Assembly (NCBI GenBank): GCA_018882745.1 | Contig: VFFD01000004.1 | Location: forward strand, 1-40,738 | DNA from: Candidatus Nanopelagicaceae bacterium | GTDB lineage: Bacteria > Actinomycetota > Actinomycetes > Nanopelagicales > Nanopelagicaceae | Reading direction: 5' to 3' | DNA: 40,738 nt | Shown: positions 1 to 40,738 of the stretch, piece by piece | How the letters are laid out: each line of letters opens with the position of its first letter | Position numbering within the stretch: position 1 is the first letter of the stretch | Translations under genes and position numbers: made by a program | The notes under the pieces: generated by a model | Databases searched by the model: none | Told to the model about the DNA's origin: nothing | Seen by the model: the letters and a program-made list of their open reading frames with translations, nothing else

Positions 1-2
1 TT

Positions 3-347
3 CTTACATACTTCTCGCGTTCCTGGATTATCGATGACAATAATGAGATCGTAAAAACTGCTGCATCTGAAACTGGTTTCTGGAGAGTTAAACCTGGAAA
101 CCAATTAGAAGTATTGATCGCGCACAGCACCGGAATCTCTGAAGGTTGGGTTGGTCGCTTTGATGGACCAAAGATCCAATTAGCTATGGATCACGCCTAT
201 TCTGCGCCGTCTGCCAAGGCAATCGAAGGTGGTCAACGTTTATATGGCTTAGTTGAAGGCGAACTCTTCTATGCCTATGACATGGCATATAACGGCAACA
301 AATTGCAGGCACATATCTGGTCAACGCTTCCTAGAGTCTCTCAATAA
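3..347 (+). CDS. Nitrobindin-like heme-binding beta-barrel protein (5' truncated)
   Basis: Only the C-terminal 114 residues lie in the window; the reading frame is open to the left edge. The fragment matches the nitrobindin/FABP-like family (formerly DUF1794; THAP4 C-terminal domain, M. tuberculosis Rv2717c). It shows an SRSW segment, GFWR, the AHSTGISEGWVG strand pair, a SAKAIEGGQRLYG segment and a terminal AHIWSTLPRV. The His in that last motif corresponds to the proximal heme ligand of family members. These proteins bind ferric heme in a ten-stranded barrel and have been reported to scavenge nitric oxide or isomerise peroxynitrite. The stop codon directly abuts the ATG of the asparaginase gene, so the two are probably co-transcribed. 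Assignment to the family is firm; the physiological role is inferred from family knowledge only. Confidence 0.85.
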   Translation, partial: LTYFSRSWIIDDNNEIVKTAASETGFWRVKPGNQLEVLIAHSTGISEGWVGRFDGPKIQLAMDHAYSAPSAKAIEGGQRLYGLVEGELFYAYDMAYNGNKLQAHIWSTLPRVSQ

Positions 348-1286
348 ATGCACGCCGGAGAGATACTTGTTGAGGTAGTCCGCAACGAGATGGTGGAGTC
401 AGTCCATGATGGACATTTATTGATTCTTGATTCATCTGGTAAAGATCTCTTGAAAATCGGCGATGTTGATCAATTGATCTACCCGCGCTCTGCTGTGAAA
501 TCTCTCCAAGCTTCAGCCATGCTCCGCGCTGGTTTAAAGGTAAGTGGTGAACAACTAGCGCTTGCCTGCGCGAGCCACGCAGGAAGTCGAGCACATCTTG
601 ATGTTGCCTTATCAACTCTTCGTAGCGTTGGCCTTGATGAAAGCGCGCTCCGCAATACCCCAGATAAACCTCTTGATCCGGCCGAACGAGCTGCATGGGG
701 AGATAAAGCGCCTTCTTCACTTGCTGCAAATTGCAGCGGCAAACATTCTGCGATGCTGGCTACCTGTGCGGTCAATGGTTGGGATTTAGAAACGTATAAG
801 AACCCGGAACATCCGTTACAACGCGCAATCGCTGCAGAGTTTGAAAAATTAAGTGGCGAGAAGATCACAAAAGTAGGAGTCGACGGATGTGGCGCTGCGC
901 TCTTTGCAATTTCGCTTCGAGCATTGGCTCATGCCATAAGAAATCTAACGCTATCTAATGAAGCTATTCATCAAGAGGTAGTGAACGCTTGTCGCAACAA
1001 TCCAATCATGGTTTCTGGAGTTGGACGTTTACCAACTTTGTTGATGCAGAAAGTTCCAGGGCTATTTGTGAAAGATGGAGCCGAAGGCGTGATGATCATT
1101 TCAACGCCAAAAGGTGAAGTAATTGTCTGGAAAATGAGCGATGGTTCTCAGCGCGGAAATGCACCTCTATCTGTTGCAACTCTTTCGCATCTAGGAATTA
1201 CCGTTGAGCTTGAGCGTGAAAATGTGATGGGCGATGGCAGGGTTGTAGGAGAAATTAGGGCGAGTAAACTCGTCCGTCATGGCTAA
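348..1286 (+). CDS. L-asparaginase, Rhizobium etli type (asparaginase II family)
   Basis: A 312-residue protein of Pfam family Asparaginase_II, which hydrolyses L-asparagine to aspartate and ammonia and is unrelated in fold to E. coli AnsA/AnsB. Visible signatures are YPRSAVKS with Ser48 and Lys51, NCSGKH with Cys129 and Lys132, and VDGCGAA with Cys181. In the characterised R. etli enzyme the equivalent Ser48/Lys51 pair is catalytic, and a Cys/Lys/Cys set binds zinc; all are conserved here. No signal peptide is seen, so it is cytosolic. The ATG follows the upstream stop with no gap, and the 3' end overlaps the mshA start by 8 bp, so it is probably translated from the same message as its neighbours. 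Length fits the family (about 310–360 residues). Confidence 0.88.
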   Translation: MHAGEILVEVVRNEMVESVHDGHLLILDSSGKDLLKIGDVDQLIYPRSAVKSLQASAMLRAGLKVSGEQLALACASHAGSRAHLDVALSTLRSVGLDESALRNTPDKPLDPAERAAWGDKAPSSLAANCSGKHSAMLATCAVNGWDLETYKNPEHPLQRAIAAEFEKLSGEKITKVGVDGCGAALFAISLRALAHAIRNLTLSNEAIHQEVVNACRNNPIMVSGVGRLPTLLMQKVPGLFVKDGAEGVMIISTPKGEVIVWKMSDGSQRGNAPLSVATLSHLGITVELERENVMGDGRVVGEIRASKLVRHG

Positions 1287-2556
1287 CCACAAACGGCGCA
1301 TCGCATCCTTGATGCTCCACACCTCACCGCTTGAACAAGCGGGCACTGGTGATGCCGGTGGAATGAATGTTTATGTTGTCGAAAGTGCCAAACGAATTGC
1401 TGCATCAGGTGTTGATGTAGATATCTACACCCGCGCTAATCGCTCTGGTTTGCCAGAAAAAGTTGAGATTGGTGACGGTGTAACGGTGCGTCATTTAGAA
1501 GCTGGTCCATACGATGGAATCACTAAAGATGAACTTCCCTCTCAAATCTGTGCGCTGATGTCATCTTTCATGCACCAAGAAGCGCGCCTTCCGATGGGCT
1601 ATTACGACGTACTGCATTCGCATTATTGGATCTCAGGACAACTGGGTTGGTTAGTAAGTGAACGTCTTGGTATTCCTCTTGTACACACCATGCACACGAT
1701 GGCAAAGGTTAAGAATCTCTCTCTTGCAGAAGGAGAGAAACCAGAACCTAAGACTCGTGCCATTGGTGAAGAACAAGTTGTGGGCGCATCAGCCGCACTC
1801 GTCGCCAACACTACGGCTGAAGCAGCGAGCTTGGTCTCGCTTTACGATGCCTGTCCAGATCGGGTCTTTGTGGTGCCACCCGGAGTAGATCTCTCCACTT
1901 ACAAAATGAACGGCGGTAAGAAAGCATCTAGAAAGAAGTTAAAAGTCAAAGATGATGCCTTGATGCTTGCTTTCGTGGGCCGCATTCAGCCACATAAAGG
2001 TCCAGAAGTTTTGATCCGCGCCGTTGCTGAGATGTTGAAACACACGCCAATGCTTCGCGCTCGCCTTAAGACTGTCATCATGGGCGGCCCATCAGGCAAT
2101 GGTTCCCAAGAACCAGAACGTTTACAAGCGTTAACAAAATTTCTTGGAGTAGAAGATGTCATTGAATTCGTACCACCAGTTCCTCGTGATGAGTTATCTG
2201 ATTGGTACCGCGCAAGTGATCTTGTTTGCGTTCCTTCATATTCAGAATCATTTGGTTTAGTGGCTCTCGAAGCGCAAGCATGCGGAACCCCCGTTGTTGC
2301 AACAGCAGTTGGTGGGCTACGCACCGCGGTCGCTGATGGAATCTCGGGATCCCTCGTTGATGGACATGATCCACGCGCCTGGTCAGCCGTGATCTCGCGC
2401 CTTTTGATGGAGCCAGAACGGCGTTTATTGCTTTCGATGGGAGCGATAGAACACGCATCGCACTTTGGTTGGGACACTACTGCGCGCGGACTTCTTGATG
2501 TCTATGACCACGTGCTCTCCCAAGGAGAAAGAGCACGACTCAACGTCGCGCAATAG
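1279..2556 (+). CDS. mshA: D-inositol-3-phosphate glycosyltransferase MshA
   Basis: A 425-residue GT-B fold glycosyltransferase of family GT4. It catalyses the first committed step of mycothiol synthesis, transferring GlcNAc from UDP-GlcNAc to 1L-myo-inositol-1-phosphate. The N-terminal domain carries HTSPLEQAGTGDAGGMNVY (residues 14–32), the acceptor-side loop typical of MshA. The C-terminal domain has GRIQPHKG (233–240, with the donor-phosphate-binding Arg and Lys) and SESFGLVALEAQACGTPVVA (321–340), containing the E-x7-E motif. Start is the ATG inside the end of the asparaginase gene (8 bp overlap). Downstream YbjN and gpmA genes reproduce the M. tuberculosis Rv0486–Rv0489 order, which supports the assignment. 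Mycothiol is restricted to actinobacteria, so this gene is also a taxonomic marker. Confidence 0.95.
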   Translation: MANHKRRIASLMLHTSPLEQAGTGDAGGMNVYVVESAKRIAASGVDVDIYTRANRSGLPEKVEIGDGVTVRHLEAGPYDGITKDELPSQICALMSSFMHQEARLPMGYYDVLHSHYWISGQLGWLVSERLGIPLVHTMHTMAKVKNLSLAEGEKPEPKTRAIGEEQVVGASAALVANTTAEAASLVSLYDACPDRVFVVPPGVDLSTYKMNGGKKASRKKLKVKDDALMLAFVGRIQPHKGPEVLIRAVAEMLKHTPMLRARLKTVIMGGPSGNGSQEPERLQALTKFLGVEDVIEFVPPVPRDELSDWYRASDLVCVPSYSESFGLVALEAQACGTPVVATAVGGLRTAVADGISGSLVDGHDPRAWSAVISRLLMEPERRLLLSMGAIEHASHFGWDTTARGLLDVYDHVLSQGERARLNVAQ

Positions 2557-2566
2557 AGAAATTCCT

Positions 2567-3052
2567 ATGTCTAACCGCGCCATGGCGCTTGCCACGATTG
2601 ATGAATTTTTGGAATCCCACGATATTGATTTTGAAAAGAGTTCCGAGACTGCTTATCTGCTAACACTTCCAGGGGCGAAGAAACTCCAGACTCATTGCGC
2701 ACTTGTCGTTGGAGATCAATCTCTGAGTATTAACGCCTTCGTTATCCGCAAGCCCGATGAGAATACCGAAGTGGTTCATGAGTGGTTACTGAAGAAAAAC
2801 GCCACGATGTATTGCGTCGCTTTCGCCATTAACGAACTCGGTGATATTTATCTTGTGGGACGCCTGCCATTTAGCGCTGTGACTGAACAAGAGTTAGATA
2901 GAGTGATTGGAGCAGTTCTTGAATACTCTGATTCATCATTTAATCCATTGCTGGAGCTGGGATTCAGTACGGCAATTCGTCGCGAGTGGGCATGGCGCGT
3001 TTCACGCGGAGAATCGTTAGCGAATCTCGCCGCATTTGAACATCTGATTTAA
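2567..3052 (+). CDS. YbjN domain-containing protein
   Basis: A 161-residue protein equivalent to the gene that follows mshA in mycobacteria (Rv0487). It carries the YbjN fold, related to type III secretion chaperone-like proteins: an N-terminal helix with the IDEFLESHDIDFE segment, then strands ending in VGRLPFSAVTEQELD. Its biochemical role is unknown. The frame is open 102 bp further upstream into mshA, but I choose ATG 2567 because it begins 10 bp after the mshA stop and gives the family's normal N-terminus. ATG 2582 is a possible alternative. No signal peptide or membrane segment is present. Linkage to mshA and gpmA is conserved in actinobacteria, but the functional reason is not known. 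Confidence 0.85.
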   Translation: MSNRAMALATIDEFLESHDIDFEKSSETAYLLTLPGAKKLQTHCALVVGDQSLSINAFVIRKPDENTEVVHEWLLKKNATMYCVAFAINELGDIYLVGRLPFSAVTEQELDRVIGAVLEYSDSSFNPLLELGFSTAIRREWAWRVSRGESLANLAAFEHLI

Positions 3053-3071
3053 TCTTCAATAGGATGACGAC

Positions 3072-3821
3072 ATGAGCATCGGCAAATTAATCCTGCTCCG
3101 CCATGGTGAGAGTGAATGGAATGCAAAAAATCTCTTTACTGGTTGGGTAGATGTTCGGCTCTCGGCACTTGGCGAAACTGAGGCAAAACGTGGCGGCGCA
3201 CTCCTGAAAGAAAAAGGATTATTGCCCGACGTACTTCACACATCTCTTCTTCGCCGCGCGATTCATACTGCCCAGCTCGCACTTGATGAATGTGATCGTC
3301 ATTGGATTCCCGTTCATCGCACCTGGCGCCTCAATGAACGCCATTACGGCGCGCTCCAAGGTAAAGATAAGAAAGAAACTCTTGCGACGTATGGCGAGGA
3401 ACAATTCAAGCTCTGGCGCCGTTCATTTGATGTTCCGCCCCCACCGATTGACGATAACGATCAATATTCTCAAGCGCGCGATCCCCGTTACAAAGATTTA
3501 GGCGCTGATATGCCGCGAACCGAGTGCCTCAAAGATGTCGTGAACCGCATGCTTCCTTATCTCAATGATGAGATTGCTGCTGATTTACGGGCCGGAAAGA
3601 CAGTTTTAGTGGCGGCGCATGGCAACTCCATCCGCGCGATCGTGAAACACCTTGCCTGTATTTCTGATTCAGATATCGCCGAAGTAAATATCCCGACCGG
3701 AATTCCGTTGCTCTATACCTTTGATGATGACTTTGAACCTGTCGTAAAGATGGGCGAATATCTCGATCCGATAGCAGCAAAGGCCGCTATCGAAGCGGTA
3801 GCTAATCAGGGTAAGAAGTAA
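3072..3821 (+). CDS. gpmA: 2,3-bisphosphoglycerate-dependent phosphoglycerate mutase
   Basis: A 249-residue histidine phosphatase superfamily enzyme that interconverts 3- and 2-phosphoglycerate in glycolysis and gluconeogenesis. The N-terminus shows [10 protein letters not shown] with the phospho-accepting His11, then [31 protein letters not shown] (catalytic Glu region) and AAHGNSIRA with the second catalytic His. Length equals that of E. coli GpmA (about 250). An AGGA ribosome-binding site lies about 8 bp before the ATG. It ends the run of rightward genes from nitrobindin. The convergent phoU gene ends 13 bp downstream. Confidence 0.96.
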
Positions 3822-3834
3822 ATACTTTTAAGAG

Positions 3835-4488
3835 TTACTTGGAGAACTTGCCGGTAACAAGGAAGTAAACCCGGCGCGCAACTGATACTGCGTGATCGGC
3901 GTAACGTTCGTAATAACGGCCAATCAAAGTGATGTCAATTGCTGTTTCAGTGCCGTGCGACCACTTGTCATCGAGCAAAGTAGTGAAGAGTTTGCGATGA
4001 AGCTTATCCATCTCATCATCATCCTTCTCAACTTCCATCGCCTTTTCAACGTCGCGAGAATTAATGACCCCACCAACTTTGTCTGAGATCAGGCGAGCTA
4101 CTTTGCCCATCTCTTCAATGGTGAGAAGCAATTCTGATGGAACAGCAGCATTGGGATGGCGCAGTCTGGTGATTTTAGCGATGTGATGGGCCATATCTCC
4201 CATACGTTCTAAATCAGCGCTCATGCGCAGCGCGGTCACAAGTGCGCGCAAGTCAGAAGCTACTGGTTGTTGGCGAGCAATAATGTCGATGATTCGCGCA
4301 TCAAGTTCATGTTGAATATCGTCAACGCGATCATCAGAAGCTATAACTTCCTCAGCTTCTTTAATGTCAGCAGTCAAGAGGGCATGGGTGGCGCGAGTGA
4401 TCGCATCAGATACCAGCGCGGATAAATCAACAAGGGTTTGGGTAACACCATCAAGTTCATCTTGAAATGCGCTTCGAAGCCAACTCAT
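3835..4488 (-). CDS. phoU: Phosphate transport system regulator PhoU
   Basis: A 217-residue all-helical protein made of two PhoU repeats, each with a metal-binding-like motif: ADLERMGDMAHH in the first half and RYYERYADHAV in the second. PhoU links the Pst phosphate transporter to the phosphate-sensing two-component system and dampens signalling when phosphate is plentiful; it is cytosolic. It is transcribed divergently from senX3-regX3, its expected partners (M. tuberculosis PhoY2 interacts with SenX3). Upstream, the minus strand reads TACCTT-N6-ATG, consistent with a leaderless transcript. A direct repeat resembling a PHO box lies 43–82 bp further upstream. No pst genes are in the window. 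Confidence 0.95.
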   Translation of the reverse strand: MSWLRSAFQDELDGVTQTLVDLSALVSDAITRATHALLTADIKEAEEVIASDDRVDDIQHELDARIIDIIARQQPVASDLRALVTALRMSADLERMGDMAHHIAKITRLRHPNAAVPSELLLTIEEMGKVARLISDKVGGVINSRDVEKAMEVEKDDDEMDKLHRKLFTTLLDDKWSHGTETAIDITLIGRYYERYADHAVSVARRVYFLVTGKFSK

Positions 4489-4494
4489 GGGCTA

Positions 4495-4500
4495 AAGGTA
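4495..4500 (-). promoter_or_regulatory. Predicted -10 of phoU (leaderless)
   Basis: On the minus strand the hexamer TACCTT is followed by 6 bp (TAGCCC) and then the phoU ATG at 4488. A transcript starting about 7 bp after the hexamer would begin at or next to the start codon. No Shine-Dalgarno sequence is visible. Confidence 0.55.
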
Positions 4501-4530
4501 ATAGTTTCAGGCGTATATGGAAACTTCTGC

Positions 4531-4570
4531 GGTAAACAGGGTCTGTCGTGGCGGTGAACAACGGGTAAAT
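4531..4570 (+). promoter_or_regulatory. PHO-box-like direct repeats between phoU and senX3
   Basis: Three 7-mers are in 11-bp phase: GGTAAAC at 4531–4537, GGTGAAC at 4553–4559 and GGTAAAT at 4564–4570. The last two are separated by exactly 4 bp. On the opposite strand this reads as GTTCACC-type units spaced like the PhoP/RegX3 direct repeats of Streptomyces and mycobacteria. The position at 78–118 bp in the intergenic gap suggests autoregulation of senX3-regX3 and possibly of phoU. Binding by RegX3 is inference. Confidence 0.6.
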
Positions 4571-4602
4571 CAAGGAGAGATGACGAGCCATCACTACTTT
4601 CG

Positions 4603-4608
4603 TACTAT
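4603..4608 (+). promoter_or_regulatory. Predicted -10 of senX3 (leaderless)
   Basis: TACTAT is followed by 6 bp (TGCCAT) and the senX3 ATG at 4615. This places the expected transcription start on the start codon. No Shine-Dalgarno motif lies in the usual window. Confidence 0.6.
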
Positions 4609-4614
4609 TGCCAT

Positions 4615-5679
4615 ATGAAGTTCCGCAAAAGTACGAGCGAGAACAATGTAAATAATGGACTTCCTGATTTACTCATCAAGACTCTGCAATCCCTTGAAGT
4701 TGAATCTTTAGTTCTCATTCCTGGTGAAGAAGTCTTATTTCAATCCAACGGTATTTCAACTTTTGGCCTCATCCGAGATGAGCGAATTACAAGCGAAGAT
4801 TTGCTTGCGCTCATACGCGTAGTGCGAAGAAAGAACGAGATTCATCGCGGAACTTTGGAGCTTGCGCGCGGACCTATTGGTGGAGGTAAACGCCAACTCG
4901 ACGTCTCTGTGTCTCCGCTGAACGATCAAGGTATGGTTTTAGTGCTTATCTCTGATGAGAGCGAAGCTCGCCGCATCGATGCAGTTCGCCGTGATTTCGT
5001 AGCAAATGTTTCCCATGAACTCAAAACTCCTATCGGAGCGCTTGGTCTGTTGAGTGAAGCAATCCTGGGCGCTAAGGATCAGCCAGATGCTGTGGTTAAG
5101 TTTGCAACGCGAATGCAAAATGAGGCGAAGCGATTAACGGAATTGGTTCAAGAGATCATCGATCTCTCTCGACTACAAAGTAGCGATCCATTGCAGAAGG
5201 CCCTAGCGGTAGACGTCAGCGATGTCGTTCGCGAAGCAGTCGATCAAGCCCAATTTTCTTCCGAACAACGTGGCATCAGTTTAGAAATTGGCGAAATTGA
5301 AGACGCGACTGTCATTGGAGATCGCGAACAGTTGATTACTGCAGTCCACAATCTGGTAGAGAATGCAGTCAACTACAGCCCTGAGCACACTAAGGTCTCA
5401 ATCGTGACAAAACGAAATGGCAACATCGCAGAAATCTCGATAACAGATCAAGGAATTGGAATTGCAGAGAGCGAACTCAATCGCATCTTTGAACGCTTCT
5501 ATCGCGTCGACCCTGCTCGCTCACGGTTGACTGGCGGCACAGGATTGGGACTTTCGATTGTGAAGCACGTGGCGCTTAATCATGGCGGAGACGTAAAGGT
5601 TTGGAGTAAGGAAGGCGTGGGAAGTACATTCACGCTCCAACTTCCGATTGCACGAGATGATGAAGGGAGCGCCTCATGA
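4615..5679 (+). CDS. senX3: SenX3-like phosphate-sensing histidine kinase lacking membrane segments
   Basis: A 354-residue histidine kinase paired with regX3. Residues about 25–115 form a PAS-like domain. The HisKA motif RRDFVANVSHELKTPIG places the phospho-accepting His at 134. The ATPase domain has the N box HNLVENAVNYSP (Asn250), G1 box DQGIGI (278–283), F box ERFYR and G2 box GTGLGL (308–313). M. tuberculosis SenX3 has two N-terminal membrane helices before its PAS domain. Here no hydrophobic segment of that kind exists, and the upstream frame meets a stop at 4555 without another start codon, so the kinase appears soluble. It overlaps regX3 by 4 bp (ATGA). It is the likely sensor of the Pst/PhoU state and phosphorylates RegX3. 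Confidence 0.88.
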   Translation: MKFRKSTSENNVNNGLPDLLIKTLQSLEVESLVLIPGEEVLFQSNGISTFGLIRDERITSEDLLALIRVVRRKNEIHRGTLELARGPIGGGKRQLDVSVSPLNDQGMVLVLISDESEARRIDAVRRDFVANVSHELKTPIGALGLLSEAILGAKDQPDAVVKFATRMQNEAKRLTELVQEIIDLSRLQSSDPLQKALAVDVSDVVREAVDQAQFSSEQRGISLEIGEIEDATVIGDREQLITAVHNLVENAVNYSPEHTKVSIVTKRNGNIAEISITDQGIGIAESELNRIFERFYRVDPARSRLTGGTGLGLSIVKHVALNHGGDVKVWSKEGVGSTFTLQLPIARDDEGSAS

Positions 5680-6359
5680 CCAAGATCTTGGTGGTTGAAG
5701 ATGAAGCCTCATTCTCTGAAGCGCTGGAGTTCCTCCTTGGTAAAGAGGGATTCTCTGTAGTCACGGCAGATACTGGAACTGAAGCGCTACGCAAGTTCGA
5801 TCAAGGCGGAATTGATCTCGTCCTGCTTGATCTCATGATTCCTGAAGTCTCGGGTACAGAAGTCTGTAGACAGATTCGCACTAAATCTCGAGTTCCCATC
5901 ATCATGCTGACTGCAAAGGATTCCGAGGTAGATAAAGTAGTAGGTCTTGAAATTGGTGCCGATGATTATGTAACCAAACCTTATTCATCTCGCGAACTAG
6001 TGGCCCGTATTCGCGCTGTACTAAGACGCAATTCTGGTGAAGCGATAGATAACGAACCAGGCGTCATGACTGTTGGAGCAATAAAAATGGATGTAGATCG
6101 CCATCAAGTTTCTGTGAATGGCGCTCCTATCTCACTTCCACTAAAAGAGTTCGAATTATTGGAGTTCCTAATGCGGAATGCCGGTCGAGTGTTGACGCGT
6201 ATGCAGCTCATTGATCGGGTATGGGGTAGTGATTATGTGGGAGATACCAAGACACTTGATGTCCATATCAAGCGGTTACGTGCAAAGATTGAAACTGATC
6301 CAGCCAATCCAACGTTAATTCAGACCGTGCGCGGCCTGGGTTACAAAATGGAGCTATAG
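5676..6359 (+). CDS. regX3: Response regulator RegX3 (OmpR/PhoB family)
   Basis: A 227-residue two-domain regulator. The receiver domain shows acidic residues VVEDE (6–10), phospho-accepting Asp52 in LLDLMIP, Thr79 and Lys101 in the KPYSSREL motif. The C-terminal winged-helix domain (about 130–227) includes PLKEFELLEFLMRNAGRVLTR and DVHIKRLRAKIE, the OmpR/PhoB DNA-binding signature. The start codon overlaps the senX3 stop, giving translational coupling. It probably activates phosphate-starvation genes and may bind the direct repeats upstream of senX3. Its last 19 bp overlap the convergent lipoprotein gene. Confidence 0.95.
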   Translation: MTKILVVEDEASFSEALEFLLGKEGFSVVTADTGTEALRKFDQGGIDLVLLDLMIPEVSGTEVCRQIRTKSRVPIIMLTAKDSEVDKVVGLEIGADDYVTKPYSSRELVARIRAVLRRNSGEAIDNEPGVMTVGAIKMDVDRHQVSVNGAPISLPLKEFELLEFLMRNAGRVLTRMQLIDRVWGSDYVGDTKTLDVHIKRLRAKIETDPANPTLIQTVRGLGYKMEL

Positions 6360-6802
6360 ATTCCAGTATTAGCAACAACGAGGGCATCTAGTTCAACTTT
6401 TCCACCCTTGGCGAAGTAGAGAATCACAGGAACGCGATAACCAGGCTTTGCGTCGAGCGCTGGAATTTTGGCTTTTGCATTCGCTGAGTCACCTTCAAAT
6501 ATCATTGGCTTGTTTCGAGTGAGAACTGCTTCAGTAGTGAGTTGTGCTCGTTGGCCATTGACGACAATTGCAACAAGACCATCTACCTCGTCACTGTGAT
6601 TGACAATAAATCCAACGAAAGTTCCTGAGCCATCAGGAAGCGCAACAATCTTTACGTTACGAATCTTGAGATCGCCAAGATCTTTTTCAACTCCATCAGT
6701 GACTTGTTTGATGATGCGAGTAGGAGCTTGGCCGCCAGAAGCACATCCAGTGAGCGTGACGCTTCCAAGAAGAAGTGCGCAAAGAAGTCGCTTCGAAATC
6801 AT
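6341..6802 (-). CDS. Hypothetical lipoprotein
   Basis: A 153-residue protein with a lipoprotein signal: positively charged start (MISKR), hydrophobic core and lipobox LTGC with Cys20. The mature part is about 130 residues, rich in beta-strand-like segments (VKIVALPDGSGTFVGFIVN, VDGLVAIVVNG, GYRVPVILYFAKGGKVELDALVV). I do not recognise a named family; it resembles small surface lipoproteins seen next to carD in actinobacteria, but that is memory, not a computed match. An in-frame ATG at 6826 would add eight residues; I prefer 6802 because it begins right at the signal peptide. The gene's 3' end overlaps regX3 by 19 bp on the opposite strand, and its start diverges from carD. It is predicted to be anchored on the outer face of the cytoplasmic membrane. 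Confidence 0.7.
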   Translation of the reverse strand: MISKRLLCALLLGSVTLTGCASGGQAPTRIIKQVTDGVEKDLGDLKIRNVKIVALPDGSGTFVGFIVNHSDEVDGLVAIVVNGQRAQLTTEAVLTRNKPMIFEGDSANAKAKIPALDAKPGYRVPVILYFAKGGKVELDALVVANTGIYSSIL

Positions 6803-6870
6803 TGGCGAATAATGGCAGAAAAGCATTGAATTACGCTCACTTTGGCTGGTTTTCGTGATTGGGATTACTC

Positions 6871-6896
6871 TGATAAAATTGCCCTCTAGCGAAAGG
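6871..6896 (+). promoter_or_regulatory. carD promoter and ribosome-binding site
   Basis: TGATAAAAT at 6871–6879 is an extended -10 element (TG-N-TAAAAT). A transcript from about 6886 would have a short leader with GAAAGG at 6891–6896, 6 bp before the carD ATG. A -35 is weak (TTTCGT at 6851, 17 bp spacing). Confidence 0.5.
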
Positions 6897-6902
6897 CAAT
6901 CA

Positions 6903-7385
6903 ATGTCATTTAAGGTCGGCGAAACCGTTGTTTATCCCCATCACGGAGCGGCTCTCATTGAAGCAATCGAGACCCGGACCATCAAAGGCGAAGAGAAGAT
7001 CTATCTAGTACTTAAGGTCGCACAAGGCGATCTCACAGTACGAGTCCCAGCAGAAAACGTTGACTTGGTTGGCGTTCGCGATGTTGTTGACTCCTCAGGT
7101 CTTGAAAGAGTCTTTGGTGTTCTACGCCAGCCTTACACCGAAGAACCCACAAACTGGTCGCGTCGCTACAAAGCTAATCTAGAAAAGCTTGCATCTGGCG
7201 ATGTCATCAAGGTCGCTGAAGTTGTTCGCGATCTTTTCCGTCGTGATCTTGACCGCGGTCTATCTGCGGGAGAGAAGCGCATGCTTGCTAAGGCACGCGC
7301 GATTTTGATTTCCGAACTTGCGCTCGCAGAAAATACTGACGAAGCCAAGGCTGAATCAATTCTCGACGAGGTACTCGCTTCTTAA
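6903..7385 (+). CDS. carD: CarD family RNA polymerase-binding transcription regulator
   Basis: A 160-residue CarD/CdnL protein. The N-terminal RNAP-interaction (Tudor-like) domain, [20 protein letters not shown] onward, spans about residues 1–60 and binds the RNAP beta subunit. The C-terminal helical domain (about 65–160, with [31 protein letters not shown]) contacts the upstream edge of the -10 bubble. In mycobacteria CarD stabilises open complexes at rRNA and many other promoters and is essential. The frame is open 48 bp further upstream, but ATG 6903 has a GAAAGG ribosome-binding site and the canonical N-terminus. It precedes ispDF by 24 bp, matching the carD–ispD–ispF order of mycobacteria (Rv3583c–Rv3581c). 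Confidence 0.95.
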
Positions 7386-7389
7386 TTCG

Positions 7390-7405
7390 CTCTCACCAGT
7401 GAGAG
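7390..7405 (+). promoter_or_regulatory. Perfect inverted repeat in front of the ispDF start
   Basis: CTCTCAC-CA-GTGAGAG is a perfect 7-bp inverted repeat around a 2-bp centre, ending 4 bp before the ispDF ATG. Its right arm holds the only purine-rich (GAGAG) candidate ribosome-binding site, and GAGAGTCTC can form an alternative small pairing. It may be an RNA hairpin that masks the site, or a protein-binding dyad; the sequence does not decide. Confidence 0.45.
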
Positions 7406-7409
7406 TCTC

Positions 7410-8558
7410 ATGAACCACACACCAACAAGCGCTGCCATTATTGCTGGCGCTGGCATGGGACATCGTCTTGGTGCAGATATTCCTAAAGCGCTTATCCAAA
7501 TCGATGGCGTAACTCTTATTGAACGCGCCTTTGCTGCGCTTTCTCCCGTGGTTGATGAGATTGTGATTACGGCACCGGCTGGTTATGAAGATCAATTCCG
7601 CGCCATCGTTGGTGACAGCGCCACAGTCATTACTGGTGGAGTATTGCGGAGCGATTCGGTGAATTTGGCCTTGAAATCGCTATCTCCATCAACAAAGTAT
7701 GTTCTGGTTCATGACGCAGCGCGCGCGTTAGCTACTAGTGAATTAGCAGAACGGGTTTTGCATGGACTTACATCGGGTGAGAGCGCTGTCATACCTGCAC
7801 TTAGCGTTGTGGACACCATCAAGGAAGTAGATCGAGATGGATACGTGCGCAGCACTCCAGATCGCTCAATTCTCCGCGCTGTACAGACTCCACAAGGCTT
7901 CTCTGTTGATGTACTCAAGCGCGCTCATGAAGCGAGCGAAGATGCAACCGATGATGCAGCACTTGTTGAAGCCTTAGGCGTGAAAGTCAAGACAATTCCG
8001 GGCGAAGCGCGCGCAATGAAAATTACCAACCCAGAAGATATTGCAATGGCGGTCACCTTAGTCAGAGATCTTGATGCCAACATGCGCGTTGGCGTAGGAA
8101 CTGATGCCCATGCATTCTCATCGGATGCTTCGCGCCCACTTTGGTTAGCAGGAATTCACTGGCCCGATGTTGTTGGAGTTGATGGACATTCTGATGGCGA
8201 TGTTGCAGCTCATGCAATCTGTGATGCGCTCTTTAGTGCAACAGGTTTAGGAGATCTTGGTTCAAACTTTGGCGTATCTGATCCACAATATTCTGGAGCC
8301 CCAGGTGCAACGCTGCTTGCAGAAACTTTTACTCGTATTAGCAAGGCTGGTTATGCAATCAATAATGTTGTGGTCCAGATTGTTTGCAACAAACCAAAGA
8401 TTGGACCGCGACGTGCTGAAGCTATCAACGCATTATCAAGAGCACTTGGCGGTGCACCTGTTTCAGTTACCGCCACATCAACAGATGGATTGGGATTTAC
8501 TGGTGAAGGTAAAGGTATCTCTGCGATTGCAACCGCTTTAGTTGCACGAAAGAAATAG
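7410..8558 (+). CDS. ispDF: Bifunctional IspD-IspF enzyme of the MEP isoprenoid pathway
   Basis: A 382-residue fusion of two MEP-pathway enzymes. Residues 1–about 222 are IspD (MEP cytidylyltransferase): AAIIAGAGMGHRLGADIPKAL nucleotide-binding loop, VLVHDAARAL (100–106 region) and a basic loop around Arg156. Residues about 226–382 are IspF (2-C-methyl-D-erythritol 2,4-cyclodiphosphate synthase): VGVGTDAHAF with metal ligands Asp232 and His234, GHSDGDVAAHA with His268, DLGSNF, and TATSTDGLGFTGEGKGI near the end. The two domains are in one frame with no internal stop. It probably makes MEcPP for carotenoids, menaquinone and undecaprenyl phosphate. In mycobacteria ispD and ispF are separate adjacent genes, so the fusion is a lineage trait. 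It is followed closely (9 bp) by cysS. Confidence 0.95.
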   Translation: MNHTPTSAAIIAGAGMGHRLGADIPKALIQIDGVTLIERAFAALSPVVDEIVITAPAGYEDQFRAIVGDSATVITGGVLRSDSVNLALKSLSPSTKYVLVHDAARALATSELAERVLHGLTSGESAVIPALSVVDTIKEVDRDGYVRSTPDRSILRAVQTPQGFSVDVLKRAHEASEDATDDAALVEALGVKVKTIPGEARAMKITNPEDIAMAVTLVRDLDANMRVGVGTDAHAFSSDASRPLWLAGIHWPDVVGVDGHSDGDVAAHAICDALFSATGLGDLGSNFGVSDPQYSGAPGATLLAETFTRISKAGYAINNVVVQIVCNKPKIGPRRAEAINALSRALGGAPVSVTATSTDGLGFTGEGKGISAIATALVARKK

Positions 8559-8567
8559 GATTCGCCC

Positions 8568-9953
8568 GTGAGTTCGCTGCGCCTTTATGACACCGCAACC
8601 CGCGAGATTCGCGACTTCACACCGATAAAACCAGGTGAAGTTTCCATGTATGTCTGCGGCGCTACCGTTCAGGCCGCCCCACATGTAGGACATATCCGCA
8701 GCGGAGTTAACTTCGATATTTTGCGCCGTTGGTTAATGGCCTCAGGCTTTAACGTCACCTTCATACGCAATGTCACTGATATTGATGACAAAATCCTTCA
8801 TAAAGCGGTTCACGAAGAGATTCCGTGGTGGGCGGTGGCGATGAAATATGAACGCGCATTTGCTGATGCCTATCAAGCGCTCAATGTCCTGCCGCCAACG
8901 TATGAACCACGCGCTACTGGCCACATCACCCAGATGATTGAGTTGATGGAGACTTTGATCAAGAATGGTTCGGCATATGCGCCAGGTAATGGTGATGTGT
9001 ATTTAGAGGTTCGAAAGTTGAAGAGTTATCTCACTCTCTCTAATCAGAAACTTGATGACTTATTGCCTGCAGGTGATGCAGATGAAACGTATAAGCGCGA
9101 TCCTCGCGACTTTGCGCTATGGAAAGCGGCAAAACCAGGAGATCCATCATGGCCAACTCCATGGGGTCCTGGTCGTCCGGGATGGCACCTTGAGTGTTCT
9201 GCAATGGCGCACGCATATCTTGGCGCCGACTTTGATATTCACGGTGGCGGCTTAGATTTGATCTTCCCACATCACGAAAATGAAATCGCACAGTCACAAG
9301 CTGCTGGTTATGGCTTTGCCAAACTCTGGATGCATAACGCATGGGTCACGACATCGGGTGAGAAGATGAGTAAATCTCTTGGTAACTCTCTTCAAGTTAT
9401 GGAAGTTATTAAGCGAGTGCGCGGCATTGAGCTACGTTGGTATTTAGGAAGTGCCCATTATCGATCCATGCTTGAGTTTTCTTTTGAGGCGCTGGATGAG
9501 TCAGCCACCGCTTTCCGTCGTATTGAAAACTTCTTGAAGCGTGCAGAAGAAGTTGCGGGCGATATCCATACCGTAATCGCAGATGAGTTTGCGGCCGTGA
9601 TGAATGATGACCTCTCAGTTCCTCAAGGGTTAGCGCTGATTTCTGAATGGCTCCGAAATGGAAATACCGCACTCACCAGTGGCGATAAGAGCGAAATAGC
9701 GAAGAACGCAAGCCATATCCGCGGCGCATTGATCATCTTGGGCTGCGATCCATTTGACCCAGCATTTGGTGAGGGAAGTGGAGCCGATTTAACGAGCGCG
9801 GTTGATGCACTTATTGCTCTCTTACTTGAACAACGCGAAGCTGCGCGCGCGAGAAAAGATTTTGCTGCTGCGGATTCCATCCGTGATCGCATTACTGCAA
9901 TGGGAATCTCCATTGAAGACACCCCTCAAGGACCGAGATGGAGTATCAACTAA
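8568..9953 (+). CDS. cysS: Cysteinyl-tRNA synthetase
   Basis: A 461-residue class I aminoacyl-tRNA synthetase that charges tRNA-Cys. The HIGH-type motif is APHVGHIRSG (residues 37–46), with zinc ligand Cys30 in YVCGATV and a second zinc region at GWHLECSAMA and FPHHENE. KMSKSLGNS is the second ATP signature, and the DALR-type anticodon-binding C-terminus ends near the stop. Start is GTG. MshC, the mycothiol ligase, is a shorter CysS paralogue; full length, the canonical KMSKS and the ispDF–cysS–rlmB order argue for true CysS. The stop overlaps the rlmB start (TAATG). Confidence 0.96.
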   Translation: MSSLRLYDTATREIRDFTPIKPGEVSMYVCGATVQAAPHVGHIRSGVNFDILRRWLMASGFNVTFIRNVTDIDDKILHKAVHEEIPWWAVAMKYERAFADAYQALNVLPPTYEPRATGHITQMIELMETLIKNGSAYAPGNGDVYLEVRKLKSYLTLSNQKLDDLLPAGDADETYKRDPRDFALWKAAKPGDPSWPTPWGPGRPGWHLECSAMAHAYLGADFDIHGGGLDLIFPHHENEIAQSQAAGYGFAKLWMHNAWVTTSGEKMSKSLGNSLQVMEVIKRVRGIELRWYLGSAHYRSMLEFSFEALDESATAFRRIENFLKRAEEVAGDIHTVIADEFAAVMNDDLSVPQGLALISEWLRNGNTALTSGDKSEIAKNASHIRGALIILGCDPFDPAFGEGSGADLTSAVDALIALLLEQREAARARKDFAAADSIRDRITAMGISIEDTPQGPRWSIN

Positions 9954-10903
9954 TGGCCAAGCCAGATCGTAAACCACCGAAAAAAGGTAAACGTTCACTT
10001 CGCGGTAAAGGACCAACACCTCGCGCTGAGGATCGTCCGTATCATAAGAAGTACAAATCCAAGGAAGAGAATCAACGTAAGCGCACGGAACGCAAACGCA
10101 TTGATGCGAAGCGCAGTGATGGACGTCGCCATGATCGCAAACGCGATTATCGCCGTGATGCGAAAGAGCATATTGATACCGTCGCAGGTCGCAACGCAGT
10201 TGTTGAAGCGCTGCGCGCCGGAATTCCAGCCAAAGAGTTAGTTGTCGCAGTCGGCGTTGATGTTGATGAACGTTTAAATGAAAGCATTCGCCTCGCTCAG
10301 AAAATGGGAATTGGCATTAAAGAAGTAGAGCGCCGTCAGATTGAAAACATGACGGGTATCGCTAATCACCAAGGCGTTGCGCTCGTCGTTAAACCTTTCC
10401 AATACTCCTCCCAGAAAGAGATCTTTGCTCGCGCTAAAGATCCCGCGCTATTTATTGCAGTTGATGGCGTAACTGATCCGCGCAATATCGGAGCTATCGC
10501 TCGAAGCGCGGCTGCATTTAGCGCTGATGGTTTATTGATTCCAGAACGTCGCAACGCTTCACTTACTGCAGCTGCATGGAAGACTTCTGCCGGAGCTGCA
10601 GCCCGCCTTCCGATCGCACAGATCACCAACCTTTCTCGCTCGATAGAAGATGCCAAGGCCTACGGCTGCTTCATTGTGGGCCTTGATGGAGATGCCGATA
10701 CAACTGTCGATGCCATGGAAATCGCAGACCAACCGCTCTATGTGATCGTAGGTAGCGAAGGAAAAGGCCTCTCCAGGCTAGTGCGAGAGAAGTGCGACCT
10801 TTTAATATCTATTCCTATGAGCAGTGCAGTTGAATCACTTAACGCCAGCGTTGCGATGTCAATTGCGCTCTATGCAATTGATAGGAAACGGAATGTCTTA
10901 TAA
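9953..10903 (+). CDS. rlmB: 23S rRNA 2'-O-methyltransferase RlmB (SpoU/TrmH family)
   Basis: A 316-residue SPOUT methyltransferase expected to 2'-O-methylate a guanosine of 23S rRNA (G2251 in E. coli) using S-adenosylmethionine. The first 75 residues form a very basic, disordered-looking extension rich in Lys and Arg, as in other actinobacterial RlmB proteins. The substrate-binding domain starts at DTVAGRNAVVEALRAG. The knotted catalytic domain has GVTDPRNIGAIARSA (motif 1), IVGSEGKGLSRLV (motif 2) and IPMSSAVESLNASVA (motif 3). I choose ATG 9953, which overlaps the cysS stop and is preceded by GGAG at 9940–9943, over ATG 9938. Confidence 0.92.
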   Translation: MAKPDRKPPKKGKRSLRGKGPTPRAEDRPYHKKYKSKEENQRKRTERKRIDAKRSDGRRHDRKRDYRRDAKEHIDTVAGRNAVVEALRAGIPAKELVVAVGVDVDERLNESIRLAQKMGIGIKEVERRQIENMTGIANHQGVALVVKPFQYSSQKEIFARAKDPALFIAVDGVTDPRNIGAIARSAAAFSADGLLIPERRNASLTAAAWKTSAGAAARLPIAQITNLSRSIEDAKAYGCFIVGLDGDADTTVDAMEIADQPLYVIVGSEGKGLSRLVREKCDLLISIPMSSAVESLNASVAMSIALYAIDRKRNVL

Positions 10904-11669
10904 CCGTTTCATAGCTCTCGGAGATTCTATGACTGAGGGCATGCAAGATGAAGTTATCAATGGGAAGTATCGCGGTTGGGCTGATCGCGTTGCGGATGTT
11001 ATGGCAGAAAACTACGAGAACTTCACGTATGCAAATCTTGCAATCCGTGGAAAGTTAGTTGGACAAGTTCATGATGAACAAGTACCTATCGCCCTTGGTC
11101 TAGCAAATGGTCCTTCCACCATTGTTTCTTTTCATGCCGGTGCTAACGATGTGATTCGTCCTAAGTATGATCCCGAGAAAACTATGAAGACCTACAACTC
11201 TGCGGTCGATGCCCTCATAAAAGGTGGAGTCTCTCTGATGCTCTTCTGTGTACTAGAGGACTCCGGAAAAAAAAATAAGACCGCGCAGATCTGGCAAGAA
11301 CGCTTTGCAATCTTCAACGAGAACGTCCGCAGGAAAGCTAACGATGTTGGTGCGATTCTCTTCGATCCCAATCAAGATGATTTCTGGAGAGATTCACGCT
11401 TTATCCATGAAGATCGCCTGCACCTCAATAGTGAAGGACATCGCCGAGTCGCTCAAGCAGTTCTTGCTCGACTTAATCTTCCTCATGATTCTGATTGGCG
11501 CACTCCGTTGCCACCGGAGTCACCAAAATCAATAATTGAAAAGACTCAAGTAAACCTCAATTGGTTTGGTGCCTATGCCGTGCCATGGATGATCCGAAGG
11601 GCGCGACGTCGTTCCTCAGGTGATGGACGCAGCGCTAAATATCCAGCGCCAATCAATTGGAAACGCTAA
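10893..11669 (+). CDS. SGNH/GDSL-type hydrolase
   Basis: A 258-residue lipase/esterase of the SGNH superfamily. Block I is FIALGDSMTEG with nucleophile Ser12; block II includes ANLAIRGK; block III is HAGANDVI with Asn85; block V is EDRLHLNSEGH with Asp174 and His177. No signal peptide is present, so it should be cytosolic; the substrate is unknown. Start is the ATG inside the rlmB end (11 bp overlap), preceded by AGGAAACGGA. The C-terminal 40 residues are basic (MIRRARRRSSG) and unlike the catalytic fold. The stop codon overlaps that of the convergent beta-galactosidase by 3 bp. Confidence 0.85.
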   Translation: MSYNRFIALGDSMTEGMQDEVINGKYRGWADRVADVMAENYENFTYANLAIRGKLVGQVHDEQVPIALGLANGPSTIVSFHAGANDVIRPKYDPEKTMKTYNSAVDALIKGGVSLMLFCVLEDSGKKNKTAQIWQERFAIFNENVRRKANDVGAILFDPNQDDFWRDSRFIHEDRLHLNSEGHRRVAQAVLARLNLPHDSDWRTPLPPESPKSIIEKTQVNLNWFGAYAVPWMIRRARRRSSGDGRSAKYPAPINWKR

Positions 11670-14665
11670 AAAGTAAGGACTGTCCAACTCCACTTATAGG
11701 TGCCAGGTTTAATGCGGTATTTCGCCAAGGTATCTGGACCGCACGAAGCAGTTCCTACTCCACGGTGAATTGCATCGATTGTCACCACGGTATTTCCTGA
11801 TGGTTGTACAAAAACATTATGCGTTGCTGCAGCAAGATCAGGTGAGCGCATTGGGCTAATAGTCACCATTCGTGGCTTATCAAGCTGGAAGTAAAGCCCG
11901 CGATTGGTTTGGTTAGTGAGAGTGAACCAACGGACTCCTACATGCCCACCATTTTCTTGTGGCTTCACATATGGAACATATTGGTCAGCAACACTGGAAC
12001 TCCAACGATGAATTTTCCCGATGGATCGATCGGGTGCAGTTTCAAAAGGCCCCGAACCAAAGTAAATGAGTTGATCTAATCCACCATTGAGTTCGAAATT
12101 AATTCCTACTCGCGCAACATCATCGAGCTGTTTGGGAAGTGTGACTTCATCAGCAACACGCAACCCTGTCTCAACTGACTCGACAGTTTGGATGTGCTTG
12201 ATTGGAATTCCAGTCTCAGTTTTCCAGGTATGTGTAATCTTTGTTGTGCCGCCTCGACGAGTGACAGTAGACGAAGCGCGGTGAAGATTGCGAACTCCCC
12301 AGTTATCCCACTTCTCGCTGATATGACCGATGAGATCGTTATCAGTAGGGGCCCGCCATAAAGTTAATTGTGGAGCGACTTCACCAAAGGGCAGAATGAT
12401 TGAACCTTCAGCATTAACGAATTCTTGTGGCTTCTTCGCAGGCTTTGCTTTAGGTAAGGGTTTAGAAGGAAGAGCAATCTGTTGCCACGCAACTTCATGT
12501 CCTAAGTGGGCCCACGGAGTGCTTGATGAAAGAACTAGTGAGAAGTTCACAAATCTCTCGCCAACATTTGTATCTGGTTTGAGAGCCTTGGTAGGGATAG
12601 CAAAAAGCGCCTTATTACGGGGCTTTACCGTTGGGAGCTTCACATCGCCGCTAGAGGAAACCTTACCGTTCACCGTAACTTCGTAACGTAACTTCATATC
12701 TCGAAGGTCGATAAAGAAATTCTTATTGAAGATTTCAAATTTTCCAGCCTTGAGATTCTTGGCAGAAATAGCGATAGGAGAAGCTATGTACTTAAACTCT
12801 TGCAGAGCAGGCTTAGGTGAGCGATCTGGGAAGAACATTCCATCGCAGACAAAATTTCCGTCATGCTTAACTTCGCCATAATCTCCGCCATAAGCCGAAC
12901 GCACAGTACCGTCTTCAAGAGTTTGATCTAGACCGTGATCCCACATCTCCCAGATAAATCCACCTTGTAGGCCAGGCAATGAATGAATTGCATCCCAATA
13001 TTCTTTAATGGTGCCGTTGCTATTTCCCATGGCATGCGAGTACTCACACATAATCAAGGGGCGATCAGCCTTCTTTGATTTGGCATACGAAATGATTGCT
13101 GAGATATCTGGATACATCGGACAGACCACATCAGTAAGGTCGTAATTTGCAGTCCAATTTCCGCGTATTGCACCTTCATAATGCAACGGGCGAGTTGGAT
13201 CAAAATGACGAGCATAGGCAGCTGCAGCACGATGATTCAACCCGGCGCCAGATTCATTTCCAAGTGACCAGAGAATTACCGATGCATGATGAATGTCCCG
13301 CTGCATCATGCGCGCTACGCGATCGACCCAGGCATTGAGATATTTCTGGTCATTACATAATGTGTTCTGGAAAGCATGCGATTCAATATTTGCTTCACCA
13401 ACAACATAAAAACCAAGTTCATCGCAGAGATCCAAGAAAGCTGGATCATTGGGATAGTGCGAGGTGCGGACCGCATTGAAATTCCAGCGCTTGAGCTCGA
13501 GCAGATCCTGGCGCATTAAGTCACGACTGAGAACTCGTCCGGTCTGGCGATTGAAATCGTGGCGGTTGATTCCGTAAATAATGACGGGCTGACCATTCAC
13601 GAGAAGGTCTTTACCCTTCACTTCTACGCGGCGGAAACCAATTTTCTGTGTGGTTACCTCAATTACCTGACCAGATGGGTCAATCAATTCATATTCAACA
13701 TCGTAGAGACTCGGGGATTCTGCAGACCACGGGGAGATTCCCGGGACCCGGATCTCGAGTTCAAGTGGGCCCGGAATGACAGGCTCGGTTGCAAGCCACG
13801 CTTCGTAGTTTGCTTTTGGAATATTGCCATCCCAGAAAGTTCCATGGAAGTAATCATCTCCAGCTTTCTTTTCAACAGCGGTCTTCTCAGTCCATTGTGG
13901 CGATTTACGTTGAATCACTTTAGCCGTGACATCGGCACTCTTGATACCTAGTACACGGACGCGAAGTTTGTAATTAAGAATGCTTGCTTCATTGATGGAA
14001 TTGATATGTGCTCGCACTCGAAGCGTTCCAACTTTATTGTTCTTCTCAAGCCCCGGAGTTGCATAAAGTCTTTCGATAAAGACATCTTCAGTTGCGAATA
14101 ACTTAATAGAGCGACTTATTCCACCATGCCACCATTGATCTTGATCTTCAATAAAAGAAGAATCGGACCACTTAATAACTTTGATTTGAACTCGATTAGA
14201 ACCGCCATTGATGAAATCGGTAATGTCGAACTCAGAAGCTAAATGTGAATCCTTCGCAACGCCTACTTCCCGGCCATTTATTGAAAGAATTGCTACTGAT
14301 TCGAATCCGCCAATCGACAAAACTACTCGCTTGTTCTTCCATGACGATGGAAGCGAGAACTCGCGCTGATAAACACCTGTCGGATTTTCTTGGGGAACAG
14401 TTGGTGGGAGTTGATCAAAAGGCATTTGTGTGTTGGTGTAATGAGGTTTATCGCCGAATGGTTGTTGACCATTAACCATTGTCCAAAGCCCAGGAACATC
14501 TATTGAATCCCAGTGATCCCGTCGACCAATTTCTTGTTCTGGACTTGATAGCAACTGGAAATCCCAACGTCCATCAAGGGAGATGCTCATCAAATGCCCA
14601 ATATTGAGCATGGGAAGTCGATTAACCGAAGTTGTCTCTGGGCTCATCCAAATAGGTGTAGGCAT
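11666..14665 (-). CDS. lacZ: Beta-galactosidase, glycoside hydrolase family 2
   Basis: A 999-residue protein with the complete LacZ architecture: N-terminal sugar-binding jelly roll (about 25–205, ending WHGGISRSIKLF), immunoglobulin-like domain (about 210–345), TIM barrel (about 346–640), a second Ig-like domain and a C-terminal beta-gal small-chain domain (about 735–995). Catalytic acid/base Glu471 lies in ILWSLGNESG and nucleophile Glu541 in MCEYSHAMGN, matching E. coli Glu461 and Glu537. It would hydrolyse beta-galactosides such as lactose or galactolipid and polysaccharide fragments. No signal peptide is seen. No permease or regulator is adjacent, unlike classic lac operons. It stands alone between the rlmB run and a tRNA gene on the opposite strand, which suggests an accessory gene. 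Confidence 0.93.
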   Translation of the reverse strand: MPTPIWMSPETTSVNRLPMLNIGHLMSISLDGRWDFQLLSSPEQEIGRRDHWDSIDVPGLWTMVNGQQPFGDKPHYTNTQMPFDQLPPTVPQENPTGVYQREFSLPSSWKNKRVVLSIGGFESVAILSINGREVGVAKDSHLASEFDITDFINGGSNRVQIKVIKWSDSSFIEDQDQWWHGGISRSIKLFATEDVFIERLYATPGLEKNNKVGTLRVRAHINSINEASILNYKLRVRVLGIKSADVTAKVIQRKSPQWTEKTAVEKKAGDDYFHGTFWDGNIPKANYEAWLATEPVIPGPLELEIRVPGISPWSAESPSLYDVEYELIDPSGQVIEVTTQKIGFRRVEVKGKDLLVNGQPVIIYGINRHDFNRQTGRVLSRDLMRQDLLELKRWNFNAVRTSHYPNDPAFLDLCDELGFYVVGEANIESHAFQNTLCNDQKYLNAWVDRVARMMQRDIHHASVILWSLGNESGAGLNHRAAAAYARHFDPTRPLHYEGAIRGNWTANYDLTDVVCPMYPDISAIISYAKSKKADRPLIMCEYSHAMGNSNGTIKEYWDAIHSLPGLQGGFIWEMWDHGLDQTLEDGTVRSAYGGDYGEVKHDGNFVCDGMFFPDRSPKPALQEFKYIASPIAISAKNLKAGKFEIFNKNFFIDLRDMKLRYEVTVNGKVSSSGDVKLPTVKPRNKALFAIPTKALKPDTNVGERFVNFSLVLSSSTPWAHLGHEVAWQQIALPSKPLPKAKPAKKPQEFVNAEGSIILPFGEVAPQLTLWRAPTDNDLIGHISEKWDNWGVRNLHRASSTVTRRGGTTKITHTWKTETGIPIKHIQTVESVETGLRVADEVTLPKQLDDVARVGINFELNGGLDQLIYFGSGPFETAPDRSIGKIHRWSSSVADQYVPYVKPQENGGHVGVRWFTLTNQTNRGLYFQLDKPRMVTISPMRSPDLAAATHNVFVQPSGNTVVTIDAIHRGVGTASCGPDTLAKYRIKPGTYKWSWTVLTF

Positions 14666-14740
14666 AAGGCGCGCATTCTTTCATTACTTACTCAAGTTTT
14701 AATCTCTTAGGTATCACTGCCATACTTAGGCGCTGAAAAC

Positions 14741-14815
14741 GCCTCCCTAGCTCAGTGGTAGAGCATCCGCCTTGTAAGCGGAAGGTCGTCAGTTCAATCC
14801 TGACGGGGGGCTCCA
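14741..14815 (+). tRNA. tRNA-Thr (anticodon UGU)
   Basis: A 75-nt cloverleaf can be folded by eye. The acceptor stem is GCCTCCC with GGGGGGC (one G-U pair); the D arm begins AGCTCAGTGGTAGAGC. The anticodon stem TCCGC/GCGGA closes the loop CTTGTAA, with anticodon TGT at 14773–14775 reading ACA. The T arm is TCAGTTCAATCCTGA. The 3' CCA is encoded at 14813–14815. It lies divergent from lacZ; the GMC oxidoreductase starts 23 bp downstream. Confidence 0.95.
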
Positions 14816-14826
14816 AAAGCCCGGAG

Positions 14827-14832
14827 TACCCT
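14827..14832 (+). promoter_or_regulatory. Predicted -10 of the GMC oxidoreductase (leaderless)
   Basis: TACCCT is followed by 6 bp (TCCAAC) and ATG 14839. It lies only 12 bp beyond the tRNA CCA end, so it gives the coding gene its own start of transcription separate from the tRNA precursor. Confidence 0.5.
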
Positions 14833-14838
14833 TCCAAC

Positions 14839-16533
14839 ATGTCGCAACGCCAACGTGACTTCGATGTAGTTGTCATCGGGTCTGGATTTGGTGGTTCGGT
14901 TGCAGCTCTACGATTAACTGAAAAAGGTTATCGCGTCGCAGTTTTAGAAGCTGGGCGACGTTTCAACGAAAAAGACTTTCCTAAAACTTCGTGGCGATTG
15001 TCGCGCTTTTTATTTATGCCACGTCTAGGACTTCGAGGCATTCAACGAATCCATGCGCTGCCTGATGTGCTGGTACTGGCTGGCGCTGGCGTTGGCGGTG
15101 GCTCACTTGTATACGCCAATACTTTGTATATGCCACCAGATTCGTATTTCAATGATGAACAATGGAAGAAAATTACAGATTGGAAATCAGAACTCACTCC
15201 GTGGTACGACCAAGCTTCGAGAATGTTAGGTGTTGCAGAAAATCCTTACTTTTCTCCCTCTGATCAAGCAATGAAAGAAGCAGCAGAGGCGATGGGTGTG
15301 GGACATACCTTCAAGATGGCGCCGCTCGGAGTTCACTTTGGACAGGGCCCCGGAGTTATCGAGAAAGATCCGTACTTTGGTGGAGTTGGTCCAGATCGCC
15401 ATGGTTGCCAACAATGCGGTGCATGCATGACGGGATGTAGATTCAATGCGAAAAATACTCTGCCCAAGAATTACTTGGGCTTAGCTGAGAAAGCGGGAGC
15501 GCAAGTATTTCCGGAAACGACGGTAGAGAAGATTGAAGAGCTCGCGGGTGGTGGTTGGAAGATTACCGCGCGGAAGAGTTCGGCATGGTTGGGTGGAAAG
15601 CGAGTATTTACTGCAGGCGAAGTTGTCGTGGCGGCGGGAACATATAACACCCAGAAATTGATGCATCGCATGAAGGGTTCTGGGACTCTTTCTAAATTGT
15701 CGCCAGCGCTAGGAAAATTATCCCGAACTAACTCAGAAGCGCTTACGGGTGCGATCATGCCTCATAAAAACGAGATTGATTTCTCAAGTGGTGCTGCAAT
15801 CACCTCATCATTCTTTCCAGATGAACATACCCACGTTGAGCCAGTCCGCTATGGAAAAGGCTCAAATTTCATGGGGTTGCTCCAGACTGTGATGACGGAT
15901 GGTGAACGCTCAAAAGATCGTAGAGCGATGTGGATAAAAACAGTGCTGCGCCATCCATCAATGTTTGTAAAGATCTTTGATGTACGTCGTTGGAGTGAAA
16001 GAACTGTTATCGCCTTGGTAATGCAGAATGTAGATTCAGCGCTCACTGTTCGAGGCAAGCGCGGAATGTTTGGATGGCGATTAACATCGAAGAATAATTC
16101 AGATAAACCCAATGCAACCTATATTCCAGCTGCAAATGAAGTGGTACGAAAGATTGCTGACAAATATGGTGGAACTCCAGGTGGACATATTGGCGATCTC
16201 GTAAGCGCGCCATTTACTGCCCACTTTGTGGGTGGATGTGTTATCGGCGAATCTGCTGAAACGGGAGTGATTGATGCGTATCACCGAGTGTGGAACTACC
16301 CAACACTTCATATTGTTGATGGATCAAGTGTGACCGCCAACCTAGGAGTAAATCCGTCATTAACGATTACTGCGCAAGCAGAACGGGCGTTTTCGTTCTG
16401 GCCTAACAAAGGTGAATCAGATACCAGGCCGGTTCAAGGAAGTGCTTACAAAAGAATTAACGCAGTAGCTCCACAGAGCCCATTTGTGCCAGAACACGCT
16501 TATGGAGCGTTACGCCTGCCCGCTCATTCTTAA
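14839..16533 (+). CDS. GMC family FAD oxidoreductase, ChoD/cholesterol-oxidase-like
   Basis: A 564-residue flavoprotein. The FAD-binding motif VVVIGSGFGGSVAA is at residues 10–23, followed by VLEAGRRF. The GMC signature region is LAGAGVGGGSLVYAN (80–94), and the C-terminus has AHFVGGCVIGES and a GVNPSLTI segment carrying the His/Asn catalytic positions of GMC enzymes. Residues 190–200 contain C-x2-C-x2-C-x3-C, a ferredoxin-like arrangement also remembered in M. tuberculosis ChoD (Rv3409c). The family oxidises alcohols; the substrate here is not evident, and ChoD proteins are poor guides to true cholesterol oxidase activity. The frame is open 84 bp upstream into the tRNA, so I use ATG 14839. 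No signal peptide. Its 3' end overlaps a convergent hydrolase by 24 bp. Confidence 0.85.
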   Translation: MSQRQRDFDVVVIGSGFGGSVAALRLTEKGYRVAVLEAGRRFNEKDFPKTSWRLSRFLFMPRLGLRGIQRIHALPDVLVLAGAGVGGGSLVYANTLYMPPDSYFNDEQWKKITDWKSELTPWYDQASRMLGVAENPYFSPSDQAMKEAAEAMGVGHTFKMAPLGVHFGQGPGVIEKDPYFGGVGPDRHGCQQCGACMTGCRFNAKNTLPKNYLGLAEKAGAQVFPETTVEKIEELAGGGWKITARKSSAWLGGKRVFTAGEVVVAAGTYNTQKLMHRMKGSGTLSKLSPALGKLSRTNSEALTGAIMPHKNEIDFSSGAAITSSFFPDEHTHVEPVRYGKGSNFMGLLQTVMTDGERSKDRRAMWIKTVLRHPSMFVKIFDVRRWSERTVIALVMQNVDSALTVRGKRGMFGWRLTSKNNSDKPNATYIPAANEVVRKIADKYGGTPGGHIGDLVSAPFTAHFVGGCVIGESAETGVIDAYHRVWNYPTLHIVDGSSVTANLGVNPSLTITAQAERAFSFWPNKGESDTRPVQGSAYKRINAVAPQSPFVPEHAYGALRLPAHS

Positions 16534-17304
16534 CGTTTCTTTCAATCTGCGATTGGGATTGAGGGTCATTGGAAAACTCGGATTTCGATAGAAATCTTGG
16601 AGAATTTTCTTCACTAATTCTGGTTTCTCTTTGAGAACCGCATGTGATGTACCTGGAACGATGGCAAGTTGGGCGTTAGGAATTGATTCGTAGAGAGAGA
16701 CAGTGTGATCGGTCGAAAAAGGTTCATCATCGCCTGCTAAAACTAAGGTTGGACACTTAATTTTCTTGAGTTGAGATTTTGTCATCCGCGGCTCAGAAGC
16801 CCAGACTTTATGAGCTTTATGGATGATCTCTACAAGTAATTCTCGGGGCTGGCCGGTGCGAGAGGCGAACTTATCTTTTGCTTCTTCTTCAACAGTGCCA
16901 TCGAAGATCTGGTGATTCAATCCGCAGTCGTAATGATAGTTCGCACCGATAGCTACGAGAGTTTTAACTAAATCGGGCCGTGCAATTGCAACCATCAATC
17001 CAATGATTCCACCATCACTATGCCCGATGATGTGGGCCGGTTTCTTTACGACATCTTCGAGATAAGCAATCGCTTCATCTCGTTGGAATTTAAAGTGGTA
17101 ATAGCCATCGCGAACTTTTGTCTTACCGTGTGCGGTCCGGTCATAACCGTAGATGCGGTGGGTACGCTTAACACTGGGAAGAATCTTTGGGGCAAAACTT
17201 TCTGTTGAACTTAAACCACCATGTAGAAGTAAGAGCGGTTCCTCTTTACGCTTTTTCCATTCTTGGTGCCAGATCTCATGGCCGCGAAGATTGATGAAAC
17301 TCAC
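16510..17304 (-). CDS. Alpha/beta hydrolase
   Basis: A 264-residue alpha/beta-hydrolase fold enzyme. The oxyanion-hole region is LLLLHGGLSS (24–33), the nucleophile elbow GHSDGG places Ser96, the acid is Asp192 or Asp193 in LAGDDEPFS, and His221 in PGTSHAVLKE completes the triad. No signal peptide. The substrate cannot be told from sequence. Its ATG overlaps the stop of the upstream NDH-2 gene by 4 bp, so the two are translationally coupled and probably one transcript from the ndh promoter. Whether the hydrolase has a respiratory role is unknown. Confidence 0.85.
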   Translation of the reverse strand: MSFINLRGHEIWHQEWKKRKEEPLLLLHGGLSSTESFAPKILPSVKRTHRIYGYDRTAHGKTKVRDGYYHFKFQRDEAIAYLEDVVKKPAHIIGHSDGGIIGLMVAIARPDLVKTLVAIGANYHYDCGLNHQIFDGTVEEEAKDKFASRTGQPRELLVEIIHKAHKVWASEPRMTKSQLKKIKCPTLVLAGDDEPFSTDHTVSLYESIPNAQLAIVPGTSHAVLKEKPELVKKILQDFYRNPSFPMTLNPNRRLKETLRMSGQA

Positions 17305-18524
17305 GAGATATCCATGATGTGGCGATTGCCGCGATCAAAGGTTAAGTAATTCCATGTCCAATCTGCCATGGTGCCGATTTTGTTACGCCCGCCAAGGAGA
17401 TAGAAGAGATGAAGCCATAACCACATATACCAAGCCAGTGCGCCACCTATGCGAATTCCTTTTACTTCGACGACCGCTTTATGGCGTCCAATAGTGGCCA
17501 TAGAGCCTTTATCTATATAGGAGAAAGTTTGTAGTGATTGGCCCTTACTTAATCGCTCAATCTGTTTCGCTACAAAGCGCGCTTGCTGCATTGCAACGGG
17601 AGCAACCATAGGAAGGAAGCGTCCATCTTTACCTTTAGCTCCTGCGATATCTCCGATGGCAAAAACATAGGGATAGTTGGTTACTTGCAGGGTTGGTTCG
17701 ACTGCAATGCGCCCCGATTCTTCAGGAATACTGAGTTTCTTCATGGCTGGCTCACCTTTAACTCCAGCAGCCCAGACGGTGACTTCAGATGGAATTGAGG
17801 TGCCATCAGCGAAAACAATCTGGCGCGGCTTCACCTCTTTGACGGCTGCATTTGTTAGAACTGTGACACCAAGTTTTTCTAAATCTTTTTTGGTGCGGGC
17901 AGATAACTTCGGAGAGAGTGAGGGAAGAACACGTTGGCCTGCTTCAATAAGGTAAACATCTATGTTCTTGGCGGCATCTTTGCTATCAGACGTAAGTGGA
18001 CCGCGCTTCAATTCTGCGATAGCACCAGCCATCTCAACACCTGTGGGACCGCCGCCCACAACTGCAATCGAAAACTTTGTGTCATCTTCAAAACGACAGA
18101 GATCCTCAAAGCGGCGCATAATTTCAGAGCGAATATTGAGCGCTTCATTGACAGTCTTCATACCGAGAGAATTTTCGGCCACGCCTTTAATCCCAAAATC
18201 GTTTGTCGCAGAGCCAAGCGCCACAATCAGATAATCGAAATCTAGAACTTCACTGGAATCTAACTTCACGCTTTTATTCTTATGATCAACTGAAATGGGC
18301 GATCCCATTCGAAATTTAACTTTTGTTTTGCGGAGCGCGCCGCGAATCGGATATGCGACATGGTCAGCTGCCAGGCCGGCGGTAGAGACTTGATAGAGAA
18401 GCGGGAGAAATGTCTGGAAATTGTGGCGATCTACTAAGGTCACATCAGCGATGCGATCTAGCGAGCGGGCAGCAGTTAAACCACCAAAACCTGCTCCGAG
18501 AATTACTACCTTTGGCCGCGACAT
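17301..18524 (-). CDS. ndh: Type II NADH:quinone oxidoreductase (NDH-2)
   Basis: A 407-residue single-subunit NADH dehydrogenase that passes electrons to menaquinone without pumping protons. The FAD-binding Rossmann motif VVILGAGFGGLTAAR is at residues 6–20 and the NADH-binding motif VVGGGPTGVEMAGAIAEL near 155–172. YVFAIGDIAG is the second FAD contact and MVAPVAMQQARFVAKQI lies near the quinone site. The C-terminal stretch GGALAWYMWLWLHLFYLLGGRNK is the membrane-associating segment typical of the family. The gene shares a 24-bp divergent promoter region with the SDR gene and overlaps the downstream hydrolase by 4 bp. Confidence 0.93.
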   Translation of the reverse strand: MSRPKVVILGAGFGGLTAARSLDRIADVTLVDRHNFQTFLPLLYQVSTAGLAADHVAYPIRGALRKTKVKFRMGSPISVDHKNKSVKLDSSEVLDFDYLIVALGSATNDFGIKGVAENSLGMKTVNEALNIRSEIMRRFEDLCRFEDDTKFSIAVVGGGPTGVEMAGAIAELKRGPLTSDSKDAAKNIDVYLIEAGQRVLPSLSPKLSARTKKDLEKLGVTVLTNAAVKEVKPRQIVFADGTSIPSEVTVWAAGVKGEPAMKKLSIPEESGRIAVEPTLQVTNYPYVFAIGDIAGAKGKDGRFLPMVAPVAMQQARFVAKQIERLSKGQSLQTFSYIDKGSMATIGRHKAVVEVKGIRIGGALAWYMWLWLHLFYLLGGRNKIGTMADWTWNYLTFDRGNRHIMDIS

Positions 18525-18531
18525 TCAACTA

Positions 18532-18541
18532 AGTCTACTGT
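18532..18541. promoter_or_regulatory. Overlapping divergent -10 elements for ndh and the SDR gene
   Basis: The 24-bp gap between the two start codons holds TAGACT on the minus strand (18532–18537, 7 bp before the ndh ATG) and TACTGT on the plus strand (18536–18541, 7 bp before the SDR ATG). The hexamers share 2 bp. Both transcripts would be leaderless, and polymerase should occupy only one promoter at a time. Confidence 0.55.
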
Positions 18542-18548
18542 TCTACCT

Positions 18549-20033
18549 ATGAATCAGGCGCGTCGGATACTTGTAACAGGAGCTTCCGGCTATGTCGGTG
18601 GCCGCTTAGTTCGAGCGCTTCTCAATGAAGATATGAAGGTGCGGATATTTGTCCGAGATAAATCAAAAGTATTAGGCCAACCATGGGTCAATGAAGTTGA
18701 GATTGCAGTTGGGAATGCCAATAGCTTTGACGAGACTCTGGCAGCACTTCAAGGTGTGCATACCGCTTTCTACTTGTTGCACTCCATCGGAGTTGGAACT
18801 CACTTTGATGAGATTGAAGCCGCGATGGCTGATAACTTCTCGCGCGCTGCTCAAGCGGCGGGCGTTTCCCAGATTGTTTATCTCGGTGGAATTGCAAATG
18901 ATTCAAAGCAAAGTAAGCACTTAGCTTCACGTGCTCGTACTGGTGAATTACTTGCATCGGGAAAAGTTTCGGTCATGGAATTGCGCGCCGGAATTATTAT
19001 TGGATCAGGCTCTGCATCATTTGAGATGCTCCGTCATTTAACGCATCGCTTACCTGTAATGACAACTCCAAAGTGGGTCACAAATTTGACGCACCCCATC
19101 GCGATTCGAGATGTGCTCTGGTATCTCACCAACGTTGCAAAGTTGAAAGAACCAGTTAAAGGAATCTTTGACATCGGCGGCCCAGAAATTCTGTCTTACG
19201 CTGACATGATGCAGAAATTCGCTGCATGTTCTGGTCTCCGTAAACGTTGGATCATTCGAGTTCCCGTCCTGACTCCGAAACTTTCAAGTTTGTGGATCGG
19301 TTTTGTGACTCCCGTTCCTACCGCGCTCGCGCGTCCTCTTGTGGGTTCACTCATCAATGAAACAGTGGCTGATCCAAAGAAGACGATTGATGCGATTGTT
19401 CCTAAACCACCTGAAGGACTCATTGATGTCACAACAGCTATTAATTTGGCCCTTTCGCGAACCTCAAATAATCAAGTAGAGACGCGCTGGTCTGATGCAA
19501 CTGCCCCAACCGCACCTTGGCAGAAAGCCCAGAGCGATCCCGATTGGGCAGGGGAAATGATCTTGAAAGATAAGCGCGAAACCCTGGCGGATGCGCCGAT
19601 TGATTGTGTCTGGAAATCCATCGAGCAAATCGGTGGCGAAACTGGTTGGTATGGCGCTGATTTCTTATGGTGGGCGCGCGGTGTTATCGATCGCTTGGTC
19701 GGCGGAGTTGGATTACGTCGTGGCCGTCGTGATCCTAAACATCTGCGAGTAGGTGACGGTTTAGATTTCTGGAGAGTTGAGCAAGTTGAAAAAGAAAAAG
19801 TTCTAAGACTCTACGCAGAGATGATTCTTCCCGGTAAAGCCTGGCTCGAATTCCGAATTCAACAAGAGGGTAATCAAGTACGTATCATCCAAGAAGCAAC
19901 GTTCTCGCCACGCGGTTTAGGTGGCCAGCTCTATTGGTATGCGATCTTGCCACTGCATGCATTTGTATTTCCAACCATGCTCCGCAATATTGTGAGAAGT
20001 TCAAAACGAAAGGCGCTCTTCGGCGATGCATGA
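18549..20033 (+). CDS. SDR/NAD(P)-binding protein fused to a DUF2867 domain
   Basis: A 494-residue two-domain protein. Residues 1–about 300 are an atypical short-chain dehydrogenase of the NmrA/YbjT kind: RILVTGASGYVGGRLVRALL (6–25) is the nucleotide-binding turn, IVYLGGIAND follows, and the classic YxxxK catalytic motif is not evident. Residues about 335–490 match DUF2867 (GWYGADFLWWARGVIDRLVGG, LRVGDGLDFWRVEQ, AWLEFRI, a C-terminal YWYAILPLHAFVFPTMLRNI). The C-terminal hydrophobic stretch may touch the membrane. Function is unknown; the combination occurs widely in actinobacteria. It overlaps the downstream decarboxylase by 8 bp and diverges from ndh. Confidence 0.82.
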   Translation: MNQARRILVTGASGYVGGRLVRALLNEDMKVRIFVRDKSKVLGQPWVNEVEIAVGNANSFDETLAALQGVHTAFYLLHSIGVGTHFDEIEAAMADNFSRAAQAAGVSQIVYLGGIANDSKQSKHLASRARTGELLASGKVSVMELRAGIIIGSGSASFEMLRHLTHRLPVMTTPKWVTNLTHPIAIRDVLWYLTNVAKLKEPVKGIFDIGGPEILSYADMMQKFAACSGLRKRWIIRVPVLTPKLSSLWIGFVTPVPTALARPLVGSLINETVADPKKTIDAIVPKPPEGLIDVTTAINLALSRTSNNQVETRWSDATAPTAPWQKAQSDPDWAGEMILKDKRETLADAPIDCVWKSIEQIGGETGWYGADFLWWARGVIDRLVGGVGLRRGRRDPKHLRVGDGLDFWRVEQVEKEKVLRLYAEMILPGKAWLEFRIQQEGNQVRIIQEATFSPRGLGGQLYWYAILPLHAFVFPTMLRNIVRSSKRKALFGDA

Positions 20034-21375
20034 GTTCGATGAAGAGATCGATGCTCTTGCGGCAAAGATTCTTGAGTATTCCTTAATTCGACTTAAGAAA
20101 GATCCACCGCTTGATGGTCCATGGACTTATGACGAGTTATATGCCGAAGTAGGCGAGACCATCACTGAAGGTGGTTTAGGCGGCGAGAAAGCCCTCGATT
20201 TATTCAAACATGTATTGGCACAAGCCTGTATCTCGACGGACCATCCACGGAATTTGGCATTCATTCCTTCTGCTCCCACAGAATCGTCCAACTTATTTGA
20301 TCTCGTGGTCGGTGCATCTTCTTTATATGGCGGTTCATGGCTTGAGGGCGCTGGTGCAGTATTTGCAGAGAATCAAGCGCTGCGGTGGCTTAGTAATTTA
20401 GCGGGGCTGCCACAGACATCTGGCGGAGTATTTGTGCAAGGTGGAACAGTCGGAAATCTCTCTGCACTTGTTGCTGCGCGCCATGATGCGCGAAGGAAGT
20501 TTCCGGGAGTTAAGCGCTGGGTGATCGCATACTCGAATGAAGCCCATTCTTCAATCAAGTCTGCAGCAGATGTGATGGATGTTGAGATACTTGCAGTTCC
20601 CACCGATAAGAACCATAGATTACAAGGCAGCACAGTTGCATTTGAAGCCGATAAATACCACCAACAAAATCCAGACCATCGCATCTTTGCAATTGTTGCG
20701 ACAGCAGGCACCACAAACCTTGGAATTATTGATGATCTAGAAGGCATTGGGAAAGCTGCTAATGATCGAGGGATTTGGTATCACGTCGATGGCGCATATG
20801 GTTTGGCAGCGCTTGCCTCACCGCGTTCGAGACCGCTATTTAAAGGCGTTGAATTATGCGATTCATTTATCGTTGATCCACATAAGTGGCTTTTTGCACC
20901 ATTTGATGCCTGCGCTCTTATTTATCGCAATCCGGAAGTTGCTCGCAAAGCCCATACTCAGTATGCAGGATATTTAGCAGCGTTGGAATCAGGGGAGTGG
21001 AATCCTTCTGATTATGCAATTCATTTGACACGTCGCGTTCGCGGTTTACCTTTCTGGTTTTCTCTTGCCGCACATGGCACTAAGAAATATGCCGAGTCGA
21101 TGGATAAGACGATGGATACTGCGCGCGAAACTGCAGAACTCATCAAGGAGCATCCCAATCTGGAATTACTGATGGAACCAGAACTTTCGATAGTTGCATT
21201 CACTCGAATTGCTTGGACTCAATCTGATTACCAAAAATGGAGCGATAAGTTACTCAATGATCAGATTGGATTTGTCACGCCTTCCTCACATGAAGGAAAG
21301 CCGATCTTGCGCTTTGCGATTGTGAATCCGTGGACCTCGATCACTGATATCAAAGTAATTTTGGCCACCCTTTAA
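20026..21375 (+). CDS. PLP-dependent group II amino acid decarboxylase
   Basis: A 449-residue fold type I PLP enzyme of the glutamate/aromatic-L-amino-acid decarboxylase group. The PLP-stacking His is in SNEAHSS (His174), the pyridine-N-binding Asp in HVDGAYG (Asp255) and the Schiff-base lysine in VDPHKWLF (Lys287). FVQGGTVGNLSAL is the phosphate-binding region. It decarboxylates an amino acid to an amine; substrate is not predictable by eye (candidates include aromatic amino acids, glutamate and 2,4-diaminobutyrate). No transporter or antiporter is adjacent that would point to acid resistance. It begins inside the last 8 bp of the SDR-DUF2867 gene and is probably translated with it. Confidence 0.87.
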   Translation: MHEFDEEIDALAAKILEYSLIRLKKDPPLDGPWTYDELYAEVGETITEGGLGGEKALDLFKHVLAQACISTDHPRNLAFIPSAPTESSNLFDLVVGASSLYGGSWLEGAGAVFAENQALRWLSNLAGLPQTSGGVFVQGGTVGNLSALVAARHDARRKFPGVKRWVIAYSNEAHSSIKSAADVMDVEILAVPTDKNHRLQGSTVAFEADKYHQQNPDHRIFAIVATAGTTNLGIIDDLEGIGKAANDRGIWYHVDGAYGLAALASPRSRPLFKGVELCDSFIVDPHKWLFAPFDACALIYRNPEVARKAHTQYAGYLAALESGEWNPSDYAIHLTRRVRGLPFWFSLAAHGTKKYAESMDKTMDTARETAELIKEHPNLELLMEPELSIVAFTRIAWTQSDYQKWSDKLLNDQIGFVTPSSHEGKPILRFAIVNPWTSITDIKVILATL

Positions 21376-21413
21376 ATCCGCACTTTTTGCCAAATCTCTA
21401 GTTCAATAGCGCT

Positions 21414-21671
21414 ATGGAAGAAACCTCGGTCCGCCTCGAGACGCACTTAAGCGACCTCGAAGTCCGCATTCTTGATTTCGAGCGCCAATGGTGGAAGTAC
21501 GCAGGAGTGAAGGACTCGGCAATTCGGGAACTTTTTAATCTTTCGGCGAAGCAGTACTACGAACTTCTCAACAACCTGATTGATCGCCCCGATGCACTGG
21601 CGGCCTCCCCGCTCCTTATCAAGCGCCTGCGTCGTCTCCGCGAAGCCCGCGTCTCCTCACGTTCGCTCTAA
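21414..21671 (+). CDS. DUF3263 family protein
   Basis: An 85-residue protein found only in actinobacteria to my knowledge. It shows the family pattern: ILDFERQWWKYAGVKDSAIRELFNLSAKQYYELLNNLIDRPDAL then PLLIKRLRRLREAR. The middle reads like a small helix-turn-helix (sigma-70-region-like) in which AIRELFNLSAKQYYELLNNL could be the DNA-contacting helices, and the end is basic. No function is established. Equivalent genes lie near groEL in mycobacteria (Rv0430 close to Rv0440), as here. Base composition from the middle of this gene through the groEL leader is visibly more GC-rich than the surroundings. Confidence 0.85.
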   Translation: MEETSVRLETHLSDLEVRILDFERQWWKYAGVKDSAIRELFNLSAKQYYELLNNLIDRPDALAASPLLIKRLRRLREARVSSRSL

Positions 21672-21693
21672 GCCGCCTCCGACCGACCCCACT

Positions 21694-21766
21694 CCGAAAT
21701 CTCGAGCCCCTTCGGCGAAGGGAAAAGCCAAAACTGTAGCTTCGCCTCTCGGGTTCTCGATTTCGG
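21694..21766. other. GC-rich nested inverted repeats between DUF3263 and groEL
   Basis: Outer arms at 21694–21709 and 21751–21766 pair at 13 of 16 positions (CCGAAATCTCGAGCCC against GGGTTCTCGATTTCGG). Within lies a perfect hairpin, CCCTTC-GGC-GAAGGG, at 21708–21722. There is no U-tract, so a simple intrinsic terminator is not clear; it could end the DUF3263 transcript or be a small structured RNA. Confidence 0.4.
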
Positions 21767-21791
21767 TCGAGCGCGAAAGGAATCCTCGGAT

Positions 21792-21820
21792 TTGAGAACG
21801 GGAATAGTCGCCCCTAGGCT
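21792..21820 (+). promoter_or_regulatory. groEL promoter
   Basis: TTGAGA (21792–21797), 17 bp, then TAGGCT (21815–21820). The predicted start near 21826 coincides with the first bases of the CIRCE element. Confidence 0.7.
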
Positions 21821-21825
21821 AGGCG

Positions 21826-21852
21826 TTAGCACTCGCCGGGCGAGAGTGATAA
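21826..21852. promoter_or_regulatory. CIRCE element (HrcA operator)
   Basis: TTAGCACTC-N9-GAGTGATAA matches the CIRCE consensus TTAGCACTC-N9-GAGTGCTAA with one mismatch in the right arm. It overlaps the expected transcription start of groEL, where HrcA would block initiation until heat stress. Confidence 0.93.
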
Positions 21853-21878
21853 GTCGCCCGAACCACCTCTAGATATAG

Positions 21879-23513
<1,635 letters not shown>

Positions 23514-23523
23514 AGTAGCAAGA

Positions 23524-23529
23524 TAGACT
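23524..23529 (+). promoter_or_regulatory. Predicted -10 of the DUF3027 gene (leaderless)
   Basis: TAGACT is followed by 7 bp (TTCTTCT) and ATG 23537; no ribosome-binding site is present between groEL and this gene. It is the same hexamer as at ndh and the MFS gene at 24889. Confidence 0.55.
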
Positions 23530-23536
23530 TTCTTCT

Positions 23537-24238
23537 ATGTCCCGCGCGACCAAGAAGAACTCCACAAAAGTCAGCGGCGTTGATCCATTCGACGCCGCTG
23601 ATTTTGCGCGCGCTGCAGCTTTAGAAGATGCTAAGAATGAAAAGTATGTCGGTTCACAAATTTCTGTTGAATCAGACGAAGATCATGTTGCCACATATCT
23701 CTTTGAAGCATTTTTGCCGGGTTATGTTGGCTGGCGTTGGGCTGTCACTGTTGCAAAGGTTGATGAGAAGAGTTTGCCCACTATCTGCGATGTAGTTCTA
23801 CTTCCTGGCGCAGATGCCTTACTTGCACCCGATTGGATTCCATACAGCGAACGAATTACTGCAGAAGATGTTGGAGTTGGCACCATCGTTCCGACTGCAG
23901 CTGATGATGCGAGATTAGTTCCAGCAAGTGCAGTGCTTCCGAGTGATGAAGAGTTAGATCTACACGAACTCTTTGAATTGGGAGCGGGACGACTTCGCGT
24001 GCTTTCCATCGAAGGCCGTGATCAAGCGGCAAAGCGTTGGATTGAAGGCGACCGCGGACCAAATGCGCCCATCGCACAATTTGCTCCAAAGAATTGTGGA
24101 AGTTGTGGTTTCTACCTACCGATCGCGGGCTCATTCCGACAGGCCTTTGGCGTCTGCGCTAACGCGATTTCACCTGAAGATGCGCGTGTGGTCTCGGTAA
24201 ATCATGGATGCGGCGCGCATTCTGAGGCGATAAACTAG
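23537..24238 (+). CDS. DUF3027 family protein
   Basis: A 233-residue actinobacterial protein of unknown function (compare M. tuberculosis Rv0883c). The N-terminus is basic; the body has LPGYVGWRWAVTVAKV and ICDVVLLPGADALLAPDWIPYSERI. The C-terminal third holds four cysteines, NCGSCGFYLP, GVCANA and HGCGAHSEAIN, which look like a zinc-binding knuckle. No signal peptide or membrane segment is seen. It sits between groEL and a cold-shock gene, and DUF2530 follows, an association also recalled from mycobacteria (Rv0882/Rv0883c near serC and citA). A nucleic-acid role is possible but not shown. Confidence 0.85.
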   Translation: MSRATKKNSTKVSGVDPFDAADFARAAALEDAKNEKYVGSQISVESDEDHVATYLFEAFLPGYVGWRWAVTVAKVDEKSLPTICDVVLLPGADALLAPDWIPYSERITAEDVGVGTIVPTAADDARLVPASAVLPSDEELDLHELFELGAGRLRVLSIEGRDQAAKRWIEGDRGPNAPIAQFAPKNCGSCGFYLPIAGSFRQAFGVCANAISPEDARVVSVNHGCGAHSEAIN

Positions 24239-24304
24239 CCCCCTGTCCGCAAAGCGCGGCGCACACGACACCTAAACGAAATTTAATTCAAGGAGGCTCC
24301 CGTC

Positions 24305-24685
24305 ATGCCAGTCGGACGCGTTAAATGGTTTAGCCTCGAAAAGGGTTTTGGATTCATCTCCTCTGAAGAAGGCGAAGATGTCTACCTCGCAGCTTCCGCT
24401 CTTCCTGAAGGCGTAGCAACTATAAAGCCAGGCACCAAGTTGGAGTTCGGTGTTGCCGAAGGACGTAAAGGTCCACAAGCATTGTCAGTTCGAATTATTG
24501 ATGCACCTCCATCTCTTGCAAACTCCAAGGCTGGCGCGGATGATCTTGCTGTCATCATTGAGGAATCTATCAAGATGCTTGATCGCGTCGGCAATGGTTT
24601 ACGTCATGGTCGCTATCCAAGTGAAGCTGAAGCTGCACGAGTAGCGAAAGTTTTGCGCGGTATCGCACAAGAAATTGAAGGCTAG
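24305..24685 (+). CDS. Cold-shock domain protein with a helical extension
   Basis: A 126-residue protein. Residues 1–about 66 form a cold-shock domain: VGRVKWFSLEKGFGFISSEEGEDVYL carries RNP1 (KGFGFI) and an RNP2-like strand (DVYLAASAL). Standard CspA proteins have FVH in RNP2, here VYL. The remaining 60 residues are charged and helical (DDLAVIIEESIKMLDRVGNGL, EAARVAKVLRGIAQEIEG) and resemble the extension of the longer actinobacterial CspB (Rv0871). It should bind single-stranded RNA or DNA. It has the clearest ribosome-binding site in the window, AAGGAGG at about 24290–24296, so it is leadered and probably highly translated. Its stop abuts that of the convergent DUF2530 gene. Confidence 0.9.
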   Translation: MPVGRVKWFSLEKGFGFISSEEGEDVYLAASALPEGVATIKPGTKLEFGVAEGRKGPQALSVRIIDAPPSLANSKAGADDLAVIIEESIKMLDRVGNGLRHGRYPSEAEAARVAKVLRGIAQEIEG

Positions 24686-24862
24686 TTACTTCGCTTCGCG
24701 TTTAGCACGGCGCTTGGTGTAACGAATACCAATCAAGCCCAGAGCTATTCCTAGTAAACATGTAAGAACAATCTTTGCGACCGCATTGACGATAATCGCG
24801 ACGACCAGCGCAATAGTCCAGAGAACAATTCCAGCGATGATGATTGGAATAGCGCTGCGCAT
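24686..24862 (-). CDS. DUF2530 family small membrane protein
   Basis: A 58-residue protein with two membrane helices (about residues 4–28 and 31–48) and a very basic tail (YTKRRAKREAK). It fits DUF2530 (Trp in the first helix, LGLIGI at the end of the second), a small actinobacterial family often found beside DUF3027 and an MFS gene, as here. Function unknown. A start four codons upstream (24874) is possible, but I choose ATG 24862 because TATGAT lies exactly 7 bp before it. Confidence 0.75.
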   Translation of the reverse strand: MRSAIPIIIAGIVLWTIALVVAIIVNAVAKIVLTCLLGIALGLIGIRYTKRRAKREAK

Positions 24863-24869
24863 GAGTGAA

Positions 24870-24882
24870 ATCATACTAGACT
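24870..24882. promoter_or_regulatory. Closely spaced divergent -10 elements for DUF2530 and the MFS exporter
   Basis: On the minus strand TATGAT (24870–24875) lies 7 bp before the DUF2530 ATG. On the plus strand TAGACT (24877–24882) lies 6 bp before the MFS GTG. Only 26 bp separate the two start codons, and the hexamers are 1 bp apart, so both transcripts should be leaderless and compete for polymerase. Confidence 0.55.
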
Positions 24883-24888
24883 CACTAC

Positions 24889-26142
24889 GTGGGAACGTTG
24901 CGATCTTTTAAACATCGCAACTTCAGAATTCTCTTCTCTGCAAATTTTATTTCAAATATCGGTACCTGGGCCCAAGGCGTGGCCCAAGCATGGTTAATTC
25001 TCGAACTCACTGATAGCGGTTCCTATCTCGGACTCATCACAGCTCTGCAATTTCTGCCTACTCTCATTTTTAGCATTTCGGGTGGAAAGATCGCTGATAA
25101 ATTCAATAAACGAAAAGTTTTGATGTTCACAAACTTAACCGGAGGGTTGTCGGCTCTCTCTGTCGGTGTTTTAGTCCTTACCGACAATATAGAAATCTGG
25201 CATGTGATGTTCTTTGCATTCACGTTGGGAATGGGTAATGCGATTGACGCCCCAGTTCGCCAGAGCTTCAATGCAGAAGTTGTCGGTAAAGCTGACCTTC
25301 CCAATGCCGTAGGTTTGAACTCAGCGAACTTCAATACTGGTCGATTAATTGGACCAGGACTATCTGGGTTATTGATTGCAGCCTACGGAACTGGGGTTTC
25401 ATTCTTGCTCAACGGATTCTCGTATCTCATTGTGATTATTGCTCTCTTGAATATGCGCGAATCTGAGTTATTCCGCGAAGAGCGGAAGTCGAGTTCTACT
25501 AAGGTTCGTGAAGCGATGCGTTATGTAGCCGCTCGCCCCGACATTCTCGCAGTAATGATTACTGTCTTCTTTGCTACCAGCTTTGGGCTTAATTTCAATA
25601 TCTTCAACACGATGATGGCGACGCAAGTCTTTGATAAAAGCGCCGCTGAATATGGTGCGCTAGGAAGTATTTTGGCGATCGGTTCTTTATCTGGAGCGAT
25701 AATTTCGGCCCGCCTTGAACGAAAACGCGGACCTCGCTTTGTCATGATCGGTTCCATGATTTTTAGCACACTCCTTGTTATGAGCTCCTTCGCGCCAAAT
25801 TATCTGGTGTATGCAATTTTTCTTCCGCTGATTGGTTGTGTTGCGCTTCTAACTTTTATTGGCGCAAACACGATGGTTCAGATGCGTACCGATTCAGAGA
25901 TTCGTGGCCGTGTAATGGGTATTTATCTCACGGTATTTCTAGGCGGAACTCCGATTGTCTCTCCGCTAATTGGATGGATGACCCAAGAAATTGGCACACG
26001 CGAGACAGTTGGAATTTGCGGATCAATCTCACTGCTTGCAGCGGTCATTACTTATTCGCAATTCCACGACAAAGGCGAAGCTCCTGCCAGCGTTGCAGTA
26101 GAGGACGTTTTAGAGCCCACTTATGAGAACAAAAAAGACTAA
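24889..26142 (+). CDS. MFS transporter, EntS-like exporter
   Basis: A 417-residue major facilitator superfamily protein with about 12 hydrophobic helices. N-terminal FKHRNFRILFSANFISNIGTWAQGVAQAWLILELT and the loop ADKFNKRKVLMFTN (motif A type) match the MFS_3 group that includes enterobactin exporter EntS and many drug-export-like proteins. A conserved GNAIDAPVRQSF segment follows helix 4. Substrate unknown. Start is GTG; the leaderless promoter arrangement supports it. It converges with the second MFS gene; the 47-bp gap contains only a weak dyad (AGAATT…AATTCT). Confidence 0.85.
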   Translation: MGTLRSFKHRNFRILFSANFISNIGTWAQGVAQAWLILELTDSGSYLGLITALQFLPTLIFSISGGKIADKFNKRKVLMFTNLTGGLSALSVGVLVLTDNIEIWHVMFFAFTLGMGNAIDAPVRQSFNAEVVGKADLPNAVGLNSANFNTGRLIGPGLSGLLIAAYGTGVSFLLNGFSYLIVIIALLNMRESELFREERKSSSTKVREAMRYVAARPDILAVMITVFFATSFGLNFNIFNTMMATQVFDKSAAEYGALGSILAIGSLSGAIISARLERKRGPRFVMIGSMIFSTLLVMSSFAPNYLVYAIFLPLIGCVALLTFIGANTMVQMRTDSEIRGRVMGIYLTVFLGGTPIVSPLIGWMTQEIGTRETVGICGSISLLAAVITYSQFHDKGEAPASVAVEDVLEPTYENKKD

Positions 26143-26189
26143 GCTAAAAAGAATTACGAGAGTAACAATTCTCCGCGTCTTGTAGTTCA

Positions 26190-27359
26190 CTAAACTCTCC
26201 GCTCTTGGATGGGTTTTTCATGTGTAGGCAATACGCTTACAATAACAAAAGCGCAGATAATCAAGATTGGAACGAGAAGAAATCCTTGAACAATCCCAAA
26301 GATATCTGCGAGAAATCCAAGAAGTAGCGGTGATAGCCCAATAGCAATTCCAGCGCTGTAGCTCGATTTACCTATGGCAAGGTCAGGTTTCTCTTTCCCA
26401 AAGTGCAATAACCGCAGCGTTGAGAGAGCAAATTGCATCGATGTTCCCAGGCCCACAAAAAACAAGGTGAGAAAAGAAATCCATGGATTGGAAGAGACCC
26501 AAAAGACCATAAAACTCAAACCTTGCAGGGCGATGATGAGTCGAAGGCGAGCATCAATGTTTAGCTCCGGAAATAAGTAGGTGCCAAACCAGCGGCCGAC
26601 CATCATGCCAAAAGGAAAGGCAAGAACAAGAGTGGTGGCTAATGCGGCAGAGAGGCTCGCTTTTTCACGCAGTAATGCAGCCGACCAGAATGCGATGGCA
26701 AACTCTGCAGAAATCGTAAACATGAGACCGAGCCAACTCACCCAATACTTGATTGGAAGAGAACCACGTTGGTGCCCTTCTTCATCTGGAATGTGCTCGG
26801 GATTGTGGTGACGGCCGAGCGTTAAATAGAGAATTACGGCAAAAGGAATACAAACTAGCAATCCCAAGCGCCAACTAAATTGTGTTCCCGCAATAATTCC
26901 GATGATTAAGTTACCTAGCAAAACAAAAGCAGAGTTCACTCCGTTAGCTTGTGAGACTGCGCGCGGAGCATGTCTCTCATAATGACTAGAGAGATACATC
27001 AGTGAGTTATTCACCGTCATTGATAATCCAACGCCAGCAAAGAGAATCGCCGGAATGGTCTGCCAGGCATATGGAAGAACGATGAATGCCATCGCTCCAA
27101 TATTGAAGATGGTGAGCCCTAACCAGATGCTCTTGTAACGCCCGAATCGATGAGCAAATGGGGCATTGAGATAGCCCGCAATAATTGATGCAACGCCGAG
27201 CGCCGTGCCATGAAGACCTGCGATTGCGCCTGAGGTGCCTTGGTCTGCTTGCAGTAAAGGGATGGCTGGGCCGAAGCCGCCCATAAAAATTCCGAAGACC
27301 CCGGTTTGCAGTGCGACGAGCCAGAAAACGTTATCGCGCTTGTAGATCGCTCCAGTCAA
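26190..27359 (-). CDS. MFS transporter (function unassigned)
   Basis: A 389-residue major facilitator protein with about 12 membrane helices. The N-half has GGFGPAIPLLQADQGTSGAIAGLHGTALGVASIIAGY and the loop NAPFAHRFGRYKSIW. The C-half has RLRLIIALQGLSFMVFWV and SYSAGIAIGLSPLLLGFLADIFG. I cannot name a substrate. The start is TTG (no ATG near), 4 bp beyond the serC stop with a purine-rich GAAGAAA upstream, so translation is probably coupled to serC. Association with serine/PLP genes (serC, pdxH) could mean amino acid or vitamin export, but that is speculation. Confidence 0.8.
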   Translation of the reverse strand: MTGAIYKRDNVFWLVALQTGVFGIFMGGFGPAIPLLQADQGTSGAIAGLHGTALGVASIIAGYLNAPFAHRFGRYKSIWLGLTIFNIGAMAFIVLPYAWQTIPAILFAGVGLSMTVNNSLMYLSSHYERHAPRAVSQANGVNSAFVLLGNLIIGIIAGTQFSWRLGLLVCIPFAVILYLTLGRHHNPEHIPDEEGHQRGSLPIKYWVSWLGLMFTISAEFAIAFWSAALLREKASLSAALATTLVLAFPFGMMVGRWFGTYLFPELNIDARLRLIIALQGLSFMVFWVSSNPWISFLTLFFVGLGTSMQFALSTLRLLHFGKEKPDLAIGKSSYSAGIAIGLSPLLLGFLADIFGIVQGFLLVPILIICAFVIVSVLPTHEKPIQERRV

Positions 27360-27363
27360 TGTG

Positions 27364-28497
<1,134 letters not shown>

Positions 28498-29193
28498 CTA
28501 TGGGAAGAAGCGTTCTAGCTTCCAATTGGATTCTGCTTGATTGCTATTGGAATCAATATCGCGTGTGAAGCGCAAGCGATCATGTAAGCGTGAATAGCGC
28601 CCTTGCCAGAATTCAATGCTGGTAGGTGTGACGAGGAACCCACCCCAATGAGGTGGTTTAGGAACCGTCGAGCCTTCCGGATAGCGCTCCGCAAATTCTC
28701 TCCAGCGCGATTCAAGAACCTCGCGCGATTCAAGCACGTCAGATTGATTACTTGCCCATGCCCCAATTTGGCTCGACCAAGGCCGTGTTACAAAATACTT
28801 TTCTGATTCTGCAACTGAAATCCGCATCGCCTCACCGAGCACGATTACTTGGCGTTCCATTGGATACCAAGGAAAGAGAAGTGAAACTGCGGCGTTGGAA
28901 GAAATCTCTTGGGATTTACGGGAGTCGTAATTGGTGAAAAAGGTGAATCCCGATGTCGTTACATCTTTCAATAGAACTGTTCGTGAGGTTGGCTTGCCCG
29001 ACCCGACAGTGGAGAGCACCATTGCGTTAGCCTCAACAATCATCGAATTGGCGGCAGCTTCTGAAAGCCAGAGTTGAAATTGAGATATCGGATCAGGGTT
29101 GATGGCAGATTCAGTAATTCCAACTTCACCGTAGGAGCGGCGCATCGCAGAGATTTCAGCGCGGTCGACGGCGGGCTGATTTCTCTCTGTCAT
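28498..29193 (-). CDS. pdxH: Pyridoxamine/pyridoxine 5'-phosphate oxidase
   Basis: A 231-residue FMN enzyme that makes pyridoxal 5'-phosphate. Signatures are MRRSYGEVGITES, EANAMVLSTVGSGKPTSRTVLLKDVTTSGFTFFTNYDSRKSQEI, LLFPWYPMERQVIV, SSQIGAWASNQS, PPHWGGFLVTPTSIEFWQGRYSRLHDR and the terminal RFTRD…LERFFP, all typical of PdxH. Upstream in-frame alternatives are GTG 29211 (with TATTGT 5 bp before it) and TTG 29220; I list ATG 29193, but the GTG would be leaderless and cannot be excluded. It is the first gene of a probable pdxH–serC–MFS unit, so coenzyme and PLP enzyme are made together. It is divergent from citrate synthase. Confidence 0.92.
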   Translation of the reverse strand: MTERNQPAVDRAEISAMRRSYGEVGITESAINPDPISQFQLWLSEAAANSMIVEANAMVLSTVGSGKPTSRTVLLKDVTTSGFTFFTNYDSRKSQEISSNAAVSLLFPWYPMERQVIVLGEAMRISVAESEKYFVTRPWSSQIGAWASNQSDVLESREVLESRWREFAERYPEGSTVPKPPHWGGFLVTPTSIEFWQGRYSRLHDRLRFTRDIDSNSNQAESNWKLERFFP

Positions 29194-29279
29194 GGGTGTA
29201 TCTAACGTCACTTTAGACAATAGGGCATCTTTGACGGGGTCGTTTTGCGCGCCTCAATTGAAGGTGCAGAATACGGCGC

Positions 29280-30395
29280 ATGGCAGATGACTTTAAACCC
29301 GGTCTTGAAGGCGTAATCGCATTTGAATCAGAAATTGCAGAACCAGATAAAGAGGGCAGTGCGCTTCGCTACCGCGGTGTAGATATCGATGATCTCGTTG
29401 GCCGCGTTTCATTTGGAAATGTGTGGGGCCTTCTCGTTGATGACGAATTTAATCCTGGACTTCCTGCCGCAGAACCATTCCCCATTCCGATTCACTCTGG
29501 CGATGTTCGAGTCGATGTGCAATCTGCAATTGCAATGCTCGCGCCAGCATGGGGTTTGAAACCACTTCTTGATATCTCCGATGAAGAAGCTCGCAGCAAT
29601 CTTGCTCGAGTCTCGGTCATGTTGCTTTCGTATGTTGCCCAATCAGCACGTGGTACTTGGCAACCAATGATTCCGCAATCAGAAGTTGATAAAGCACACA
29701 CTGTTGTTGAGCGCATGATGATTCGCTGGAGAGGTGAACCAGATCCAAAACATGTTCGTGCCATTGATGCGTACTTTGTTTCTGCTGCCGAACATGGCAT
29801 GAATGCCTCAACATTCACGGCACGCGTTATCGCTTCAACCGGAGCAGACGTTGCTGCGTCAATCTCTGGTGCTATCGGAGCAATGTCAGGACCGCTTCAT
29901 GGAGGTGCGCCTTCTCGCGTTCTTCATATGATTGAAGAAGTTGAAAAGCGTGGAGATGCACGTGCATATGTCAAAGATTTGTTGGATAAAGGTGAGCGTT
30001 TGATGGGATTTGGACATCGCGTTTATCGCGCTCAAGATCCACGTTCACGCACTTTGCGCCGTACCTGTGAAGAACTTGGTGCGCCACGTTATGAAGTTGC
30101 AAAAGCATTGGAAGAGGCAGCACTTGCAGAATTACGTGAACGACGTCCCGATCGCGTCTTAGAAACAAACGTTGAATTCTGGGCTGCTGTACTTCTTGAT
30201 TTCGCAGAGGTTCCCGCACATATGTTCACGCCAATGTTTACTTCTGCACGTACAGCTGGTTGGTCTGCCCATATCTTGGAGCAGAAGCGAACTGGTCGCT
30301 TGATTCGTCCGTCAGCTCGTTACATTGGAAAGGCGCCTCGAAAGCCTGAAGATGTGAAGGGTTGGGACAAGAGCGTCCCGGGCGTTCATCAATAG
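29280..30395 (+). CDS. citA: Citrate synthase, actinobacterial CitA type
   Basis: A 371-residue citrate synthase that condenses acetyl-CoA and oxaloacetate. It is shorter than the 430-residue GltA type and resembles M. tuberculosis CitA (Rv0889c). Active-site segments are GPLHGGAPSRVL (His207) and GFGHRVYRAQDPRS (His246). The usual catalytic Asp position in the NVDF motif reads NVEF (Glu299). The C-terminus TAGWSAHILEQKRTGRLIRPSARYIG is normal. Linkage with serC and DUF3027 matches the order in mycobacteria. It lacks an obvious -10 close to the ATG. The last codons and stop are duplicated downstream in short repeats (30385–30436). Confidence 0.92.
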   Translation: MADDFKPGLEGVIAFESEIAEPDKEGSALRYRGVDIDDLVGRVSFGNVWGLLVDDEFNPGLPAAEPFPIPIHSGDVRVDVQSAIAMLAPAWGLKPLLDISDEEARSNLARVSVMLLSYVAQSARGTWQPMIPQSEVDKAHTVVERMMIRWRGEPDPKHVRAIDAYFVSAAEHGMNASTFTARVIASTGADVAASISGAIGAMSGPLHGGAPSRVLHMIEEVEKRGDARAYVKDLLDKGERLMGFGHRVYRAQDPRSRTLRRTCEELGAPRYEVAKALEEAALAELRERRPDRVLETNVEFWAAVLLDFAEVPAHMFTPMFTSARTAGWSAHILEQKRTGRLIRPSARYIGKAPRKPEDVKGWDKSVPGVHQ

Positions 30396-30436
30396 CCTTC
30401 ATCAATAGCCCTTCATCAATAGGCGTTCATAAGTAG
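30385..30436 (+). repeat. Short tandem repeat at the end of citA
   Basis: TTCATCAATAG occurs at 30385–30395, 30398–30408 and 30412–30422, with a decayed copy TTCATAAGTAG at 30426–30436 (spacings 13, 14 and 14 bp). The first copy contains the citA stop codon. The uneven spacing puts TAG stops in different frames. It looks like local duplication of the gene's end; too short and unspaced for a CRISPR array. Confidence 0.8.
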
Positions 30437-30503
30437 TTCAGCCTCCATGTAAACGCGCGTGCAAAATTTGCGCTTTATAACGAAAAAGTAACTCGTCAAT
30501 ATC

Positions 30504-30524
30504 GCCCGTGGTTTAGGGCTTTTT
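30504..30524 (+). terminator. Possible intrinsic terminator upstream of malE
   Basis: GCCC (30504–30507), an 8-nt loop, GGGC (30516–30519) and TTTTT. The stem is only 4 bp, but all G-C. It would insulate the malE promoter, whose -35 begins at 30528, from citA transcription. Confidence 0.4.
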
Positions 30525-30527
30525 GCC

Positions 30528-30556
30528 TTGACTCACCGAATTGTTAGCGTTGAAAT
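30528..30556 (+). promoter_or_regulatory. malE promoter
   Basis: TTGACT (30528–30533), 17 bp, TGAAAT (30551–30556): a good housekeeping-type promoter. Expected start is near 30563. The ribosome-binding site GGAGG at 30594–30598 lies 7 bp before the malE ATG. Confidence 0.7.
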
Positions 30557-30563
30557 GGTGTCC

Positions 30564-30584
30564 TCTGTAACCCCTCGTTACAGA
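30564..30584. promoter_or_regulatory. Palindromic operator-like repeat at the malE transcription start
   Basis: TCTGTAAC-N5-GTTACAGA is a perfect 8+8 inverted repeat placed on +1 to about +22, as for a repressor operator. A second, perfect odd palindrome, GCAAAATTTGC, is at 30461–30471. No regulator gene is in the window, so the binding protein is unknown. A leader RNA hairpin is the alternative. Confidence 0.6.
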
Positions 30585-30605
30585 TACTTCCATGGAGGAA
30601 AATTA

Positions 30606-31805
30606 ATGAATAAGAAGCGTCTAGGCGTCACTGGCGCCATAGCAACCGCTGCTCTAGTCCTCTCAAGTTTTGTTGCACCTGCGCAGGCTGCAACAAAGAA
30701 TCTCTTGATCTGGGCAGACTCGGGCAAAGCACCGTCAGTTAGAGCTGCAATTGCACCTTGGGCAAAAGCAAATGGTGTAACAGCAACTGTCGTAGTAAAG
30801 GACTTCGGAACTGTCCGCGATGAATTGATTACAGCTGGACCAAAAGGTCTCGGACCAGATTTGGTTATTGCTCCACATGACTGGCTAGGCGGCCTTGCAG
30901 CCTCTGGCGTGGTTGACCGAGTCAGCAATGTTTCATCCGGTAACTATGCATCTTCAACAATGGATGCGATTACATACAAGGGCCTTAAGTGGGGCGTTCC
31001 AGTCGATGTTGAGAACGTTGCACTTGTAGTAAATACAGAACTTGCAAAAGCGCCAAAGACTCTTGATGAGCTTGAAACAAATTGTGCAGCAGCAAAAGCT
31101 GCAATCAAGAATTTCAAAGTATGTCTAGAGCTTCCAAAGGGAGCGACGTACCACTCATACCCACTATTCACTGCACTAGGTGGATATATCTTCAAGTGGA
31201 ATGGAAAGAGCTACAACCTCAAGGACATCTTGGGTGGAAAGCAGTTCCAAGCAAATGCAAGCAAGCTTGATGAGTATTACAAGAGTGGTGTACTCAGCAA
31301 AGATGCTGCATGGGGCTTTGCAGAGTTTTACGCTGGTCGTGCTCCATACGTAATCATGGGTCCTTGGGATATCAACGACCTAAAGAAGCAGACAAAGGTT
31401 AAGTATTCGATTGTGCCTTTCCCTTCTGGAAAGTTCCCATCGGCTCCTTTCCTCGGCGTTAATGCTTTCTATCTTTCAAAGTATGCAAAGAACAAGGTAA
31501 CTGCACGTTCATTCCTCACGGGCTATGCCAGTGGCAAGGAGTTCGGTTTGGCTTGGTTCAAGGATTCAGGCAAGCAGCCTGCAAACCTTGAGGCGCAAGC
31601 TGATCCTGCAGTTAAGGCAAATGCTGAACTTGCTGGCTTTGCATCATTCTCGGCTGCAGCGCAGCCCATGCCAAACGTTCCTCAGATGGGATCTGTCTGG
31701 GGCGCTTGGGAGAACGCACTTAACGCAGTTGCAGATAACAAATCAACTGCATCTGCTGCATTTACAACCGCAGCAGCAACTATCAAGAAAACAATTGGTA
31801 GCTGA
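30606..31805 (+). CDS. malE: Maltose/maltodextrin ABC transporter, substrate-binding protein
   Basis: A 399-residue binding protein, close in length to E. coli MalE (396). A Sec signal peptide is evident: MNKKR, hydrophobic core, then PAQA with cleavage before ATKN. There is no lipobox cysteine, unlike most binding proteins of single-membrane bacteria. The mature part has the family segments GPDLVIAPHDWLGGLAASGVV, WGVPVDVENVALVVNTELA, the YIFKW region and AFTTAAATIKK near the end. Two cysteines (in ETNCAA and FKVCLE) could form a disulfide. The frame is open further upstream, but ATG 30606 has GGAGG 7 bp before it and starts the signal peptide. It is first of a malE-malF-malG-GH13-GH13 run; the hairpin after it probably raises malE output over the permeases. 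Confidence 0.92.
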   Translation: MNKKRLGVTGAIATAALVLSSFVAPAQAATKNLLIWADSGKAPSVRAAIAPWAKANGVTATVVVKDFGTVRDELITAGPKGLGPDLVIAPHDWLGGLAASGVVDRVSNVSSGNYASSTMDAITYKGLKWGVPVDVENVALVVNTELAKAPKTLDELETNCAAAKAAIKNFKVCLELPKGATYHSYPLFTALGGYIFKWNGKSYNLKDILGGKQFQANASKLDEYYKSGVLSKDAAWGFAEFYAGRAPYVIMGPWDINDLKKQTKVKYSIVPFPSGKFPSAPFLGVNAFYLSKYAKNKVTARSFLTGYASGKEFGLAWFKDSGKQPANLEAQADPAVKANAELAGFASFSAAAQPMPNVPQMGSVWGAWENALNAVADNKSTASAAFTTAAATIKKTIGS

Positions 31806-31827
31806 TTAGTTAGACAGTAGTAAAAAA

Positions 31828-31855
31828 TATGGGGGCGTCATTCGGCGCCCCCATA
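31828..31855 (+). terminator. Strong hairpin between malE and malF
   Basis: TATGGGGGCG (31828–31837), an 8-nt loop, and CGCCCCCATA (31846–31855) make a perfect 10-bp stem. It is followed by CTTTC, not a clean U-tract. It probably acts as a partial terminator or 3'-end stabiliser that sets malE above malFG. Confidence 0.8.
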
Positions 31856-31888
31856 CTTTCACTTTAAGGTAAGGCGACAATAGAAGAA

Positions 31889-33433
31889 ATGAAAATCAAG
31901 AACTCACAGAAGCTTCCAGGCTTATTTATTAAAATCTTCTTGCTTGGTGGGCTTAATGCTTTCGCACTATGGTCCGTTCCAGTCCTTATTGCTGATGGTC
32001 GTTTTCTGTATGCAGCTTATATCGCGATCTCTACCCTGATTCTTGACTACATCTTTCTCAGCAGTAAATTTGTCGCAGCCAAATACATCGTTCCTGGCGC
32101 CATTTTGCTCGTTGCATTCCAGATATATCCCGCAATTTATACAGGGTATATAGCTTTCACAAACTTCTCTGTTGGACATGAAATGAATAAGCAATCAGCC
32201 ATTGATTCCATCATTTCGAATTCACTTGAGCCCGTAGGGGATGACTCGATTCTTCCAATGCGCCTAGCCAAGACGCCAGAAGGCTCAACTGTCCTGCTAA
32301 TTAAAGAGAGTGATGGCAACCTGTATTTAGGTAATGCCCAGAGTTTAAAGAAATTACCACCTAACTCGTGGAGCGTTGATGCTGAAGGCAATATTCAGAG
32401 CGTCGAAGGATTTACCTTCTTGACTGACGAGGAAATTGCCCTTGTTCTTGAACAATACAGCAACTATTTCGTCCCAGGTCTTGAAGAGAATGTTAAATAT
32501 CGAGTAGCTGACTTTACGAATGTTGAACGCATCACTCCTACTTTGCAATACAACAGCGCTGGAGATTATGTAGAAAATCTACTTACTGGAGAGATTTACA
32601 AGCCCAACAAAGAAGGTGCATTCGTTGGCGCTGATGGAGTTGAGTTGGAGCCAGGGTGGACAGCTCGAATTGGGTTGAAGAATTTGGAACGTGTTATTGG
32701 TGATGAGCGTTATCGCACGCCACTTGTGAAAGTAATGATTTGGACCTTTGTTTACCCATTCTTGGTAGTGATGTTGACGTTTTTCCTAGGACTTTTCTTG
32801 GCTCTAACTATTAACCATCCAAAAATAAAGCCGAAAAAACTTTATCGAATACTTCTAATCGTTCCTTATGCAATGCCTGGAGTTCTCTCAATTCTTACAT
32901 GGAAAGGCATGCTTAATGAGTCTTATGGCATTGTAAATAAGTTGTTGCCAGGTGCGGTTCCGTGGCTTAGCGATCCGTGGTGGGCGAAGGTTGCAGTCGT
33001 GCTCGTTCAAGTGTGGGCTGGAACCCCTTATATGTTTTTGATTGCAACAGGTGCGATTCAGGCTCTCTCTACAGAGATAGTAGAAGCCTCAGAAGTTGAT
33101 GGAGCATCACCGCGCCAAGTCTTCTGGAATATCAAGCTTCCCCTTGTGGTAATTGCTTTAACCCCGTTACTGATTGCTTCATATGCTTATAACTTCAGTA
33201 ATTTCGGCTCGATATATCTTTTAACAGGTGGTGGACCAGTGATGTACGACTCCGGAGGCGTGGCTGGCCATACTGATATTTTGATTTCTTACACTTATAA
33301 CTTGGCGTTTACAGCCGGTAAAGGACGAGACTACGGGCTTGCGAGCGCCGTATCTTTTATTAACTTCCTCATCGTGGCTGTCATATCAATTCAAGCCTTC
33401 CGTCGCTCCAAGCAGATGGAGAATATAAATTGA
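31889..33433 (+). CDS. malF: Maltose/maltodextrin ABC permease MalF with a large extracytoplasmic domain
   Basis: A 514-residue permease, the same length as E. coli MalF. Predicted helices lie near residues 13–34, 38–57 and 65–90. A hydrophilic domain of about 185 residues (91–277) follows, then further helices from 278. The domain has the position and size of the MalF P2 loop that contacts MalE. The segment LTGEIYKPN followed by PGWTARIGLKNLERV resembles the end of the E. coli P2 region. The EAA loop EASEVDGASPRQVFWNIKLPL (399–418) contacts the ATPase. The C-terminal SFAFNFNN-like part reads YAYNFSNFGSIYLLTGGGP. Start is ATG 31889 with AGAAG just upstream; its stop overlaps malG. Confidence 0.93.
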   Translation: MKIKNSQKLPGLFIKIFLLGGLNAFALWSVPVLIADGRFLYAAYIAISTLILDYIFLSSKFVAAKYIVPGAILLVAFQIYPAIYTGYIAFTNFSVGHEMNKQSAIDSIISNSLEPVGDDSILPMRLAKTPEGSTVLLIKESDGNLYLGNAQSLKKLPPNSWSVDAEGNIQSVEGFTFLTDEEIALVLEQYSNYFVPGLEENVKYRVADFTNVERITPTLQYNSAGDYVENLLTGEIYKPNKEGAFVGADGVELEPGWTARIGLKNLERVIGDERYRTPLVKVMIWTFVYPFLVVMLTFFLGLFLALTINHPKIKPKKLYRILLIVPYAMPGVLSILTWKGMLNESYGIVNKLLPGAVPWLSDPWWAKVAVVLVQVWAGTPYMFLIATGAIQALSTEIVEASEVDGASPRQVFWNIKLPLVVIALTPLLIASYAYNFSNFGSIYLLTGGGPVMYDSGGVAGHTDILISYTYNLAFTAGKGRDYGLASAVSFINFLIVAVISIQAFRRSKQMENIN

Positions 33434-34323
33434 GCACTGAACTTATTGTTCGCCAAAAGAAGATGACTTTTCAAAAGTGGGTCCGTGTTCTTGCGTGGCG
33501 CCATTTCATAGCACTGCTAGCTATTGCGTTCGCCCTCTTCCCATTGATCTGGATGGCATCTGCTTCCTTTGATGAGCTCGGAAAGATTAATACTCAAAGT
33601 TTGATTCCCCAGTATCCAGGACTTAGCAATTATCGAGCGCTATGGGAAAACCCCGATCAGCCTTATTGGCTATGGATGCGTAACTCCGTGATGATTGCTT
33701 CAATTAACGCCGTTCTTCAATTGGCTATTGGTGCGACGGCAGCATACGCATTAAGCCGTTTCCGCTATCGCGGACGCAAGACAACGCTCATGACAATTTT
33801 GATCGTCCAGATGTTCCCACAACTCCTTGCGGTTACAGCTTTCTACGTAATCCTCGCAGATCTTCGGGAGTCAATTCCGTTTATGGACTTTGGAAGTCCA
33901 ATTGCCCTTTTGATTATCTTTGCAGGTGGCGCACTCGGTATTAACGCTTGGATGCTCAAGGGCTTCTTTGACTCTATTCCTTCTGAGATTGATGAATCGG
34001 CAAAAATTGATGGGGCTTCACATGGTCAAATCTATGTTCGAATTATTCTCCCTCTTGCCTTGCCGATGCTGGCAGTCGTTGCACTTCTATCATTTATTGG
34101 AACGATGAATGAATTTCTACTCACGGCTGTTATTTTGGGTGGTAATCAAGAGGCGATTACCCTTGCTGTAGGAATGCGCCAATTTATTGAAACAGATTTC
34201 CAGGAGAATTGGGGCGCATTTGCGGCAGGTGCGCTCATTGCAACCATACCTGTGATGGTGCTGTTTATCTGGCTGCAAAAGTTTGTTGTATCCGGGCTGA
34301 CAGCCGGATCGCTCAAGGGCTAA
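33430..34323 (+). CDS. malG: Maltose/maltodextrin ABC permease MalG
   Basis: A 297-residue inner-membrane permease (E. coli MalG is 296) with six predicted helices. The EAA loop SEIDESAKIDGASHGQIYVRIILPLALP lies near residues 183–210, and AAYALSRFRYRGRK follows the second helix. The C-terminus WLQKFVVSGLTAGSLKG matches the MalG end (family GLTAGGVKG), which reaches into the translocation path. Start is TTG overlapping the malF stop (TTGA), with GGAG about 9 bp before it. With MalF it forms the channel; the ATPase must be encoded elsewhere, as no malK is in the window. Confidence 0.95.
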   Translation: MSTELIVRQKKMTFQKWVRVLAWRHFIALLAIAFALFPLIWMASASFDELGKINTQSLIPQYPGLSNYRALWENPDQPYWLWMRNSVMIASINAVLQLAIGATAAYALSRFRYRGRKTTLMTILIVQMFPQLLAVTAFYVILADLRESIPFMDFGSPIALLIIFAGGALGINAWMLKGFFDSIPSEIDESAKIDGASHGQIYVRIILPLALPMLAVVALLSFIGTMNEFLLTAVILGGNQEAITLAVGMRQFIETDFQENWGAFAAGALIATIPVMVLFIWLQKFVVSGLTAGSLKG

Positions 34324-34336
34324 TTAAAGGCTTCTT

Positions 34337-36139
34337 GTGACCTTCCCACATCATGATGGCAGTGAGTTGTATGTAAGTAATCGCGCCCCACAACTTGGCG
34401 AGAAGATAACACTCAGGATTCGTATCCCAAAGAGAGATGAAGTTGAGAAAGTTTTTATTCGGATTCTGCAAGATGGAGAGCCGGTCACATACCCACTGAA
34501 GAAAACTAAAAGCACCAAAGTTGATGTGTGGTGGCAGGTCACAGTTGAGATTGTGAGCCCTTCCACCAACTATCGATTCTTACTTAGAAATGCTCGGAAA
34601 TTCCGCTGGCTCAATGCTGCTGGAGTTTTTGCCAGAGATGTTGTGGACCACTTTGACTTCAAGATAGTTGCACGTAGTGATGCTCCGAAGTGGCTTCATA
34701 GTGCGGTTTTCTACCAAATCTTTCCCGATCGTTTTGCGAAGTCCGGTGTAGCTCGAAACCTTCCCGATTGGGCCATTCCTCGGGAGTGGAGCGAAATCCC
34801 AGCCCTGAATCAAAGGGAGGTCTCGCAAGAATTTTATGGAGGAGATTTCCGCGGGGTAGAACAGAAGCTCGATCATCTAACTTCACTAGGAATAAATGCT
34901 ATTTATTTCACCCCTATCTTTGCGAGCCGGAGCAATCATCGATATGACGCATCTTCATTTGATGAGGCAGACCCTCTGCTGGGCGGGGATAAAGATTTGA
35001 TTTCACTTAGGAAGGCAGCCGCTGCAAGAGATATTCGCCTTATGAGTGACCTAACGACTAACCATTGTGGCTTAGGGCATCCATGGATCCAAAAAGCCCT
35101 GAAAGACAAAAACAGCAATACTCGAGAGTTTTTCTATTGGACCAAAAAGAGCAAGTGGGGTTACGTTGGTTGGTGGAACGTTGAGAGCCTACCTAAACTC
35201 AATTTTAATTCACAAAGACTCCGCGAGCTGATGTGGGGCAAGAAGAGTTCCATCGTTCAGCGTTGGTTAAAGGAACCTTTTGGTATGTCTGGATGGCGTA
35301 TTGACGTTGGAAATATGACTGGTCGTTATTACGGTGATAATTTCAATAAAGAGATTGCTAAGAGTATTCGCACCGCAATGGATGACGCAAACCCTGACGC
35401 GTGGTTAGTTGCCGAGAATGCTGACTTTTTTGCGGAAGATTTAGATGGATTTGGCTGGCATGGCACAATGAATTACAACGGATTTACTAAACCGATTTGG
35501 TATTGGATGAATCAAGAGAACGAAGACTTAAAAGACTCGTTTGGAATGCCTGCTCCTTTGCCCCTCATCGATGGTAAAGCTATGGTCGAGATGATGCAGC
35601 AATTTGCTGCTGGTATTCCTTGGCGGTCCTTAGTTGCGAGTATGGTGCTTTTAGGTTCACATGATCGCGCTCGCTTTCATACAGTTGTCGGAGGCGATGA
35701 ACACAGAAATATTGCAGGTGCTACATTGTTGATGACATATCCCGGAGTTCCTTCAGTTTTCGCTGGAGATGAAATTGGACTTGAGGGCTATTGGGGCGAA
35801 AATGGTCGTCGCACAATTGATTGGGATCGTCCCGATACTTGGAATAGCGAACTTCTTTATGACTACATGGAGTTGATTAAGATTCGCAAGACGAGTCATG
35901 CTCTGTCTCATGGTGGGATCCGCTGGATTGATGTGAGTAATGATTCAGTGGCTTTCTTGCGAGAATCCTCCAAAGAAACCCTTCTTGTATTTGTCTCAAG
36001 AAAAGGCATTAAGAAAGATATTGATCTCAAACCATTTGGATATGCAATCAAAAAGAGTATCTTCGGGCCATCATCAAAGGGCCATGTGCTGAAGATAAGA
36101 TCTAGTGAAGCTGTGGGTGGCATTTGGCAATTAACTTAA
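34337..36139 (+). CDS. Cytosolic GH13 alpha-glucosidase/neopullulanase-type enzyme
   Basis: A 600-residue GH13 enzyme. Residues 1–about 115 form a beta domain like the CBM34 N-domain of neopullulanase/cyclomaltodextrinase. The barrel begins at WLHSAVFYQIFPDRF (119–133). Conserved regions are SDLTTNH (region I, ending His243), GWRIDVGN (nucleophile Asp323), WLVAENADF (acid/base Glu360) and LLGSHDRARF (Asp443). GDEIGLEGYWGENGRRTIDWDRP is the usual end of the barrel. No signal peptide, so it acts on imported maltodextrins. Start is GTG 34337, 13 bp after malG, with AAAGG upstream. Exact specificity (maltodextrin hydrolysis, pullulan or cyclodextrin) is not decided by sequence. Confidence 0.9.
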   Translation: MTFPHHDGSELYVSNRAPQLGEKITLRIRIPKRDEVEKVFIRILQDGEPVTYPLKKTKSTKVDVWWQVTVEIVSPSTNYRFLLRNARKFRWLNAAGVFARDVVDHFDFKIVARSDAPKWLHSAVFYQIFPDRFAKSGVARNLPDWAIPREWSEIPALNQREVSQEFYGGDFRGVEQKLDHLTSLGINAIYFTPIFASRSNHRYDASSFDEADPLLGGDKDLISLRKAAAARDIRLMSDLTTNHCGLGHPWIQKALKDKNSNTREFFYWTKKSKWGYVGWWNVESLPKLNFNSQRLRELMWGKKSSIVQRWLKEPFGMSGWRIDVGNMTGRYYGDNFNKEIAKSIRTAMDDANPDAWLVAENADFFAEDLDGFGWHGTMNYNGFTKPIWYWMNQENEDLKDSFGMPAPLPLIDGKAMVEMMQQFAAGIPWRSLVASMVLLGSHDRARFHTVVGGDEHRNIAGATLLMTYPGVPSVFAGDEIGLEGYWGENGRRTIDWDRPDTWNSELLYDYMELIKIRKTSHALSHGGIRWIDVSNDSVAFLRESSKETLLVFVSRKGIKKDIDLKPFGYAIKKSIFGPSSKGHVLKIRSSEAVGGIWQLT

Positions 36140-38244
36140 AGCGTGCACTTCTATTATCGGTATCCAGCGCGACTCTAGCTGCGCTTCTTCCGATAACCGC
36201 AATTAGTAATGCGGATACCCTTCCAAGCTTTAAACCCATTGCACGGGGAGCTCTCTCGAATGACTCCATTTACTTTGTAATGACCGATCGCTTTGAAAAT
36301 GGAAATAGTAATAACGATGATGCTGGAGTCCCTGGAGGAGTCGAAGTTAATGGACTGGATAAGAAAGACATCGGCTATTTCCATGGCGGAGACTTTGCGG
36401 GGCTAACATCAAGACTTTCCTATATTAGAGACCTTGGATTCACATCCATTTGGATTACACCTCCCGTTGTCCAAAATTGGATACAGATTGGATCTGCGGC
36501 ATATCACGGATACTGGGGAACAGATTTCACGACTGTAGATCCACATCTTGGCACAGAGTCTGAATTCAAGGCTATGGTGTCGCGAGCACATGAGCTTAGT
36601 CTAAAAGTCATTGTTGATATTGTTGCAAATCACACGGGTGACATCATTCAAAATTCCTATGGAATGTATAACTATGTATCGCTAGATATGGCGCCGTATA
36701 AGGACTCGCGAGGAAAAGTTTTTGAGCTGGACAAATTTATTGGAAAGCAGAATTTTCCAAAGTTAGATGTGAAGAAATCTTTCCCACGCCCTCCAGTCGT
36801 GTCTAAGGCCAATAAAAACATCAAAAAACCAGCTTTCCTCAACGATCTTACGAATTATCACAACCGTGGTGACTCCACATTTTCGGGAGAATCAAGTATT
36901 TACGGCGACTTTTTTGGACTCGACGACTTGTTTACCGAGAAGCCAGAAGTTGTGAACGGGATGATCAAGCTTTGGTCGAGCTGGATTACCAAGTTCGACA
37001 TTGACGGATATCGTATTGATACTGCAAAACATGTTAATCCGGAATTTTGGAACGCCTTTATTCCCAAAATCATGGAAACTGCAAGAAAAGCTGGAAAAAA
37101 GGACTTTGGAATTTTCGGTGAAGTTTATGATGCAAATCCATACATGCTTTCAACATTTGTTCAGGAGCAATCATTTCCAAGTGTTTTAGATTTTGGTTTT
37201 CAGAGACATGGTCTCGCCTTTGCTCGAACTGACGGACAGGTTCCGCGATTAGTAGATCTCTTCAATCAAGATGATTTGTATACAACGGCGACTCAGTCGG
37301 CCTACGGAATGCCAACTTTCTTAGGTAATCACGATATGGGGCGCGTAGGATCATTCATCCATTCGGCAACTTATGGAGATGAAGAATTGACTTTGCGACG
37401 ATCTAAGTTAGCCAATGAAGTCTTGTTTTTCTCGAGAGGTGCACCAGTTCTCTACTATGGAGATGAAAAAGGGATGGTAGGCGACTCAGGTGATAAAGCG
37501 GCCCGCCAAGATATGTTTCCAACAGAGGTAGTTGAATGGCAAGAAGAGTATCGAATTGGCTCAAGTCCAATCGGATTGCGAAGTTCTTTTGATGTCATTA
37601 ACCCTTTGCAAATGCAGATTACACAGATTAACGAATTGATTGCTAGAAATCCCGCACTTCGAAAAGGCACTCAGCAGCTTCGAAAGACGTCAAGAAGTGC
37701 GATAGCTTTCTCACGCTACCTTGATGGCCAGGAATATCTTGTCATTCTCAATTCGAGTGAAGATTCCGATACGTTAGAAATTCAAGTGACGACTGATTCA
37801 TCATGGGAGCAGATTTATGGGGCTAATGCAACATTTTCGGTTGCGGGGAAAAAGGTTTCGATCACAGTCCCAGCAATTTCAACAGTTGTACTAAAGGCAA
37901 AATCTACCTTTACGGCAAAGGAAAAGATTAGTGTCAATTTAGCGAAGATTGACTACGACTTTTCTACCCCAAATTGGCTTGCGCTACGTGCAACTGTTCC
38001 AGGAGATGAATTTGTGCAAGTGAATTTTCAGGCTCGCGTGAAAGGTTCCAGTAAGTGGGGAAATGTGGGAACTTCGGATAGACGCACATTTGAAACTGAT
38101 GAGGTTCAAGGTGGACTACATAGGGTTTTTTTGACCCCGAGGAAGTTTAAGTCCGGTACAACTATTGAGGTGATTGCAATAGCAAGAAATGAAAATAACG
38201 AAATTGCTTACTCAAAAGTCAGAGAGTTTAAGATCAATTATTAA
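36124..38244 (+). CDS. Secreted GH13 alpha-amylase
   Basis: A 706-residue secreted amylase. Signal peptide: NLKRALLLSVSSATLAALL with cleavage probably after SNA (residue 30). Catalytic regions are VIVDIVANH (163–170), GYRIDTAKH with nucleophile Asp299, FGEVYD with Glu333 and FLGNHDMGR with Asp404. SAAYHGYWGTDF and DPHLGTESEF are typical of the alpha-amylase/cyclomaltodextrin glucanotransferase branch. After the barrel come a beta domain and, at about 600–706, an Ig/fibronectin-like module. No LPXTG or other anchor is seen. It starts at TTG 36124, overlapping the preceding gene by 16 bp, with GGGTGG 5 bp before it. It would cut extracellular starch or glycogen to feed MalEFG. Its end overlaps the convergent esterase gene by 11 bp. 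Confidence 0.9.
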   Translation: MAINLKRALLLSVSSATLAALLPITAISNADTLPSFKPIARGALSNDSIYFVMTDRFENGNSNNDDAGVPGGVEVNGLDKKDIGYFHGGDFAGLTSRLSYIRDLGFTSIWITPPVVQNWIQIGSAAYHGYWGTDFTTVDPHLGTESEFKAMVSRAHELSLKVIVDIVANHTGDIIQNSYGMYNYVSLDMAPYKDSRGKVFELDKFIGKQNFPKLDVKKSFPRPPVVSKANKNIKKPAFLNDLTNYHNRGDSTFSGESSIYGDFFGLDDLFTEKPEVVNGMIKLWSSWITKFDIDGYRIDTAKHVNPEFWNAFIPKIMETARKAGKKDFGIFGEVYDANPYMLSTFVQEQSFPSVLDFGFQRHGLAFARTDGQVPRLVDLFNQDDLYTTATQSAYGMPTFLGNHDMGRVGSFIHSATYGDEELTLRRSKLANEVLFFSRGAPVLYYGDEKGMVGDSGDKAARQDMFPTEVVEWQEEYRIGSSPIGLRSSFDVINPLQMQITQINELIARNPALRKGTQQLRKTSRSAIAFSRYLDGQEYLVILNSSEDSDTLEIQVTTDSSWEQIYGANATFSVAGKKVSITVPAISTVVLKAKSTFTAKEKISVNLAKIDYDFSTPNWLALRATVPGDEFVQVNFQARVKGSSKWGNVGTSDRRTFETDEVQGGLHRVFLTPRKFKSGTTIEVIAIARNENNEIAYSKVREFKINY

Positions 38245-39046
38245 GCCAGAATTGAAGTGGCTCACTCACGTAACTAGCCCATGATCTCTCATTGTGCGCA
38301 GTTCGATGAAAAACTTTACTTTTGAAGCGTGGTTCATTCCAACCGAGTTCTCTCATTAGCTTATCTGCGCGATTCTGGAACGGCTGATAAGAAGCATCAA
38401 GCCCTTTTGTTCCTCGACTCATCCAAATCTTCATGTACTCCTTGTTTGGGAGTCTATTGACTGTCCAATCAACTAGTGCATCACCGCCAAGTGGCCAATG
38501 AGGAGAGAGAGCCAGAGCAGTGTGGAATTGGTCATGAAATCTGATTGCAGAATTTAGCGTTGCTAGCCCTCCCATAGATGATCCGATCATGGCGCTAGTT
38601 TCTGGAGATACACGGCTCATTGTTTCCTCGATAATAGTCGGAGCAATTACCCGGAAGATTTTCTCGAGATAACTATTGCCGCGAAGCTGGTCGACAGTGA
38701 GTGGAGTCTGAATTTCTGGTTTAACTCCCTCTCGGAAAGCATCCTCAGGTGTTAAGTCCTTGCCTCGCCCGTGGGGATCGGCCGCGGTAGAACTATGAAA
38801 AACGCCAACAACCAGTGGTGCTTTTTTTCCAGAATCTGTTGCCACTCTGATTGCACTCTGGGCTAACTTCCAGGTGTAGATAAACGTTGCAGTCTTGCGA
38901 TCAAAGATATTCTGGCCATCGTGAGCTAGTAAGAGGTGGTCACTACCACCAATAGGACTCCAGTAATCGACAATCGTTCCTTCAATTACAGCCCGATTCA
39001 CATAACCGGGAATACCGCGAACCTGGTACCTGCCCTTGAGCTTCAT
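38234..39046 (-). CDS. Putative esterase (enterochelin-esterase-like alpha/beta hydrolase)
   Basis: A 270-residue alpha/beta hydrolase of the Esterase D/Fes/antigen 85-like family. LLLAHDGQNIFD (38–49) is the oxyanion-hole region, GSSMGG places nucleophile Ser157, and HNERSWASY places His251. No signal peptide is seen, so it should be cytosolic. The family includes acyl and feruloyl esterases and enterochelin esterases; none can be chosen by eye. It follows the pullulanase by 22 bp on the same strand (TAGGA ribosome-binding site), so they probably share a transcript. Why an esterase is tied to alpha-glucan breakdown is unclear; removal of acyl groups from imported sugars is one guess. Confidence 0.82.
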   Translation of the reverse strand: MKLKGRYQVRGIPGYVNRAVIEGTIVDYWSPIGGSDHLLLAHDGQNIFDRKTATFIYTWKLAQSAIRVATDSGKKAPLVVGVFHSSTAADPHGRGKDLTPEDAFREGVKPEIQTPLTVDQLRGNSYLEKIFRVIAPTIIEETMSRVSPETSAMIGSSMGGLATLNSAIRFHDQFHTALALSPHWPLGGDALVDWTVNRLPNKEYMKIWMSRGTKGLDASYQPFQNRADKLMRELGWNEPRFKSKVFHRTAHNERSWASYVSEPLQFWLNN

Positions 39047-39068
39047 GTCCTAATGATCTCAGATGCAG

Positions 39069-40738
39069 TTAGTTGGAGTAGAGGACCAGTGTAGAAAGAG
39101 CTCTAACTTCCACAACATCAGTGTTCTTGATTGTACGCAGTGTCTTAACCCCTGCTTTATTGCCCTCGACAACCACATTCCAATTACCTTTTGCGGGAAG
39201 CGTTACTTTGGAAGAAGCAGTTTTGGCATTGTGAATTACAACTATTGACTTCCACGAGTCTTTCACCGCACTTCCTTTGAGGGAATATGCAATCACCTCA
39301 TCTGATGTCTTAAGGAACTTCAGGTTGTTTTTTACATCTGCCGTCGAGCTCAATCTGAAGGCAGGGTGCTGGGCTCTGATTTCTAGCATTCCTTTGAAGT
39401 AATTACGCGTTACTGCGTTTTTGCTGATGAGGTTCCATTTAAGAGAATTAATCTCGTCACCAGACTTGTAAGAATTTGAATCACCACCCTTTGAACGTTG
39501 AAATTCTTGTCCGGCATGAATGAAAGGAATGCCCTGGGCCAAAAGTGGAATTGAGCTGGCGAGGCGGTGATACGAAGCAATGAGCGTAGGGTCTTTCGTT
39601 GAGAGACTCAAACGCAGCTTATCTTCCAAAGTATTGTTGTCATGCGCCTCAACATAGTTGACCGATTGCGCCGGCGACAGTGTAGTAAATGCGGGAAGTA
39701 TCGTTGATGAGTAATCAGTATTGCCAACGATACCGGCCATGACATTATTCTTCTTGCCAAAGGTGCCAGTCGCAAAACCTTTATCAGATGCGGTAAAAAC
39801 AGATCCCTTTATTCCATCTCTAATTTGGTCATTAAAAACAGCAATTCCTGCAAGTTCATCGATATTTGCCTGCGTGGAGCGAATTTCACTGGGATGAGTA
39901 CCCATGTTCCAACCTTCTCCAATGATGATGATGGTTGGATCAATCTTGGAAAGCTCTTTACGGACCTCTTGCATAGTTTGGATGTCGTGAAGCCCCATGA
40001 GATCAAAACGGAATCCACTGATGTTGTATTCGTTCGCCCAGTATTTCACTGAGTCGACAATGAATTTACGAACCATTGCTCTTTCGGAAGCCGAATCGTT
40101 TCCACAGCCAGAAGCGCTTGTTAACTTGCCGTCGGAGTCGGTTCGGAACCAATAACCGGGAACGATTTTGCTCTGACTAAAAGTTGAGGCATCAAAAACA
40201 TGGTTGTAGACCACATCCATAATTACTCGAATACCTTGTTTATGGAGCGACTGGATAGCTCCCTTCAGTTCAGTAATGCGCGCCTTCGGATTTTTTGGAT
40301 CACTGGAATACGAACCTTCAGGGACGTTGTAGTTCAGCGGGTCATAACCCCAATTGAAAGTTGGATTCAATTCGTCGACTGAAGCGAAGTCATAGATCGG
40401 CAGAAGTTGCAGGTGTGTGACACCCAGATCCTTTATGGCTGCCACGCCAACTGGTTGCCCAGAGGAACTCTTGAGATTCGGGTATGTGAGTCCAGCATAT
40501 TTCCCTCGAGCAGATTTGGGGAATGGAGCTGATTTATCCATTGATAAATCACGTACATGAAGTTCATAAATAACTGCATCAGTGGGATTTCCAGAGAAGT
40601 CGGGCTTCTCCTCGTTCCAACCCTTTGGATTGGTGGTGTCAAGGTTTACGACAACGCTTCGTTTCCCATTTTCGACAGCTGCTCTTGCATAAGGATCTAC
40701 CGCTACATTCTCTTCTCCGTAAACTTCCACGTTATAGG
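39069..40738 (-). CDS. pulA: Type I pullulanase (GH13), N-terminus outside the window
   Basis: The C-terminal 556 residues of a pullulanase that cleaves alpha-1,6 branches. The frame stays open to the right edge, so the true start, any signal peptide and N-terminal CBM41/CBM48 domains are missing from view. FNWGYDPLNYNVPEGSYSSDP carries the type I pullulanase signature (consensus YNWGYDP). Catalytic regions are VIMDVVYNH, GFRFDLMGLHD (nucleophile Asp), IIGEGWNMG (acid/base Glu) and VNYVEAHDNNT (Asp). PFIHAGQEFQRSKGGDSNSYKSGDEINSLKW follows, then a C-terminal beta domain. Convergent with the secreted amylase locus, it complements it by debranching. Whether it is exported cannot be told here. 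Confidence 0.92.
   Translation of the reverse strand, partial: YNVEVYGEENVAVDPYARAAVENGKRSVVVNLDTTNPKGWNEEKPDFSGNPTDAVIYELHVRDLSMDKSAPFPKSARGKYAGLTYPNLKSSSGQPVGVAAIKDLGVTHLQLLPIYDFASVDELNPTFNWGYDPLNYNVPEGSYSSDPKNPKARITELKGAIQSLHKQGIRVIMDVVYNHVFDASTFSQSKIVPGYWFRTDSDGKLTSASGCGNDSASERAMVRKFIVDSVKYWANEYNISGFRFDLMGLHDIQTMQEVRKELSKIDPTIIIIGEGWNMGTHPSEIRSTQANIDELAGIAVFNDQIRDGIKGSVFTASDKGFATGTFGKKNNVMAGIVGNTDYSSTILPAFTTLSPAQSVNYVEAHDNNTLEDKLRLSLSTKDPTLIASYHRLASSIPLLAQGIPFIHAGQEFQRSKGGDSNSYKSGDEINSLKWNLISKNAVTRNYFKGMLEIRAQHPAFRLSSTADVKNNLKFLKTSDEVIAYSLKGSAVKDSWKSIVVIHNAKTASSKVTLPAKGNWNVVVEGNKAGVKTLRTIKNTDVVEVRALSTLVLYSN

Follow-up and report, generated by a model that had tools for sequence, protein, structure and literature searches.

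Opposed −10-like hexamers sharing a TA in the 24-bp gap between ndh and an SDR-DUF2867 gene are conserved in the Nanopelagicaceae and likely form a bidirectional promoter

The DNA analysed here (the window, 40,738 nucleotides) is one entire contig from a 1.22-Mb genome of the Nanopelagicaceae, which we take to be acI-type freshwater actinobacteria. Within it, ndh and a gene for a protein with SDR-type NAD(P)-binding and DUF2867 domains (the SDR gene) diverge from an intergenic gap of 24 bp (18525-18548, sequence TCAACTAAGTCTACTGTTCTACCT). The ndh assignment rests on its Pfam domains, and the NCBIfam matches listed for the protein all fall under their cut-offs. The neighbouring alpha/beta hydrolase gene is probably on one transcript with ndh, and the decarboxylase family gene is probably on one transcript with the SDR gene (Table 1). 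Further out, a tRNA-Thr (14741-14815) lies ahead of a GMC oxidoreductase gene whose listed GTG start (14755) falls within the tRNA; an ATG at 14839 with a leaderless-type upstream signal (TACCCT plus 6 nt) is the likelier start. On the other side, a DUF3263 protein (21414-21671) scored 114 bits against the model of the nucleoid-associated protein NapA, short of the 160-bit cut-off, and the ORF downstream of its gene (21894-23513) resembles a GroEL chaperonin on visual inspection.

The gap contains two opposed −10-like hexamers, TAGACT on the ndh side and TACTGT on the SDR side. The original prediction placed them 7 bp from their own start codons with an overlap of 2 bp, and both points are correct: the spacing holds on both strands and the overlap is the TA at 18536-18537. 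Opposite-strand −10 elements that overlap with key positions in common are the mark of a bidirectional promoter, and the shared TA provides them. Both start codons agree with alignments to relatives, the exception being the ndh ATG, which lies one codon inward in 10 of the 24 loci of the genus.

Table 1. Features of the ndh/SDR region (window coordinates) and of the other divergent pairs with a shared TA
Feature	Coordinates	Strand	Basis or remark
Alpha/beta hydrolase	16510..17304	-	Pfam; start overlaps ndh end by 4 bp
ndh, type II NADH dehydrogenase-like	17301..18524	-	Pfam Pyr_redox_2 + NDH2_C
Spacer, 7 nt, TAGACT to ndh ATG (18524-18522)	18525..18531	-	
TAGACT, -10-like hexamer of ndh	18532..18537 (read 18537 down to 18532)	-	Invariant in 87/87 loci
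Shared-TA core ANNNTANNNT (AGTCTACTGT), conserved footprint	18532..18541	both	Exactly once in 87/87 loci
TA common to both hexamers	18536..18537	both	Read from sequence
TACTGT, -10-like hexamer of the SDR gene	18536..18541	+	TANNNT kept in 87/87 loci
Spacer, 7 nt, TACTGT to SDR ATG (18549-18551)	18542..18548	+	
SDR-type NAD(P)-binding + DUF2867 protein	18549..20033	+	Pfam
Pyridoxal-dependent decarboxylase family protein	20026..21375	+	Pfam; start overlaps SDR end by 8 bp
TA-sharing pairs in the window's genome	Window, L048, L178, L179, L186		
glgA/glgC: glycogen synthase + glucose-1-phosphate adenylyltransferase	L178:13712-13734	divergent	22-bp gap, ACACCAAGAGTATCGTTAGGGC
EF-Tu-type GTP-binding-domain protein + phosphatidylinositol phosphate synthase	L048:1715-1738	divergent	
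PIG-L-family protein + UvrD/PcrA-type helicase			Pfam, partly NCBIfam
Polyprenyl synthetase + methylenetetrahydrofolate reductase			Pfam, partly NCBIfam

We scored TANNNT hexamers ahead of start codons in 551 kb of the same genome (the window plus 38 stretches, 45% of the genome), with genes called by a crude longest-ORF rule of at least 100 codons. A TANNNT ended 6–7 nt ahead of 87 of the 462 usable first ATGs, versus about 1% of 2506 internal in-frame ATGs. The distance was 6 nt in 66 cases and 7 nt in 21, with a small shoulder at 8–9 nt; the internal ATGs had 0.2% and 0.9% at 6 and 7 nt. The same peak was present in another genus (G085, genus g17; 400 kb), where the hexamer stood at 6 nt for 44 of 346 first ATGs and at 7 nt for 24 of 346. 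Among 87 upstream regions from 306 kb, chosen for a TANNNT 6–7 nt before ATG or GTG, the commonest hexamers were TAGGCT (7/87), TAGACT (5/87), TAGATT, and TAACCT; a strong −35 column was absent. The gap thus shows what defines a leaderless promoter of the TANNNT type: the hexamer stands 6–7 nt from the start codon and is enriched there genome-wide. Judged from this enrichment, TANNNT at that distance is a general leaderless signal of the window's genome. Because the signal sits at 6–7 nt, the two 7-nt spacers suggest that transcription of ndh and of the SDR gene begins at or near the respective ATG.

A simple sigma-70 scan of 16000-22500 returned four sites, none inside the gap. A promoter with a −35 element in the gap was rejected on this result and on the missing −35 column in the 87 upstream regions.

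Actinobacterial leaderless promoters, as portrayed in parts of two published accounts (PMC3160421, PMC3898074), agree with what we see in the window's genome. Part of the second account describes leaderless messages as almost absent from respiration and energy genes in M. tuberculosis (PMC3898074); the leaderless reading of ndh is weakened by this, because ndh belongs to that class. A literature search found no paper on leaderless transcription in Nanopelagicales or Planktophila.

We surveyed the locus across the family: 187 genomes had an SDR match, and 94 loci were taken from 93 of them. One locus was cut by a contig end, six had no ndh nearby, and in 87 ndh was divergent from the SDR gene; no locus was dropped for lacking AGTCTANNNT. 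AGTCTANNNT occurred exactly once between the two genes in all 87 divergent loci, which span 13 genera. AGTCTA and the T that closes the plus hexamer were 100% identical, whereas the flanking columns reached 28–79%; the loci are akin to one another (24 from one genus, 20 from another) and do not count as independent trials. The middle bases of the plus hexamer vary, with 12 different TANNNT hexamers among the 87 loci. The GTC of AGTCTA (18532-18537) is invariant throughout, although TANNNT leaves these three bases free. Since the core is kept in the 87 loci while its flanks vary, the shared-TA arrangement beside ndh is, by this comparison, not a product of chance.

The distances to the start codons are less constant. 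An in-frame SDR start lies 6–8 nt from the core in 84 of the 87 loci (exceptions: L008, L033, and L068). An in-frame ndh start lies at 6–7 nt in 50 loci; the first one is at 10 nt in 10 loci and at 12–57 nt in 27. In 49 of the 87, a start within the leaderless range is present for each of the two genes. Within the genus, the gap between start codons is 23–24 bp in 13 of the 24 loci, 27 bp in 10, and ambiguous in L008, where about 10 bp are missing around an uncertain SDR start (an assembly error or a true loss). The ten longer gaps (L009-L015, L020, L026, L028) are those with the ndh ATG one codon inward, 10 nt from TAGACT, a position that would imply either that the start site has shifted or that there is a short leader. 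The footprint is retained in other genera whose gaps are longer (about 50–110 bp to the aligned N-termini). In four loci of genus g16 with long ndh leaders (L085-L088), a TTTSAASTTTC-like stretch stands about 30 bp before the shared TA.

From these distances (10 nt in 10 of the 24 genus loci, 12–57 nt in 27 of the 87 family loci), ndh appears often not to be strictly leaderless. Of the 24-bp gap, the core is conserved, kept in 24/24 genus and 87/87 family loci, but the exact length is not (27 bp in ten loci). Close relatives with a longer gap that had lost the shared hexamers, named in advance as the finding that would count against the original prediction, did not turn up among the 24 genus loci. 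The shared core is, on these alignments, steadier than either the gap length or the strict leaderlessness of ndh, and geometry, genome-wide signal, and conservation in relatives together support the proposal of two interlocked leaderless-type promoters.

We examined loci in which the two genes are apart. In both genomes of genus g6 with ndh away from the SDR gene (L123, L125), TAGACT still stands 7 nt before the ndh ATG, and AGTCTANNNT was not found within 60 nt of the SDR gene in either genome. For this reason TAGACT and the plus hexamer look like separate, gene-owned elements, the −10 of ndh and the −10 of the SDR gene, that share a TA. In all, there were four good matches to ndh apart from the SDR gene: TAGACT lies 7 nt before ndh in two and is absent in the other two (L120, L124); a fifth match (L126), only 35% identical and also without TAGACT, was left out. 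Conversely, among the six genomes with the SDR gene away from ndh, AGTCTANNNT is near the SDR start in one (L065) and absent in five. Outside the family, we took 15 SDR loci (L157-L171; only 274 nt upstream in L160) from 168 genomes with an SDR match: none had ndh adjoining the SDR gene or AGTCTANNNT upstream.

The interlocking is not peculiar to the ndh/SDR gap. The 551 kb contain 62 divergent gene pairs, of which 22 have TANNNT on both sides and 10 of these a gap of at most 31 bp. For each pair we used the combination of starts with the most signals among the first six ATG/GTG of each gene, and the same freedom was given to 11 control settings of pattern or distance; each control gave 0 of 62 pairs in gaps of at most 31 bp. 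The contrast shrinks once gaps of any length are admitted (22 pairs versus 1 to 14 in the controls), and a single overlapping pair, with a longer gap, came from one control setting. A 306-kb subset of the same DNA had 40 pairs, 15 of them with both signals and 7 of these in gaps of at most 31 bp (0 in each of the 11 controls). Five of the 10 tight pairs overlap by exactly TA (Table 1), one has the form TANNNTA (L038), and four do not overlap. The products of the four TA-sharing pairs outside the window were identified with Pfam and, for some, NCBIfam. G085 (400 kb) contributed 40 divergent pairs, 16 of them with a signal on each side (controls: 1 to 6); tight pairs were rarer than in the window's genome, with two in gaps of at most 31 bp and one overlapping. 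That sole overlapping pair (L202:19097-19118) encodes, by eye, the same two proteins as the L048 pair, and the two pairs from different genera look orthologous on this visual comparison only.

We also counted ATG-to-ATG shared-TA sites family-wide, a count that is only partly clean and whose totals were summed by hand. Spacings of 6/6 gave 57 sites versus 17 for the reversed pattern (61 genomes), and spacings of 7/7 gave 45 versus 28, with the ndh/SDR site accounting for seven of the 45; the distance control, 10/10, gave 16 versus 29. The corresponding figures for the window's own genome were 0 versus 1 at 6/6 and, both strands combined, 2 versus 1 at 6/7.

The reading best supported by the sequence, the spacing, the conservation, the genome-wide leaderless-type signal, and the recurrence of the layout is that the gap is a bidirectional promoter, and we regard the following form of it as quite likely. 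Two opposite-strand TANNNT −10 elements would use one TA, and the housekeeping sigma would recognise both. RNA polymerase would bind and open the promoter in one direction at a time, and the messages of ndh and the SDR gene, both leaderless, would begin at or next to their start codons. Each side would owe its output chiefly to its own −10 hexamer, and at ordinary rates of firing the two would probably leave each other undisturbed, with weak interference.

Three other explanations bear on this reading. The original prediction held that NDH-2 and the SDR/decarboxylase pair may be reciprocally expressed because polymerase competition alone, with no regulator, makes them alternate. Two holoenzymes are unable to open the same TA simultaneously, the TA overlap is conserved, and part of a published account treats steric exclusion at bidirectional promoters as established (PMC12825309). 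However, that account also describes five E. coli bidirectional promoters with little or no competition at basal activity: firing is too rare for it, and weakening one side barely affects the other, although the partner is repressed once one side is activated (PMC12825309). The layout also occurs at glgA/glgC, whose products act in consecutive steps of one pathway; opposition is not expected there, an argument against seeing the layout as a device that opposes its two genes. Moreover, the ndh start lies well off the core in 27 of the 87 loci, so that coupling of the two leaderless starts is not what is conserved. Expression that alternates without any regulator is thus unsupported, and we give this explanation very little weight: on the sequence, a two-way promoter is likely and such a switch unlikely.

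The conserved GTC calls for a different consideration. Because it is invariant and not needed for plain TANNNT recognition, something beyond a generic −10 may act; this invariance, not fully explained, could come from a strong −10 or from some further factor that binds here. It seems improbable that AGTCTANNNT is in addition a binding site through which a dedicated sigma factor or some regulatory protein controls the two genes jointly. Such a site would fit the contrast between AGTCTA, kept where TANNNT allows change, and the plus hexamer, whose middle bases do change; it would also fit the retention of AGTCTANNNT where ndh starts 12–57 nt away and at L065, where ndh is not beside the SDR gene. 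Yet five of the six genomes without ndh nearby have no AGTCTANNNT near the SDR start, and TAGACT, one of the commoner leaderless-type −10 hexamers, may just be a strong −10. A regulon sharing AGTCTANNNT 6–7 nt before ATG was searched for and rejected, the ndh/SDR site being the only one in the genome (ATG starts searched, GTG not). The overlap may reflect the economy of a streamlined genome, with no coupling function. This explanation is compatible with a bidirectional promoter and concerns why the TA is shared; we hold it to be a serious possibility, slightly short of an even call. By our own counting, sharing a TA lowers the number of fixed bases from six to four, so that the arrangement arises and persists readily in tight gaps, and six of the 10 tight pairs (five TA-sharing, one TANNNTA) have one of the two base-saving geometries, the other four being non-overlapping. 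But the footprint survives in genera with gaps of about 50–110 bp, and economy alone therefore does not explain its retention.

The bidirectional promoter might be part of something wider, a doubtful extension that we offer as speculation: a standard Nanopelagicaceae module of 22–25 bp (start codon, 6/7 nt, ANNNTANNNT, 6/7 nt, start codon) could act as a hard-wired two-way promoter in streamlined genomes, with the ratio or noise of the paired genes governed by one-at-a-time occupancy and no dedicated regulator involved; the ndh/SDR copy would then have persisted for most of the history of the family. The gap is about the shortest possible control region for two genes, its footprint is conserved base by base across 13 genera, and its layout recurs in the genome. 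It therefore provides a clean natural setting in which to ask whether bacteria with streamlined genomes draw any regulatory information from polymerase exclusion at a shared −10; should there be none, the gap shows how far promoter economy can go.

The conserved and recurrent arrangement is a real feature that, by its sequence, would belong to the already known bidirectional promoters, with both sides probably leaderless. Its individual halves resemble actinobacterial leaderless promoters (TANNNT about 12 bp ahead of the start codon) in hexamer, in spacing, and in the lack of a visible −35 consensus, and differ from them in that two such promoters interlock. Bacterial bidirectional promoters, as described by Warman, Grainger, and colleagues in terms of −10 symmetry, have the same overlapping −10 elements in a pseudo-symmetric core that polymerase can engage either way; parts of two accounts put their divergent start sites 7–25 bp apart, with polymerase in one orientation at a time (PMC12825309, PMC10268837). 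A shared TA corresponds, by our arithmetic, to the published 23-bp class; here the predicted start-to-start distance, taken from the A of each ATG, reaches 25 bp because the spacers are 7 nt, which puts it at the top of the published range. The commonest published spacing is 18 bp, whereas the TA-sharing form leads among the tight gaps here (5/10), and both messages would be leaderless. In M. tuberculosis, closely juxtaposed divergent promoters are called common in a figure legend (PMC3898074). The same source, in part, describes prpD/Rv1129c as divergent neighbours that are both leaderless, like the pair proposed here; they differ in that starvation reportedly raises the two genes together (PMC3898074).
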